Assembly: GCA_031266775.1 (NCBI GenBank)
Contig: JAISAQ010000056.1
Location: 160,655 to 224,654 of the forward strand
Source: Treponema sp.
Lineage (GTDB): Bacteria > Spirochaetota > Spirochaetia > Treponematales > Breznakiellaceae
Direction of reading: 5' to 3'
Length of the DNA: 64,000 nucleotides
Shown here: in pieces, positions 1 to 64,000 of the stretch
How the letters are laid out: each line of letters opens with the position of its first letter
Position numbering within the stretch: the stretch's first letter is position 1
The notes under the pieces: generated by a model
Databases searched by the model: none
What the model saw: only the letters and a program-made list of their open reading frames with translations
What the model was told of the DNA's origin: nothing
Program-made: the position numbers and the translations under genes

Positions 1-216
1 TATCTCAAGAAAGAGGGTGTCGTCAAAGATCATGCCTATATACGGCTTGACGATTTCCTCAAGTTCGGAAGCGCTGACATGGCTGAGGCCCGAAAAATCA
101 ATGGACTGGATCGGCTTTCCCTGGTACCACTCATCACTCTGGGCGCAAAGAAGGGCGGGGAAAAAAACAGATGAAAAAACCAAAAAGAAGAGAATTCTTG
201 TGACTGTTAAACGCAT
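1..216 (-). CDS. bamA: Outer membrane protein assembly factor BamA, N-terminal part (truncated by window edge)
   Basis: Reverse-strand reading from ATG at 216 gives MRLTVTRILFFLVFSSVFFPALLCAQSDEWYQGKPIQSIDFSGLSHVSASELEEIVKPYIGMIFDDTLFLEI: signal peptide plus POTRA-like start; follows tamB by 28 nt. Confidence 0.75.
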   Translation of the reverse strand, partial: MRLTVTRILFFLVFSSVFFPALLCAQSDEWYQGKPIQSIDFSGLSHVSASELEEIVKPYIGMIFDDTLFLEI

Positions 217-244
217 CCGGACTCCTCAATGCTCCTTAACCGGC

Positions 245-3200
245 TCAAAAAGACCGGCTCCAGGACAGGGTAAAAGACATATCGCTGACAAACAGGGTTT
301 CCGGGTGAAGGGGCATAAAACCCCAGCGAATATCAAACAGGGGGCCTTTTATTTCCAGTCCCAGATCCCCTTCCAGGATCAATCCCCCTCCCAGCGCCAA
401 ACCCCTGCCCGAAAAACCTCCGGCACTGGTCCGGTTCGCATCGTATCGCAAGGATAACATGGCTTGACCGAAAAAGTCCGGCGTAATGTACTTACCCAGA
501 AAAACACTTGTGTTATCAAAATAGTTACCGACCATGGCATTCCTGTCAACCGGGTCACGGTTCACCCGGTACAGGGTATTCTCGAAAATGGCGTTCTGAA
601 GCAGCTGCGTGCGGACCGAAAACATGTCCAGCCTGAGGAAGTCCCGAATTCCCCGTTCCAGCCTCCGTACCACCTGAAACTGGGCCAGTATGTCGGAGGT
701 TGAACCAAGCAAGGCCCGGCCCATGGCTTCGGTGGCGTTTTCCCCGGACGTTCCGGTGATGGGCTGGCCCAGGAGGGAAAAAATTTCCGCCTGGGAAAGG
801 GGGGGGCTCGATTCAAAACGGGCGGTAAAGCTAAAGAGGGGGGCGTTGTCCACAACAAGGGAAATGGTCACAGGCCCGTTGTCGGTACGATCCCTCACTT
901 CCGCCCTGGCGCTTATTCTGGGCTCAAACCGGTCTTCGTTTTCCCGTAAAACAATAGTACCCGACCGTATGTAAAAGCTCCGCTCAAAATAGTACAGCTC
1001 CCCGTTTTTTACGTTGATGTCGCTTACAATTGAAAAACGGGGAACCGCCGTATCCGCGGTGATCTTTACCTGCGTCCCCATGTCCGCGTAGGCCTGGATA
1101 ATGGGAAACCCGGTGGAAGGCCAGGTAAATTCAACCTGTTTCCCCGTGGTAACGCCTATATCCACCAGTACCGGAATACGGACCGGCCCGAACAGTTCTC
1201 CGGCCCGCGCGGCATTGATTCTGTCCATGTTAAGCCCCATTTCGGTATTCTGGGCGACAAGGTCCCCGGTAACGCTGAAGACCATGTTTTCCATGCCAAG
1301 GCGCAGTTCTCCGGCGGCGTCCCCGGACGCCATAAAGCCCCCAATGTCAAAACTATAGGGAATGGGCGTTTCCTGGGGAACGGAGATGTCAATAAGAAAG
1401 GTGCTGGGTATCCACCGGTCAAAGATGAACCAGCCCCCGGCCGTTCCCGCGCCGCCGCCTACCCGCGCCGGTACCGGCCCCCAGGATATCGCGTTGCCTT
1501 CAAGGCGGGCGGTAAAGGGCACGGGCCGTATGTCCCGGGAAAGGTAGTGCGTAACCTGTATGCCGACACTGGTTCCCTTTACCATTCCGAAGAATTCCGG
1601 GTCTCCCAGAGGCCCCCGTATCTCAACCGAACCGGCCGCGTAGCCTGAGGTAAGGGCGACCTGGCTAACGCGGGGAAGAACACTCCACAGGGCGGAAAGA
1701 TCAACGTAAAGATCCGGGCAGCGGGCGTCTATGGCGCTTGAAGCAATGATCCCCGAAACCGTACCCCGCACCGGAGACGGGGCCGAGAGTCCCGCGTAGA
1801 AATTTCCCTTTCCGTCCATGCGGAAACGGATCATGTCTTTGGGGCCGCCTGAAAGACGGAAATCGCCGCCGGCGCGGGAAAAGACAAAATCAAAGGGTTC
1901 CCCCGGACTCAGGCTGCCGAGACGGGCGGAAGCGACGCGGACGGCGCCTCCCAGGGATTCCGGAATGCGGCGGGCAAAGAGCCAGGAATCAACCGGCCTG
2001 AAGACGGATTCAAGGGAAAGTTCAAGAAACGCTTCCCTGCCGCCGGCGCTGCCTGTTACGGACAGCCCGCCCCTCATTTCCCCCGATTCCCGGTCCGCCG
2101 TGAAAAGGGACACGGTCCCTTCCAGGCCGGCGTACTGTACGCGCAGATCCCGCACGGAGAAAGTCCTGTTGTCAAGGGAAGCGGACGCGCTTGCCGCCAG
2201 ATTGTTTTCGCCGACGGCGGCCAAAAAAGAACCGATGGAAAGATCCCCCCTGAAACCGCCTTCGGCGTTCCGTTTTATCCTGAGGGAGCCGTCCGCGAGG
2301 GCGTTCCGCAGGCCGGAGAAACGCTCAAGCCGCACGTGTCCGCCCCGCAGCTCAAGGTCAAGGTTCCCTTCCTCGACGGAAAGTTCAAGGTTGTACCGTT
2401 CGGAAGGCCGCTCAGGCCGGAAATCCGGAGAGGAAAAACCGTCCTCTTCCGCCTCCGAAAGAAAGGCGGAACCGGAAACAAACGAAAAATTCTTCTCCCA
2501 GGAAAATACCGCCCTTCCTGTAAGAGGTTCCAGCCCGTCGTCAAAATAAATAAGAGGAACAAAGGCGCCGTCCTGATCCGCCTGGCCTGTAACACGGAGG
2601 ACCGCCCCGGAAGAAGCCGGGGTAACAAGACTGGAAAGCTCGAACCGTTCAAGGTCAACCGCCCAATAGCCCGCCGAATCGTAACGGACCGAGGAAAAAA
2701 GGCTCAGGGCGGCAACATGCCCCCTAAAGGGAACGGGAATGTAGTCCGCCTCTATGTACCCCGAATACCCGGAACCGGAGGCGCTGATATAGGCGCCCAG
2801 CCCGTAGGAGCCCTGGACGCTTACGGACTTCCCGTCCAGAATGATCCCGTTGATAAAATAGGACTGATCGAGAAAAGAGGTCATGAGGGAAAAGGAAATG
2901 TCCATGGGGTCCGAGAATTCCGCGTAGCCGGACATCTCTACACTCCCCTCCGGCCAGACGACGCGGCCTTCGCTCACATCGAAACGCTGATCCGTGCCGG
3001 AAACGGAAAAAAGCGCGACGGTTTCCCGCGCTCCCTTATAGGCGACGGCGAAACGGGGAATGTTGTAAAGAATATGGGTAAAATCGGTTGTAAAGAAAAT
3101 TTCCGTGGTAACAAGCATATCGCTGCCGATCAGCCTGAGAGGCAGGGGAATGTGAAATTCGGGAGGAAGAAAGGAGGACGCCATCGCGGCGAGATCTCCG

Positions 3201-4735
3201 GCGGAAAAGGAATCGAACCTGACATTGGCCTCCACGCCGGGAGGCTCCCCGCTGTCCCAGGAACCTTCAAGGGAAAAAGAACTCATCCGTACGTCCCCGT
3301 AGGATTCGGTCCCGGTAAAACGGAGCGCCGAAAGGGCGAAGCTGCCCCCCTGTTCCTCCAGAGACACTATGGCGTCAAGGCCGGAGAGTTCCACCCCGCC
3401 CGTTTTAAGCAGTTCCCCGAAAATGCTGATCTCGCTGCCCTGCGTCACTACCGAAAGTTCCGTACTGAGTCCCCCGCTTTTCGAAAGGGTAAAATCCGAG
3501 ACGGAAATGGTTCCGTTGGGGGCAAAAGGCTTAAAGCCTATGCTTCCCTGGTACGCAAAGGTTCCTATGGGAAGGGAAAAACGGCAGCGTTCAAAGTCGG
3601 CCTGTTCGCCGTTTCCCCCGGCGGCAAGCGTAAAGGAATTTCCGTCTTCCCCAGGGGCGCCGGTTCCCGACATGTCGACGGCGTACCGGAGTTCCTCTCC
3701 TTTCCGCCTGAATTCCGCGTATCCTGACACTGCCGTCGAAAGAACAGACTCGTATTTTTTTAAGGCCCCTGAAAACGAAAAGAGGGCGGACGGGACAAAA
3801 CCGCCGAACCGCAGGCCCGCCGAAAGCGTTTTTGTCTCGAGGCCGTATTCCAGGGAAAAATCACAGGGCAGGGAATCGGCCTTTTTGCGGACCGAAAGCA
3901 CGCCCCCGTCAAGACGCACGCCGACCCCCAGCGCCCCCATGCTGAAGAGATCCCCGCGGGTAAGGGGAAACGTAAGGGAAAGATCCCCTCCGCCAAGATC
4001 ACGGGCAAGGGAGCCTGAGAGAACCGTCCTTGTTTCAACGTTAAAAGGCCCTGTAAACACGGACGAAAGGGAAACGGCGGCCCGCCATTTTCCGTTAAGG
4101 GAAAGGCGGCCGTCCCCGGCGGAAAGATCAAAACGCAGATCCGAAACCCGGACGCTGTTTTTGCCCGAAACCGCCGTGAGCTGTCCGTTCCGCACCCTGA
4201 ACGTAAACCCTTCGGGAATAAAGGCAAGCGGCCCTTCCCCGCCGCGCCCCGGCCGTGAAAAACCCCGCTCCCGGGAAAAAAGCGCCAGTAAATCGGCGTC
4301 CCGCCCGTTGTCAAAGGAGATTTCCGGACTTTCAATCAAAACGGCCTTAACCGCCCCTTCCTTCCCCCGGACAAGATCGAAAAAGGAATACGAAAGCTCC
4401 AGCCGCCGTACCGAAAGAACCGGAAGACCGTCTTTTCCCCTTACCTGTATGTCCCGTATATCGACGGCGCCAAGCAGGGACGGGCTCATGGAAGAATAGG
4501 TAATAGTCCGGCCAAGGTACGCTTCCGCCCTGTGTATCCAGGTGTCGCGCAGTTCCCTCATCCGCCCGGTAATAAAGCGGCCGGCGGGAACCAGAACCGG
4601 AACCGCAAGCGCGGTAAGCGCGGCAAAGACAAAAAGTTGTTTCAGTACGGGGATAAAAGCGCCCTTTTTCCTGTCCGCCTGCTTTCTGGTGAAAAATCCC
4701 ACGGTATCCTTCGGCCCTGGTATCAAAGATAACAC
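245..4735 (-). CDS. tamB: TamB/DUF490-family translocation and assembly module protein, 1496 aa
   Basis: Single N-terminal TM, long beta-rich repeats, C-terminal DUF490-like end (GELYYFERSFYIRSGTIVLRENEDRFEPRISARAEVRD); adjacent to bamA. Confidence 0.85.
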   Translation of the reverse strand: MLSLIPGPKDTVGFFTRKQADRKKGAFIPVLKQLFVFAALTALAVPVLVPAGRFITGRMRELRDTWIHRAEAYLGRTITYSSMSPSLLGAVDIRDIQVRGKDGLPVLSVRRLELSYSFFDLVRGKEGAVKAVLIESPEISFDNGRDADLLALFSRERGFSRPGRGGEGPLAFIPEGFTFRVRNGQLTAVSGKNSVRVSDLRFDLSAGDGRLSLNGKWRAAVSLSSVFTGPFNVETRTVLSGSLARDLGGGDLSLTFPLTRGDLFSMGALGVGVRLDGGVLSVRKKADSLPCDFSLEYGLETKTLSAGLRFGGFVPSALFSFSGALKKYESVLSTAVSGYAEFRRKGEELRYAVDMSGTGAPGEDGNSFTLAAGGNGEQADFERCRFSLPIGTFAYQGSIGFKPFAPNGTISVSDFTLSKSGGLSTELSVVTQGSEISIFGELLKTGGVELSGLDAIVSLEEQGGSFALSALRFTGTESYGDVRMSSFSLEGSWDSGEPPGVEANVRFDSFSAGDLAAMASSFLPPEFHIPLPLRLIGSDMLVTTEIFFTTDFTHILYNIPRFAVAYKGARETVALFSVSGTDQRFDVSEGRVVWPEGSVEMSGYAEFSDPMDISFSLMTSFLDQSYFINGIILDGKSVSVQGSYGLGAYISASGSGYSGYIEADYIPVPFRGHVAALSLFSSVRYDSAGYWAVDLERFELSSLVTPASSGAVLRVTGQADQDGAFVPLIYFDDGLEPLTGRAVFSWEKNFSFVSGSAFLSEAEEDGFSSPDFRPERPSERYNLELSVEEGNLDLELRGGHVRLERFSGLRNALADGSLRIKRNAEGGFRGDLSIGSFLAAVGENNLAASASASLDNRTFSVRDLRVQYAGLEGTVSLFTADRESGEMRGGLSVTGSAGGREAFLELSLESVFRPVDSWLFARRIPESLGGAVRVASARLGSLSPGEPFDFVFSRAGGDFRLSGGPKDMIRFRMDGKGNFYAGLSAPSPVRGTVSGIIASSAIDARCPDLYVDLSALWSVLPRVSQVALTSGYAAGSVEIRGPLGDPEFFGMVKGTSVGIQVTHYLSRDIRPVPFTARLEGNAISWGPVPARVGGGAGTAGGWFIFDRWIPSTFLIDISVPQETPIPYSFDIGGFMASGDAAGELRLGMENMVFSVTGDLVAQNTEMGLNMDRINAARAGELFGPVRIPVLVDIGVTTGKQVEFTWPSTGFPIIQAYADMGTQVKITADTAVPRFSIVSDINVKNGELYYFERSFYIRSGTIVLRENEDRFEPRISARAEVRDRTDNGPVTISLVVDNAPLFSFTARFESSPPLSQAEIFSLLGQPITGTSGENATEAMGRALLGSTSDILAQFQVVRRLERGIRDFLRLDMFSVRTQLLQNAIFENTLYRVNRDPVDRNAMVGNYFDNTSVFLGKYITPDFFGQAMLSLRYDANRTSAGGFSGRGLALGGGLILEGDLGLEIKGPLFDIRWGFMPLHPETLFVSDMSFTLSWSRSF

Positions 4736-4782
4736 ACAGGCCCTTCATTTGCCATAGCGGGAATTTTATGGTATAGGGAATC

Positions 4783-5409
4783 ATGAACATACTGCGGAAT
4801 TTCGCCGTCTTTGAAGGCGGTGACGGAAGCGGAACCACCACGCAGATGGAATTGCTGCGGAAACGGCTTCGGGCCCGTTCTTCCCCCCCGTTTTTCCTCA
4901 CGAGCGAACCTACGGACGGCCCCATAGGCCGGCTTATACGTTCGGCGCTGGGAGGGGATATTACCCTCAGGCCCGAGACCGCGGCCCGCCTCTTTGCCGC
5001 CGACCGGGGGGAACATCTCTACGCGGCCGGGGGCATAGCCGAAAGGGCGGGCCGGGGAGAACTTGTCGTTTCCGACCGTTACGTCCCCTCTTCCTTGGTG
5101 TACCAGGGGCTGGCCTGCGGCGGGGATCTTCCCGGAGTTCTTAACGGGGACTTTCCCGCGCCGGAACTCATTGTCTTTTTTGATCTTGCAGACGAAACGG
5201 CCCTTGAACGGGTAAAAAAACGGGGAAAACGCGAAATATACGAATACCCTGAATTCCAGGCCCGGGTTGGCGAAGGCTACCGCCGTATTCTTCCCGCGTT
5301 CGAAGAAGGGGGAACCCTCGTCTTTACCGTTGACGCTTCCGGCTCCCCCGAAGAAGTCGCCCGGGAAGTGTGGAGAGCGCTGTCCTGTATGCCGATACTG
5401 AAAGCATGA
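4783..5409 (+). CDS. tmk: Thymidylate kinase
   Basis: P-loop FAVFEGGDGSGTTTQ, DRYVPSSLVYQG motif, correct size. Confidence 0.92.
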   Translation: MNILRNFAVFEGGDGSGTTTQMELLRKRLRARSSPPFFLTSEPTDGPIGRLIRSALGGDITLRPETAARLFAADRGEHLYAAGGIAERAGRGELVVSDRYVPSSLVYQGLACGGDLPGVLNGDFPAPELIVFFDLADETALERVKKRGKREIYEYPEFQARVGEGYRRILPAFEEGGTLVFTVDASGSPEEVAREVWRALSCMPILKA

Positions 5410-6032
5410 AAGGCCCGCGTATTTCCGCAAGGATTAAGGCCGCGCTTCTCCTTGTCCTCTTTTTTTCGGGATCTTCCCTTGGCGCCTATTTTGTCACCTA
5501 CAAGGAACAGTACTACCGCCTCTACCACATCCACTACAACCAGTACCCTGACGACACCATGGAAAACATCTACTGGCTGGAAAAAGCCGCCAAAGCCAGT
5601 TTCTGCAACCCCCTGTACGCCCTTGCCCTTATCGAAAACGAAAAGGAGTGGGAAAAATACCGTTATCTTTTCAACATGCACATCAGCCTGAAACTCGCCG
5701 AACAGTACCTTTATCTGGGAAACAAGTGGAACAAGCGGCGCGCCTATTTCTACAACGCCCCCTGGAAAGAGCAGAACCTTGAAAGCCTTGAAACAGCGGA
5801 AACCTGCTTCAAGACCGCCCTGTACTACTGGCAGGAGGCGGAAACATGGGCGGAAAAAACCCGCGAAAGCAGCTTCAGGTACATCAACCTTGTAAGGATA
5901 CAGAATTGGGAAGACGAGGCGTTCAGGATGGAATCAGGCTCGCTTGATTACGGAAAAACCATAGGGAGAGAACTCCGCCTCCTTGAGGATGTCCGCGGCC
6001 GTTTCCAGGCCACGGACGAAAACACCTACTAG
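5406..6032 (+). CDS. Conserved hypothetical protein with N-terminal TM
   Basis: ORF from MKGPRISARIKAALLLVLFF; overlaps tmk stop (ATGA). Confidence 0.7.
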   Translation: MKGPRISARIKAALLLVLFFSGSSLGAYFVTYKEQYYRLYHIHYNQYPDDTMENIYWLEKAAKASFCNPLYALALIENEKEWEKYRYLFNMHISLKLAEQYLYLGNKWNKRRAYFYNAPWKEQNLESLETAETCFKTALYYWQEAETWAEKTRESSFRYINLVRIQNWEDEAFRMESGSLDYGKTIGRELRLLEDVRGRFQATDENTY

Positions 6033-7564
6033 CGGTTTGTCGCGCTTCGGCTGTACAGCAGATCCAGCGCGTCAAGCCTCGCGCGGTGCGCGGAAAGCCG
6101 CCGGGTAAAATCCTCAAAACCGGCCGGCCCTCCGGGATTCCAGAGCGCCTCGGCCAGGGCGCAGATACGGGGAAAGATCATGTATTCGGCGATTCTTCCT
6201 GAGTATACAAGTTCCGTCCAGAGATTCCCCTGCCCGCCGAGGATCAGATCCGCTTCTTTGCCGTCCATGCCGCCGGCCGGGTTCATGCCGTAGATCGTCC
6301 TGAGGGATGAGATCCCCAGCTGTCCGGGCTCCTCGGGATCTTCCGAATGTTTGTAATCGAGGTAACAGCCTTCGGTATTGGGGCTCATGATGACGCGGCG
6401 GCCCCGGCGCGCCGCCTCAAGGCCCCCTTCCCGCCCGCGCCAGGACATGACAACCGCCCCGGCCGGCAGGGGAAAAGCCGGGCTGTCCTCAAGAATTTCG
6501 TCCCAGCCTATGGGGATCTTTCCCCTTTCGGCAAGCATCGCCGCAAGGCGCGAGGTAATCCAGCTCTGCAGTTCACGGGGACTTGAAAGCCCCGTTTCGG
6601 CAAGCCGCTTCCGGCATTTGGGGCAGGCTTCCCAGCGGTTAAAGAGCACCTCGTCCCCTCCGATATGCACCCAGCGGGACGGAAAAAAATCCGCGAGCGC
6701 GCCGAAGACGGCGGCGGCAAAGTCGAAGATTCCGCTGTTACCGGCGCACAGTACGTCTTCAAAAATGCCGAAGCGATCCTCAACCTCATAGGGGCCGCCG
6801 GTACAGCCCAGCGCGGGGTAAGAGGCCAGAACCGAAAGGGTATGGCCGGGAAGATCCACCTCGGGAACAACTTCTACATGACGCAGGGAGGCAAAATCCA
6901 CGATGCCGCGGATCTCCTGTCCGGTGTAAAAACCGCCTTCGAGCCTCCCGCCGCGCAGATCCTTGCGCCGCGATCCTGTTTCCGTAAGGAGGGGATACTC
7001 CGGAACCGGGAAGCGCCACCCCTGGTCGTCGGTAAGATGCCAGTGGAACCGGTTGATGTGGTGAAGGGAAAGCGCGTCGATGATCTTCCTGATAAAACCG
7101 GCGGAAAAAAAATGCCGGGAACAGTCCAGCATGAAACCCCGCCAGGGGAAACGGGGAGCGTCCTCAATTTCGGCGCGGGGAATTTCGACGGCCCCCGGAC
7201 GGAGCCGCTTTTCTTCCCCCGAAAGGATGAGCTGGCGCAGGGTTTGAAGGCCGTGGTACGCGCCGCTTCCCGACGACGCGGCGACCGTGACAAGGCCGTC
7301 CCCTATATGGAGATGGTAGGCCTCTTCGGCAAGAGCGCCGTCATGAACGCAGCGGAGCCTTGTCCCGCCTTCGGCGTTCATCCCCGGAGGGGAAAGAACG
7401 CCGCCGTGAAAACAGCCCCGGATCTGTTCCTGGAAAACCCCGCATTCGGCGGCAAACGGGCCGCTTTCGGCGGCGGGCGGGCCCGAAAGGCGGAGAACGC
7501 CTCCTTTGACCCTGACGGCGGAGGGTTTAGGAACAAGATCAAGATCAGGGCGCGGCGTATTCAT
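6029..7564 (-). CDS. Beta-N-acetylhexosaminidase, GH20 family
   Basis: GH20 motifs WRGFMLDCSRHFF, HWHLTDDQGWR, WVHIGGDEV. Confidence 0.92.
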   Translation of the reverse strand: MNTPRPDLDLVPKPSAVRVKGGVLRLSGPPAAESGPFAAECGVFQEQIRGCFHGGVLSPPGMNAEGGTRLRCVHDGALAEEAYHLHIGDGLVTVAASSGSGAYHGLQTLRQLILSGEEKRLRPGAVEIPRAEIEDAPRFPWRGFMLDCSRHFFSAGFIRKIIDALSLHHINRFHWHLTDDQGWRFPVPEYPLLTETGSRRKDLRGGRLEGGFYTGQEIRGIVDFASLRHVEVVPEVDLPGHTLSVLASYPALGCTGGPYEVEDRFGIFEDVLCAGNSGIFDFAAAVFGALADFFPSRWVHIGGDEVLFNRWEACPKCRKRLAETGLSSPRELQSWITSRLAAMLAERGKIPIGWDEILEDSPAFPLPAGAVVMSWRGREGGLEAARRGRRVIMSPNTEGCYLDYKHSEDPEEPGQLGISSLRTIYGMNPAGGMDGKEADLILGGQGNLWTELVYSGRIAEYMIFPRICALAEALWNPGGPAGFEDFTRRLSAHRARLDALDLLYSRSATNR

Positions 7565-9537
7565 GACTGTACTCCCTGGGGAAGGCTCCCGTCCGCCTTT
7601 TTTACCCCGGAGGCAAGAATGGCGAGAAACGCGTCTTCCCCAATAACCGGCACGCCCAGTTCGCGGGCCCTTTTATTTTTCGATGTTCCCGACTCCGGAT
7701 CGTTGGTTACAAGGTATGAAAGATCCTTTGTCACCGACGGCCTTGCCGAACCCCCGAGGCTTTTCACCTTTTCTTCCGCCTGCTGCCGTTTCATCGAGGC
7801 AAGCTCGCCTGTAAAGCAGAAGGAAAGCCCCCGGAGGCTCAGTGATTCACCTCGCGGCGGAGAAGCTATGACTATGATCCCCGTGGAAAGAACCTCGTCC
7901 ATTTCCCCTGCCGCTTCCTTTAGGCCCTGAACGATGACGCCGGCGGTGATCTCCCCGAGGCCGTAGACGGCGGCCAGTCCGGAAACGGAGGCGGCCCTGA
8001 GTTTTTCAAGGGTGTCAAAACCGGCGTTCACCGCCTTTTCCATGATAAGTTCCCCCACCCCTTCAAGATCGAAGCCGGCCACAAAGGCGGCCAGGGACAG
8101 TTTTACCGGCGTCCTGATGTGCCGCACAACCTTGGCGGCGGAAAGTTCCCCCATCCTTTCGTACCCGGCAAGCTCCGCCGCTTCCAGCGTGTAAAGATCG
8201 GCAATGTGTGTGACGCGCTTCCTGTCAAAGAGCTGGCGGAGGAGCTTGTCGCCCAGTTCCCGTATGTCAAGGACAGACACCCATTTTTCAAGACGGTGGT
8301 GAAGCCGCTTGGAACACAGAGGATTGGGGCAGTACAGCCTGGTGCCGCCGTCCACAAGATCCGTTCCGCAGGCCCCGCAGCGGGCGGGAAACGCTATGTC
8401 TTTTAGGTCCCCTTCGGCCAGAGCGCCCGGGGGGGCGGGGCCTTCTATTTTGGGGATGATCTCCCCGCGCTTTACCACGGAGACAGCCGATCCTATCCTG
8501 AGGCCCATGGCCCGTATCATGTCCGGGTTGTTAAGATTCGCCCGCTGAACGGTGGTTCCCGCGAGCCGCACCGGGTCCACTACCCCAATAGGCGTGTAGG
8601 TAGCCCCCGATTCGCTCCATTCCACTTCCCGCAGTATGCTGAAGGCGGTTTCCAGTTCAAACTTGAAGGCTATCTGTTTTTCCGGCCGCGCCCTTCTAAG
8701 GTCGGCCATATCCACCGCCGTGTCCTTTACCACAAGGCCGTCTATGTCGACGGGGATCTTCTCCCGCTTTCCGGCGATCTCTTCCCTGTAGGCGACGATT
8801 TTTCCGGGATCGGAAAATTCCCTCGTAACCGTCAACTCAAATCCGCGGCCGGTTAACCAGGCGATCTTTTCCCTTTCGCCGCTGAAATACTCATCGTCCC
8901 CGGAGGCGGCGGCGTCATAGACGATGACGCGGAGATCTTCGCAGCCCTTCCCGTCCTTGCGCCTCATGATGCCGTTGGCGGCGTTGCGGCAGTTTGCCTT
9001 GCCGGCGTATTTCTTCTTCCACATTCCGCGGGTCATCACCACTTCGCCCCGCACGCCGCCTGAAAACGGAAGATCCAGCTTTACAGGCACCCCGCCCATG
9101 CGCCTGGCGTTGGCGGTTATCTCATCCCCGGTGATCCCGTCTCCCCGTGTAACGGCCCTTTTGAGCGTTCCCTTTTCGTACTGGAGTTCAAGACTTGCCC
9201 CGTCGAGCTTGTACTGGACAAGGAAGGTTTTCGGGGCGCCGCCTTCTCCCCCGTTCATTTTTTTTACCCAGGCCAAAAAATCGCCGGGGTTCGCCGCCTT
9301 GTCCTGGCTCCCCATGGGAATGATGTGCCTTGCCTTGGGAAAACCGTCCTCTCCCGGAAGGGCGTCTGACCCGACTTTTTTGAGCACGGGGCTTTCGGGG
9401 GCAAGGGACGCAAGTTCGTCCCAGAGGAGGTCAAATTCGGCGTCGGAAATTTCCGCCTCGCCGCCGTAATAGGATTTCTGATAAGCCTCTATCAGCCGTT
9501 CCAGGGCGGCAACCCGCCCGGCGTTCTTTTTTTCCAC
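7561..9537 (-). CDS. ligA: NAD-dependent DNA ligase (divergent), GTG start proposed
   Basis: YKLDG active site, 4-Cys zinc finger CGACGTDLVDGGTRLYCPNPLC, HhH region, C-terminal BRCT. Confidence 0.88.
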   Translation of the reverse strand: MEKKNAGRVAALERLIEAYQKSYYGGEAEISDAEFDLLWDELASLAPESPVLKKVGSDALPGEDGFPKARHIIPMGSQDKAANPGDFLAWVKKMNGGEGGAPKTFLVQYKLDGASLELQYEKGTLKRAVTRGDGITGDEITANARRMGGVPVKLDLPFSGGVRGEVVMTRGMWKKKYAGKANCRNAANGIMRRKDGKGCEDLRVIVYDAAASGDDEYFSGEREKIAWLTGRGFELTVTREFSDPGKIVAYREEIAGKREKIPVDIDGLVVKDTAVDMADLRRARPEKQIAFKFELETAFSILREVEWSESGATYTPIGVVDPVRLAGTTVQRANLNNPDMIRAMGLRIGSAVSVVKRGEIIPKIEGPAPPGALAEGDLKDIAFPARCGACGTDLVDGGTRLYCPNPLCSKRLHHRLEKWVSVLDIRELGDKLLRQLFDRKRVTHIADLYTLEAAELAGYERMGELSAAKVVRHIRTPVKLSLAAFVAGFDLEGVGELIMEKAVNAGFDTLEKLRAASVSGLAAVYGLGEITAGVIVQGLKEAAGEMDEVLSTGIIVIASPPRGESLSLRGLSFCFTGELASMKRQQAEEKVKSLGGSARPSVTKDLSYLVTNDPESGTSKNKRARELGVPVIGEDAFLAILASGVKKADGSLPQGVQS

Positions 9538-9553
9538 ACCGCACCCCCGGCAT

Positions 9554-10216
9554 TCAGGAACGTATGAAATATAGTTCCCTGATTTGCCTGCCTTTGGCAA
9601 TTCCCTTCCGTTCGAATTTTGTTTCCGGCCGCCAGGCGGGCCGCGGGGCAAAACCTTCCCCGTAAGGATTCACCAGTCCGGCCGTCCGGGAAAATTCCCC
9701 AAGCGCCCATACCGCGTAGTCCTCCCAGTCGGTCGCGGAGGAAATATAGCCGCCGCTTTTAAGCCTGGCGGCAAGAAGGCTGGTAAAGGGCTGGGCAAGA
9801 AGCCTCCTCTTGTGGTGGCGTTTCTTGGGCCAGGGATCGGGGAAAAAGATGTGAAACGCGTCAAGGGAGGCCGCCCCTATCATGTATTCAACAACTTCCA
9901 CCGCGTCGTGTTCGATGATCCGTATGTTATCAAGCCCTCTTCGATCTATTTCCCACAGGAGTTTCCCGATGCCGGCCCTGTAAACCTCCACGCCCACATA
10001 ATTCACGCCGGGATTTTCCGACGCGGCAAGCGCGGTGCTTTCCCCCATGCCGAATCCTATTTCGGCGGTTACCGGGTTTCTGTTGCCGAAGACTTTTTCA
10101 AAGTCAAGCGCCCCGTTCCCAAAGGGAATGCACCAGCGGGAATAAAGGGCCCGGTAGCTCCGTTTCTGGGCGGCGCTCATGCGGCCGGAACGGAGGACAA
10201 AACTCCGCGGCCTCAT
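9554..10216 (-). CDS. trmB: tRNA (guanine-N7-)-methyltransferase
   Basis: AEIGFGMGE SAM motif, FPDPWPKKRHHKRRL signature. Confidence 0.93.
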   Translation of the reverse strand: MRPRSFVLRSGRMSAAQKRSYRALYSRWCIPFGNGALDFEKVFGNRNPVTAEIGFGMGESTALAASENPGVNYVGVEVYRAGIGKLLWEIDRRGLDNIRIIEHDAVEVVEYMIGAASLDAFHIFFPDPWPKKRHHKRRLLAQPFTSLLAARLKSGGYISSATDWEDYAVWALGEFSRTAGLVNPYGEGFAPRPAWRPETKFERKGIAKGRQIRELYFIRS

Positions 10217-10917
10217 CTAACCGGAACTACGGCGGTAAAGGCGGAAGTACGGTATTCGGGATCTTCCGCCCAGAGCGCGGCGGAACGCACGCTGCCGGGC
10301 AGGTCAAGGGAAAAAAGCGGCCCGGAACGTTCCCCAGGAACAATGGTGTTCACATAGCCGCCTTCGCCGTCGTACAGGACAAGACGGTTCACCGGGTACT
10401 GTGAATCGATCCGGTACTCGCCGCCGCCCGCGAAAAAAGAGGGAAAAGGATAGGGTTCCTCCGGGGCGTCGAAGGTAAAGGTCCGCTCCGAATGTTCCCC
10501 CCCCTTGCTGAACAGTTCCGCCCGGTACATTCCGCGGGGAAGGTTTTCGTCCCCGTTCATGGCTATGGCGCGGCTTCCTATCCAGGTCTTTCCGTTCTCT
10601 TCGTACTGGACCCAGTCGCCGCTCGATATTTTCCAGCGGAGCCCCTCCCGGTCGTGGTACAGATAAAGTTCCGAAAGATCCTCAATGCCGTCGTCGTGTT
10701 CGGGAATGACAAAGAACGAATACCGCTCAAACGGCCGCCCGCCCCGGTTTCCCCCCTCCCCCGTATCCTGATAATAGACCAGCTCTATAAAACCAAAACG
10801 TATTTCAGGCGCCGAACGCGAACAGGAGGCAAAAACCGCAAGAAAAACCTGTGCTAAAACGAGGAAGAAAAAAGCCCCCCCCGGCAGGGGAAAAAAACGC
10901 GCCGCGCGGAATGTCAT
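10213..10917 (-). CDS. Hypothetical lipoprotein
   Basis: Signal peptide with lipobox-like FASC; overlaps trmB start. Confidence 0.65.
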   Translation of the reverse strand: MTFRAARFFPLPGGAFFFLVLAQVFLAVFASCSRSAPEIRFGFIELVYYQDTGEGGNRGGRPFERYSFFVIPEHDDGIEDLSELYLYHDREGLRWKISSGDWVQYEENGKTWIGSRAIAMNGDENLPRGMYRAELFSKGGEHSERTFTFDAPEEPYPFPSFFAGGGEYRIDSQYPVNRLVLYDGEGGYVNTIVPGERSGPLFSLDLPGSVRSAALWAEDPEYRTSAFTAVVPVR

Positions 10918-10971
10918 GCCTTTAGTATACATTCAGAAAGGATGATTTGTCAGCGGGCATTGTCCAATAAT

Positions 10972-11625
10972 CTACCAGGTGAATTCCAGCGCAACAGGGG
11001 CCCCGAAGGAAAGGAGGTCTCCCATGGGTACGGAGAAGGAAGCTCCGCCGCCTGTAACGGAGGCGCCGGGGATGTCTATCCTCTTCCCCCCGCCGTCTGT
11101 GGGAACAACGGCCGCGCCGGGACTTTTAAGGCTTATGACGGCGGCGTAGCCCTCGAATGCCGCCGTGATAAAGGAACGATCCTCCCCGCCCCGAGGCGCG
11201 CCGCCTGCCCTGAGGAGCGTCATGGAAAGAACGTTTTTTCCGTTTGCCGTTGTATACGACACGTCTTCTCCCGCGGCATCAAGGAACGAAACAAGCGTCT
11301 CTATACTGTCAAACTCGAGCGATACGCGGGTAACAAGATCGTTCCCCGTGATTTTTGAGGAGAAGGATTTCAGATGAGTCCCTTTAAGCCTGGCGGCGGT
11401 ACGCTCAAAGTCCCGCCTTCCCGCGGGAAGCATGGGCCATTGCTCATTCCCGTCCAGTTTTCCGGTTTCCTCCAGCCGGGAAGAAACGCGGTATTCAAGG
11501 TTAAGGACGGCGCCGTTTTCCCTTATTTCGATCTCCGCGTCAAAACCGAAGCAGGAGACAAAAAAAAGCAGGGACAAAAACAGCGCGGGAACGGAAAAAA
11601 TCTTTCGTACTTTCATATAAATCAT
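10972..11625 (-). CDS. Hypothetical lipoprotein, 217 aa
   Basis: MKVRKIFSVPALFLSLLFFVSCFGFDAEIEIRENG, lipobox VSC. Confidence 0.65.
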   Translation of the reverse strand: MIYMKVRKIFSVPALFLSLLFFVSCFGFDAEIEIRENGAVLNLEYRVSSRLEETGKLDGNEQWPMLPAGRRDFERTAARLKGTHLKSFSSKITGNDLVTRVSLEFDSIETLVSFLDAAGEDVSYTTANGKNVLSMTLLRAGGAPRGGEDRSFITAAFEGYAAVISLKSPGAAVVPTDGGGKRIDIPGASVTGGGASFSVPMGDLLSFGAPVALEFTW

Positions 11626-11650
11626 GCAAACTCCCGGCGTCCGGGCCGGA

Positions 11651-11938
11651 TTAAAATTCCTCGGAATATATGTGTATATCCTGAATGCGCACCGGCACGT
11701 CCCGTTCTACCATTTCAAAGGCTTTCTGCATTACCGATTCGCCGAAGGCGCGGGAATTCGACACCAGCGCGCCTCCAATCTGGGCGAAGCGGAGCGAATC
11801 CTGCAAATCCACCTCGGCGGCGCTCATGCGGAACTTCCTCTGCAGTTTGTCTCTGACCGATCTGATAATACGGCGTTTTTCCTTTATGGTATCCGCGTCC
11901 GGTATTTCAAAAATCATCTGAATCATGGAGACAATCAT
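11651..11938 (-). CDS. DUF503 family protein (YlxP-like)
   Basis: DADTIKEKRRIIRSVRDKLQRKFRMSAAEVDLQD is typical of DUF503. Confidence 0.8.
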   Translation of the reverse strand: MIVSMIQMIFEIPDADTIKEKRRIIRSVRDKLQRKFRMSAAEVDLQDSLRFAQIGGALVSNSRAFGESVMQKAFEMVERDVPVRIQDIHIYSEEF

Positions 11939-11967
11939 AACTCCGGTTTAGTATACTGTACCCCGGT

Positions 11968-14900
11968 ATGAATTTCAAGGGCGTTCTTTTATGCGTATTC
12001 CTCACCGTGTTCCTGGGCTTTTCTCCGGCGGCACAGGAGGCGGAAGAAGAGGCCGCGCCGGCGGCCGGGAGCGCCGGACATACCGAAGGGGAGGAGGCCC
12101 CAGGAGACGGCGAAACGGCACAGACGGAAGAGCCGCCCGGCAATCTTGACGTGGAAAGCCTCAGGGAAAACATTACCCGCGAGGCAAGCACCGAACTTGC
12201 CTCCATCACGCTGGGAAATTCAGACGTGGATCTTTTGGTATCCGGTTTCTGGAAAGGCACGCTTTCGGGAAATCTGGGCTTTACCCGCAGCAGCCTGGGA
12301 ACGGCGCTTTCCACCGATTCCCCTTTTCTTTTCGAACAGGAAGCCGATCTGACCCTCTCGCTCTGGGTAAGGAACCGATGGTTTGTCGAGGCAAATTTTC
12401 TGGACGACTACAGCATGAATACCTACCGGGCAGGTTATCAGGGCCGTCCCGGTGAAGCGGTTCAATATGTGGGAATAGGTAACACCGGCCTTGATTTTCC
12501 TGTTTTTCCCTACATGGATCTGGGGGGCAATTCGCCTAATTCCTTTGGCATTTACGGACGTTTCGGCGCGGGTGATTTTACGGTCCACAGCCTGTTCCGC
12601 TATGACGCCGCCGCCAGGGAGGAGCGGATCTTTGTGGGGGACCGCGAACGGACCTACAGCTATGTCGGCCTTGAAAGCCCCGTCCATGGCAGGTTCTTTG
12701 TACTCCCCGACGACAACCTCGATGTTCCCCCCGTTGTGTACGTTGAAGATGTCAACGGGGAACTCCGGGACCAGAACAACCGCCGCTGGCGGCGCGCCCT
12801 TTCGACCGAGTATGCCGCCGGGGCTTCGCAGGGGGTTGTTGAACTTGGCACAAGCCCGGCCGGCATGGTCGCCGCGGCGTATACGAAGGGCGGGAATTCC
12901 GCGCCCTGGGGGATCTCCATGGGGAACTACGCCACCCCGGCGCAAAGCGGTTTTCTTGGGGAAGCGCAGAGGTGGTTCGGCGCGGGGGCCAATCTTGAAG
13001 ACTACCCGCAGCCGGGGGATTCCGCCTCTCCCCCGGCGGGGAGGCCGGGAACCGTCACGTTCAACAACGGCGTCACCGCCCTTGTGATCTACGAAAGGGG
13101 AACCTTCTCCCCTTTTGAACGGCAGAGCCGGTACCAGGCGCCTTCCAGTTCGTCAACAGGGGCAAGCCTGGTGCGGCTTTCAAACAAGGAACGGATTCCG
13201 GGTTACGACATTGTATCCGTAGAGGAAAACGCCATAAGCGCGGACGTTCCCCTGTACGCTACGCAGGAGGCCCGGCGGGGGCTTTACGAACTTGCGGGCC
13301 CGGTCCGGGGCGGGCGGGAGAGCGGAACCCGCTGGCCGATGGGAAACCTGTACCCCGAAATCTACCTTCCCGGCTCTTATCATTTTAACGGGGACATGGG
13401 CGTGCGTTTTACCAGTTACGGCAGTTCAGGCGGAGGCTCCTTCGCGCTGGGAACCGACGTGGTGCCGGGATCGGTGCAGGTCTACAGGAGCGGCCTTCCC
13501 GATACGGCCTTTACCTATGACGAATCAAGCGGAACGGTGACGCTTGGAAATCCCCCGCTTCACAATGAAGTCATACGGGTAAGTTACCTGAAACGGAGCA
13601 ACGAACGGCGGCACGGCAGCATAGCCGCGGGGGTGGGCATGGTGTACGATCCCGGCCGGGCCTGGAGTTCGGAACTTGCCATCGGGCTCAGGTGGAACCT
13701 CAGCGGGGAATCGTATTCCGAAGAAGGGGCGTCAAGCCCGGGAACCGTGGGAATTTCGGCGGCGTCAAACTGGGACTACGACAGGCTCAAATCAAGAATA
13801 ACCGCGGGATTTTCCTTTGAGCAGCCCGACACGACGGGGATGTACCGGGTCGCGGGAATGGAAGGAAACGAAATCGTCCTGTACATGCCCGCGGAGAATT
13901 CCTTTAACGCCTGGCCGCCTTCCTCTCTTTCCCTTGATAACAGGGCCCCCCTTGTGTACCGCAACTACTACGACAGATCCATCCTGGGCAACCTCACGCA
14001 GATTACCTGGGCCGGCTCCTCCGTTATCGCGGGCAGGGACGGCCCCTATCCCGCGCTCGACTCGCAATTCGGCTCCCAGGCGCAGGTGCTGGCCGCGGAA
14101 TTTACCCTTGACAGCAGCAAGACCTGGGCCGGTTTCGAGGTTCCCCTGGGAAGCGAAAGAGAAATTCTGGAACGGGGAAGCGAGATTGAAATCCCCTTCC
14201 GTTTCTACGGTTTCTCCTCGCTTCCCGCCGCGGGCCAGATAGAAGCTTTCCTTCAATTCGGTTCCCTTTCGGAAAAGGACTACGGGATCGCCGAAAACGA
14301 CAACCTCATAGTTACCATCCCTCTCTTTACGGCGTCCTCCGCATTCGACGAGAACGCGCGGATCGTGCCGTACAGGCTTACCGACAGCGACCGCCAGAAA
14401 CTGCAAGGCGCCGATCACATGCGGCTCGTTGTTACCTACAGCGGAACGGCCGCCATGCCGGGCCGCATCCTGCTCGCCCCTCCCATTGTGCGGGGGGCGT
14501 CCTGGCGGCCCGTCGTCGAAAGCGCGGGGTTCCTCCTCCCCGCTACAGGCGGGGTTGCCAGCGCCGCCGAATGGCTGGAAACAGGAACAGGGAGGCTTGA
14601 GGATAAATACGGTGAAATGACAGGCAAGCTTCACCCTGAAGGAAGCCGCCAGCGGGTGCTGAAACTGGATCTGGATCTCGGCTCCGGCAGGACCGCGGGC
14701 GCCGACGGCCGCGTGCCTTCCCTTCCCCTTTCCGAATATGAAACCGCAAGTTTTTTTATCAAGACCGAACAGTTCAGCCCGCCCCTGGAAAAACTCCGTT
14801 TTATCCTTGCCGGCGGTCCCGAACTGCAGTATTCGGACATTACCCTGGACGCCGAAATTCCGCTGCTTCCGTATTTCAGCCCCGGCGAATGGCACAAGGT

Positions 14901-16824
14901 AGAGATACAGTACCGGGGAAAGGGGGAAAGGATAACAATAGACGGGTACCCCGCGGCCGGGGCGTCTGTCCGTTACCGGCCACCCCCGTCATCGCAGACA
15001 TCCTCCCAAACCGGAGACACCGCAGGGGGGCGTTCCCGGTACGCCGCGGTGCTCGTTACGGGCAGCGGCAGGGGAACTGTGTTTCTTGATGAAATCATCC
15101 TGGAAGACCCCTCGCCCGCTTACCGCTTTAACGGGGGAAACGTGACCGAATGGCATTATCCTGAAACCATACTTTCGGCGGGGGGGAAAAAAATCCTCGA
15201 AAACTTTTCCGTGAGGACGGCGACGGAAGGCGCCCTGCGCGGCGATCCTTTTACCTCGGCGGACGAGCTTGACGCGGGCGCCATGAACAGGTCGAACGCC
15301 GGAATCACCTTTCTTGGGGCGGACCTTGAAGGCAATTTCGCCTTCAGCACCGTTGAAAAGGACCTGTACTGGTCGGCCGGCCACGGCACTTCCCGAAGCT
15401 GGGGGCCTTTGTCCGCCGGTGAAAATTTTTCACTTTCGCCCCATGACGACGCCGCCAATCACCGTTTTAACCTGCGCCTCGCCGGGCCTTTCAGCGCGGG
15501 GATGGAAGGCGAGGCGGACTACGATACCGAACGCTTTGTCCGCAGGTGGAACGGTTCGGCCGGCCTCGCCTTTTCCGAAAAGCTCATTCCCGTGTTCTCC
15601 GCGAATACCCTTGCCACATGGACGGAAAACACGCCCGAGCCGTCCTTGTGGCTCAACAGTTACGGGCGGACCTGGGCGGAAACATGGAAGAGGCTGCTCC
15701 CCGATTCGGGAAGGGGGGCGGCGCGGCGGGATACCCGCACCACATTCCGCCTTGCCGAGGAAACAAGCCCGGTGGGGGCGGGCCTGTCCCTTGAAGGTTC
15801 TACCGCCTTTTCGGCCCCGAATACCACGCTCCTTTCGGCGCATAACGTGCGTTTTGACGTTCCGGTCGTTTTCCCTTCGTTCAGCGTCCTCTTCAGGGGG
15901 GAACGGGGTTTCAGGCGACAGCTTGATTACGCGGACGACAATGTCTTTTCCGACGGGAGGAAATTCACCGAATCGGTAAGGGATTCCCTTCCCCTCTGGA
16001 AGGTGGTTCCCTTTTATTCCCTTTTTACGCCGTCCCTGTACGGAACCATGAAGAAGGGGCTCGAGGCTTCGCCGTCAAAATCCTCCGCGGAATACACGTC
16101 GTTCAACGATCGTTTCGGCCTTACCCTGACGCTTCCGGAAAGGTACGATATTTCGTCTTTGTATATTCCCTCCGGTTTTGATTTTCAGATAGGCCGGACG
16201 CTGGAACAAAAATTCGACGTTCCGGCGGATCTGCTTAACGTCGGAGGCAGCCTGGTGTTTACCTCCATCAACCTCTTCGGCGCCATGGGATCATCTCCCC
16301 TTTTCAGTTTCTACGCCTTCGACGAACTTAACCATTCCGTCGCCGTTTCCACGGCCCTTCCGCGCGGAGAGTCCCCTTCATGGAGGGTGCAGTCGAGCCT
16401 CGGTCTCAATTTTCAGGGCTTTGCCGGGGCAAGCCTCGGTACGGCGAATACCCTTACGCTGGGAACGTCGGGCTGGATCGAAAGCATCGAGGCAAGCTGG
16501 ATAGTTCCGACAAAACGGAGCCTTCTCAGCGTCTTCTACAATTTTATCGCCCGCATGGTCCGGACACAGTCCTCATGGCTGACCATTTCGGAACTTTTGG
16601 ATTCCGAATACGAACAATTCCGGAAGGAAACGCTGGAAGTGGCCGTGGACAATTCGGCGGACGCCCTCACCTGGAGGCTTTCGGCGGGCCACGAATCGTC
16701 GATACGCATGACGGGGCGGCTTAATTTTTCGGTTTTTGCCAAAATCAGCCTTGCGGAAAATACCGGAACGGAAACCTTTACCTTCCTTGGAACCATAGGG
16801 ACAACGCTGAACGTCAGTTTTTAA
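11968..16824 (+). CDS. Very large predicted outer-membrane/cell-surface protein, 1618 aa (possibly SprA-like)
   Basis: Signal peptide, beta-rich sequence throughout, C-terminal aromatic ending LGTIGTTLNVSF; sense-strand ORF with no competing start-to-end reading. Confidence 0.75.
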   Translation: MNFKGVLLCVFLTVFLGFSPAAQEAEEEAAPAAGSAGHTEGEEAPGDGETAQTEEPPGNLDVESLRENITREASTELASITLGNSDVDLLVSGFWKGTLSGNLGFTRSSLGTALSTDSPFLFEQEADLTLSLWVRNRWFVEANFLDDYSMNTYRAGYQGRPGEAVQYVGIGNTGLDFPVFPYMDLGGNSPNSFGIYGRFGAGDFTVHSLFRYDAAAREERIFVGDRERTYSYVGLESPVHGRFFVLPDDNLDVPPVVYVEDVNGELRDQNNRRWRRALSTEYAAGASQGVVELGTSPAGMVAAAYTKGGNSAPWGISMGNYATPAQSGFLGEAQRWFGAGANLEDYPQPGDSASPPAGRPGTVTFNNGVTALVIYERGTFSPFERQSRYQAPSSSSTGASLVRLSNKERIPGYDIVSVEENAISADVPLYATQEARRGLYELAGPVRGGRESGTRWPMGNLYPEIYLPGSYHFNGDMGVRFTSYGSSGGGSFALGTDVVPGSVQVYRSGLPDTAFTYDESSGTVTLGNPPLHNEVIRVSYLKRSNERRHGSIAAGVGMVYDPGRAWSSELAIGLRWNLSGESYSEEGASSPGTVGISAASNWDYDRLKSRITAGFSFEQPDTTGMYRVAGMEGNEIVLYMPAENSFNAWPPSSLSLDNRAPLVYRNYYDRSILGNLTQITWAGSSVIAGRDGPYPALDSQFGSQAQVLAAEFTLDSSKTWAGFEVPLGSEREILERGSEIEIPFRFYGFSSLPAAGQIEAFLQFGSLSEKDYGIAENDNLIVTIPLFTASSAFDENARIVPYRLTDSDRQKLQGADHMRLVVTYSGTAAMPGRILLAPPIVRGASWRPVVESAGFLLPATGGVASAAEWLETGTGRLEDKYGEMTGKLHPEGSRQRVLKLDLDLGSGRTAGADGRVPSLPLSEYETASFFIKTEQFSPPLEKLRFILAGGPELQYSDITLDAEIPLLPYFSPGEWHKVEIQYRGKGERITIDGYPAAGASVRYRPPPSSQTSSQTGDTAGGRSRYAAVLVTGSGRGTVFLDEIILEDPSPAYRFNGGNVTEWHYPETILSAGGKKILENFSVRTATEGALRGDPFTSADELDAGAMNRSNAGITFLGADLEGNFAFSTVEKDLYWSAGHGTSRSWGPLSAGENFSLSPHDDAANHRFNLRLAGPFSAGMEGEADYDTERFVRRWNGSAGLAFSEKLIPVFSANTLATWTENTPEPSLWLNSYGRTWAETWKRLLPDSGRGAARRDTRTTFRLAEETSPVGAGLSLEGSTAFSAPNTTLLSAHNVRFDVPVVFPSFSVLFRGERGFRRQLDYADDNVFSDGRKFTESVRDSLPLWKVVPFYSLFTPSLYGTMKKGLEASPSKSSAEYTSFNDRFGLTLTLPERYDISSLYIPSGFDFQIGRTLEQKFDVPADLLNVGGSLVFTSINLFGAMGSSPLFSFYAFDELNHSVAVSTALPRGESPSWRVQSSLGLNFQGFAGASLGTANTLTLGTSGWIESIEASWIVPTKRSLLSVFYNFIARMVRTQSSWLTISELLDSEYEQFRKETLEVAVDNSADALTWRLSAGHESSIRMTGRLNFSVFAKISLAENTGTETFTFLGTIGTTLNVSF

Positions 16825-16843
16825 CGCCCCGGAACACGGCGGA

Positions 16844-17818
16844 TCAGGGCGCGCCGGCCTCTTCCGCGCCGGCTTCCGCCGCGCTCTGCCCCTGATCCGC
16901 CTGGGGCGGCGCGTTATTCACGGCCTGCGCCTCTTCAAGCCCTTCGAGGATACGCCGTATGCCTTCCCGCCCCGCGGTGTTAACCCGTTCATCGGCAAGC
17001 AGATCCTCAAGCGCCTCCTTGCCGCTGAATCCCGCCCCGGCGGCGGCGGCCAGTTCCTCAAGTCCTTCGGGATTTTCGCTGTCGGCGACAAGGAGGAGCC
17101 GCGCGGCGGCAAAGTGAACATCCCCCAGAGGGGGATCGGCGCTGTCCGGAGGCAGGGTAGTAATGACGTCACGGTACAGTTCAAGGGCCCTGGCATAGTG
17201 ATCCAGCTTTTCAAGGAGCCCCGCGTATTCGTAGCTTACCTTGGGGTCCTGGTTGTTCGTGAGCCACTTGTCATAGCTGTCGACAGCTTCCGGCTTGTGC
17301 AGGGCGGCCTGGACGCGGGCGTAAAGGAGGAGAAAATCGCTGTTTTCCAGCAGGGCGAACTGCCGCTTTCCAAGGACTTCTTCGGCTTCGGCGTATTTTT
17401 CAAGCGCGTAGAGCACCAGTGCATAGTTGTACCCCTCGTCGGCGTCTTCGGGAACCAGGGCAAGCACCCTGCCGTAGAGGGCCTCCGCCTTTTCCAGATC
17501 GCCTGATTTGATCCGGGAATACGAGGCGGCCTTGAGCGCCATGATGTTAAGCGGATCTTTTTCAAGGATGCCTTCGAAAAGTTCGGCCGCTTCCGTAAAA
17601 CGGCCCCGCTCAAAGGCGATGCGGCCCAGGTTGTATTCGGAGGCGGACTTTGTCTTGTCGCGGCTTCTCGCGCGGTTAAGCCAGCGCTCGGCGTCTTCAT
17701 ACCTGCCAAGCTCATAGTAGGCCATTCCCAGAGAAAAAGACTCCTCGGCGGAAATGCCAAACCCCGCGCAGGAGGCAAAGAGCCAGGAAAGGCCCGCCAG
17801 CACAAGGATACTCTTCAT
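16844..17818 (-). CDS. TPR-repeat lipoprotein
   Basis: [21 protein letters not shown] lipobox, then TPR repeats ([44 protein letters not shown]). Confidence 0.8.
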
Positions 17819-18882
17819 GGCCTTCTGTTGAGCACGGTATCCTCTATCCCGCGGAGCTGGCGCCGGTAAAGCCGGGTAATGTTCTCCCCGTAACAGGCGA
17901 TAAGCTGTATGATGTTGCGGAACTCTCCGCCGCTGTCCTTTCCGTTGATGCGGTCCCCCGCGTCCCCAAGGCCCGGCATGATATAGGCCGACTCGTTCAT
18001 TACCGGGTCCATCCACAGGGTGTAAACCCCGCAGTTTTCAAGGGCCCGCACCACCCTGAGCGCCCCCTTGAGGGCGGCGATGACGTTGAAAAACTGGATG
18101 GACCGGGGCTTTACCCCCTCGCCGAGCAGGTACTTGACCACCGTGACAAGGCTTCCCCCTGTGGCGTTCATGGGATCGGCGAAGAGGAGATCCTTTCCGT
18201 CAAGGTCCGCGAGGCTGAAGTAGGAATGATCCAGATCCAGAATGTACTCCATGTCGTTTTCCTTTTTGGTCTCGTCACGCCTTATCCTGAAAAGCGCGAA
18301 AGGAGTCACATAGCCGTGGGAAGAATATTCCTCTATCTCCTTGGACATGATCATCGACGGAAGCAGGGCGCCCCGGAGCATTACGCACATGACGGCGTTT
18401 TCAATCCTGCCGTCTATGTTGGTGATCTTGTGAACCGCGTAGTTTTGAACGGGAGAGGTGACCGGCGTTTTTACAATAAGGTAATTCTTGCTCGCCCCGG
18501 GGGCGCCCCCCCAGGCCAGTTTGAAGAGCATTTCATAGGCCCGCTGTATGTAATACACAAATTCCTGGTTTTCGGTCCGCACGTCGCGGAGTTTCGCGAT
18601 GAGCCGGGAGGCTTCCGCGTGGCTTTCCTGGGGAGTGAGAAAAGAATACACATGAAGGGCGCTTTCCGTCCCGCAGATCTTCTGCATCAAAAGGCCCATC
18701 TCGTTGTACAGGGAAATGAGCCGGTCTTCGGCCTTCCGCCTCTGCTCGGGGATGCCGGAGGAAAGAAGCTTGAAAGATTCCATGACTTCGCGGTACAGGG
18801 CATCCATGCGGGAAAGGTAGTCCCAGTCGGCCCCCGCAAGATACCCGTCCAGATCCCCGGCCTTGAGAATAACCCTGTTCAT
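17815..18882 (-). CDS. upp: Uracil phosphoribosyltransferase-like protein with N-terminal extension
   Basis: PRPP loop [13 protein letters not shown] and C-terminal [13 protein letters not shown] typical of UPRTase; about 130 aa extra at N-terminus. Confidence 0.7.
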
Positions 18883-19038
18883 ACAGGGAGTATATTTTCC
18901 CTCTCCTCCAATTGCAAGTACGGCCTCCTCTCCCCGCGAAAGCTTCCGGGACGCCTCGCCGCGCGGACTGCTACTTTACTTTTCCCTGAATAATAGTTTA
19001 ATATGTTAGTCATTAATTGAAAAAAAGAGGAGGTTTTA

Positions 19039-19476
19039 ATGAGAATTACCACCAGGGGCCGGTATGCGTTGCGGGCGTCTATTGCCCTCGCGAAGCTGGG
19101 TAAAGACGGAAATCCGGTGTCGATAAACAGCCTCGCGGAGGAGGAAAACATCTCGCCGGTATTTCTGGAACAAATTTTCTTCAAACTCAGAAAAGCGGGC
19201 ATTGTCAACTCGGTACGGGGGCCGGGAGGCGGCTTCTGTTTTGCCCTTCCCTTGGACAAACTCACGGTCAAGGAGATCCTTGACGCCGCCGGGGAGGATC
19301 TTTCGGTAACGCCCTGCGACAAACACAACGAAAGCTGCAACCGGATAAGCGGCTGTATCAGCCACAAAGTCTGGGTAGGGGTAACCGACATGGTCAATGA
19401 TTACCTCCGCAGCCTTACCGTCAATGCCATTCTTGAAACCGAAAACAAGGCGGCGGCCTTTCATGAAGCGTCCTGA
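19039..19476 (+). CDS. Rrf2-family transcriptional regulator with Cys cluster
   Basis: MRITTRGRYALRASIALA wHTH start; cysteines in CDKHNESCNRISGC. Confidence 0.9.
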   Translation: MRITTRGRYALRASIALAKLGKDGNPVSINSLAEEENISPVFLEQIFFKLRKAGIVNSVRGPGGGFCFALPLDKLTVKEILDAAGEDLSVTPCDKHNESCNRISGCISHKVWVGVTDMVNDYLRSLTVNAILETENKAAAFHEAS

Positions 19477-20980
19477 AGCAGGCGAAGAACAGGCGTACCG
19501 GAAAATAACCGAAACCCTGCGCCGCTTCTTCCGCGGGGAAAGGGGCGTCACCGCGGCGGACCTTACCGCCGCCACGGCCCTTCCCCTGGCCACGGTGCGG
19601 GAACTCCTGCCGCGGGCGGCCGACGAATACAGCGGCAGGCTTCAGGTTACGGAATCCGGGGAGATCCTCTACTCCTTTCCCCGGGGCTTAAAGAGCCGTT
19701 ACCGCGGCTTCCGCGCCGTTTTCGCGCGCGCCTGTGAAAAAGCCGCCGTGTGCCTTGCCGTCTTTTTTTCATGGCTCTTCAAAATCTGGATCATGGCGAT
19801 GCTGATAGGTTACTTCGCCCTTTTCATGCTCATCGCGCTGGCGTCCTTTGTCCTTTCGACGGTCGTAGTCAGATCGTCCGGTTCCGGCGGCAGATCCGGA
19901 CGGAACGGGGGCGGCTTTTTTGCCGGATCGGTTTTCAACCTCATCATACGGCTCTGGTTTTATTCGGAGCTGGCCCGTCCCTACGGCTCCAGGAGATCCG
20001 GATGGGACGCCAACGGGCGGGCTTCGCGGCCGGGGAGAACGGAGGCGCCGCGGCCCCTGCACCGGCGTATTTTCGCCTTTGTCTTCGGAGAGGAAGATCC
20101 GAACCGCGGCTGGGCGTCCCGTGAAAAAAAGGCAATTCTCGCCTACCTGCAATCGCATTCGGGGATCATTGCCCTTCCCGAATTCATGGCCCTTACAGGG
20201 CTTTCCCCGGACAGGGCCGAAGAGGAGATCCTTGCCTTTTGCGGCGAATTCGGCGGAATGCCCGAGGCGTCCCCCGGCGGCACCGTGATCTACCGCTTCA
20301 GCGAGATCCTCAAGGGCGCGGAAGAAGCCGCCGTGCGTCCTGGAACGCGCGGAGAGGAGATTATGGCGCCTGTCAAACGGCTCAGGATCTTTTCGGCGAA
20401 CACAAAAAACATGAACGGATGGTTTGCCGCCGTCAACGGGGTAAACCTTCTTTTCGGGAGCTACTTCCTTTACAACGCCGCGGCCGGCCCCGTTTCCGCC
20501 GGAGCCGGGATTGAAAGGAATTCGTATGTATACGCCCTCGTCACAGCCTTTCTGGAGTACATGGGACCGGACCCCAGGCTCGCCATCGCCGTGGGGCTGG
20601 GCGTCATTCCCATTGTGTTTTCCGTCCTCTTCTGGCTCATTCCCGCCATACGCTTTTACGCGCTGAAGAAGGAAAACGGGGCGATACGGCTTGAGAATTT
20701 CCGCAAGGGGGCCTTTAGCCTTATCTGGGAAAAACCCGCCGGAATCAGGGAACAGGACATAACCGGAAAGGCCGCCGAATGCAGCCCGGAAAACCTGGCG
20801 GCCGCCCGTGACCGCGTCATCAAGGACATGGGGGCCTATTCGATGCCCGGCGTCACAGCCGGTAACGGAATGGTGTACGACTTCACCGGCCTCAAAGCCG
20901 AAAAGGAAATTCTGGAAGAATGCCGGGCCGGCGTAAAAGACGAAGGCCCCGGCAAAACCGTTTTTGACAGCGACGCGTAA
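19463..20980 (+). CDS. Multi-pass membrane protein with two winged-helix-like segments
   Basis: ATG at 19463 overlaps Rrf2 stop; several TM segments; two similar non-TM segments. Confidence 0.7.
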   Translation: MKRPEAGEEQAYRKITETLRRFFRGERGVTAADLTAATALPLATVRELLPRAADEYSGRLQVTESGEILYSFPRGLKSRYRGFRAVFARACEKAAVCLAVFFSWLFKIWIMAMLIGYFALFMLIALASFVLSTVVVRSSGSGGRSGRNGGGFFAGSVFNLIIRLWFYSELARPYGSRRSGWDANGRASRPGRTEAPRPLHRRIFAFVFGEEDPNRGWASREKKAILAYLQSHSGIIALPEFMALTGLSPDRAEEEILAFCGEFGGMPEASPGGTVIYRFSEILKGAEEAAVRPGTRGEEIMAPVKRLRIFSANTKNMNGWFAAVNGVNLLFGSYFLYNAAAGPVSAGAGIERNSYVYALVTAFLEYMGPDPRLAIAVGLGVIPIVFSVLFWLIPAIRFYALKKENGAIRLENFRKGAFSLIWEKPAGIREQDITGKAAECSPENLAAARDRVIKDMGAYSMPGVTAGNGMVYDFTGLKAEKEILEECRAGVKDEGPGKTVFDSDA

Positions 20981-20993
20981 GGGAGGGCGGCGG

Positions 20994-21362
20994 CTATTTC
21001 CGCCTGAATTTCAGGACATGGGCGGCGTTGTCTTCGTCCGTGTACGACATGTTGGAATTGGACCCGGATTCCGCGTAGCCCGCCAGAGTGCTGAGAACAA
21101 GTTCGCCTGATCTTTCCACATGCAGGCGTTTGGTAACACGGTTGAACTTGAACACAATGGGATCCTCGCCCCTTACCTGCAGGGTGTACTGCACGTTGTT
21201 GCCGTTAAGCTGAATGACGGCGTTTGTCACCTTTTCGGTCATGCCGGTTTCGGCGCCGTCCTTTGTCCAGGATACCAGCGCGGCGTTTGCCCCGTTTCTC
21301 ATCTGCGCGAAAAGCGGGATCGAAAAAAGAATAAACGCGAGGGCAAACAGTGTTTTTTTCAT
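20994..21362 (-). CDS. Hypothetical secreted protein, 122 aa
   Basis: Signal peptide MKKTLFALAFILFSIPLFAQ. Confidence 0.65.
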   Translation of the reverse strand: MKKTLFALAFILFSIPLFAQMRNGANAALVSWTKDGAETGMTEKVTNAVIQLNGNNVQYTLQVRGEDPIVFKFNRVTKRLHVERSGELVLSTLAGYAESGSNSNMSYTDEDNAAHVLKFRRK

Positions 21363-21404
21363 AAACAGCCTCCGCTTTTATTGTATTTCACGCCGGGAAC
21401 ATTT

Positions 21405-23963
21405 TCAAATTTCGTCAAAGAGGAACGATTCCGTTTTTCGCAGCAGCGACTCAAATTCCCCGAAATACCGTTTTGTTTCGGGAAGCGAACGGATAAAAAT
21501 TTCGCCGTAGCGCTTCTTGATGATCCTGCCGTCCAGAACCGCCACCACGCCGCGGTCGCTTGAGCGCCGCATGAGGCGGCCGAAGCCCTGCTTGAATTTC
21601 ATCACCGACTCTGGAAGCGAAAGCTCCATAAAGGCGCTCTTCCCCTTTTTTTCAAGGGCCTCCCCGCGCGCCTCAAATACGGGATCGCTTGGAGCCCTGA
21701 AGGGAAGCCGGCAGAGGATCACAAGACGCAGGGTATCGCCGGGGGCGTCGACGCCCTGCCAGAATGAATCGGTGGCAAAAAGAACGCTGGTCTTGTCCTC
21801 AAGGAAATTCGAAAGAAGGCGGGAACGGTCGTCATCCCCCTGTTTGAGGCACCGTATCCCCATCTCCCGTAGCTCCCCGGCGGCGGCGGCCCAGGCGCTC
21901 TCCAGAGACTGGTAGGAAGTAAAGAGCGCCAGGGCGGACCCCCCGGCCGCCGCCGCAAGGCGCGTAACAGCCATGTCGACAAAGCCCTGATACCCCGGCT
22001 CTTCCGGCAGCGGCGCGTCGGAAGGAACGGCAAGGAGCGTTGAAACGCGGTAGGGAAAGGGAGAAGGAAAACACCCCGAAAGGTACTCCCTGCTTCCGGC
22101 AAGACTGAGCCCACAGCGGCCCGCCCAGTAGCCGAACGAGCCGTTTCCCACCGTGAGCGTCGCGGAAGTACAGATGACGCTTTTGTTCGGCCTGAACAGG
22201 GCCTCTTCCAGCGCGGGGGCAATGTCTACCGGGGTAACCGTGTAGGTGATCCAGGGATTACTCCCCTCCCCCCCGGAATCGCCCCGGCCCCGGCGCGGCT
22301 CCAGCCACATGACTTCCTCCGGTTTTTCCCGGTAGGCGATAAAGGAGGAACATATTCCCCCAACATCGTCGAGCCTCCTCAGCGCCGTCTTTATTTCCCA
22401 CATACAGCTTTCAAGCCCCTCGTCTCCTTCCCTGAGATCCTCGCATTCTTCAAGCAGGGTCCGTACCATATCCCCCAGCGCGCCTAAGTGTTTGCGAAGC
22501 GAGGCGAAATGGGAAAACAGGGGAAGGAAGGCGTCTTCCCGTCCGGGCGTAAGGCGGAAGGTCCCCTGAAACCCCTGACCGGCTCCCCCGCCGCAGAGGA
22601 GAAGCCCCGCCTCGTCAAGCGAATCGGCCGCGGCGCGTATCTTTTCAATCAGCAAAGCCGCCTCGTCAAGCCTGTCGCCTCCAGGGTCCCGGTTTGCCGC
22701 GGAGGCAAGCCGCACCAGAAGCCCCCGCCGGTTTGCACGCCGCCTCCTGTAGAGCCGCCCCAGCTGGCGGAAAATTCCCAGGCGGCTGAATTCCTTTGAA
22801 AAAAAAGATGTTGCCGCGTCTTCCATGGTGTGGGCCTCGTCAATGATTACCCGCGTATAGGGAGGCAGAACCACGGTCCCCTCGTAACCGGCTCCCTCAC
22901 GCCGCGCGGCAAGATCGGCAAAAAGGAGGTGGTGATTAACCACCAGCAGCTTCGCGTCGGCGGCTTCTTTTCTGAGGGAAAGGACAAAGCAGCGTTCCCG
23001 CACGGGACAGCGCATCCCCATGCAGAGATCCGCCTCGGAACAGATCCGCGACCAGACTTCCCCGGAAGGAACAAAGGAAAGATCGGAACGGCTGCCCGTC
23101 CCGGCCGTTTCGGCCCAAAGCGCGATGCGCCGCAGTTCATCGTTATATTCGTCACGCAGATCAGATTCCCCGCGGGCGTCTTCAAGACGGCGCAGGCAAA
23201 GGTAGTTGCCCCGCCCTTTCATGAGCACGGCCTTGATCTTCCGGCCCGCCGAAAGCGCCACAAGGGGGATGTCCTTTTCAAAAAGCTGCTGCTGAAGAGT
23301 GATGGTGGCAGTTGAGATGACAATACGTTCGCCGTTTTCAAGCGCGTAATGCACCGCGGGAAGAAGATAGGCGAAAGATTTTCCCACCCCCGTTCCCGCC
23401 TCGGCGGCGACAAGCGCGTCCTCGTTAAAACCCCGCACGACAAGCCGCACAAGATCCAGCTGAGATTCCCTGGGTTCCCAGGACGGCAGCCTGAGGGCGG
23501 CGCTTCCGCCCTCTTCAAGCGCCGCGCAGATCCTGTCCGGGTCAAGTGACTTTATCTTTTTCCGCCGTACAGGTTCGGCCACTACATAGACCTTTTCAAC
23601 CCCGTTGTCGGTAATGTAGGCGCCCGTCCCCTCCTCGGCGGCCCGGGAGGCGATGCGCAGATCGTTGTCGCTGGGGATCAAAAAACCTGAAGGGTGGTTG
23701 TGAATAAAAACATCAGGCGGGGAACTTTCGGGGGCCCGGCCGGGATCTTCTTTGCAGGCGGAACCAGGCGGGGATTCCCCCTCCGTCCACCGCCACACCG
23801 CGGGAACCGCGCCCTCGTTTCCCCGGGCAAGCACCCTGATCCTCTCCACGAGTCCCGCGCCGTCTATCCAGCCCAGGGCGAAAACCTCGTTTCCCCCCGA
23901 GGCGCTTATTTCAGCCCTGAGTTCCGCGCCGCATGCCTTCGTAAACCGACTGTCCGCCCGCAC
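21405..23963 (-). CDS. DinG/XPD-family helicase with N-terminal RadC-like JAB/JAMM domain
   Basis: Helicase motifs EAGTGVGKSFAYLLP, DEAHTMED; Fe-S cysteines LCMGMRCPVRERC; N-terminal FIHNHPSGFLIPSDNDLRIA. Confidence 0.85.
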   Translation of the reverse strand: MRADSRFTKACGAELRAEISASGGNEVFALGWIDGAGLVERIRVLARGNEGAVPAVWRWTEGESPPGSACKEDPGRAPESSPPDVFIHNHPSGFLIPSDNDLRIASRAAEEGTGAYITDNGVEKVYVVAEPVRRKKIKSLDPDRICAALEEGGSAALRLPSWEPRESQLDLVRLVVRGFNEDALVAAEAGTGVGKSFAYLLPAVHYALENGERIVISTATITLQQQLFEKDIPLVALSAGRKIKAVLMKGRGNYLCLRRLEDARGESDLRDEYNDELRRIALWAETAGTGSRSDLSFVPSGEVWSRICSEADLCMGMRCPVRERCFVLSLRKEAADAKLLVVNHHLLFADLAARREGAGYEGTVVLPPYTRVIIDEAHTMEDAATSFFSKEFSRLGIFRQLGRLYRRRRANRRGLLVRLASAANRDPGGDRLDEAALLIEKIRAAADSLDEAGLLLCGGGAGQGFQGTFRLTPGREDAFLPLFSHFASLRKHLGALGDMVRTLLEECEDLREGDEGLESCMWEIKTALRRLDDVGGICSSFIAYREKPEEVMWLEPRRGRGDSGGEGSNPWITYTVTPVDIAPALEEALFRPNKSVICTSATLTVGNGSFGYWAGRCGLSLAGSREYLSGCFPSPFPYRVSTLLAVPSDAPLPEEPGYQGFVDMAVTRLAAAAGGSALALFTSYQSLESAWAAAAGELREMGIRCLKQGDDDRSRLLSNFLEDKTSVLFATDSFWQGVDAPGDTLRLVILCRLPFRAPSDPVFEARGEALEKKGKSAFMELSLPESVMKFKQGFGRLMRRSSDRGVVAVLDGRIIKKRYGEIFIRSLPETKRYFGEFESLLRKTESFLFDEI

Positions 23964-24041
23964 CCCGCCTTCCTCCCGTGGAGCATACTACGGCGCCGGG
24001 AAAAAGGCGAGAGGCCGTAGTACCTCTGGCGGCGCGGCGTC

Positions 24042-24070
24042 TTGACAGCGGGACGGTTTCAGGCTATTGT
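24042..24070 (+). promoter_or_regulatory. Candidate sigma70 promoter of tRNA-Arg
   Basis: TTGACA-17 nt-TATTGT, 12 nt before tRNA. Confidence 0.7.
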
Positions 24071-24081
24071 TAGATCCTGCC

Positions 24082-24155
<74 letters not shown>

Positions 24156-24156
24156 G

Positions 24157-24178
24157 GGCCCCTTTGGGGGCCTTTTTT
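24157..24178 (+). terminator. Rho-independent terminator of tRNA-Arg
   Basis: GGCCCC-TTTG-GGGGCC followed by TTTTTT. Confidence 0.8.
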
Positions 24179-24261
24179 ATGTCCGCCCGATTTTACCTTG
24201 TTTGCTATTTCTTTACCCGGCAAGGAATTAGCGTATTCCCCGTTTTACCCTGCCGGCCTTT

Positions 24262-25077
24262 TCATTCTTTTACGGCCCCGGCGGTAAGGCCCGACAGAAA
24301 ATATTTTGACGCGAAGAGAAAAACCAGGAGGAGCGGCAGAACAGTGATAGCGCTGGCGAGCATCACCGCGCCGTAGTCGGTTCCGCGCTCTATGATCATG
24401 GATTTGAGCAGCACCGGCAGGGTCTGTTGGGCCGGCATACGCAGTATCAGCAGCGGCTGCACAAAATCGTTCCACACGGTGACAAACTGCATTATCCCCA
24501 GGGACGCATAGGCCGGCAGAATGATGGGCGCAATCACCCTGAAGAATATGGTTATTTCACTGCAACCGTCTATCCTTGCCGCGTCCAGGAGGGAGGAAGG
24601 CACGTTTTTCCGGCAGTATTGGCGCATCCAGAATACGCCGAATGCGTGGGCCGCGTTGGGGATGACAAGCGCCTTAAACGAATTGAGCCAGCCGAATTTG
24701 CTCATCATGATGAACCAGGGAATAATGCCGGCGGTCCAGGGCACCATCATGGTAAGAAGGAGCAGGGCGAAAAGCTGTTTCTTGAAAGGAAATGTGTACA
24801 CCGCAAAGGCATAACCTCCGAGGGAGCAAAAAAAGAGTACCAGGAGGGTATTGCATACGGAAATGACGGAGCTGTTCAGAAAGCCGCGGGCCAGATTAAT
24901 TCTGGAGATCATAAAGCGGTAATTCTGAACCACATTGCCGCCGAACCAGTACTTGGGGGGATAGGAAAAAATTTCCTGCGTCGATCGGGTGGCCATGACG
25001 AACATAAGATAAAACGGAAGGAACATGCAGACTGCAAGGAATACGAGAACAGTGTAGAGCCCGATTTTTTTCGCCAT
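24262..25077 (-). CDS. Carbohydrate ABC transporter permease (MalG-like)
   Basis: EAA-loop LDAARIDGCSEITIFFRVIAPIILPA, six TM pattern. Confidence 0.9.
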   Translation of the reverse strand: MAKKIGLYTVLVFLAVCMFLPFYLMFVMATRSTQEIFSYPPKYWFGGNVVQNYRFMISRINLARGFLNSSVISVCNTLLVLFFCSLGGYAFAVYTFPFKKQLFALLLLTMMVPWTAGIIPWFIMMSKFGWLNSFKALVIPNAAHAFGVFWMRQYCRKNVPSSLLDAARIDGCSEITIFFRVIAPIILPAYASLGIMQFVTVWNDFVQPLLILRMPAQQTLPVLLKSMIIERGTDYGAVMLASAITVLPLLLVFLFASKYFLSGLTAGAVKE

Positions 25078-25078
25078 G

Positions 25079-25987
25079 CTAGACCGCCTCGTTCCCGGCC
25101 TGATCTTTGCCGGTCATAAGCTTTGTAATTACAAGCGAGTAAAGTATGACAAGAACGGTAATGACATAAGCGCAGGCCGAAGCGTACCCGAACAGAACCC
25201 CTCCCTGGGGCGCCTTGTTGAGAAGGTATATCATCAGGGTAAGGCCCCCGTTGTTCGGTCCTCCCGCCCAGTTTGAATTGGTGAGAATAAAAGGCTCGGT
25301 AAATATGCTTAAGGTTCCTATGCCGTGCTGAATCAGGGTAAAGAGAATGATTGGCCTTAAAAGAGGAATAGTGATTCTTGTAAAAATACGGAAATGCCCG
25401 GCCCCGTCTATCGTCGCCGCCTCGTAAATGTCCGTACTTATCCCCTGCATTCCCGCGAGGTACATGACGACGTTCCAGCCTGTCCATTTCCAGGAAAAAA
25501 GCACCAGTACCGCGGCTTTGATGAGCGATCCGTCGCCACCCAGCCAGTTAAGCGGCTCAAAGCCGAAGAGCTTGAGGGGAACGTTGAAAAACCCGAAATT
25601 GTATCCGAAAAAATTCTGAAAAATAATAGTAATGGCGACTATGCCCGTTACCATGGGAAGAAAAAAAACGGTTTTAAACGCGTCCTTAAAACGGACCAGT
25701 CTTGAATTGAGAATGTACGCCAGGGTAAGTCCTGTGAGCAGTATGCTTATATGCGAGACTATTCCGATGAAGAGGGTGTTTTTCAGGGCTTTTCCGAAGA
25801 GGGGATCCTTCAGCAGATTGATGTAATTCCGCAGCCCCTCAAAGCGCATGGGCATGACCCCGTCCCAGCGAAAAAAGCTGAGGTACAGCCCGCCCGCCAG
25901 GGGAAAGAGGCCGAAGATGAAAAAAAGAATGTAAAACGGGGCAATATAGATATAGGCCACCGTCCATTGTTTTTTTTCCGTCGTCAT
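25079..25987 (-). CDS. Carbohydrate ABC transporter permease (MalF-like)
   Basis: EAA-loop YEAATIDGAGHFRIFTRITIPLLRPI. Confidence 0.9.
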   Translation of the reverse strand: MTTEKKQWTVAYIYIAPFYILFFIFGLFPLAGGLYLSFFRWDGVMPMRFEGLRNYINLLKDPLFGKALKNTLFIGIVSHISILLTGLTLAYILNSRLVRFKDAFKTVFFLPMVTGIVAITIIFQNFFGYNFGFFNVPLKLFGFEPLNWLGGDGSLIKAAVLVLFSWKWTGWNVVMYLAGMQGISTDIYEAATIDGAGHFRIFTRITIPLLRPIILFTLIQHGIGTLSIFTEPFILTNSNWAGGPNNGGLTLMIYLLNKAPQGGVLFGYASACAYVITVLVILYSLVITKLMTGKDQAGNEAV

Positions 25988-26002
25988 CGGGAAGGGCTGC
26001 TG

Positions 26003-27343
26003 CTACTCCCAGACGCCCGCGTCTTTGAGGATCTCTATCTGCTGCCGCACAAGTTCCGCGTTGGCTGTTTCTACGTTCTGCTTGAAAAGCGCGCGTATGC
26101 CCGCGGCGTCCAGGCCTTTTTCTATGCCCGCGTTAACGGAGTTTTCGAGCTGGTTCTCGGCGTTCTGATCCATGATGGTGGTGTACACCGGCCTGAGTTG
26201 TGCGGCCAGGTCGCGCCACATCACCTTGGTGTGCTGATCGCCGAAATAGGGATCCGGAACATCGTAAATCGCGTCGTCCTTCCAGGCCGGTTTATACGCC
26301 GGGAAGTAGTCTATGGCCTTGAATATGTCGTTCTGGCCCCTTTCACTGGCGAGCATGTAAGAGATAAAAGCCCATGCCTCAGCCTTGTGCCTGCTCTGCC
26401 TGGGAATGGCGAGGAAACTGCCGCCCCAGTTGGTCGGCGGCACGGGGCCCAACAGGCTGGTCACTTTCCAGTGGCCGGCGCCGCCTGGATCCAGAGCCGT
26501 CTTCAACATGCCGCCGAGCCAGGAACCGCACAAAAAACCGGCAAGGGATCCGTTGGCAAAGCCGGACATGGCTTCCGCGCCGAGGAAGTTGACATTCATG
26601 TCCCACTTGTTTTTTCTCATCGCGATAACCGTGTCAAGACATTCCATGTCTCCGGGTCTTTCTATGACAAGATTAAGATCCCTGTCGTAATAGTCGCGGT
26701 TCATGAATATCTCAAAGTAAAGATTGGCGGCGCTGGGCAGGAGCCAGCGTTTACCGGGTATATACACTTTCTCCGCTACATCGAGGACGCCGTCCCAGGT
26801 ACTGATGAGTTTGGCGACTTCGCCGGGCTCGGAGGGAAGGCCAACTTCCTTAAACACGTCGGTCCTGTAAAAGAGGGTCACCGGCCCCATATCCCAGGGT
26901 ATAGCCGCCAAACGCTTGCGGTCTGACGAATAACCCTGATCCCATTTGTAGGCGACAAAGTCATTTGAGTATTTTTCGGCGTTATACGGGGGAGAAAGAA
27001 AATCTTCCAGCGCCGGCGAATCGCGGAACTGGGCTATGGAGCCGCCTTCTATGGAAACCACATCCTCCGCGCCGGCGCCGGCGGAAAGGGCCGTCTGTAC
27101 AAGCTGCATGTAGTCGCCTGAGTTGGAGTTGCTGAAATGGAACTCTATGTCTATATTGGGATATTGTTCCTTAAAGCCGTCCAGCGCGGCTTTGACACCT
27201 TCATCCGCCGAAGGCCATCCGCCGAACGTGATGGTAACTGTTCCTGAACCCGAAGAACCATCCGGCTCTTTTTTTGAACAGCCCGCGGCCGCAAGACAAA
27301 CAAGCAATAAAACAATTAACCTTTTAATAACGTTTTTTATCAT
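26003..27343 (-). CDS. Extracellular sugar-binding lipoprotein of ABC transporter
   Basis: Lipobox AAGCSKKE, family 1 SBP architecture; upstream of two permeases. Confidence 0.9.
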   Translation of the reverse strand: MIKNVIKRLIVLLLVCLAAAGCSKKEPDGSSGSGTVTITFGGWPSADEGVKAALDGFKEQYPNIDIEFHFSNSNSGDYMQLVQTALSAGAGAEDVVSIEGGSIAQFRDSPALEDFLSPPYNAEKYSNDFVAYKWDQGYSSDRKRLAAIPWDMGPVTLFYRTDVFKEVGLPSEPGEVAKLISTWDGVLDVAEKVYIPGKRWLLPSAANLYFEIFMNRDYYDRDLNLVIERPGDMECLDTVIAMRKNKWDMNVNFLGAEAMSGFANGSLAGFLCGSWLGGMLKTALDPGGAGHWKVTSLLGPVPPTNWGGSFLAIPRQSRHKAEAWAFISYMLASERGQNDIFKAIDYFPAYKPAWKDDAIYDVPDPYFGDQHTKVMWRDLAAQLRPVYTTIMDQNAENQLENSVNAGIEKGLDAAGIRALFKQNVETANAELVRQQIEILKDAGVWE

Positions 27344-27542
27344 ACTTCTTCTCCTGTAAAAGCCGGCCGGTGAACAAGCCGTTAACCGTCTTTTTTTCTT
27401 TTAGCCGGGCAACGCCGGCCTTTTTCAATTTCCTTTTTTTAGTACCCGCCATCAGGTTTTTACCTCAGGCAAGGGAGGCGCTTCCGCTTCTGTGAATCCA
27501 TGACTGCCCCGGAATTGATAAATCTGCAGAAAATACGATAAC

Positions 27543-27571
27543 AGAATAACCGGCTATTGGTACTATGTCAA
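27543..27571 (-). promoter_or_regulatory. Candidate promoter of sugar ABC operon
   Basis: Reverse strand TTGACA-17 nt-TATTCT. Confidence 0.55.
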
Positions 27572-27597
27572 CAAAAATTGAAAAAAATATTTTTATT

Positions 27598-27627
27598 TTT
27601 ACATCAAGACAAAAATAATGTTATAAT
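27598..27627 (+). promoter_or_regulatory. Candidate promoter of maf
   Basis: TTTACA-18 nt-TATAAT. Confidence 0.55.
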
Positions 27628-27735
27628 ACCATCATTTTTGCTGTAAATGATATTTAACCGGCGTTGCCCGGACCCCTTAATCCGGGGAGCCGCCCGCCTA
27701 TTCCCTATCCTGAAATAACGGGTTATTATTTTAGT

Positions 27736-28323
27736 ATGGAATCCATCATTTTAGCCTCAGGCTCCCTGCGCAGGCAGGAATATTTCAGGCTTTTGGGGCT
27801 GCCGTTCAGCATCATGCCGTCCCTTATTGACGAAAGTCCCGAAAAAGGCCGGACGCCGGAAGAACTGGCCGGGGATTTGGCCGTCAAAAAAGTAAAAAAA
27901 GTTATCGAAACCCTCAAGGCCAGGCTTCCCGCCTGGATCTGCGGGGCCGATACCATAATCTCCGTTGACGGAGAAGTATACGGCAAACCGAAGGACCGCG
28001 AAGACGCGGGGAACATGCTCCGCCGCCTCAGCGGACGGGAACACGAGGTTTTTACCGCGCTTGCCCTGTACAACGGCAAGGCGGGAATCCTGGACTGCAA
28101 AACCGTTTCCAGCGCCGTCGTATTCGCGGATCTTTCTGAAAACGAAATTGAATGGTACCTCAACACCGGCGAATGGCAGGGGATGGCGGGCGCTTACCGT
28201 ATCCAGGGGCTCGCAAGCTGTTTTATCTCTTCGATAAGAGGATCTTTCAGCGCCATTGTAGGCTTGCCAATGTACGAATTTTATGCCATGTTAAGAAGCA
28301 ACGGTTATCCGTACGGCGGCTGA
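27736..28323 (+). CDS. maf: Maf-family nucleotide pyrophosphatase
   Basis: MESIILASGSLRRQEYFRLLG, ICGADTIISVDGEVYGKPKD. Confidence 0.92.
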   Translation: MESIILASGSLRRQEYFRLLGLPFSIMPSLIDESPEKGRTPEELAGDLAVKKVKKVIETLKARLPAWICGADTIISVDGEVYGKPKDREDAGNMLRRLSGREHEVFTALALYNGKAGILDCKTVSSAVVFADLSENEIEWYLNTGEWQGMAGAYRIQGLASCFISSIRGSFSAIVGLPMYEFYAMLRSNGYPYGG

Positions 28324-28343
28324 AAGGCCGCTTGGGCATAACC

Positions 28344-28376
28344 GGTTATGCTGAAAACGCGGTTTTCAACATAACC
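28344..28376 (+). terminator. Hairpin after maf, possible terminator
   Basis: GGTTATGcTGAAAAC-gcg-GTTTTCAaCATAACC followed by ATTTT. Confidence 0.5.
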
Positions 28377-28495
28377 ATTTTCCGCCTGTTCCCGGGCCGT
28401 GAAGCTCCGGGTTTCAGGTGAGATACAGAGAAGGCTGGTAAAAAACCGGACGGGCGGAATATCCGGCCCGCCGTCTTTTTGCCAAGGAGGGAATT

Positions 28496-29392
28496 TTGGC
28501 TGTAGTTACTATGAAAAGCCTCCTTGAATCGGGAGTGCATTTCGGGCATCAGGTGAAGCGCTGGGACCCGCGGATGAAAAAATACATCTTCGCGGAACGG
28601 AACGGCATTCACATCATTGATCTGCAGAAGACCATACAGGCGATTAAGGACGCATACGACGCGGTGCGAAAAAACGTCGCGGCGGGAAAAACGGTCCTCT
28701 TTGTCGGTACCAAAAAACAGGCCCAGCAGGCCATTCAAAAAGAGGCGGAACGCTGCGGCATGTTTTACGTAAATAACCGCTGGCTCGGCGGCATGCTGAC
28801 CAATTTCGTCACCATCAAAAAATCCCTGCTCCGTCTCAAGAAGCTTGAGAAAATGGAAGTTGACGGCACCTTCGAGAATCTTACCAAGAAGGAAATAGCC
28901 TCGCTCGGCAAGGAAAGGGCCAAGCTCCAGAAGAACCTTGGGGGCATCAAGGAGATGAAGGATCCTCCGGGAATTCTCTTCATCATAGACACCCGCAAGG
29001 AAGCCATCACCGTGGCCGAAGCCCAGCGTATGGGCATTCCCATCGTGGCCGTCGTGGATACCAACTGCAATCCCGACGGCATCAACTACCCCATTCCCGG
29101 GAACGACGACGCGATAAGGGCCATCACCCTCTTTACCCAGATCATCGCCAACGCGGTGGTGGAGGCGGACAACGAGGTGGGACTCAAGATCATAGACACC
29201 CTGGGCGACGAGGAAGAGGACGCTGAGGGAGTCATGACCGACGTTTCGGTGCGGGAGGAGGACGAGGAAATCGATATAGCGTCCTATTCGGCCGAAACAG
29301 TGCAGGCGGACGCCGGGACTCCCGTAGAAACTGAAAGCGACGAAGAAGACGAACTGCCGGTGGACGTTGACAAGGTCTACGGCGAAGAATAG
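28496..29392 (+). CDS. rpsB: 30S ribosomal protein S2 (TTG start)
   Basis: [41 protein letters not shown]; preceded by AAGGAGGG. Confidence 0.96.
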
Positions 29393-29434
29393 CGGGGCGG
29401 TAAACCTGGCTTTCGAACAAAAGACTTTGGCGGA

Positions 29435-29466
29435 AGTTGTTCAATAACTCTGGTTATTGAACAACT
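29435..29466 (+). terminator. Strong hairpin between rpsB and tsf, possible (partial) terminator
   Basis: AGTTGTTCAATAAC-tctg-GTTATTGAACAACT then CTTTTATCTTTTT. Confidence 0.7.
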
Positions 29467-29555
29467 CTTTTATCTTTTTACAAATGAGGCGGTTCCAAAA
29501 TACCTGATTTGGGAACCGGCTTGCGTACAACCTGTTTTGGTGAGGAGTAAGGCAC

Positions 29556-30413
29556 ATGGCAGAGATCAGCGCTGCGGACGTAAAGAGGCTTCGTGAAAAA
29601 ACCGGGGCCGGTATGATGGAATGCAAGAACGCCCTTGCCGCCAACGGCGGCGATTTTGACAAGGCGGAAAAATACCTCAAGGAAAAGGGCCTTGCCGCGG
29701 TCGAAAAAAGGACAGGCCGGGCCACCAACGAAGGGAGAATTTTTGTCAAAACCAGGAAAGACAATTCCGCCGCGGTCCTCGTGGAAATAGCCTCCGAGAC
29801 CGATTTTGTGGCGAGGAATCCCGAATTCATCGCGCTTGGAGATGTCATCGCGGAAAAGGCGCTTGAAAGGGAATGTACCGGGCCCGACCCTGAATTTTCC
29901 GGCATGGTAACCGATCTTGCCACCAAGATACGGGAAAACATGAACCTCAAGCGCGTAAGGTTCGTCAAGGCCAGGGAGGGCGGCTACCTTGTCCAGTACA
30001 TACACGGGGACGGGAACATCGGCGTGGTGGCAAGCTTCACTTCCGCCAATCCCGATATTTTCTCACAGGAAGATGTCAGGGCGTTCGCCTTTACCATTGC
30101 CCTTCATGTGGCGGCCTTTAACCCCATGGCCCTCAGCCGCGATAAAATGGATTCCGCCTTTCTCAAGGAACAGGAAGACATTTACCGCAAACAGATGGAA
30201 GGAGACGAAAAACTCAAGGGCAAACCCGCCGCCGTCATAGACAACATCCTCAAAGGCAAGATCAACAAGTACCTTGCCGACGTGTGCCTCCTTGAACAGG
30301 CCTACGTAAAGGACGACAAGGTCACTGTCGAGGCGGCTCTTGCCGAATGCGGCAAAAAGTCGGGCTCGCGCATCGAAATAGCCGAATACGCCTACTTCAG
30401 GGTCGGCGGTTGA
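29556..30413 (+). CDS. tsf: Elongation factor Ts
   Basis: VKRLREKTGAGMMECKNAL, ASETDFVARN. Confidence 0.96.
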   Translation: MAEISAADVKRLREKTGAGMMECKNALAANGGDFDKAEKYLKEKGLAAVEKRTGRATNEGRIFVKTRKDNSAAVLVEIASETDFVARNPEFIALGDVIAEKALERECTGPDPEFSGMVTDLATKIRENMNLKRVRFVKAREGGYLVQYIHGDGNIGVVASFTSANPDIFSQEDVRAFAFTIALHVAAFNPMALSRDKMDSAFLKEQEDIYRKQMEGDEKLKGKPAAVIDNILKGKINKYLADVCLLEQAYVKDDKVTVEAALAECGKKSGSRIEIAEYAYFRVGG

Positions 30414-30508
30414 TTCGCGGCGAAGGGGTTCATACCCCGCCTTGCGCGGGGCGCGGAATTCCCGGCGGGCCGCGGGAAGAGGCGTATTTTTCATGAACGG
30501 AGGAAGGC

Positions 30509-31063
30509 ATGAGTGATGTTATTGTTTCCGCCGGGGACAGGATGAAGAAAACCATCGCGAACCTCAGGGACGGTTTTGCCGTCCTCAGGACGGGGCGGGC
30601 GTCTCCCGCCCTCTTCGACAGGATACGGGTGGACTACTACGGCGAAAAATCACCGCTGAACCAGGTGGCCAACATCTCGGTTCCCGAAGCCCGGCTCGTT
30701 GTCATACAGCCCTGGGACAAGGCGCTCATAGGTGAAATCGAGAAGGCCGTCCGTTCTTCGGATCTTTCCCTTAATCCCTCAAACGACGGGAAGGTCATAC
30801 GCATCGCCTTTCCTCCCCTGACCGAAGAGAGGCGGAAAGAACTGGTAAAGCAGGCGAAAAACCAGGCGGAGCAGAGCCGGGTCGCGGTGCGTAACATACG
30901 GCGCGACGGTAACGACGAACTTAAAAAACTCCTCAAGGACGGGGAAATCACCGAAGACGAGGAAAGCAAGGTGTCGGGCGAACTGCAAAAGCTTACCGAC
31001 GGTTACATAAACCAGGTGAACCAGGTTCTGGAAGAAAAAGAAAAAGAAATAATGGAAGTGTAA
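30509..31063 (+). CDS. frr: Ribosome recycling factor
   Basis: LRTGRASPALFDRIRVDYYG, IRIAFPPLTEERRKELVKQ. Confidence 0.96.
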   Translation: MSDVIVSAGDRMKKTIANLRDGFAVLRTGRASPALFDRIRVDYYGEKSPLNQVANISVPEARLVVIQPWDKALIGEIEKAVRSSDLSLNPSNDGKVIRIAFPPLTEERRKELVKQAKNQAEQSRVAVRNIRRDGNDELKKLLKDGEITEDEESKVSGELQKLTDGYINQVNQVLEEKEKEIMEV

Positions 31064-31812
31064 TGCCCCCGGAGAACGACGGAACAAACGGAAACATACC
31101 CGTTCATGTAGGGATCATAATGGACGGAAACGGCCGCTGGGCAAAACAGAGGGGGCTGCCAAGGACGGCGGGCCATCTTGAAGGACTCAAAACGGCGAAG
31201 CGCCTGGTCAAGGAGGCAAGCGGCCGGGGCATTAAGTACCTCAGTCTCTATGTGTTTTCCACCGAGAACTGGAAGCGTACCGCCGGGGAGGTTTCCTTTA
31301 TTCTGGGCCTTGTAAAGCAGTACCTCCTTAAAGAGATGGATTTTTCCCGGGAGAACAGAATCAGGGTGCGCCACGCGGGCAACATGGCGGGCCTTCCGGA
31401 AGACATCGCCGGAGAAATACGGAAGGCGTGCGAAGAGACCAGGGACTTTACGGGCATGCAGGTGATCCTTGCCCTCAATTACGGGGGCCGGGATGAAATA
31501 GTGCGGTCCGTTAACCGCGCCCTTAATGAGGTTAACAAAAATGCGGAAGGCTCCGCGCGGGTACAGGGCCTTACCGAAGAAACGGTGCGGAATTTTCTGG
31601 ATAATCCTGACATACCCGATCCTGATCTTGTCATCCGTACTGCGGGGGAATTCCGCATCAGCAACTTTCTCCTCTGGGAAGGGGCCTACGCGGAATACTA
31701 CATCTCCCCGAAATTCTGGCCCGACTGGACAGGGGACGATCTGGAGGAGGCTATAGGCAGCTACAGAAAAAGGGATCGCCGTTTCGGCGGCGTAAAGGAG
31801 GGAAAAACGTGA
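31063..31812 (+). CDS. uppS: Isoprenyl (undecaprenyl) diphosphate synthase
   Basis: IIMDGNGRWAKQRGLPRTAGH, LALNYGGRDEI, DLVIRTAGEFRISNFLLW. Confidence 0.95.
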   Translation: MPPENDGTNGNIPVHVGIIMDGNGRWAKQRGLPRTAGHLEGLKTAKRLVKEASGRGIKYLSLYVFSTENWKRTAGEVSFILGLVKQYLLKEMDFSRENRIRVRHAGNMAGLPEDIAGEIRKACEETRDFTGMQVILALNYGGRDEIVRSVNRALNEVNKNAEGSARVQGLTEETVRNFLDNPDIPDPDLVIRTAGEFRISNFLLWEGAYAEYYISPKFWPDWTGDDLEEAIGSYRKRDRRFGGVKEGKT

Positions 31813-32705
31813 AAAAACTTGTGGAACGTCTCTTTGTTTTTTTTATCGGCCTTCCCCTCATCATCTTTATTATCCTCTTTCTCCCCTTCCGCGGCCACCT
31901 TGTGTTTAACGTCATTGTCGTCATCAGCAGCGCCCTTGGCGCGGCGGAGTTTGCCCGTATACTCGGGAAAAAAGATCTTGTCCTCCGGGTATACGAGGCC
32001 CTTATACTGGGAGCCCTCCTTCCCCTGGCGGCGGCCGCGGAAATCAGTTTCGGCGCGCCTGAGGGCACGGTCCTCGCGGCCCTCATTCTTGGGACATCCT
32101 GGCTGTTTGTTTCACGGGTATTTTCCAGGGAAGACAGGATAGCGCCGTACACGCCGCGGGCGGCCGCGGGTCTTTCCGTCATGATCTATCCCGGCATCTT
32201 CATGATGTGGATCATACGGATGGCCGCCCTTGCCGGGCGGGCGCCGGGAAAAGAAGCCTCTTCCTTTCCTTCCCCCCAGTCCGTCATCATCCTGGTCTTC
32301 GTGTTTACCGTAATGATCAACGACTCAATCGCGTGGGCGGCGGGGATGCTCCTCGGAAAGAGCAACAGGGGCATTATACCCGTAAGCCCCAACAAGAGCG
32401 TGGCGGGTTTTGCCGGGGGAATCGCGGCGGCGGTGCTGGCCGGGGCCGCGGGGGTTTTCCTTTTCCCCTCCGTCTTTGTTCCCCGCCTGTTACCCCCCGT
32501 TCCATCGGGGCTTGTCATGGGCTTTCTTATGGGAACGGCCGCTTCCCTCGGGGATCTTCTGGAAAGCGCCTTCAAGCGGAGTTCTGGCATAAAGGATTCG
32601 GGGTCCATCATTCCCGGAAGGGGCGGCGTACTTGATTCCATCGATTCGGTCGCCTTTGCCGCTCCGGTATTCTACATCGCGTACCGTATCCTCTTCGGCC
32701 CGTAA
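31809..32705 (+). CDS. cdsA: Phosphatidate cytidylyltransferase
   Basis: Multi-TM, signature SGIKDSGSIIPGRGGVLDSIDS. Confidence 0.94.
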   Translation: MKKLVERLFVFFIGLPLIIFIILFLPFRGHLVFNVIVVISSALGAAEFARILGKKDLVLRVYEALILGALLPLAAAAEISFGAPEGTVLAALILGTSWLFVSRVFSREDRIAPYTPRAAAGLSVMIYPGIFMMWIIRMAALAGRAPGKEASSFPSPQSVIILVFVFTVMINDSIAWAAGMLLGKSNRGIIPVSPNKSVAGFAGGIAAAVLAGAAGVFLFPSVFVPRLLPPVPSGLVMGFLMGTAASLGDLLESAFKRSSGIKDSGSIIPGRGGVLDSIDSVAFAAPVFYIAYRILFGP

Positions 32706-32714
32706 AGGGATCAA

Positions 32715-33875
32715 TTGCAGATGAGAAAAAAAACCGCGATTCTGGGGGCGACGGGTTCCGTAGGAACAAGCGCCCTGGATGTGATACGCCGCTACCCGGA
32801 TACGTTTGAACCCGTTCTCCTTACAGGCCACACCGCTGCGGCGGCCCTTCTTAAACTGGGGGAAGAATTCCCCGGCGCGCTCTTGGCCCTTTCGGGGCCG
32901 GGGGCAAAAGACGCGCCTTCCCGCGTTTCGTTCCGGGGAGAGGATGGGCTTCTTGCCGCCATAGCCGCCTCCGGCGCCGCCATAACCGTCAACGGAATAG
33001 CCGGCGCGGCGGGACTCAGGCCGAGCGTGGCCGCCATTGAGGCAGGCCAGGATCTGGCCCTCGCCAACAAGGAAACCGTCGTCATGGCGGGAAAGCTGAT
33101 ATTCGAAAAAGCCGCGGAAAAAAAGGCGGCCATTATCCCGGTGGATTCCGAACATTCGGCCATATTCAACCTTCTGCGGGGAAGGCGGGAAGACGCCGAA
33201 GAACTGATCCTCACCGCCTCGGGGGGGCCCTTCAGGACATTTACCAGGGAAGAACTCGCCGCCGTTACCCCGCAAAAGGCCCTTTCCCACCCTACATGGA
33301 ACATGGGGCCCAAGATCACCGTGGATTCGGCGTCGCTTGCCAACAAGGGCCTTGAGATAATGGAGGCGGCCTTTTTCTTCGGCGCCAGGCTCAGGGAAAT
33401 ACGGGTGGTAATACACCCCCAAAGTATCGTTCATTCCATGGTACGGATGAAGGACGGGGCGGTATACGCCCAGCTGTCCCGGCCCGACATGCGCCTTCCC
33501 ATACAGGACGCCCTTTTCTGGCCGGAAACGCCGCCTTCTTCCTTCGGCGCGCTGGATTTCAGGGGACTCCGCCTTGACTTCCTGGAGCCGGACGGGGAAA
33601 AATTCCCCATGCTCCCCCTGGCCTGTCAGGCTGCCCGCCTTGGGGGGCTTTATCCCTGTGTGTATAACGGGGCCAACGAGGAGGCGGTGCGGGCCTTTCT
33701 TGAAGGGAGGGCGAAATTTCTTGATATACCGCGTATAGTTGACTATGTTTTAAACGTGGCATGGGAAGGCGGAAGCGCGGATCTTGACGCCGTTTTCGCG
33801 GCCGACAGGCGGGCGCGGGAGCTGGCCCGGGATTTAATTAACAGAAAACCGGGGGAAGAATATGACCTTTCTTAA
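32715..33875 (+). CDS. dxr: 1-deoxy-D-xylulose 5-phosphate reductoisomerase
   Basis: ILGATGSVGTSALDVIRRYP, ALANKETVVMAG, IPVDSEHSAIF. Confidence 0.95.
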   Translation: MQMRKKTAILGATGSVGTSALDVIRRYPDTFEPVLLTGHTAAAALLKLGEEFPGALLALSGPGAKDAPSRVSFRGEDGLLAAIAASGAAITVNGIAGAAGLRPSVAAIEAGQDLALANKETVVMAGKLIFEKAAEKKAAIIPVDSEHSAIFNLLRGRREDAEELILTASGGPFRTFTREELAAVTPQKALSHPTWNMGPKITVDSASLANKGLEIMEAAFFFGARLREIRVVIHPQSIVHSMVRMKDGAVYAQLSRPDMRLPIQDALFWPETPPSSFGALDFRGLRLDFLEPDGEKFPMLPLACQAARLGGLYPCVYNGANEEAVRAFLEGRAKFLDIPRIVDYVLNVAWEGGSADLDAVFAADRRARELARDLINRKPGEEYDLS

Positions 33876-35214
33876 AATACTCTTGGGACTGGCCGGCCTT
33901 GGCGTGGTGGTCTTTATTCATGAACTGGGACATTTTCTTGCCGCCCGGCTTACCGGCATAGACGTGGAAGCCTTTTCCATAGGGTGGGGACGGCCTGTTC
34001 TCAGGAAAAAAATAGGCGCAGTGGAGTACCGTATCGGTATGTTCCCCCTTGGAGGGTACTGCAAAATGCGGGGTGAAAACGAATTCAAGGAAGCCTGGGA
34101 AAACCGCAAGGACAGCGTGGAGCCTGTAAAGGGGACCTTTTTCGGCGCCACTCCCGCCCGGCGCATCCTCGTGTCGTTTGCCGGCCCCTTCTTCAACCTG
34201 ATCTTCGCGGTGCTCGTCCTTTCGGCCATCTGGGGCGCGGGCGTCGATGTAAGCACCCTTGAAAACCGCGTCGTCCTTGCCTCTGAAATGGGCGGGCAGC
34301 GCGCCCCGGCCGACGATGGGGGGCTTAAAACAGGCGATCGCATTCTTGAAATTAACGGAAAGAAAATTTCCTATTACCACGACATACAGGAACAAATAGC
34401 GGTAAACCCCGAAAAAAAACTTCCCGTTACCGTGGAAAGGGACGGGAAAACCCTTTCTCTTGAAGTGCGGCCCGCCCTTGATAAAAGTACCGGGGCGGGA
34501 AGGATAGGCGTATATTCGTGGACCGCCCCCGTAATAGGGGAAACCGTTCCGGGCGGCCCTGCCGCACAGGCGGGCATGGAAAAGGGCGACCGTATACTGC
34601 GGGTAAACGGGCGTGAACTTTTGTACAGCGCGGGGCTTCTTCCGCTCCTTGCCGAAAAACCCGCCGTTCTTGACGTCGATTACGAGCGGGACGGCGCCGA
34701 ACGGAAGGCGGTTCTTGCCCCGCTTTACGACGGGGGCGAGGCGGACCTTGGCATGGGCTGGGCCATGGTTCACTACCGGACCCCTTCCCTTTCGCCCCCG
34801 GCGGCTCTTGCCAAAGGGGCCTCCGAATCATGGAAGACCCTCGTCGTTTCCCTTAAAAGCCTCTCGCTCCTGTTCAGGGGCATCGATCTTACCCAGGCGG
34901 TCTCAGGCCCCATGCGTATAACCTACATGGCCGGAGACATAGCCGCCGAGGGTTTCGGCCGCGGTTTTGCCGCCGGCATCAGATCCATGGCGAATTTCCT
35001 TTCCCTCATTTCCATAGCCCTCTGCATCATGAACCTGCTTCCCCTGCCCGTCCTTGACGGAGGCATGATAGTTCTTTTCATTGTCGAGGCAATACGGAGG
35101 AGACCCCTGCATCCCCGCGCTGTTTCCGTCTTTCAAACCGTGGGGGTGCTCATTATCTCCGGCCTCATGATCTTCGCCGTATTCGGAGATATCCTCTTCC
35201 TGTTTCGCCGTTAG
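33862..35214 (+). CDS. rseP: RIP zinc metalloprotease RseP (site-2 protease family)
   Basis: VVFIHELGHFLAAR, PDZ region, NLLPLPVLDGG. Confidence 0.93.
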   Translation: MTFLKILLGLAGLGVVVFIHELGHFLAARLTGIDVEAFSIGWGRPVLRKKIGAVEYRIGMFPLGGYCKMRGENEFKEAWENRKDSVEPVKGTFFGATPARRILVSFAGPFFNLIFAVLVLSAIWGAGVDVSTLENRVVLASEMGGQRAPADDGGLKTGDRILEINGKKISYYHDIQEQIAVNPEKKLPVTVERDGKTLSLEVRPALDKSTGAGRIGVYSWTAPVIGETVPGGPAAQAGMEKGDRILRVNGRELLYSAGLLPLLAEKPAVLDVDYERDGAERKAVLAPLYDGGEADLGMGWAMVHYRTPSLSPPAALAKGASESWKTLVVSLKSLSLLFRGIDLTQAVSGPMRITYMAGDIAAEGFGRGFAAGIRSMANFLSLISIALCIMNLLPLPVLDGGMIVLFIVEAIRRRPLHPRAVSVFQTVGVLIISGLMIFAVFGDILFLFRR

Positions 35215-35223
35215 GAGGTCCCG

Positions 35224-35898
35224 TTGAAACGGAAAATTCCCTGCTTCTGCGATAACGCCTTTTCGGTAGACGTTCCCGATGAAATCGACCTTGACAAGAG
35301 GCCCGAATATATAGCCGAAATCATGGACGGGACCTTCATGAATTTTATCTGTCCCAGCTGCGGCAAGAAGCACAAGCCCGAATTCCCGATTACGGTAAAC
35401 TGGCCGCGCCGTATGCTGCGCATAGAGGTGCTTCCCGAACTGGAACGGGGGGAGTTTTACCGCCGGAAAAAAAAGGCAAAGAAAGGCGAAACGAAAAACG
35501 GGGAAATGCCGCCCCTTGAAACCGTTATCGGTTATCCCGAACTGGCCGACAGGATAGCGGTGATACGGGACGGGCTTGAACCCGCCGCGGTGGAAGCCCT
35601 GAAATACTATCTTCTCCTCAAGGCCGAAGAAAACCTCGGCGATGACCAGAAGGAGCCGGGCGTCTGGTACCAGGGAAAAACCGGGGAAGAGAAAGGTTCT
35701 TCAGGGGAAAGTTTCCTGGAATTCCACATACACGGGTTACGGGAAGAAGAAGTCGCCGTCACAAGAATCCCCAGGGCCATATACGAAAAAACCCTGGACG
35801 ATTACAAAAAACACCCGAAGAGTGAAATGTTTTCCATACTCAGAAGCGGCGCCTATCTTTCGGTTCAGAACGCGCTCCGCCCGGATATTCTAAAATAG
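35224..35898 (+). CDS. CpXC-domain protein
   Basis: N-terminal Cys-rich CFCDNAFSVDVPDEID...ICPSCGKKHKPEF. Confidence 0.7.
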   Translation: MKRKIPCFCDNAFSVDVPDEIDLDKRPEYIAEIMDGTFMNFICPSCGKKHKPEFPITVNWPRRMLRIEVLPELERGEFYRRKKKAKKGETKNGEMPPLETVIGYPELADRIAVIRDGLEPAAVEALKYYLLLKAEENLGDDQKEPGVWYQGKTGEEKGSSGESFLEFHIHGLREEEVAVTRIPRAIYEKTLDDYKKHPKSEMFSILRSGAYLSVQNALRPDILK

Positions 35899-35906
35899 CT
35901 GCGGAA

Positions 35907-37943
35907 ATGAACGGACGTGAAAAGACGGCGGAAAAGATGAAGGCGGCGGGAAGTTTCCGCCTTCCGCGAACGGCGTATCTCGCGCTGATTCCGGCGCTGT
36001 TCCTGTCCGGAGGGGCGGCTTTTGGCCTTGATGGAGGAATGCCCGGGCCCCACCGGGGCGCGGTTACCGCCCTTGCCACAGACGGAGAGCGGATCATCAG
36101 CGCCGGGGAAGACGGTTTCCTTGAACTGTGGAATATACGGGACGGCGGGGCGGAAGAGCGTTTTCAGATCGGTTTTATTCCCATTATGACAATGGCAAAG
36201 CAGCCGGGGAAAACCCGTGTCTGCGTTCTGGAAAGCGACGGTTTTACCCTGTACAGGATCAGTGTCTGGGATTACCGGGAGAAGATCCGCCTCTTTTTCC
36301 TTGATTTCGGGGATCCGGTAAGCTGCCTGGGCTATTCGGCCGGAGGGCGCTTCATCATCATCGCGCACTCAGGACGCGCCGGCCTTCTCCTTGCCGATTC
36401 CGAAACGGGAGAAAGCGTTCCTCTGTCCGGCATTCCCGGCACGCCGGTTTTTGCCGCGACCGGGCCTTCGGAGCGTTCCATGGTGACCTACTTTGGAAAC
36501 GGCCGGCTTTCCTACCAGGATCTCGGGACGGGAGACGAAAGGGAGGCCCTTGCCGCCCCGCCCCGCCTTTCGTCGCTTGTTCTTTTCGGCGGCAACCGTT
36601 TTCTCGCGGGTCTTGACGGGGAAAGCCTTGTGATCCTTGACGCGGTTAGCGCGGAAATTCTTGAGAAGAGGGAGGCAAAGGGCGCCTTTCTTTCGGCCTG
36701 TCCGGGGGGAGAGGAGGCGTATTCCCTTGCGCCTGTTCCACAGGGGGGAAACGGGGAGGAACGGATCTACGAACTGTCCGGCTGGAAATCGGGCGGAACG
36801 GGCCGGAAGAGGGGGACTCCTATTCCCCAAAAGAGAGTCGGCCTTAAAGGTGAAAGCGTCACATCCTTTCTTTCCACGGAGGAAGGGATCTTTTTTGGAA
36901 CGGACGGGGGAAAGACAGGTGTCATCGGCGAAAACGGCCGGACGCGCATCTTTGCCTCAGGAGAGAGGAAGAGGATAATCGAGGCCGAGGTTTCGGGGGA
37001 AACCCTTGCCGTAATCACCGAAGACGGCCGCCTGGGGTTTCTTCCTTCCGATTTTTCCCGCTTTGGCGGCCCTTCAGGCGGATCTTTTTCCCCCTCCTTA
37101 AGGCCCTGTCCCGGATACACAAGGATCTCGGGCGGCGGCGGGGAATTTGTACTCTGGCAGACGGCGGCAAGAACGCCGCCGCCGGTTCTTGTGCGGGAAG
37201 GTTTCCCGGACCGGGCGATTGAAGAGGCGGACTTCCGCTTTCCCCTCCGCTCGGTGTCGGCGCTCGATGAAAAGCTGCTCTTTCTTGACGCCGCGGGAAA
37301 CACCGCGGTTATCGACGCGCGCACGGGAAAGCGGATCTTTTCTTTTTCCGCCGCGGGGGCCATTGACGCCGCCTTCGTGGACGGGGAAAACATCATACTG
37401 GGCAGAAGCGCGGTTTCGGGAAACGGCGCCTTTCTTGCCGTGAACATCGTTAACGGGGAAACGGTTCCCCTTTACCTTTCCGCGCGGACGGGGGTGCGGG
37501 TGTACCGGAGTTCCGGCGGCGCCGTATACGGCGCGGTCATTGAAGAAAACCCCCGAAAAACCGTTATCGTCAGCCTTGAAGCCCGCGCGCAGGGAAAACA
37601 GGAGAGGCTCTTTGAATACGACGGCGAGGATATCCTCTTTGCCCTCGCGGAATCAGGCGGGGAGCCGGCCCTGAACCCCGGCGGCGGGGAAGCGTTTCTG
37701 CCGGGAAAGGAAGGGCCCCTCTTCCTTGAACGGGGACAGGGCCTTCCTGTAAAACTCCTTGACGGGGGATCTTTTTTTATCACGCTGGACGGAGAGGGCA
37801 GCCTCTCGTGGCAGGACAATGTAACCGGAAAGCTTCTCGCGCTCTTTAGCCTCACGGACGGCGGATGGACGCTTGCGGAAACGGAGGGGGCATCGCGCGG
37901 AAAGATCAGTCGTGACTCGGATTCTTCCGAACCTTCTCAATAG
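35907..37943 (+). CDS. WD40/beta-propeller-like protein, 678 aa
   Basis: HRGAVTALATDGERIISAGEDGFLELWNIRDG WD40-like repeat; predicted signal/TM. Confidence 0.7.
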   Translation: MNGREKTAEKMKAAGSFRLPRTAYLALIPALFLSGGAAFGLDGGMPGPHRGAVTALATDGERIISAGEDGFLELWNIRDGGAEERFQIGFIPIMTMAKQPGKTRVCVLESDGFTLYRISVWDYREKIRLFFLDFGDPVSCLGYSAGGRFIIIAHSGRAGLLLADSETGESVPLSGIPGTPVFAATGPSERSMVTYFGNGRLSYQDLGTGDEREALAAPPRLSSLVLFGGNRFLAGLDGESLVILDAVSAEILEKREAKGAFLSACPGGEEAYSLAPVPQGGNGEERIYELSGWKSGGTGRKRGTPIPQKRVGLKGESVTSFLSTEEGIFFGTDGGKTGVIGENGRTRIFASGERKRIIEAEVSGETLAVITEDGRLGFLPSDFSRFGGPSGGSFSPSLRPCPGYTRISGGGGEFVLWQTAARTPPPVLVREGFPDRAIEEADFRFPLRSVSALDEKLLFLDAAGNTAVIDARTGKRIFSFSAAGAIDAAFVDGENIILGRSAVSGNGAFLAVNIVNGETVPLYLSARTGVRVYRSSGGAVYGAVIEENPRKTVIVSLEARAQGKQERLFEYDGEDILFALAESGGEPALNPGGGEAFLPGKEGPLFLERGQGLPVKLLDGGSFFITLDGEGSLSWQDNVTGKLLALFSLTDGGWTLAETEGASRGKISRDSDSSEPSQ

Positions 37944-38202
37944 CGGAGGACACCGCTTTGCGCACGCTTTCGGCGTAGGAAGCCTCGTTCATTGCCTGGG
38001 CCGCGTAGAGGCTTCCCAAAAGCGAAAAACGGTAGAGCGGTTTTACCGTATTAAGGGCAACCGCCGCCATGTCGGCCACACACTCGTTGCAGGTGCACAA
38101 CCCTTCTCCGTAGCCTTCAATCTGCCTGCCCAATTCGTCAACGACCAGCTTTTCAGCCTCGTTTACAAGCAGTTCAAAATCATACGTATCAATAAAGGCC
38201 AT
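37906..38202 (-). CDS. ComFB-like (late competence development) protein
   Basis: CTCNECVADMAAVALNTVKPLYRFSLLG matches the ComFB CxCxxCxxDxxALALN pattern. Confidence 0.75.
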   Translation of the reverse strand: MAFIDTYDFELLVNEAEKLVVDELGRQIEGYGEGLCTCNECVADMAAVALNTVKPLYRFSLLGSLYAAQAMNEASYAESVRKAVSSAIEKVRKNPSHD

Positions 38203-38223
38203 ACCGCCCTCCCCTTCTATTGA

Positions 38224-38255
38224 AGTTGTTCAACAATGTCAGTTGTTGAACAACT
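38224..38255. repeat. Intergenic inverted repeat (13-bp arms)
   Basis: AGTTGTTCAACAA-tgtcag-TTGTTGAACAACT. Confidence 0.85.
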
Positions 38256-38269
38256 CCCGCTACAATTAA

Positions 38270-39622
38270 TTATACGGGATCGCGCTTCATTGTGGAAACA
38301 AATTTGGCGTATTTCGGCAGGAATTGAAGGCGTACGGGCCCCGTGGGGCCATTCCGGTTTTTCGCCAGCGACAGTTCCGTTTCAATAACGTCAGGATGGC
38401 TGTTCACGGCGGCGTCCTTTCCCTTTTCCCGCTGGCGGCTCAGGAACATGACGATGTCGGCGTCCTGTTCGATGGCCCCCGAAGCGCGTATAGTCGCCAG
38501 ATTGGGCTTGTCCTTTTCCGCTTCCCGCGTAAGCTGGGAAAGGGCCACAATGGGTATGTTAAGTTCCCTGGCAAGGCTTTTAAGCGAACGGGAAATCTCG
38601 GCGATCTGCTCGTGGGGCTGGAGGCGAAAATCTTCCAGGGTGATAAGGGTGATGTAATCAATGAAGATGATCCCGACGTTCTGGTTTGCCCGGAGGCGGC
38701 GCGCCTGTGATCTAAGATCCAGAAGCCGCATGTTGGGCTGATCCACAAAATACAGGGGCGCGTCGTACAGTTTTGACATGGCGCCGTTGACAATGTCCAT
38801 CTGCCCGTTGCTAAGGTACCCGGTCCGCAGGGAGTTGGACTCTATCTGGGCCTCGCTTGAAATGAGCCGCATCATGAGGGACACGTCCGACATTTCCAGC
38901 GTAAAAAAGGCGGTGGGGATTTTTTTCACCGCGGCGGCGTGGGCCGCCATGTTAAGGGCTATGGCCGTTTTTCCTATTGAGGGCCGCGCCCCTATGATGA
39001 CAAATTCCGAAGGTTTAAAACCGTTGGTCATGGAATCAAGATCGATAAAACCGCTCGGTACTCCGGTAAAGGCCTTTTTGTCCCGCCTGAGCTTGTCAAT
39101 GAGTTTTGTAGTTTCGGCCACCACTTCCCTTGCGGAGCTGAATTTGAAAAGCTGCCTGCTGTCGGAAAGCTCGAATATCTTCTGCTGTACCTCTTCCAGG
39201 ACGCGATAGGCTTCAAGCGACTCGTCAAAGACACGGGCGCCTATTTCCGAAGAAACGCGGAGCAGGGACCTCCTCAGTGAACAGTCTTGAACGATTTTGA
39301 CGTAATATTCAATATTGGCGCTGGTGGGGACCACCGTAGTAAGGGACGCTACGTAATCCTCGCCGCCTGACTCGTCAAGTTTTCCCGCCTGCCGCAGTTC
39401 CCGCGACACGGTAAGTATGTCGGGCTTTACGTTCCCTCTGTCCCTGAGTTTCAGTATCGCTTCGTATATTCCGCCATGGGCGGGCGAATAAAAATCTCCC
39501 GCCATGAGGCGCAGACCCTGCGAGGCGGCGTCTATGGCTTCCGTATCAAAGAGCATGGCCCCAAGTGCGGCCCGTTCCGCCTCGTTGTCGTGAGGCGGAG
39601 TCCTGTTAAGTCCCCCGGCCAT
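38270..39622 (-). CDS. dnaB: Replicative DNA helicase DnaB
   Basis: PPHDNEAERAALGAML, IGARPSIGKTAIALNMA, IFIDYITLI. Confidence 0.95.
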   Translation of the reverse strand: MAGGLNRTPPHDNEAERAALGAMLFDTEAIDAASQGLRLMAGDFYSPAHGGIYEAILKLRDRGNVKPDILTVSRELRQAGKLDESGGEDYVASLTTVVPTSANIEYYVKIVQDCSLRRSLLRVSSEIGARVFDESLEAYRVLEEVQQKIFELSDSRQLFKFSSAREVVAETTKLIDKLRRDKKAFTGVPSGFIDLDSMTNGFKPSEFVIIGARPSIGKTAIALNMAAHAAAVKKIPTAFFTLEMSDVSLMMRLISSEAQIESNSLRTGYLSNGQMDIVNGAMSKLYDAPLYFVDQPNMRLLDLRSQARRLRANQNVGIIFIDYITLITLEDFRLQPHEQIAEISRSLKSLARELNIPIVALSQLTREAEKDKPNLATIRASGAIEQDADIVMFLSRQREKGKDAAVNSHPDVIETELSLAKNRNGPTGPVRLQFLPKYAKFVSTMKRDPV

Positions 39623-39630
39623 GTTCCTTC

Positions 39631-40374
39631 TTACGCCCCGGCTTCCGCCGATTCTTCCGCTTTACCCCCGGCCGCCTCTTCCGCGGGCGCGGTTTCCGGA
39701 ACGGCCGCTTCCTCCGCGGCCCCTGCGCCGGCGGCATCTTCGGCAGTTTCACCGGCTGCCTGGGTATCTTCGGCCGAAGACGCTGCGGCCGCTTCAACTC
39801 CGGCCGCTTCAACTCCGGCCGCTCCAACTTCGGCGGCTTTTTCCGGGGACCCGCCCGGCGCCGGCGTTCCGGCGGCATACCTGGCGGAACGTCTTCCCCT
39901 TGCGGGGGACTCGGTTTCGGTCTTGACCGGCTGCCCCTGTACAACAACGGCAATTTCGGCGGAGGCGTTTTCGTAGAGCCTCACCGTTACCTTGTACCTG
40001 CCCACACTCTTAAAGCCGTTTCCGGCAAGTTCTATACGTTTCCTTTCTATCTGGAACCCCTGTCTGGCAAGTTCGTCGGCTATGGTCTGGCTGGTTACGG
40101 CGCCGTAGAGTCTTCCGTTGGCCCCCGCGGGCATGGTAATGACAAGCTCAAGGCTCCCCAGCTTTTCCCCGAGCCCAGCGGCGTCTTTTCGTTTCTCGGT
40201 CTTTCGCGCTTCTATTTCCCCCTTCCGGGATTCAAAGAGCTTTATGACCCGTTCCGTGTACGGAAGGGCAATTCCGCGCGGAAAAAGGTAGTTCCTGGCA
40301 TAGCCCCGCGCCACATCCTTTACGTCTCCCTCTTCCCCGAGGGGCGAAAGATCCTTGTTCAAAATCACCTTCAT
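39631..40374 (-). CDS. rplI: 50S ribosomal protein L9 with Ala/Glu-rich C-terminal extension
   Basis: MKVILNKDLSPLGEEGDVKDVARGYARNYLFPRGIA; about 90 aa low-complexity tail. Confidence 0.95.
   Translation of the reverse strand: MKVILNKDLSPLGEEGDVKDVARGYARNYLFPRGIALPYTERVIKLFESRKGEIEARKTEKRKDAAGLGEKLGSLELVITMPAGANGRLYGAVTSQTIADELARQGFQIERKRIELAGNGFKSVGRYKVTVRLYENASAEIAVVVQGQPVKTETESPARGRRSARYAAGTPAPGGSPEKAAEVGAAGVEAAGVEAAAASSAEDTQAAGETAEDAAGAGAAEEAAVPETAPAEEAAGGKAEESAEAGA
39787..39831. repeat. 15-bp tandem repeat, 3 copies, inside rplI tail
   Basis: GGCCGCTTCAACTCC x2 + GGCCGCTCCAACTTC. Confidence 0.85.
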
Positions 40375-40473
40375 AACCAAGCTCCCTTGACCGGAACGGC
40401 CGGTTCCGGCGCAGAATAGGGTCTCAACAAAAGACCCCGCGGACACAAAAGCCGGGCCGTGTCCGGGCCCGCC

Positions 40474-41508
40474 TTACATCCCCGGAGTAGGGGACGATCC
40501 GCTTTTTCCGGACGCCCGCAGGGGCGCCCAATTTTCAGCGACGCCCAGAAGCGCCAGCAGCGCAAGGGCGAACGCGTTGATTCCCGGACTCAATATAACG
40601 GCGGCAAGCGCCACATTAACCAGTATACGCGCGAAAGGAGAACGGACCTTTCCCGCAAGAAACCAGAACAGGATTCCACAGCCCTGGGCAAGGAACACCA
40701 GCGCCGAAAGTGTCAGGGCATTCCAGGCAAGTATTTCGCCGGGCCCGAAAGACAGAAGGCGGAAAAGCGGCGCCCCCAAAAGGGAAAAAGACAGTACCCA
40801 TATCATCTCACCGGGAGCGTGAAAATTCACCAGAGACTCCGCCCCGGGGGCCCTGCCGGAAGGCGGCAAACGCCTTATCAGCCGGAGGACGAAAAAAGAA
40901 AGCCGCCGGCTTGCGAAGAACAGCAGCATCGAGGAAGCAAGCGCCCCGCCCCGCATCACAAGAAGCCTTAACAGATCCAGAATTCTTTCCGCCGTAAAGT
41001 AGCGCTCCAGAAACGAACGCCTTACGGCGTCTCCCCCGGCGGACCCCGTGTACAGGGAAGAGAGCAGTTCCGCCTGGGACCGGAAAAAAACGGAAAAGCC
41101 GTCGTTCCCCCGGCCCGGAAGGACGAACATGATGAAAAGAAAGAACGCCGTTACGGCCGCGGAAGCGGCGGCAATACGCCTTGCTACCCGCACCGGCCCC
41201 GGCGACATGATCCAGATAAAGCTTCCCATGACAAGGGCCGTATACACGGCCCCTGAAAACAGCTCCCCCGCGCTTCCCTGCCCAAAAGCGAGCGCGGCGG
41301 CGGCAAGGACGCCTTCCAGAACCAGGACTGCCGCCGCGGCCCCCAGAGCGGTTCCCGCATTGGCGTACAGAACGGCGAAGCCCAAAGGCACAAGAAAGAA
41401 AACCCCCAGGAAACCCAGGCGCCGCAGGAGAAACGAAACAAAAGCCGCGGCGGCAAGCGACGGAACATGCGCCGCCACGGGGGGCCCCGGTGATACGGAG
41501 AAGAGCAT
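40474..41508 (-). CDS. Integral membrane protein (DUF2232/YybS-like)
   Basis: Multiple TM segments; location between rpsR and rplI. Confidence 0.65.
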   Translation of the reverse strand: MLFSVSPGPPVAAHVPSLAAAAFVSFLLRRLGFLGVFFLVPLGFAVLYANAGTALGAAAAVLVLEGVLAAAALAFGQGSAGELFSGAVYTALVMGSFIWIMSPGPVRVARRIAAASAAVTAFFLFIMFVLPGRGNDGFSVFFRSQAELLSSLYTGSAGGDAVRRSFLERYFTAERILDLLRLLVMRGGALASSMLLFFASRRLSFFVLRLIRRLPPSGRAPGAESLVNFHAPGEMIWVLSFSLLGAPLFRLLSFGPGEILAWNALTLSALVFLAQGCGILFWFLAGKVRSPFARILVNVALAAVILSPGINAFALALLALLGVAENWAPLRASGKSGSSPTPGM

Positions 41509-41519
41509 TCGCAGGGGGA

Positions 41520-41840
41520 TTAATCGGCCACAAAGGGCAGGAGGGCGATGATCCTGGCCCTTTTTATCGCCAGCGACAGGACCCGCTGATGTTTCGCGCA
41601 GGTACCGGTAATGCGCCGGGGCAGTATCTTCCCCCGTTCGGTGATAAAGCGGCGCAGGGTATCGCTGTCCTTGTAGTCTATCCTGATCTTCTGGGCGCAG
41701 AATTTACAAACCTTTTTCTTGAAGTACGCCTTGCCCTTGCCCCGGCCCCTGTCTTCGCCGTCACGGCCGTCCATCTGGGCATCCATGCCCCTGTCCTGAC
41801 GGGGGGGCCTTTCATTTTCCGTATATTTTTCATCAGACAT
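41520..41840 (-). CDS. rpsR: 30S ribosomal protein S18
   Basis: [42 protein letters not shown]. Confidence 0.95.
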
Positions 41841-41852
41841 ATAACGCTCCTT

Positions 41853-42353
41853 TTAAAAGGGAATATCGTCGGCAAAGCCGTCGGAAGCGGGAGCGGAACC
41901 GTTCCGGTCTTCGCCGGGCCGGTTTTCCGCGTGAGCGGCGGGGAATTCGGCCCGGGGCTGCTGGCCGTAGGAACCGCCCCCGGAAGCCCCGGAAGAATTT
42001 CCCCCGTATGATCCCGGCGGGGAAGAGCCGGAACCGCCCAAAAGCTGCAAGTTGTTCGCCACTATCTCCACCTTGGAACGGTTTTGACCGTCCTGCTGCC
42101 ACCTGTCCTGGCGGAGTTCGCCCTCAATGCCGATCATCTTTCCCTTGACAAGGTACTGGTTAAGGGATTCTCCCTGCCTGCCCCACAGCACTATGTCGAA
42201 AAAACTCGGTTCGTCCTCCCACTGATCACCGTTCTTGCGGCGCCTGTTAACGGCGATTGAAAATTTACAGACGGCCTGCCCGCCCGATGTGTACTTAAGC
42301 TCCGCGTCCCTCGTTAAACGTCCTATGAGGGTCACGTGATTCAGATCCGCCAT
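41853..42353 (-). CDS. ssb: Single-stranded DNA-binding protein
   Basis: MADLNHVTLIGRLTRDAELKYT; acidic tail FADDIPF. Confidence 0.95.
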   Translation of the reverse strand: MADLNHVTLIGRLTRDAELKYTSGGQAVCKFSIAVNRRRKNGDQWEDEPSFFDIVLWGRQGESLNQYLVKGKMIGIEGELRQDRWQQDGQNRSKVEIVANNLQLLGGSGSSPPGSYGGNSSGASGGGSYGQQPRAEFPAAHAENRPGEDRNGSAPASDGFADDIPF

Positions 42354-42355
42354 TT

Positions 42356-42637
42356 TTACTCCTCAATTTTGACGAAGAGGTATTTCAACAGATTGGCGTT
42401 AAGCTTGAATACCCGGTCCAGAACGGCGATTTTTGAACTTTCTATTTTGACAATAAAAAGAACGTATTTTCCCCGCCGTCTTTTTTTGATTTCATAGGCC
42501 AGATCCCGGTCGCCCGGTTCATCGGTCTTTTCGATTTCCGCCCCGTTGGCGGCAAGGTCGGCAAGCAGCCGCTCCCGGCCCGCTCTGTGCAGATCTTCTT
42601 CAAGGGGAAAAATAACCGTCAGCTCATACTTCCGCAT
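42356..42637 (-). CDS. rpsF: 30S ribosomal protein S6
   Basis: MRKYELTVIFPLEED, KRRRGKYVLFIVKIE; operon position. Confidence 0.93.
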   Translation of the reverse strand: MRKYELTVIFPLEEDLHRAGRERLLADLAANGAEIEKTDEPGDRDLAYEIKKRRRGKYVLFIVKIESSKIAVLDRVFKLNANLLKYLFVKIEE

Positions 42638-42743
42638 GGGCCCTCCTTACGGACATGAAATAATTCACCATTGGTGAATACATGGTTCGCTTACAGCGAA
42701 CAAGAAGGTTGCAAAAAAGAATGTGTTGCAAACTACGGGAAAC

Positions 42744-42772
42744 AGTTTATCAAAAAGGACTTCGCCTGTCCA
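42744..42772 (-). promoter_or_regulatory. Candidate promoter of rpsF operon
   Basis: Reverse strand TGGACA-17 nt-TAAACT. Confidence 0.45.
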
Positions 42773-42800
42773 GTGATTCCGCCGATAATACGGTAAAGCC

Positions 42801-43235
42801 ATGAACAAACGCATCAACTTTGAAGACAACCTTTTTGCCCTTGCCATGAGGATACAGATGATACGGGATCTTTTTGCGCTGGACGCCGATCCCGAACTCT
42901 TCCTTGAAAAGACAATGGACGATATTGATTTTATCGATTATACGCTGGGGGTTCTCCTGCGGGAACTCACGGAAAACAGCCGCCTTTTGGAACGGGACGA
43001 AGCCTTTGAAAACCTTTCCGAACTGGAATGGCGCTTTGATCAGGCGCTGGGCGAAATGTACTCAGGCGGCGGCATGCCGGCGGCATCGTATCCCATGCTG
43101 CGGGAAAGGATCTCCCTTGTCAAAAGCCGCAGCGCCGAACGGAGAAAGACGGCGGACGCTTCCCTTTCGCTCTCTCCTTCCGCCGAACCCCTGGTCAGCG
43201 TTGACGAATTGAGCGAACTGCTCAAGGACATGTGA
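42801..43235 (+). CDS. Conserved hypothetical protein, 144 aa
   Basis: ORF divergent to rpsF, overlaps rsmD start. Confidence 0.65.
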   Translation: MNKRINFEDNLFALAMRIQMIRDLFALDADPELFLEKTMDDIDFIDYTLGVLLRELTENSRLLERDEAFENLSELEWRFDQALGEMYSGGGMPAASYPMLRERISLVKSRSAERRKTADASLSLSPSAEPLVSVDELSELLKDM

Positions 43236-43783
43236 GAATTACCGGGGGAAGCCTCCGGGGACGCCGGATAAAGGTGCCGGGGGGGATCATCAGGCCCAGC
43301 ATGGACCGCATGAGGGAATCCGTATTCGCTGTCCTTGGAAACCTCGGCGGTTTTTCCTTTCTCGATATTTTTTCAGGAACGGGAATTATCGCGCTGGAGG
43401 CCTCTTCCCGGGGAGCGCGGCCTGTAGAAGCGGTTGAGATGGACAGGGAGAAGCGCGGCGTCCTGCTTGAAAACGTATCCATTTCACCCTGTCTTATACG
43501 CTGCCGTTTTATGCCGGCCGAGCTTTATATAAAACGCGCAAAAGTTTCATTCGATTGTATTTTCTGCGATCCGCCTTTCGCTTACAAGTATAAATGGGAA
43601 CTGGTGCGGAGCATAGCCGCTTCCCCGCTCATGAAGGAAGGCTCCCGCCTCGTTATACACAGGCCGCGGGAAGATCCTCCCCCCTCCATCCCTTTCCTTG
43701 TTCCCGCGGACCACCGCGAATACGGGCGTTCGGCGGCGGATTTTTTTGTGTATCAAAAAAACAAAACTGCAATATTCTTTTGA
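43232..43783 (+). CDS. rsmD: 16S rRNA (guanine966-N2)-methyltransferase RsmD
   Basis: MRITGGSLRGRRI, MDRMRESVFAVL, FLDIFSGTGIIALEA, FCDPPF. Confidence 0.92.
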   Translation: MRITGGSLRGRRIKVPGGIIRPSMDRMRESVFAVLGNLGGFSFLDIFSGTGIIALEASSRGARPVEAVEMDREKRGVLLENVSISPCLIRCRFMPAELYIKRAKVSFDCIFCDPPFAYKYKWELVRSIAASPLMKEGSRLVIHRPREDPPPSIPFLVPADHREYGRSAADFFVYQKNKTAIFF

Positions 43784-43808
43784 CAAAAGCGGCAAGTTAT
43801 TATATCCT
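43780..43808 (+). promoter_or_regulatory. Candidate promoter upstream of 43841 ORF
   Basis: TTGACA-17 nt-TATCCT. Confidence 0.55.
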
Positions 43809-43840
43809 TATATTTATTATTACAAGAATGTGGATAAAGA

Positions 43841-44191
43841 ATGGATTGTAAAAAGGTTTTCGAGAAATTCGAAAATGGCAAGGCTTTTGTAAAAACTACA
43901 GAAAGACCCGCTATTGAAGGCGTTCAGAAGGCGGCGCTGAACCGGAAGGGCAATATGCTTTTCAATTCCGGCGACGCGGAAGCCGCCAGGAGGATCTTCC
44001 TTACCACAGGATATTCCGACGGCCTTTCCCGCATAGGCGATTACTACAGCTCGCAGGGAAGGCTTCTTGACGCGCTGCGCATGTACTGGATTGCGCCCGA
44101 CAGGAACAAGGCGGAACCCCTCATCATGCGGTGCGCCGTTATGCTGCAGGACATCATTCACAAAGAGGAAGACGGGGAAGTCCATGAGTGA
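43841..44191 (+). CDS. Conserved hypothetical protein (TPR-like)
   Basis: ORF with helical repeat-like sequence, overlaps next TPR gene. Confidence 0.65.
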   Translation: MDCKKVFEKFENGKAFVKTTERPAIEGVQKAALNRKGNMLFNSGDAEAARRIFLTTGYSDGLSRIGDYYSSQGRLLDALRMYWIAPDRNKAEPLIMRCAVMLQDIIHKEEDGEVHE

Positions 44192-45287
44192 AGTCAATAA
44201 TGCGGATGAAATTCAGGAAATATCGGAAATTTCGGATCTGTCAAAAAAGGGGTATCAGCTGCTCAAGGAAAACAAGATTTCCGACGCGGTTGAATGTTTC
44301 ACGAGGATACTCGCCGTAAACGACAACAACAACTACGCGCTGGTAGGCATGGGGGACGCGGCAAGAAAACGCGGTTCTTTCCGTGACGCGGCGGGCTTCT
44401 ACCAGCGCTGCCTTTCTTTTCACCCGGGAAACAACTACGCGCTGTTCGGCCTGGCCGACTGTTACAAGGCGCTCAACCAGTACCACAAGGCCATAGAAAT
44501 ATGGGAACAGTACCTCTTGCACGACGACAAAAACATCACCGTGCTTACCCGCGTGGCGGACGCCTACCGCAAGGTGCGGGATTTCAAGCATTCCAGGGCG
44601 GTGTACCAGCGGGTCCTTGAAATGGAGGAAAAAAACCCCTACGCCATCATAGGGCTGGGGCATCTGCACTACGACTTCAAGGAATACCGGGACGCCCTTT
44701 TTTACTGGGAGAAAATGCTTGAGGGAAGCCAGAACGTGGATATACGGGTTTTGACATCAATAGGAAACTGCCACCGCAAGCTCAAGACCTTTGACCAGGG
44801 CATTCCCTACTTCGAAGAAGCCCTGAAAAAAGATCCCTACAATTTTTACGCCCTGTTCGGCCTCGCGGACTGTTACCGGGGCCTTAACCAGCAGAACCGG
44901 TCCCTTGAATACTGGAACCACATTCTTGAACAGGACCCCCGGAACAAGGTGATACTGACCAGGGCCGGGGACGCGTACCGGTATATGAACGAATACGCCA
45001 GGGCGGTGGAGTATTACGAACGGGCCCTTAACATCGAATTCGACGCCTACGCGGTGCTGGGGCTGGCCGTCGTCTCCAAGATCCAGGGGAAATACGAAGA
45101 GGCGCGGGAATCGCTCCAGCGGCTCATTCAGCAGGACCCGAAAAATTACCGGCTCTATGTGGAACTTGCGGACTGTTTTATCCGTATGGGAAACAGGCTC
45201 AAAGCGGTAGAAACGCTGGAAACCTTCCAGAGATTCGGAATCAGAAACAACACCGTCGCCGAAATGCTTGAAAAAATCAGGCAGTAA
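44184..45287 (+). CDS. TPR-repeat protein
   Basis: Many TPRs (YALFGLADCYKALNQYHKAIEIWEQYL etc.); ATG at 44184 preferred. Confidence 0.88.
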   Translation: MSEVNNADEIQEISEISDLSKKGYQLLKENKISDAVECFTRILAVNDNNNYALVGMGDAARKRGSFRDAAGFYQRCLSFHPGNNYALFGLADCYKALNQYHKAIEIWEQYLLHDDKNITVLTRVADAYRKVRDFKHSRAVYQRVLEMEEKNPYAIIGLGHLHYDFKEYRDALFYWEKMLEGSQNVDIRVLTSIGNCHRKLKTFDQGIPYFEEALKKDPYNFYALFGLADCYRGLNQQNRSLEYWNHILEQDPRNKVILTRAGDAYRYMNEYARAVEYYERALNIEFDAYAVLGLAVVSKIQGKYEEARESLQRLIQQDPKNYRLYVELADCFIRMGNRLKAVETLETFQRFGIRNNTVAEMLEKIRQ

Positions 45288-45290
45288 CCA

Positions 45291-46400
45291 ATGGCGCCCC
45301 TTCCCGGCCTTGCCGGGCTGCTCCCCGGAGAACTGGCGGAACTGCTCGGCCTTCCCCCCTTCCGGGGCGTTCAGATCTTCAAATGGATAAGCCGGGGCGC
45401 GCTTTCTTTTGACAGCATGACGGATCTTCCCCTTTCCCTCCGGGAAACGCTCGCGGAGAAATACCGGATACGTACAGGCTCCGTAAAGAGCCGCCTTGAG
45501 GCTCCCGACGGGACGGTAAAATCGGCGCTGGCCTTCGGCGGCGGGACAGGGATAGAAATGGTGCTCCTCGCGGACGGGAGGGGAAGAAAAACCGTCTGCC
45601 TTTCCACCCAGGCCGGATGCCCGGCGGGCTGCGTATTCTGTAAAACCGGAACGCTGGGATTCCGCCGCAATCTTTCCGCCGCCGAAATAGCCGAACAGTT
45701 TCTCTTTGCCGGGGATCTCTCTCCCGGCATTTCCACCGTTGTCGTCATGGGCATGGGGGAGCCTCTGCTTAACCTTGCCGAATTCCGCCGGGCGTGCGCG
45801 TTCCTCTGCCACAGGGACGGCCCCGGCATTTCTCCCCGGCGCATCACCGTTTCCACGTGCGGAATAGCGGACGGCATACGGGATCTTGCCTCCGGGGGGC
45901 CCCCGGTGCGGCTTGCCCTTTCGCTTGCCACGGCGGATGAGGAACTCCGTAAAGCGCTCATGCCCATAACAAAGACCAATCCCCTTCCCCTCCTCAAGGA
46001 GGCCCTCCTTTACTTCCAGGAAAAGGGCGGGGGCCGCGTTACGCTGGAGGCGGTTCTTCTGGGGGGGATCAACACCGGAGGGAAAGACGCGCGGGCAATG
46101 GCGGCCTTTGCCCGCGGGCTTGACGTCGTGGTAAACATTATCCCCTGGAACCCCGTGGAAGGGCTCGTCTTTTCGGGCCTTCCCCTGAGGGAGCCGTCCG
46201 CCGGGGAGACGGCGGAATTCAGGCGGCTCCTTGAAAAAGAGGGGCTCAAGGTTACCCGCCGTTACCGCAGGGGAAGGGGCGTTTCGGGCGCCTGCGGACA
46301 GCTTGGGGAAAGCGCGCGTACCTGCGCGGAGGCGCCCATGTACGCGCCCGCGCAGCCTGCCGCGGAAAGGCTCATCCGAAAGAGCGGAGCAGATGGGTAA
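45291..46400 (+). CDS. rlmN: 23S rRNA (adenine2503-C2)-methyltransferase RlmN
   Basis: Radical SAM CPAGCVFCKTGTLGFRRNL, VVMGMGEPLLN. Confidence 0.93.
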   Translation: MAPLPGLAGLLPGELAELLGLPPFRGVQIFKWISRGALSFDSMTDLPLSLRETLAEKYRIRTGSVKSRLEAPDGTVKSALAFGGGTGIEMVLLADGRGRKTVCLSTQAGCPAGCVFCKTGTLGFRRNLSAAEIAEQFLFAGDLSPGISTVVVMGMGEPLLNLAEFRRACAFLCHRDGPGISPRRITVSTCGIADGIRDLASGGPPVRLALSLATADEELRKALMPITKTNPLPLLKEALLYFQEKGGGRVTLEAVLLGGINTGGKDARAMAAFARGLDVVVNIIPWNPVEGLVFSGLPLREPSAGETAEFRRLLEKEGLKVTRRYRRGRGVSGACGQLGESARTCAEAPMYAPAQPAAERLIRKSGADG

Positions 46401-47805
46401 ACAGGGCCTGAAAGATCCCGATAAGAAAACCCAGAATGCCGCCGAAAACGTCTATCCATTTAAGCTCGCGGGCCATCACGTCAAGGATGATCCCCTCCAC
46501 TTTTTCCATTTCAAGGGAGTCGACGCGCTCGCTTACCATGGTTTTGACATCAACCGTTTTAAGTATCCCCGCCATCCGGCCCTGGACGAAGGAGACGATC
46601 TTCGCGGCGGCAAAGGAATCCAGCGCGTCCTTTTCCGTCCCGTCTATGCCGAAGAGGCTCCCCAGTTCCGCCTGTCCGAAACGTTCGCGGACCTTCCCCG
46701 CGAAAACCGCCGTGAACGGCGGAACGCCGGCGCCGGTATCCGCGCGGAGGCGGGGCGCGTTTTCGCCGGGGAAGAACAGCCGCGCCAAGACGCGGGCCGC
46801 TTTTCCGGCGGGGTCTTTTTCCCCGTTTCCCGGAAAAATATCCGCGATAAAATCAAGCAGTTCGCCCAAGGGGCGCTCAAGGCGCGTCCTTATGATCCCC
46901 GAAAGAAAACGGGCGGCGGCGCGGGAGGAAACGGGATCCGAAAGGAAAGCGGCAAGCGATCTTTCGCATCCTGAAAGAATACCCTGTTTCACGCCGTCCG
47001 CCTCCAGCGTATCCTCAAGCTGAGCGGCAAGATCGTCTATGATTTCGCCCATGCGGCCGTCGAGGGTCTTGTCGTACTGCGCGGCCGAAATGAAAAAACG
47101 CTGAAAGACATTGAGTTTGAGTATCACCTTAAGGAGAAAAACGCGGCCCCGGTCTTCCAGTTCGCGGTGAATTTCGGGGCGGCACAGAAATTTCATAAAA
47201 GATTTTACCGCGAACGGATACGCCCCCCGGGCCCAGGGGGCAAGGGCCCGGACTATCCGCTCCGCGTTCCGGGAAAGAAGGCCCGCGAGGGCGTCTTCCA
47301 GGGAAGAATCCCCTTCGGCAAGGCCCAGAATCTCATTGACACTTTTTTTCCGGAGCCTTCCTGTTTCCCGGTTTTCGAAAGCGGCCGCCAAAGCGATCTC
47401 CAGAAGGCCGGTAAAATACGGAGAAGCGGTAAAATTCCTGAAAAAGGGAAGAAACGCCTCCCCCGCGGCGGCGGCCCCGTCAAGAAAACCGGCGGCGGGA
47501 AGCGAAAGAAGTTCTTCCGTGTAAAGCGCGACGGATTTTTTTACGCCTTCCCTGACGCCCGCGTTTTTCAGGCGATCCTCTACGACGGCGGGGGTAAAAA
47601 GCTCCCTTTCCACCATAGCGCCTATGCTCACGGCAAGCCGGCGGCGCTGGCGCGGAAGTATGCCGGGGGTAAAGGGAAGCCGTACGCCAAAGATCCGTAC
47701 CTCGTCAAGCGGCCTGAAAAGCATTTTTATGGCTATTACATTGGTAATAAAACCTATGCATCCCCCCAGGACGGGCGGGATGATCCAGTAGAGAATATCC
47801 TTCAC
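46372..47805 (-). CDS. DUF445 family membrane protein
   Basis: N-terminal GGCIGFITNVIAIKMLFRPLDEVRIFGVRLPFTPGILPRQRRRLA. Confidence 0.85.
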   Translation of the reverse strand: MKDILYWIIPPVLGGCIGFITNVIAIKMLFRPLDEVRIFGVRLPFTPGILPRQRRRLAVSIGAMVERELFTPAVVEDRLKNAGVREGVKKSVALYTEELLSLPAAGFLDGAAAAGEAFLPFFRNFTASPYFTGLLEIALAAAFENRETGRLRKKSVNEILGLAEGDSSLEDALAGLLSRNAERIVRALAPWARGAYPFAVKSFMKFLCRPEIHRELEDRGRVFLLKVILKLNVFQRFFISAAQYDKTLDGRMGEIIDDLAAQLEDTLEADGVKQGILSGCERSLAAFLSDPVSSRAAARFLSGIIRTRLERPLGELLDFIADIFPGNGEKDPAGKAARVLARLFFPGENAPRLRADTGAGVPPFTAVFAGKVRERFGQAELGSLFGIDGTEKDALDSFAAAKIVSFVQGRMAGILKTVDVKTMVSERVDSLEMEKVEGIILDVMARELKWIDVFGGILGFLIGIFQALFTHLLRSFG

Positions 47806-48203
47806 CGGCTCATCGTCTCCGATGCGGTCTGTGCCTTGTACTCGTTGTCATAAATATCCACGACGCTTTCCCGCACCCACCCTTCGGCGGGGTTTTCGTC
47901 GGCTCCCTCGACCAGCACCCAGGATTCCGGGGAACCGCCGTCGTTGACGGACCGCCTTTCAATGATCCGCACCATGGCGCCCCGCCGCATGTACCCCAGG
48001 GAAACGCCGGCCGTTTCGGGCCTGGCCACAAGGAGCGTGTAGGAGGCGTTGATTACCCCGTAACCGATAAACGCGGACGACAGGGGCTGAACGGGGGGAG
48101 GCTCCGGTAAAACCTGGCCGCCTCTGGAATCGCAGGCGGAAAGAAAAAGGACGCACAGGAAAAACCCGGCTTGACCGGATGGGCCCAAAATTCTTACTCT
48201 CAT
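47802..48203 (-). CDS. SH3-like domain lipoprotein
   Basis: Lipobox LSAC; SH3b-like GYMRRGAMVRIIERRSVNDGGSPESWVLVEG. Confidence 0.65.
   Translation of the reverse strand: MRVRILGPSGQAGFFLCVLFLSACDSRGGQVLPEPPPVQPLSSAFIGYGVINASYTLLVARPETAGVSLGYMRRGAMVRIIERRSVNDGGSPESWVLVEGADENPAEGWVRESVVDIYDNEYKAQTASETMSR
48171..48200 (+). promoter_or_regulatory. Candidate promoter of omptin-like gene
   Basis: TTGACC-18 nt-TACTCT ending 6 nt before ATG. Confidence 0.45.
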
Positions 48204-48206
48204 AAC

Positions 48207-49163
48207 ATGAAAAATATAACCGTTTTGTGCGTTTTAGTCATTGTGTTCCTCGCGGGGCCCCTTGAGGGAGGGGAACTCTTAAAGGACTACGATTTTTTAA
48301 CGGTTCCCTTTTTCGGCTTTATGTACGGCACGGCGGGGAAGACCCTGTACGAGCATCCCGGCGGAGGGAAGGAGCTAAACCGGCTTGACTGGAAGATGGA
48401 CCCGCTTTTTTATTTCGGCGGCCGCGTCGATCTGTCCAGGCCGCGGCCCCTTGAACTGTGGGGTTTTTTTCTTTCCTTCGACATGAAATTCGGCCTGCGG
48501 GGAAAAACCGGCTTCATGGAGAACAGGGAATGGCAGGCCACAAACCACGGCGGCCTTACCGCCTTTTCTTCCCACGACAACAATGTACAGAACATGACGG
48601 ATCTTGACATGCGCGCCGGCGTCTCTTTTCCGCTGCTGGACATGTTCGCGCTTAAAATCTACGGCGAATTTTTCTACACACGCTTTTCCTTTTACGCCGC
48701 GGACGGAGAGGGAGAGTACGCGAAACAGCTCGGCGCGGGAATATACGAAGAATCCTTTTCCGAAAGCGAACTGTTTACCGGCACGGTTATCTCAAGCGTG
48801 CAGAACTGGTTTGCCGTTTCCCCAGGCGTTTCCCTGTTCTTCCCCTTTCACCGGCTCTTTCAGGCGGAAGCAAGTTTCGCGGTCAGCCCCGTTGTGTTCT
48901 GCAACACGCGGGATCTGTATCTGAAGCGAAGCCCTGCTTTTGAAAGAAGGGACTACATGAAGTGGGGGCTTTTTCTTGAACCGGGAATAACGTTTTCATT
49001 TACGCCCGGCGAAAAGTTCTTTGTTTCGATTGGCTTTTCCTGGCGGTACATCAGGGGTACAAAGGGAGAAAACCACACCGGGGAAGATCCGTCCGGGGCA
49101 TCCGGAACGGAAGCCTCTCTTTCGCGCGTCGGGGTTATCATGGGCGCGGGCTGGCGTTTTTAG
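48207..49163 (+). CDS. Omptin-fold outer membrane protein, probably with substituted catalytic residues
   Basis: Signal peptide; colinear by eye with OmpT: GFMENREWQATN...FSSHDNN, YTRFSFYAADG, C-terminal GWRF. Confidence 0.65.
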   Translation: MKNITVLCVLVIVFLAGPLEGGELLKDYDFLTVPFFGFMYGTAGKTLYEHPGGGKELNRLDWKMDPLFYFGGRVDLSRPRPLELWGFFLSFDMKFGLRGKTGFMENREWQATNHGGLTAFSSHDNNVQNMTDLDMRAGVSFPLLDMFALKIYGEFFYTRFSFYAADGEGEYAKQLGAGIYEESFSESELFTGTVISSVQNWFAVSPGVSLFFPFHRLFQAEASFAVSPVVFCNTRDLYLKRSPAFERRDYMKWGLFLEPGITFSFTPGEKFFVSIGFSWRYIRGTKGENHTGEDPSGASGTEASLSRVGVIMGAGWRF

Positions 49164-49534
49164 GCGAGAAAGCCAAAGAGCTTTTGATCCGAACCGGCAA
49201 AGTCAAGTTTTTTTATTTCCTCAAGATCCGCCCAGCGCCATTCGGTGTGTTCCCGGAGGATGAAGTCCGCCCCTTCAAAACAAACCTCATAGGCCCGGAG
49301 CGTTCTTTCCGCGCCGCGGTGCGAAAAGACGGCGCTTCCCAGAAAGGGGCCGACGGTAACGGCGGCGGCAAATTCCTCGCGGAATTCGCGGAGGAGGGCA
49401 TCCCTGTCGCTTTCCCCCTCTTCCGCCTTGCCGCCGGGAAATTCCCATTTACCGCCCAGATCCCCCCCTTCCTTCCGGCGGGCAATGAAGATGAGCCTTC
49501 CCCTGCGGGCTATGCCCGCGACGGAAACGGCCAT
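49160..49534 (-). CDS. mutT: NUDIX hydrolase, MutT-like
   Basis: Nudix box GGKAEEGESDRDALLREFREEF. Confidence 0.88.
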   Translation of the reverse strand: MAVSVAGIARRGRLIFIARRKEGGDLGGKWEFPGGKAEEGESDRDALLREFREEFAAAVTVGPFLGSAVFSHRGAERTLRAYEVCFEGADFILREHTEWRWADLEEIKKLDFAGSDQKLFGFLA

Positions 49535-49537
49535 ACA

Positions 49538-49963
49538 CTAAAGGAGCAGGGCCTGGGGAAAGAGGAAGTGAAGAACGGCCGCCGCCATGGCGGCAAGGCC
49601 TATCCATTTTTTATTGCGCAGCACGGCCCCGCCGAAATTCCTGAACGCGCCTTCCGCCGGGGAGGCGGCGTGTTCGTCGTAATATGAATAGATCAGGATA
49701 AAACCGGTTACAAGGCCCGCCAGGGCGGGGATCAGATCCCCTATGACGGGAATATCGCCCTGAACCGAAGAGAGGAGCTTTAAGAGGCCCGTTATCATGG
49801 CAAGTATGCCCAAAACCAGGCGAAAAATCTCGTTGTTAACAGGAAGCCTGAGCCTTTCTTCAAGGGAGCTTTCACCGTCTCCGGTAAAGAGAATGAAGCC
49901 GGTAAAGGCGTTAAAAAGTACGGACAAAAAGTAAAACTGGATCATTTTACGTTCCTTTAACAA
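49538..49963 (-). CDS. Hypothetical membrane protein, 141 aa
   Basis: Several TM segments. Confidence 0.65.
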   Translation of the reverse strand: MLKERKMIQFYFLSVLFNAFTGFILFTGDGESSLEERLRLPVNNEIFRLVLGILAMITGLLKLLSSVQGDIPVIGDLIPALAGLVTGFILIYSYYDEHAASPAEGAFRNFGGAVLRNKKWIGLAAMAAAVLHFLFPQALLL

Positions 49964-50002
49964 GGATACTCGATAAACGGCGCGAGGTCAACGCCGCGCC
50001 GT

Positions 50003-50635
50003 TTATTTTGAAACAACGGTAAATTCCAGGCTCCCGTTTTCACCCTGTATGACCATGACAAGACGGTCCGCCTCAAAGGGAACGGAAAACCGGTATTCCT
50101 CTTCATCTTTAAGGCTGAAAAAGATGCGGTTCCTGAAAACAGGGTACGGCGTACCTTCCTTTCCGGCGGAAACTTCGGGGGCAACCGCCAGGTCCACAAG
50201 GCCGGTATAGACATTGTCGTCCTTCGCGGTCTTTTTCAAAACAAGATAGGTGGCGCCCTCGAATTTCATCGCCTGGACGCTTATGCGGTTTCCCCCCAGC
50301 GTATAGGAATTTTCCGCCCCGCCGAAAACAGCCAGCACGATTATGAAGGCGGAGAGGATCAATATGGAGGCAAAGAGGACGGCAAGAGGCTTTGTCGCGG
50401 TAAGGCTGCGGAAAAAACCCATCCTCCTCCGGGGTTCTTCCCGGTAAAGAGAGCGGACCGATTCAGACGCTTTGGCAAGGCGCCTGTCCCGGGAATAATA
50501 AAAAACGGGATCTTCCCCTTCCGCCGGGCGGCTCAGGGCATATTCGGCGTTGGGCCGTCCTGAGTCCGCTTTTTTTTCCCCGTCCCCTGTCTCTTCATGC
50601 GCCTGTGTTTCTTCATGCACCTGTTTTTCCGTCAC
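50003..50635 (-). CDS. Hypothetical protein with single TM, 210 aa
   Basis: TM AVLFASILILSAFIIVLAVFGG; overlaps nnr stop. Confidence 0.65.
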   Translation of the reverse strand: MTEKQVHEETQAHEETGDGEKKADSGRPNAEYALSRPAEGEDPVFYYSRDRRLAKASESVRSLYREEPRRRMGFFRSLTATKPLAVLFASILILSAFIIVLAVFGGAENSYTLGGNRISVQAMKFEGATYLVLKKTAKDDNVYTGLVDLAVAPEVSAGKEGTPYPVFRNRIFFSLKDEEEYRFSVPFEADRLVMVIQGENGSLEFTVVSK

Positions 50636-52206
50636 CGCTCCTCCTCCCGCCCGCCGCTTTTTTCCGGCGCGTCACGCCGCGCATGGCGGCCGGCAAGCCA
50701 CACGCGGCCGGCAGCGCGCGCCGCCCTTCCGGCCAGTTCCAGAGGATCGGCAAAACAGGGCTCCGTCCCGGCCGCCGTTTCAATGAGCAGCGCCGCGGCC
50801 GCAACCGCGGCCTCAAAACAGCCGCCGCGCGCGGCAAGGGCGGCGCAGAAACCGGCAAGAAGATCCCCCGATCCGCCCGCGCCCAGTTCGGGCAGCATGC
50901 CGTCCACAATGCCTGCCCGCCCGCCGGGCGATACGGCGTACAGCACGTGGCTTTTGAAGAGGACAACCGCGCCGCGCTCGCAGGCCAGGCGGGAAAGCAG
51001 GGGAAGCGGATGGGCAAGGGCGTCTTCTTTGGGAACACCGGCCCACAGGGCGAATTCCCCCGGATGGGGCGTGACGATGGTCCTGCCGTGAAAAACCCTC
51101 TTTCCGGCAAGGGCTATGGCGTCGGCGTCAAGGACAAGCGGCGTTCCCCGCTCCTCCCTTTCAAGGGCGTATTCCAGAAGGCGGTCCCGGCCGGGCCCCC
51201 TGCCCCAGCCGGGACCCAGGAGCACGGATGCGGGAACAAAACGGCCCGCCCCGGAATCAGGCGGGGACGTTCCCTCGTCGGGGATCACCATGATTCCCCC
51301 GGCGTCCCCCGCCAGTATGGGATAAATTGAAGGATCAACGACAAGGCGGACAAGGCCTGCCCCGGCCGCCTGGGCCCCCCGGGCGGCGATACGGGCGGCG
51401 CCTGTCATGCCGGGGGAACCGGCCCTGATCTCCACAAGGCCCCGTTCGTACTTGTAGGCCGTCCGCGGCACGGGCGGGATGAGGGCGGAAGCCTCCTTCC
51501 AGTTGTAAAGAACAGGCCCCCCAAAAGCGTCCGTAAGGGCGCGGGGAAAAACACCCCCTACAGGGAGAATGTCGCCGCAGCAGGGGCGGGCCGCCGGGGA
51601 GTACAGGCACGCCTTGACAGGCTCTATCGCCAGAACCGCGTCCGCCTTTACAATGGGCATGCCCGGCTCCCATCCGTCAAAACAGCCGGAGGGAATATCC
51701 ACCGAAACGGCGAGGGCCTCTTTCCGCCGGTTTATCTCTTCCGCCATTTCAAGAGCCGCGCCTGAGAGGGGGCCCTTGAGGCCGGCTCCCGTTATGCCGT
51801 CGACGATGATGTCAAAACCGGCAAGATCCCCCGGCGCGTTCCAGAGGAAGAAGGGCGTCCCCATTTTTACAAGGGAAAAAAACGCCAGGGCGCGCGGGGT
51901 CTGTTCATCCTCCCGGGGAAGCCGGTTTATCACGACAAGGGATGCGGCGCTTTCCGCGTGTCCCTTGAGGATAAGGGCGCGGAGCAGGACCATGGCGTCG
52001 GCGCCGTTATTGCCCGGACCGGCAAAGACCGCGACGCGTAAGGCGCGGGCCGTATGCGGGCGGGGAAAATATCCGGGAAAAGCCTCAAGCAGGACGCGGG
52101 CCGCTTCCCTGCCCGCCGACTCGACAAGAGAGAAGGTGTTGAACCCCCATTCGTCCATAGCCTTCCTGTCCAGCGCCCCTGACTCTTCAAGCGATACGAG
52201 TTTCAC
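50632..52206 (-). CDS. nnr: Bifunctional NAD(P)H-hydrate epimerase / ADP-dependent dehydratase (GTG start proposed)
   Basis: AVFAGPGNNGADAMVLLRAL (epimerase), TIVTPHPGEFALW and ELGAGGSGDLLAG (dehydratase). Confidence 0.9.
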   Translation of the reverse strand: MKLVSLEESGALDRKAMDEWGFNTFSLVESAGREAARVLLEAFPGYFPRPHTARALRVAVFAGPGNNGADAMVLLRALILKGHAESAASLVVINRLPREDEQTPRALAFFSLVKMGTPFFLWNAPGDLAGFDIIVDGITGAGLKGPLSGAALEMAEEINRRKEALAVSVDIPSGCFDGWEPGMPIVKADAVLAIEPVKACLYSPAARPCCGDILPVGGVFPRALTDAFGGPVLYNWKEASALIPPVPRTAYKYERGLVEIRAGSPGMTGAARIAARGAQAAGAGLVRLVVDPSIYPILAGDAGGIMVIPDEGTSPPDSGAGRFVPASVLLGPGWGRGPGRDRLLEYALEREERGTPLVLDADAIALAGKRVFHGRTIVTPHPGEFALWAGVPKEDALAHPLPLLSRLACERGAVVLFKSHVLYAVSPGGRAGIVDGMLPELGAGGSGDLLAGFCAALAARGGCFEAAVAAAALLIETAAGTEPCFADPLELAGRAARAAGRVWLAGRHARRDAPEKSGGREEER

Positions 52207-53420
52207 GGCAGCGCCCCCAAAAGCCGGTCGGTCCGCCACCAGACCAGTTTTACCTCGTAATCGCCGGCCAGCATGGCGGAAAGTATTCCCTCGGCCGAAA
52301 GATCAAAAACGTTGAAACGGAGTTCATCGTTCGACACCCTGATGACGCCGCGGTGCTGGTTCCCGGTAGTATCCGAATCGGCGTCAAGGATAAGGAGCGA
52401 ATACCCTTCTTCCGCAGGATAAAAAAGAAAGATGTGCCCGCCGCGTATGACGCCCAGCATGGAGTAGAGCCTTTCGGAAGTAACCCTGCGGCCGTTTTCC
52501 GTGTAGGTATATTCGGCGAGGGGAACTTCGACCCTGCCGGAATAGATCCCGTTTTCCACATTCATGATCCAGACGATGGAAATGCCCGGTTCGTTTCCCG
52601 TCCGGGTATTGGTGGATTCATCAAACGTATCGCGGTAGTAATCAACCTTGAGGTACAGCTTCCGCTCGTCGGGCGCCGCGGCTATCGCGTCCACCGAAGG
52701 AACAAGGCCGGACCAGCCGGACGGAACGGGTATGGCGGAATTTTTAAGCTGGACAAGGTACAGGAGCGTGCCCGCGGAATCAAACCAGTAAACATTCCAC
52801 CCCGCAGGAAGGCGGCAGATCACGGCAAGCTCGTCGCGCGCTGAAACATACAGGCCCGTTATGCGGGGAAAGGGGCTTCCCCCTATGCCTTCCTGCCCCA
52901 GATATTCGACAAAGCGCCCGTCGCTGTCGAAATGCAGGATCACCGAATCAAGGAGGGCCCTGTTTTCCCCGTCCACGCTGTGCCGTTCCGGGGGCAGGAG
53001 ATCCCCGGCGTAGATGTGCCTGCGGGAATCGACTACTATTTCCCCCGGCTCGCGGAGGGGATAGGGAAACGCCCAGCGCGTAACCAGAGAACTGTCTTCC
53101 GCCTGGGGTTTCAGGGAGAGGGGCGGCGGATTGGTTTCATCGTTGTAGATCATGAAGAGGAGATCCCCAAAGGAAGTGTACCGCACTATCTTTTCGCCTG
53201 AACTGTCGGAAATATAAAAGAGCCCGTCGCGCATCGTAAAATCGGTACGCCTCCTGCCGCGGTCCCCCTCAAGACTGTAGAGGGCTATCTGATCTTCCAT
53301 GCGCCCTATGTCCCGGCTGAAAAGATCCACGCGGTCTACAGACGGAATGACCGGATCAGTACAGGCGGAAAACACAAGGGCAAAAAGCACAGGCGGAAAG
53401 GCGAAAAGAAACATTCTCAT
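52203..53420 (-). CDS. Hypothetical lipoprotein, beta-propeller-like
   Basis: MRMFLFAFPPVLFALVFSACTDP lipobox. Confidence 0.7.
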   Translation of the reverse strand: MRMFLFAFPPVLFALVFSACTDPVIPSVDRVDLFSRDIGRMEDQIALYSLEGDRGRRRTDFTMRDGLFYISDSSGEKIVRYTSFGDLLFMIYNDETNPPPLSLKPQAEDSSLVTRWAFPYPLREPGEIVVDSRRHIYAGDLLPPERHSVDGENRALLDSVILHFDSDGRFVEYLGQEGIGGSPFPRITGLYVSARDELAVICRLPAGWNVYWFDSAGTLLYLVQLKNSAIPVPSGWSGLVPSVDAIAAAPDERKLYLKVDYYRDTFDESTNTRTGNEPGISIVWIMNVENGIYSGRVEVPLAEYTYTENGRRVTSERLYSMLGVIRGGHIFLFYPAEEGYSLLILDADSDTTGNQHRGVIRVSNDELRFNVFDLSAEGILSAMLAGDYEVKLVWWRTDRLLGALP

Positions 53421-53550
53421 ATAAAAACGTTATGACGGCGGCGGAACGATTGTCAATACGAACCCTGCCGTACGGCCGTTATCCGCGCAAAAGAGGGCTT
53501 CGCCCGCGCCCGTATTGCGTCCCGCGGGTCAAAAGAGGTACATTTATCCC

Positions 53551-56316
53551 ATGTTTGATAACATAGTCAAGGCGTTTTTCGGCTCCCAGCACGAACGGGA
53601 TCTCAAGGCGCTTTTGCCGATATTGCACCAGGTAAATGAAAAGGAAGCGTGGGCCGCGTCTCTTCCGGCGGAAGCGTTCCCCCGGGAGACCTCCAAATTC
53701 AGGGAACGGTTCTCGAACGGGGAAACTCTTGACAGCCTCATGCCCGAGGCTTTTGCGCTTGCCCGCGAGGCGGCCCGCCGGAACCTCGGGGAGCGGCCCT
53801 ACGACGTACAGGTACTGGGCTCCATAGTGCTTCACCAGGGAAAAATCGTCGAAATGAAAACGGGGGAAGGCAAAACCCTGATGAGCGTCGCCGCGGCCTA
53901 CCTTAACGCCATACCTGCCAGAGGCATCCATGTGGTGACGGTAAACGATTATCTTGCCGGCCGCGACGCCGAATGGATGCGCCCCATCTTTTCTTACTTG
54001 GGCCTTACCGTGGGAACCATACTTTCCGATATGGACAGCGCCCGCCGCCGCGAGAACTACGGCTGTGACATCACCTACGGAACCAACAATGAATTCGGCT
54101 TCGATTATCTCCGCGACAACATGAGCCCTTCCCTTCAGGGCCGCGTCCAGAGGGGCCACCATTTCTGCGTTGTCGACGAAATCGACTCCATCCTCATAGA
54201 CGAAGCCCGCACTCCCCTTATCATCTCGGGGGCCGCCGAAGACGACACTTTCAAATTCGCCGAAGTGGACAAACTTCTGGGTTCCCTTGAAGAAGTCAAA
54301 AAAAAGGACGACGGGGAGTACCCCGACGAAACACAGGGAGAAGAAGTCTCAGGCGATTACAAGCTTAACGAAAAAAACAAGGGTGTTTCCTTTACCAACA
54401 ACGGCCTTGCCAGGATTGAGGAGATACTCAAAAAGAGGGGCCTCATTACCGGGGCCATTGTCGACGAGCAAAATTTCGAATACATACATTACTTTACCCA
54501 GGCGCTGCGGGCCCACAAGCTCTTTCATATTGATGTCGATTACGTGGTGCAGGAAGGCCAGGTTCAGATTGTCGATGAATTCACAGGCCGCATACTCCAC
54601 GGCAGGCGCTATTCCGACGGCCTTCACCAGGCAATTGAAGCGAAGGAGCACATACGCATAGCCCAGCGCAACCGCACGCTTGCGACAATTACCTTTCAGA
54701 ATTATTTCAGGCTCTACGAAAAAATTTCGGGGATGACAGGCACCGCCGACACAGAGGCGGTGGAGTTCAGCAAGATCTACAACCTTGAGGTGGTGGTGAT
54801 CCCGACAAACCTGCCCGTGGTCCGCAGCGACGAAGACGACGTGGTGTACCTTAACGAAGGGGACAAATACGGCGCCCTCTGCGACGAAATCGCCGCCGCC
54901 TATAAAAAGGGCCAGCCCATGCTTGTGGGAACCGTTTCCATAGAAAAATCGGAGCGTATTTCGGCCCTGCTCACCCGCCGGGGCGTACGCCACGAGGTGC
55001 TCAACGCGAAGAACCACGCAAGGGAGGCGGTGATCATAGCCGAGGCCGGGGCAAAGGGGGCCGTTACCATAGCAACCAACATGGCGGGCCGCGGAACGGA
55101 CATCAAGCTGGGGGGCAGTCCCGAACACCGCGCAAGGAGGCGGGCCGGCACCGGGGCAAGCCCCGAGCAGTACGCCGCGGTTTTCGCGGAAGAATACAAA
55201 AAGTGGCTTTCCGATTATGAGGAAGTCAAATCGCTGGGCGGCCTTTATGTAATAGGAACGGAACGGCATGAAAGCCGCCGCATAGACAATCAGCTCAGGG
55301 GAAGATCGGGAAGGCAGGGGGACCCCGGCCGCTCGAAATTTTTTATCTCGATGGACGACGATCTCATGCGACTTTTCGGCGGCGAAAATATCAAAAGGCT
55401 CATGACAAAAGTGGGCATGCAGCCGGGGGAACCCATCTATCATCCCTGGCTTAACCGGAGCATAGAAAAGGCGCAGAAAAAAGTCGAGGAGCGGAATTTC
55501 GAGATCCGCAAGCATCTGCTTGAATACGACGATGTTCTTAACCAGCAGCGTAAATTCATCTATGAACAGAGGGACGCCATACTCACCGACACAAACCTCA
55601 AAAACAGGGTGAACGAAGCGACAAGCGGCATGATAGGAGAATTGACAGGTAATTTCCGCGCCTCCCAGCGGCGTGACGCCGCCGAGGCGTTAAGGGAGCT
55701 TGCCGAACAGCTTGGAACCAAATTCGGTTACCACCTTGAGGCGGGCTTCCCCGGCCCGGAAAGCGGGGAATTCAAAAATTCCGACATTCTTGAGCAGCGC
55801 CTCATTGACGATCTGCTTAAGGACATTGAGGAAAAAGAGAACATGATAGGCCCGGCCTACCTTAACGCGATCATCCGCGAGCAGTACCTCATGCAGATAG
55901 ACCGGAAATGGCTTGATCACCTTGAAAACATGGAGGCCCTGCGGGAAGCGGTGTACCTCCGCAGCTACGCCCAGAAGAACCCCCTTACCGAGTACAAGGT
56001 TGAAGGCTTCCAGATTTTCGACACTATGATAGACGAGATACGGCGCGAAATAGCGTCCCGCCTTCATCTTGTCCGTATACATGTGGCGGGCAGCCCCGAA
56101 GAAAGAACCGCGCGCCAGGTGATACGCGCGCAGTCGGCAAGCCACGGCAGCATGGGGGCCTTTGCATCGTCAGACGGCGGCGCGGCGACTGCTCCCGCAC
56201 AGCCCGCCCCGGCAGGGCCGGGCGTAACGGTGGTGCGGGCCCACCCCAAGGTCGGCAGGAACGATCCCTGCCCCTGCGGCAGCGGCAAAAAATACAAGCA
56301 CTGCCACGGCCGTTAG
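53551..56316 (+). CDS. secA: Preprotein translocase ATPase SecA
   Basis: [39 protein letters not shown]-terminal [16 protein letters not shown]. Confidence 0.96.
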
Positions 56317-56391
56317 AAGGTTCCCTTTAGCCTGATTAGCCTGAAGCTGCCCGTAAGGTTTAACGCGCCTGTCCGCGGCGTGAGGCGGAAT

Positions 56392-57567
56392 TCAGGCTGT
56401 GCCGGTCCGTTCATAACAGCGGATCAGCATGCCGTACATCTCGTCAACGGAAGCAATACGGGGGTTGTTTTTATAATCGCCAAGCACCTGTCCGCAGTCC
56501 GCGATGGCGCGGATCTCCTCTTTTGTCACGCCAAGAGACTTGAAATCGATCCAGAGGCCTATTCTTTTGAGAAAGCCGTCAATGGCGTCACAGCATTTTT
56601 CCGCCGCGGCCCCGTCGTCCGCGGAAGCCAGGGCCGGATTAAGGATGCGCCCGACAGCGGCAAACTGTTCCTTCGCCGAAGACCATGTATAGCGGGTAAA
56701 TTCCGGGTATTGTACCGCCAGGGCTTCGCCGTGGCTTATATGGGGACAGTGCCCGCCAATCTGCATCCCCAGCCCATGGGGCAGAGTTACCCCGGCGGAG
56801 GCGATGACAAGCCCGCCAAGGGTATCGGCCCAGGCCATGCGGGAACGGGCCTCAATGTCACCGCCGTTTTCAAGCGCCCTGGGCAGAAAGACGGCGATAA
56901 TCCTGATGGCCTCCAGAGACAGGGCCGCGGTGAGGGGATTGGCGTTAACCGAAAGGAAGGCTTCAAAACTGTGGCAGAAAGCGTCAAACCCGGTTCTGGC
57001 GGTAAGGTCCCGGGGCATCGATACCGTCAATTCCGGATCAACAATGGCAACGCGGGGAAAGATGTTTCTGTGCCAGACGGCGGACTTGTCCAGGCTTTCG
57101 GTTTTTGTAATTACCGCGCAGGGAGTAGTCTGGCTGCCGGTTCCCGCGGTAGTGCCCGCCGCAATAACAGGCAGCGTCTTTTCTGTGGGACCTGCGGTAT
57201 AATGCAGATAATCCCAGACAGTGCCGGGATGCGCCGCCTCCACGGCAATGGCCTTTGCCGTATCCATGGAAGAGCCGCCTCCAAGACCGATAACCACACC
57301 GGCCCTGAATGTCCTGGCCACCTTTGCGCCGACGGTAACCACCTCCGTTGTAGGATTGGGAATGACCCCGTCAAAATGGGCTGCCGTAACACCGGCCCCG
57401 GCAAGCAGATCTTTTACCCTGTCGTACAGCGGAATTTTTTCGGGAGACGTATGGCCGGTTACCAACAGGGCTCTTCCGCCGAATCCGGCGGCAATCTTCC
57501 CAATCTCCTGTATCCGGCCGCAGCCAAACACAATTTCCGTAGGCGCAAAATAGCTGAAAGACTTCAT
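56392..57567 (-). CDS. Iron-containing alcohol dehydrogenase
   Basis: VIGLGGGSSMDTAKAIAV, GTTAGTGSQTTPCAVI, LPHGLGMQIGGHCPHISHGEA. Confidence 0.9.
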   Translation of the reverse strand: MKSFSYFAPTEIVFGCGRIQEIGKIAAGFGGRALLVTGHTSPEKIPLYDRVKDLLAGAGVTAAHFDGVIPNPTTEVVTVGAKVARTFRAGVVIGLGGGSSMDTAKAIAVEAAHPGTVWDYLHYTAGPTEKTLPVIAAGTTAGTGSQTTPCAVITKTESLDKSAVWHRNIFPRVAIVDPELTVSMPRDLTARTGFDAFCHSFEAFLSVNANPLTAALSLEAIRIIAVFLPRALENGGDIEARSRMAWADTLGGLVIASAGVTLPHGLGMQIGGHCPHISHGEALAVQYPEFTRYTWSSAKEQFAAVGRILNPALASADDGAAAEKCCDAIDGFLKRIGLWIDFKSLGVTKEEIRAIADCGQVLGDYKNNPRIASVDEMYGMLIRCYERTGTA

Positions 57568-57599
57568 GATACATTCCTTGTGCAATGGGGTTATCCCCG

Positions 57600-60068
57600 C
57601 TATCTGAATATCAATTCAAATACCTCAAATGCCCGTACATCAATTGTTCCGGATTCATGCCCCGCGACATCGGTCTTCTTTATAAACTGAAGAGATGTTT
57701 CAAATTCCGGTGTACTTGCCTTACCTGATACATCATACATGCGAACCGCAATGACATCGTCCTTTTGTTCAACAGCGGTAACAATCAAATTGTCATTTTT
57801 CAGTGTCAAAAGTGACGTTGGCACAACGGGACTGCCGCATCGAGCAGTAATGAGCGGCGTAATACTGCTGCTGATCCGCCCTGCAACCGCCGCAATGTTT
57901 TGGTTCTCTGCAATTGAAACAGAATAGTTATAATGACAAGGACGGTCCAGCCTCATGTCGAAAATATCAAAGGTAGACCACCCCCACGGTGAGCGGTTTG
58001 TAAAGTTTTTTCCGCCCCAAGCAATCAAATTCGCGAATGTACTGCCTGAGACCCATGATTTTGGTGTACCGGTATGCTGAAACACAAGTCCGGTTTCATT
58101 TTCGAACAGACCGACAAAATTCGCGGCAATAAGAGGCCTGTCGGAACGCTGTTGTATCCAGCCAAACGGTTCATCCATTATAATTTCCGGTTTACGCTGA
58201 TTCGTTTCCCAATATATGTTGAGCTTGCTTTCATCATGGTAGAAGTCGCCGATCTCGTGCATATTGAAGGAAAGATCAAGGTCAAAATCAATCTTCTGCC
58301 CATGCCCGTGGGGAAGCTTTATGATCAGCGCATAGGGAATATCTTCGATCATACCCTTGACGGATACCTTGTCATAAAGATTGCCCTTTTGTACGCTCAT
58401 GGAATCAGAAGCATTCTCGTTGGTTATCCATTTCTCGGTCTCGTCATCACGGATCAACTTGCCTTTCAGCAGATTACCGGCTCCCCGCAGGCGTTCGCCG
58501 GTCAATTTTGAATAAATGGAACCAATCCGCCCATCAGGAAGAACAGTAACGGACATGACATCATTGTGGAAGACATATGGTTCTGTATATACTTCCGCTT
58601 CCGCAGGTAAACCCGATACCTTTTCCCTCAATTCGTAACTTCGATACCCAAGACCTTTTACGCAGTCATTGAACACCAGTGTGCCATTGTCCATTTGCGA
58701 ATCAATCTTGCGGCCGCCGTCAAACACATCGTAATTTTTACCATCGGCAACAGGAATACTTGCCGATACCGAGCGTTCAACAGGCAGCGTATTAAATACG
58801 GTGATATAATGCCCATGATCCCGAAGTCCGCACATTGAATCGGAACTTTTTTTGATATACTCATTAGCGCTTTTTTCAGCCTCTTCAATGCCGCCTATGG
58901 CCCATTCCTTCAGCTCTTTGGTATCTATCCAGTTGACATCATGGTGCTGGGCTGTGAGCAGCTTGTCCCAGGCTTTACCGGAATCGAAAGCTCCTGCCTT
59001 GTTGCCGGCCCTTGAGGCAAGTATCTGCATTGTCTCCGCGGCAAGTATTTTTTCTTCCCCGGAACGGTATTTTTTAAATACCATTTCACCGAATTCCCCT
59101 TCGGCATATGACCAATACGTATAGTAGCGTATTTTTGGCATGCGAGTGGCCGTCTTCATTTCCTCATCTATTGCTTCGCTGAGCAGCCAAAAAGTACCAA
59201 CCTGTTTCCGGTCCGCAATATAATCATTATCAATAGAAATCAGATCGGGACACTGAACGATAATGCTTCCATTGCGGTTCAGGCCGCGATTTTCCTCATA
59301 GTCGGTTGGATACATATGAAATGCTTTTGGCGATTTCTCTCCCCCGGACAGACCCTTGAATTCAGGCCTGCAGTAACGGCCAAACACATCATGTACTTCT
59401 TCTCCTATGCCAAGATGGCTTTGTACAATAGGCAGATATATGGGGATACAGGTGCCGTCCAGTCCCCGCCACCGCGCAATGGTCTCATTTCGTACAAGTT
59501 CCAGTCTCCCGAAGTTTGAGCATATCTCAAGCGCTGGGGCCTCCAGGAATTCAAAAGCCGACGAAAAAGTATGGATGGCGCTTTTTTTTATGCCGAATGC
59601 ACTCAGCAGCTGCGGTAAATTTTCAAAAAGTCCTGTTTCCTGGTGCTGGAACGTATCGGCCGTGATGCCAAGCTCTTCCCTGAATACTTTGGCCCCCATG
59701 CGCAATTGACGCAGGGCGGATTCTGAACGGGCTGTTCCGTAATGGGATTGCGAATAATCACAGCCAACAAAACCAAGACGTCCCTGTTTTATCAAATCGA
59801 GCATGAGTTTTTTCCCTTCCGGTATACTGTCAAAGAAAAGCAGCAATTCCTTTGCCGAAAGGTCAAAATCAATTTTTAACTCAGGCGTATCGGACAGTTT
59901 TTGCAGCATGTCCCGCATCTTTACGCTGTAACCGTAAATGCTCTCACCGCCCCATGGCGGAACCGTTTCAAGGGCCCTCGGTTCCGTCATATCGCGGGAT
60001 ATGAGTATCATTGGATGCTGTACACAAACCCACTTCCACTTGTACGATTCGGTGTAATTTCTTTTCAT
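57600..60068 (-). CDS. GH38-like (alpha-mannosidase-related) glycoside hydrolase, divergent
   Basis: AWDKLLTAQHHDVNW central GH38 feature, ETGLFENLPQLLSAFGI; ends in beta-sandwich-like region. Confidence 0.7.
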   Translation of the reverse strand: MKRNYTESYKWKWVCVQHPMILISRDMTEPRALETVPPWGGESIYGYSVKMRDMLQKLSDTPELKIDFDLSAKELLLFFDSIPEGKKLMLDLIKQGRLGFVGCDYSQSHYGTARSESALRQLRMGAKVFREELGITADTFQHQETGLFENLPQLLSAFGIKKSAIHTFSSAFEFLEAPALEICSNFGRLELVRNETIARWRGLDGTCIPIYLPIVQSHLGIGEEVHDVFGRYCRPEFKGLSGGEKSPKAFHMYPTDYEENRGLNRNGSIIVQCPDLISIDNDYIADRKQVGTFWLLSEAIDEEMKTATRMPKIRYYTYWSYAEGEFGEMVFKKYRSGEEKILAAETMQILASRAGNKAGAFDSGKAWDKLLTAQHHDVNWIDTKELKEWAIGGIEEAEKSANEYIKKSSDSMCGLRDHGHYITVFNTLPVERSVSASIPVADGKNYDVFDGGRKIDSQMDNGTLVFNDCVKGLGYRSYELREKVSGLPAEAEVYTEPYVFHNDVMSVTVLPDGRIGSIYSKLTGERLRGAGNLLKGKLIRDDETEKWITNENASDSMSVQKGNLYDKVSVKGMIEDIPYALIIKLPHGHGQKIDFDLDLSFNMHEIGDFYHDESKLNIYWETNQRKPEIIMDEPFGWIQQRSDRPLIAANFVGLFENETGLVFQHTGTPKSWVSGSTFANLIAWGGKNFTNRSPWGWSTFDIFDMRLDRPCHYNYSVSIAENQNIAAVAGRISSSITPLITARCGSPVVPTSLLTLKNDNLIVTAVEQKDDVIAVRMYDVSGKASTPEFETSLQFIKKTDVAGHESGTIDVRAFEVFELIFR

Positions 60069-60099
60069 GAATATCTCCTTTGGCTGGTTATTCGATACA

Positions 60100-60948
60100 T
60101 TATGCTTTTATTCCGCTGAGTGTAATTCCGTCCATAAATCTTCTTGAGGCGAAGGCATAAAAAATAAAAACCGGCAGAACCGACATGATACACGCGCACA
60201 AAACCGTACTCCATTCCGGCCTTGAGCCCACCGCGGTATTGAGTGTATACATTGTCAATCCGATAGGCAGTGTATACATTTCCTTTTTGCCTATTATTAT
60301 CAGGGGCCATATAAAATTGTTCCAGCTTCCCATGAAGGAAAATATGCCTAACGCTATAACGGTATTCCTTGTCATTGGAAAAAAGACTCTCAAAAACATC
60401 TGTCCCCGGTTACAGCCGTCGATCATGGCCGCATATTCATAATCCATGGGAATGGCTTTCATGGTTTGCCTCATCAAAAAAGTCCCCATAGGAAAGGATA
60501 TAGACGGTAAAACAAGACCGGCGTAGGTATTAACCAGGCCCAATTTGTTCATCAAAATATAGGTTGGAATAAACAAAATGGTAAATGGTATAGCCTGGCT
60601 TAAAAGAATAGAGTAAAAAATTATGTTTCTGGCAAAGAAATCTATGCGGGCAAAGGCAAACGCGGCGATTGATGAAATAAAGGTAGCGCAGACTGTTACC
60701 GCAACCGCGCATATTATACTGTTCAGCATAAAAGCACCAAAAGGTGCATATTTCCAGGCATCCACAAAATTCTGGAAACGCCACTTTTCGGGAAACCATG
60801 TGTAAGATTGTTTATAAAAATCGGTTGAAGTTTTGAAAGCGGATACAATTGCCGTAGCAAAAGGAAACAACACCATTATCAGCAAAAAAAACGCAAAAAT
60901 ATAGGCCACGGTCATTTGCAGGGGATTATCTTTGAATTTGGCAAGCAT
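60100..60948 (-). CDS. Carbohydrate ABC transporter permease (MalG-like)
   Basis: EAA-loop YEYAAMIDGCNRGQMFLRVFFPMTRN. Confidence 0.9.
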   Translation of the reverse strand: MLAKFKDNPLQMTVAYIFAFFLLIMVLFPFATAIVSAFKTSTDFYKQSYTWFPEKWRFQNFVDAWKYAPFGAFMLNSIICAVAVTVCATFISSIAAFAFARIDFFARNIIFYSILLSQAIPFTILFIPTYILMNKLGLVNTYAGLVLPSISFPMGTFLMRQTMKAIPMDYEYAAMIDGCNRGQMFLRVFFPMTRNTVIALGIFSFMGSWNNFIWPLIIIGKKEMYTLPIGLTMYTLNTAVGSRPEWSTVLCACIMSVLPVFIFYAFASRRFMDGITLSGIKA

Positions 60949-60977
60949 GTCCGTTTACTCCCTCAGTTATTCATCGG

Positions 60978-61958
60978 CTATCGGTCATACGTTACCCAGT
61001 ATTTGGATAACCTGTTGTTTATGAAGGCAATCACAAATATGAATAATGCCAGCATCCAGCCCATGGCCGCGGCAACGCCAAAATCCATGGAATTAAAAGC
61101 CGTCCGGTACATCAAATAGGTTGGAAATAACAGAGAATTGCTGGGGCCGGGACCCGCATAGTCGGCCAACATAAGCGCTATATCAAACTGTCCCCAGCAG
61201 GTTATAAGCGCCATGGTCAAATAGAAAAAAATAATGGGACTGGACAGGGGAATCGTGATCCGTATAAATTGAGTCCACACACTTGCTCCGTCTATTGTTG
61301 CGGCCTCATAATATGTCTCCGGAATATCAAGCAGGTTGGTGAGAAAAACGATCATCCAGTAGCCAAGACCCACCCATACAACGATGATGTAAAGCGCTAT
61401 GGGTGCGGTTAAAGCGGAGGCAGTCCAGTTCGGCGGAGAAGAAATGCCAATCATGCGCAACACGGTATTTATCAAGCCGATCTGCGGCTGCAAAAGATAC
61501 TTCCAGACCATTGCGATCATGATTGATGAACAAATCGTCGGAATAAAATAGAAAAATCTCAGTATGTTTCTTATCGGCAATGTGCTTACAATAACGGCGG
61601 CGCCAAATGAAAATATAAAGCCGCCCAGAATGGTCCAAAAGGCATATCCAAAATTATTCAACATTGCCGTATGAAATAAATTATCTTTCAGGACTGTAAT
61701 ATAATTGGAAAGTCCCCTGAAGGAACCGCCCCTGATCGGATTCCATTTTTGAAAACTGATTATAAACGAAAAGACAAGAGGATAAAGAATAAATATCAGT
61801 ATGCAAATAACACTCGCGCCAATCATTCCAAAACCCCACAGGTTTTCGATAATGATCCGCTTTTTTTTCACCGGAGATATATTCGTCTTCAATCCTATGC
61901 TCCCGAAATTATTCCCCAATAGCCGGGGGATGTGCCGTATTTTTTGGAATTCCGGCAC
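60978..61958 (-). CDS. Carbohydrate ABC transporter permease (MalF-like)
   Basis: EAA-loop YYEAATIDGASVWTQFIRITIPLSSPI. Confidence 0.9.
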   Translation of the reverse strand: MPEFQKIRHIPRLLGNNFGSIGLKTNISPVKKKRIIIENLWGFGMIGASVICILIFILYPLVFSFIISFQKWNPIRGGSFRGLSNYITVLKDNLFHTAMLNNFGYAFWTILGGFIFSFGAAVIVSTLPIRNILRFFYFIPTICSSIMIAMVWKYLLQPQIGLINTVLRMIGISSPPNWTASALTAPIALYIIVVWVGLGYWMIVFLTNLLDIPETYYEAATIDGASVWTQFIRITIPLSSPIIFFYLTMALITCWGQFDIALMLADYAGPGPSNSLLFPTYLMYRTAFNSMDFGVAAAMGWMLALFIFVIAFINNRLSKYWVTYDR

Positions 61959-61978
61959 ATCCCGACAAAAAACAAATT

Positions 61979-63301
61979 TTATTTTTTCCCTATATACTCA
62001 ATCGTGGCCCAGTTTGCCATAATGGTATTATAGGCGCTGTCGAGTGTTGTTTTGATATCCAGATTTTCCCTCAGTATGCTACTGACATTCCACGCATTCT
62101 GGACATTTTCACTCATATAATAATGGGTAAAGGGAAAGTACTTTGCCCTGGCGGTAACCTGAGCGAAAAATTCCTTGGTAAAATGTTCAGGCTGCTGCGA
62201 GGGCCACAAATTGTAGGCTTCAGCCCCCAGAGTTTCCTGGCTCGGAGGCATGGACGATAATGCGCCGATGTCAATATTATTGATCCCCTCTACACTGCCC
62301 CAATGCTTCATCACCTCCCAGGATGTCTCAATATTTTTCGCGTTTGCGGGGATGAACATACCTGAACTTCTCGCCGGAGTCACGTCGCCTTTTGCCATTG
62401 GGCCGGTCGGCGCAAAAATAACATCCCAGGTAAAATCAACCCTATCGGCGCTTACACGAAAGAAATTCGCTGCCCAAGTCCCGTTATAATGAAATGCCGC
62501 TTTTCCATCCCTGAAAAGAACATCCGGCGCTACAGTCTGGTAATAAGTTGGTTCAGGCGCGACTTTGTCCTGATAAATCAACCTTTTGAGAAATTCAAAT
62601 GTATACACCACCTCAGGCGAATTTATTGTACATTTTGTCATGTCATCATTAAAGGCGGACCCGCCATTAAGCGTATACCAGTACATATCGCCGACATGCG
62701 CATCGGAAAGTCCCCATATGCCGTTTGCGGGATCAGCTACTTTCAAGCAGATGTCCCGAAACTGATCCCAGGTCCATGAACCCCGGGGAACTTCTATACC
62801 GGCCTTTTCAAGCATGGTCACATTGACATACATGTACCAAGCGCCGTACCAGGAAGGTAACCCATATAATTCTCCGTCAATGATCCAGTCAGGCGTACCA
62901 AAAAACGTCGTCAAATCAACACTATCACGCTGCATGTATTCGTTTAACCCAAGCATTAAATCGTTTCTGGCATAGGAAGAAATATGATCACTATTACAGA
63001 GAACAAGATCCGCGGGCGTTCCGGCGGCCATTTCAGAAATCATCTTCGCAATGAAACCATCATAAGGTGAATAGTCAAAAATAATTTCAATCCCGCTTGT
63101 GGGTGTATAACTGGTCTTGAAATACCTGTCCGCAAGCTCTATCTCGTGATCTCCCCACCAATTGGCGAAACGAACCTGGCGTTTGCCGTCGCCTCCAGAT
63201 GTCCCGCCTGTAGAGCCCTGTCCTCCCCTGGAACAGGCTGGCAGCAATGACACACAGGCGATTACCGTACACAGAACAATTTCCCGCGAAAACCGTTTCA
63301 T
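61979..63301 (-). CDS. Extracellular sugar-binding lipoprotein of ABC transporter
   Basis: Lipobox LPACSRGG; family 1 SBP-like; upstream of permeases. Confidence 0.9.
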   Translation of the reverse strand: MKRFSREIVLCTVIACVSLLPACSRGGQGSTGGTSGGDGKRQVRFANWWGDHEIELADRYFKTSYTPTSGIEIIFDYSPYDGFIAKMISEMAAGTPADLVLCNSDHISSYARNDLMLGLNEYMQRDSVDLTTFFGTPDWIIDGELYGLPSWYGAWYMYVNVTMLEKAGIEVPRGSWTWDQFRDICLKVADPANGIWGLSDAHVGDMYWYTLNGGSAFNDDMTKCTINSPEVVYTFEFLKRLIYQDKVAPEPTYYQTVAPDVLFRDGKAAFHYNGTWAANFFRVSADRVDFTWDVIFAPTGPMAKGDVTPARSSGMFIPANAKNIETSWEVMKHWGSVEGINNIDIGALSSMPPSQETLGAEAYNLWPSQQPEHFTKEFFAQVTARAKYFPFTHYYMSENVQNAWNVSSILRENLDIKTTLDSAYNTIMANWATIEYIGKK

Positions 63302-63364
63302 CTTGATCCTCCTCTGATCCTTCCTACCGGAATATCACATATGGAATATTTCCTCAGCATATAA

Positions 63365-63383
63365 CTTAGGAAAACTACCTAAG
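63365..63383. promoter_or_regulatory. Operator copy 1 (proximal)
   Basis: CTTAGGAAAACTACCTAAG; core of ATAACTTAGG-N7-CCTAAGTTAT, perfect 10-bp arms (63361-63387). Confidence 0.8.
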
Positions 63384-63385
63384 TT

Positions 63386-63414
63386 ATTGTATACTATAAA
63401 ATCGCTCTTGTCAA
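63386..63414 (-). promoter_or_regulatory. Proximal promoter of SBP operon
   Basis: Reverse strand TTGACA-17 nt-TACAAT. Confidence 0.7.
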
Positions 63415-63485
63415 GAAAAATTTTTCACTGGAATACCAGCCAAATACGGGAAACACCGATTTATTTTCAATTAAATCAACGCTTC

Positions 63486-63504
63486 CTTAGTTCATTTTCC
63501 TAAG
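63486..63504. promoter_or_regulatory. Operator copy 2 (distal)
   Basis: Reverse strand CTTAGGAAAATGAACTAAG, 16/19 identical to copy 1. Confidence 0.7.
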
Positions 63505-63511
63505 ATATGAT

Positions 63512-63541
63512 ATTATACACATACTATTTTCAATTTGTCAA
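63512..63541 (-). promoter_or_regulatory. Distal promoter of SBP operon
   Basis: Reverse strand TTGACA-18 nt-TATAAT. Confidence 0.7.
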
Positions 63542-63631
63542 ACTAAATTTCCGGAAATTTTTAGAAAATAGAGGATGAGTTTGTTCCAATTGCAAGAAGC
63601 CCAATAATAAGCCGGTTTCAGGAGGACGCCA

Positions 63632-64000
63632 CTATATCGGCAAAGCCCAGCGCCGCCACAGACTGTTCGCCAATACCCGGCAGGCGCCGTTGGCGGTGCT
63701 GTATTCGCCCCCGGCGCCGGCGGTCAGCACCATCTGGCGTCCTGTCTGCCGCATTTGATGCCGCTGCAGGCTGGCTTTTATCCTGTCAAAAAAGAGGGGG
63801 CCGTTTCGCATGAGGCCGCCGCAGAGGACGACCCGGTCCGGGTCCAGCACGTTGATTGCCATGGAAAGCCCTATGCCTATGTACTCCGCGGCGGTATCTA
63901 TGATTTCAAGGGCCGCCCCGTCTCCCGAATTTGCCGCCCGGAATATCATCGCGGCGTCCACGGTTTCCGGTTTTCCCCCGCAGAATTCCACCAGTTTTGG
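63632..64000 (-). CDS. ROK-family protein, C-terminal part (truncated by window edge)
   Basis: IGIGLSMAINVLDPDRVVLCGGLMRNGPLFFDRIKASL is typical ROK C-terminal sequence. Confidence 0.85.
   Translation of the reverse strand, partial: PKLVEFCGGKPETVDAAMIFRAANSGDGAALEIIDTAAEYIGIGLSMAINVLDPDRVVLCGGLMRNGPLFFDRIKASLQRHQMRQTGRQMVLTAGAGGEYSTANGACRVLANSLWRRWALPI

Follow-up and report, generated by a model that had tools for sequence, protein, structure and literature searches.

JAB domains of the RadC type were found fused to DinG/RAD3-like helicases some years ago (PMC5512222, 2017). According to that paper the JAB shares a deaminase-like fold whose members mostly act on nucleotides or nucleic acids, while the RadC-type JABs themselves probably lack a groove for the ubiquitin tail and are positioned where nucleases sit; its discussion of the group cites Iyer et al. 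(2011) for a proposed role in nucleic-acid processing. More recently the fusion received a name, 'RadC-like DinG', for a subgroup modelled on the protein of Desulfuromonas soudanensis, with an E/H/H/D centre, a protease-like fold and an occurrence in genomes without HolC (PMC11981726, 2025). A DALI search in that study returned metalloproteases and no nucleases, and its authors state that no research has been done on RadC-like DinG; its main text mentions neither Treponema nor Spirochaetes. Whether the RadC-type JAB is a nuclease, a protease or neither is the question that these two papers leave. Two further systems bear on it: the exonuclease-fused DinG of S. aureus, in which both exonuclease and helicase are needed for crosslink resistance (PMC12345164), and the related animal helicase FANCJ, which translocates into a crosslinked protein and unfolds it for a separate protease, SPRTN (PMC12279946).

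The window analysed here, a stretch of 64,000 nucleotides from Treponema sp., contains an orthologue of this architecture, which is already known and widespread. Its parts are as follows.

21405..23963, minus strand: coding sequence of RadC-like DinG, 852 residues, JAB plus YoaA/DinG-type Fe-S helicase; a single open frame whose orthologues in Spirochaetota and in other phyla are built alike
23968..23977, minus strand: ribosome-binding-site-like GGGAGGAAGG, read from the sequence, upstream of the GTG start codon at 23963
23571..23963, minus strand: N-terminal JAB/JAMM domain, approximately residues 1-131 (RadC profile matches, AF2 model, Foldseek)
23886..23888, minus strand: JAMM Glu26, invariant in 25 of 25 spirochaete proteins and present in 87 of 88 across phyla, the 88th being gapped there
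23661..23702, minus strand: JAMM stretch HNHPSGFLIPSDND, residues 88-101, with H88, H90, S98 and D101, invariant
21423..23504, minus strand: DinG/YoaA-type SF2 helicase, residues ~154-847 (Pfam, NCBIfam and PDB sequence matches)
23376..23396, minus strand: Walker A GTGVGKS, residues 190-196, invariant in 25 of 25
22989..23198, minus strand: Fe-S region, C256 to C325 with C314 and C319, invariant in 25 of 25 and kept in 80-88 of 88 across phyla
22830..22841, minus strand: DEAH box, residues 375-378, conserved in the alignments
21564..21590, minus strand: motif VI QGFGRLMRR, residues 792-800, conserved in the alignments

The coordinates and strand of the single open frame held up on checking, and the domain call of the preliminary description of this DNA, a RadC-like JAB followed by a DinG/XPD-type Fe-S helicase, is upheld by Pfam, NCBIfam, the motifs and the RadC profiles. 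A fusion produced by a frame error or by assembly is ruled out, since the same frame recurs in dozens of independent genomes. At one other locus (L025, G022:C57, 1224-3792) JAB and helicase do lie in different frames with one frameshift between them, reflecting either an assembly error or a broken gene.

The helicase region matches Helicase_C_2 in Pfam (4.4e-41) and YoaA in NCBIfam (4.8e-155), and its relatives of solved structure are deposited DinG and XPD helicases, as judged by sequence match to the PDB. Its conserved motifs comprise the Walker A lysine K195, C256/C314/C319/C325, DEAH at 375-378 and QGFGR at 792-796. In a cross-phylum alignment of 88 fused proteins, every protein retains the Walker A lysine, D375, E376 and H378; the Fe-S cysteines are near-invariant, with Ser instead of C256 in eight. 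The window protein thus shares with the RadC-like DinG subgroup the N-terminal RadC-like domain with a putative E/H/H/D metal centre (E26, H88, H90, D101), the YoaA-like core with MD1/MD2 motor motifs and the four-cysteine Fe-S domain. Nothing essential differs; the window protein has a longer loop (~57-83), modelled with low confidence, before the HNHP strand. E. coli YoaA/DinG has the same helicase core and Fe-S cysteines but no N-terminal JAB, and YoaA partners HolC, which the window genome, like the genomes of the subgroup, appears to lack: HolC (PF04364) had no match in this 87% complete genome, with E. coli and Caulobacter as positive controls. The window protein is also the sole DinG-type match that I found there, although at 87% completeness a second DinG may be missed. 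The type IV CRISPR protein CasDinG was considered and rejected, as the PADLOC models match the helicase core that the two have in common and, judged by eye, none of the neighbouring ORFs looks cas-like.

The N-terminal region indeed carries the complete JAMM pattern claimed for it, E26 followed by H88-N-H90-P-S-G-x3-P-S98-x2-D101, which is the E-xn-H-x-H-x7-S-x2-D motif of JAMM metallohydrolases. E26, H88, H90, S98 and D101 are invariant in all 25 spirochaete homologues, which were chosen blind to the motif, by similarity over the whole protein. The cross-phylum set was retrieved with HNHPSGxLxP as search pattern, so that only E26, S98 and D101 are independent there, and these three are invariant wherever sequence exists. 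Taken alone, the window protein stays below the curated cut-off of Pfam RadC (PF04002; 22.1 bits), with 17.2 bits at full length (residues 85-110) and 21.4 bits for the JAB domain by itself, and the family is therefore needed to argue its RadC likeness. Other fused members do pass the cut-off, and Pfam RadC is matched by each of the 25 spirochaete proteins in the alignment, at best with 1.2e-12. Among structures, Chlorobium RadC (2qlc) is hit by the family profile of the fused JAB at 4.7e-5 and by the cross-phylum profile at 4.3e-8, and hhalign aligns the fused-JAB profile to stand-alone RadC with 98.4% probability. Judged by sequence, the RadC likeness of the family profile is clear; the preliminary description had left room for a failure to match JAB/RadC profiles, and at the level of the family these matches dispose of it. 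Structure prediction, which it had proposed as a check, gave an AF2 model of the domain with a JAB/MPN fold (pLDDT 83.7, pTM 0.76). Foldseek with this model finds JAMM proteases plus RadC (Rpn11, AfJAMM, CSN5 and 2qlc), at modest TM-scores of about 0.4-0.6 to which the low-confidence loop at ~57-83 contributes. Invariance, Pfam RadC, 2qlc, hhalign and the AF2 fold establish that the JAMM pattern is not a chance match. At one locus (L126, G086:C12:1500-5000, ORF from 494 on the minus strand) the JAMM loop is lengthened between HNHPS and S-x2-D by ~15 residues around PHPPFERGSQGD, an insertion that resembles an in-frame inserted repeat.

The fused JAB shares the JAB fold and the HNHPSGxLxPSxxD motif with stand-alone RadC (PF04002; 2qlc) but lacks the RadC-specific segment that precedes the JAB there, and the C-terminal Asp-His of RadC (LDHI), invariant in 12 RadC proteins, has become Asp-Asn or Asn-Asn, with Asn as the second residue in 85 of the 88 fused proteins. 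Fused JABs form their own clade: in a tree based on few columns, with RadC represented only by the proteins closest to the query, 89 fused JABs and 22 RadC lie on opposite sides of a single branch supported at 100/100. A true RadC gene is present elsewhere in the same genome (L001).

Fifty of 59 relatives have a match, in most cases a full-length one that takes in the JAB. The JAB profile scores strongly (E below 1e-17) in 83 of 197 genomes of a phylum-wide Spirochaetota sample (table counted by hand), 82 of them in helicase-length frames of 809-1123 residues and one at a contig edge; the true RadC genes of this sample are a separate, weak-scoring group with frames mostly of ~220-260 residues. 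In a public genome scan, where some genomes are metagenome bins whose taxon labels may be wrong, about 59 of 80 loci are JAB-DinG fusions. The fusion occurs in Spirochaetota, Desulfuromonadales/Geobacter, Gemmatimonadota, KSB1, Fusobacterium mortiferum (Fusobacteriota), Halanaerobiaceae, Dadabacteria, Sumerlaeaceae and others. The rarity implied by the preliminary description is thus wrong, and its own caveat, that the fusion might prove widespread and already described, turned out to be justified (many phyla and a named subgroup; PMC5512222, PMC11981726). A phage or other mobile origin was not borne out: the JAB had no match among 50,697 phage records, and plasmid matches were essentially to the helicase only, with the exception of a Fusobacterium record whose match begins at residue 81 of the query.

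What might such a protein do? RadC-like DinG probably acts under replication stress, at stalled or crosslinked forks, as a YoaA/DinG-type 5'-3' Fe-S DNA helicase that carries a JAMM metallohydrolase at its N-terminus. The helicase would load on single-stranded DNA at such forks and translocate 5'-3', and the JAB, binding one Zn2+ through two His and the Asp with the Glu as general base, would hydrolyse something that the helicase exposes. This proposal is consistent with the RadC and helicase domain matches, the JAB fold, the JAMM residues invariant in the spirochaete set (E, S and D also across phyla), the intact helicase motifs, the single DinG-type match and the failure to find HolC, the last in line with PMC11981726. 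Against it, no activity is reported for any RadC-like DinG in the literature that I found.

A parallel in layout is ExoDinG (S. aureus, B. subtilis), which likewise has an enzyme module N-terminal to the DinG helicase. There the module is a DEDD/DnaQ exonuclease, whereas the window protein, in which a Pfam scan detected no exonuclease family and thus no DEDD/DnaQ domain, has the JAB, which would take its place. By analogy with S. aureus DinG, the simplest reading would be a helicase that acts on forks or crosslinks and bears another hydrolytic module. As substrate of the JAB, nucleic acid and an (iso)peptide bond of a protein bound to DNA are about evenly balanced, with a slight lean to nucleic acid because the JAB is positionally equivalent to nuclease modules. 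That the JAB is a nuclease working beside the helicase is plausible, if somewhat short of an even chance: besides its position, it has kin in the deaminase-like fold that mostly act on nucleotides or nucleic acids, RadC-type JABs have been reported in DinG/RAD3 fusions (PMC5512222), and crosslink resistance by ExoDinG takes nuclease and helicase together (PMC12345164). However, no nuclease activity of a JAMM protein is reported in the literature found, and the structural neighbours, by Foldseek here and by DALI in PMC11981726, are proteases.

Those same neighbours raise the possibility, on balance doubtful, of a metalloprotease that works while the helicase pushes, clipping DNA-bound or crosslinked proteins or stripping off a ubiquitin-like modifier. 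The fused JAB shares its fold and the full Zn-protease-type motif with the JAMM metalloproteases Rpn11, CSN5, AfJAMM and PfJAMM1, the first three being its nearest folds, and the unfolding by FANCJ for SPRTN (PMC12279946) may serve as a precedent, split over two proteins. Yet in sequence the fused JAB is closer to RadC, RadC-type JABs are said to lack the ubiquitin-tail groove (PMC5512222), no ubiquitin-like gene was identified next to the locus, and the support is by analogy alone. A bolder version, in which the fused JAB is a JAMM family distinct from RadC and the whole polypeptide is helicase and protease in one, unfolding and clipping DNA-crosslinked proteins as a bacterial counterpart of FANCJ plus SPRTN, seems improbable.

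On several occasions the JAB has been lost and the helicase retained: DinG orthologues without it occur in several lineages whose relatives keep it (L026, L030, L112/L113, L114, L115). I looked for a relocated JAB of the fused type in these genomes and found only ordinary RadC or nothing, and a move of the JAB to its own gene after loss of the fusion is rejected accordingly. Furthermore, the frame from 460 on the plus strand of L122 (G200:C3:211000-214600) keeps the JAB but has lost the HNHP motif (FVVSVHRSRAVPSEDD): it reads VHRSRAVPSEDD where others have HNHPSGxLxPSxxD, with VHRSRAV in place of HNHPSG, and the JAMM Glu is apparently lost too, while the DinG helicase looks intact. L122 is a natural motif-dead variant of the JAB. 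Because such JAB-less and motif-dead orthologues exist, the JAB is not needed for the helicase everywhere, and its reaction is dispensable in some lineages, which counts against the proposal of a helicase joined to a working metallohydrolase. The losses without relocation and the retention of a JAB with a broken motif in L122 would suit a domain that serves for structure, sensing or partner binding and whose chemistry is no longer relevant; this is nonetheless unlikely, as a pure scaffold would need none of the five JAMM residues, and all are invariant in the motif-blind set, with E, S and D so across phyla.

I found no gene neighbourhood shared by different phyla; conservation is local, within Gemmatimonadota and within one Treponema-related group, and a function-revealing conserved operon is rejected on this ground. 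In the window, a tRNA-Arg(ccg) gene lies just upstream of the DinG gene on the opposite strand (24082-24155, plus strand). Beyond it, by reading of the ORF list, come two permease ORFs resembling those of ABC transporters and one ORF resembling a substrate-binding protein; the tRNA gene separates the DinG gene from a group of genes that look like a sugar ABC transporter. Elsewhere in the window (11968-16824, plus strand) is a large ORF of 1618 residues that begins like a signal peptide and may encode a protein of the outer membrane or the cell surface.
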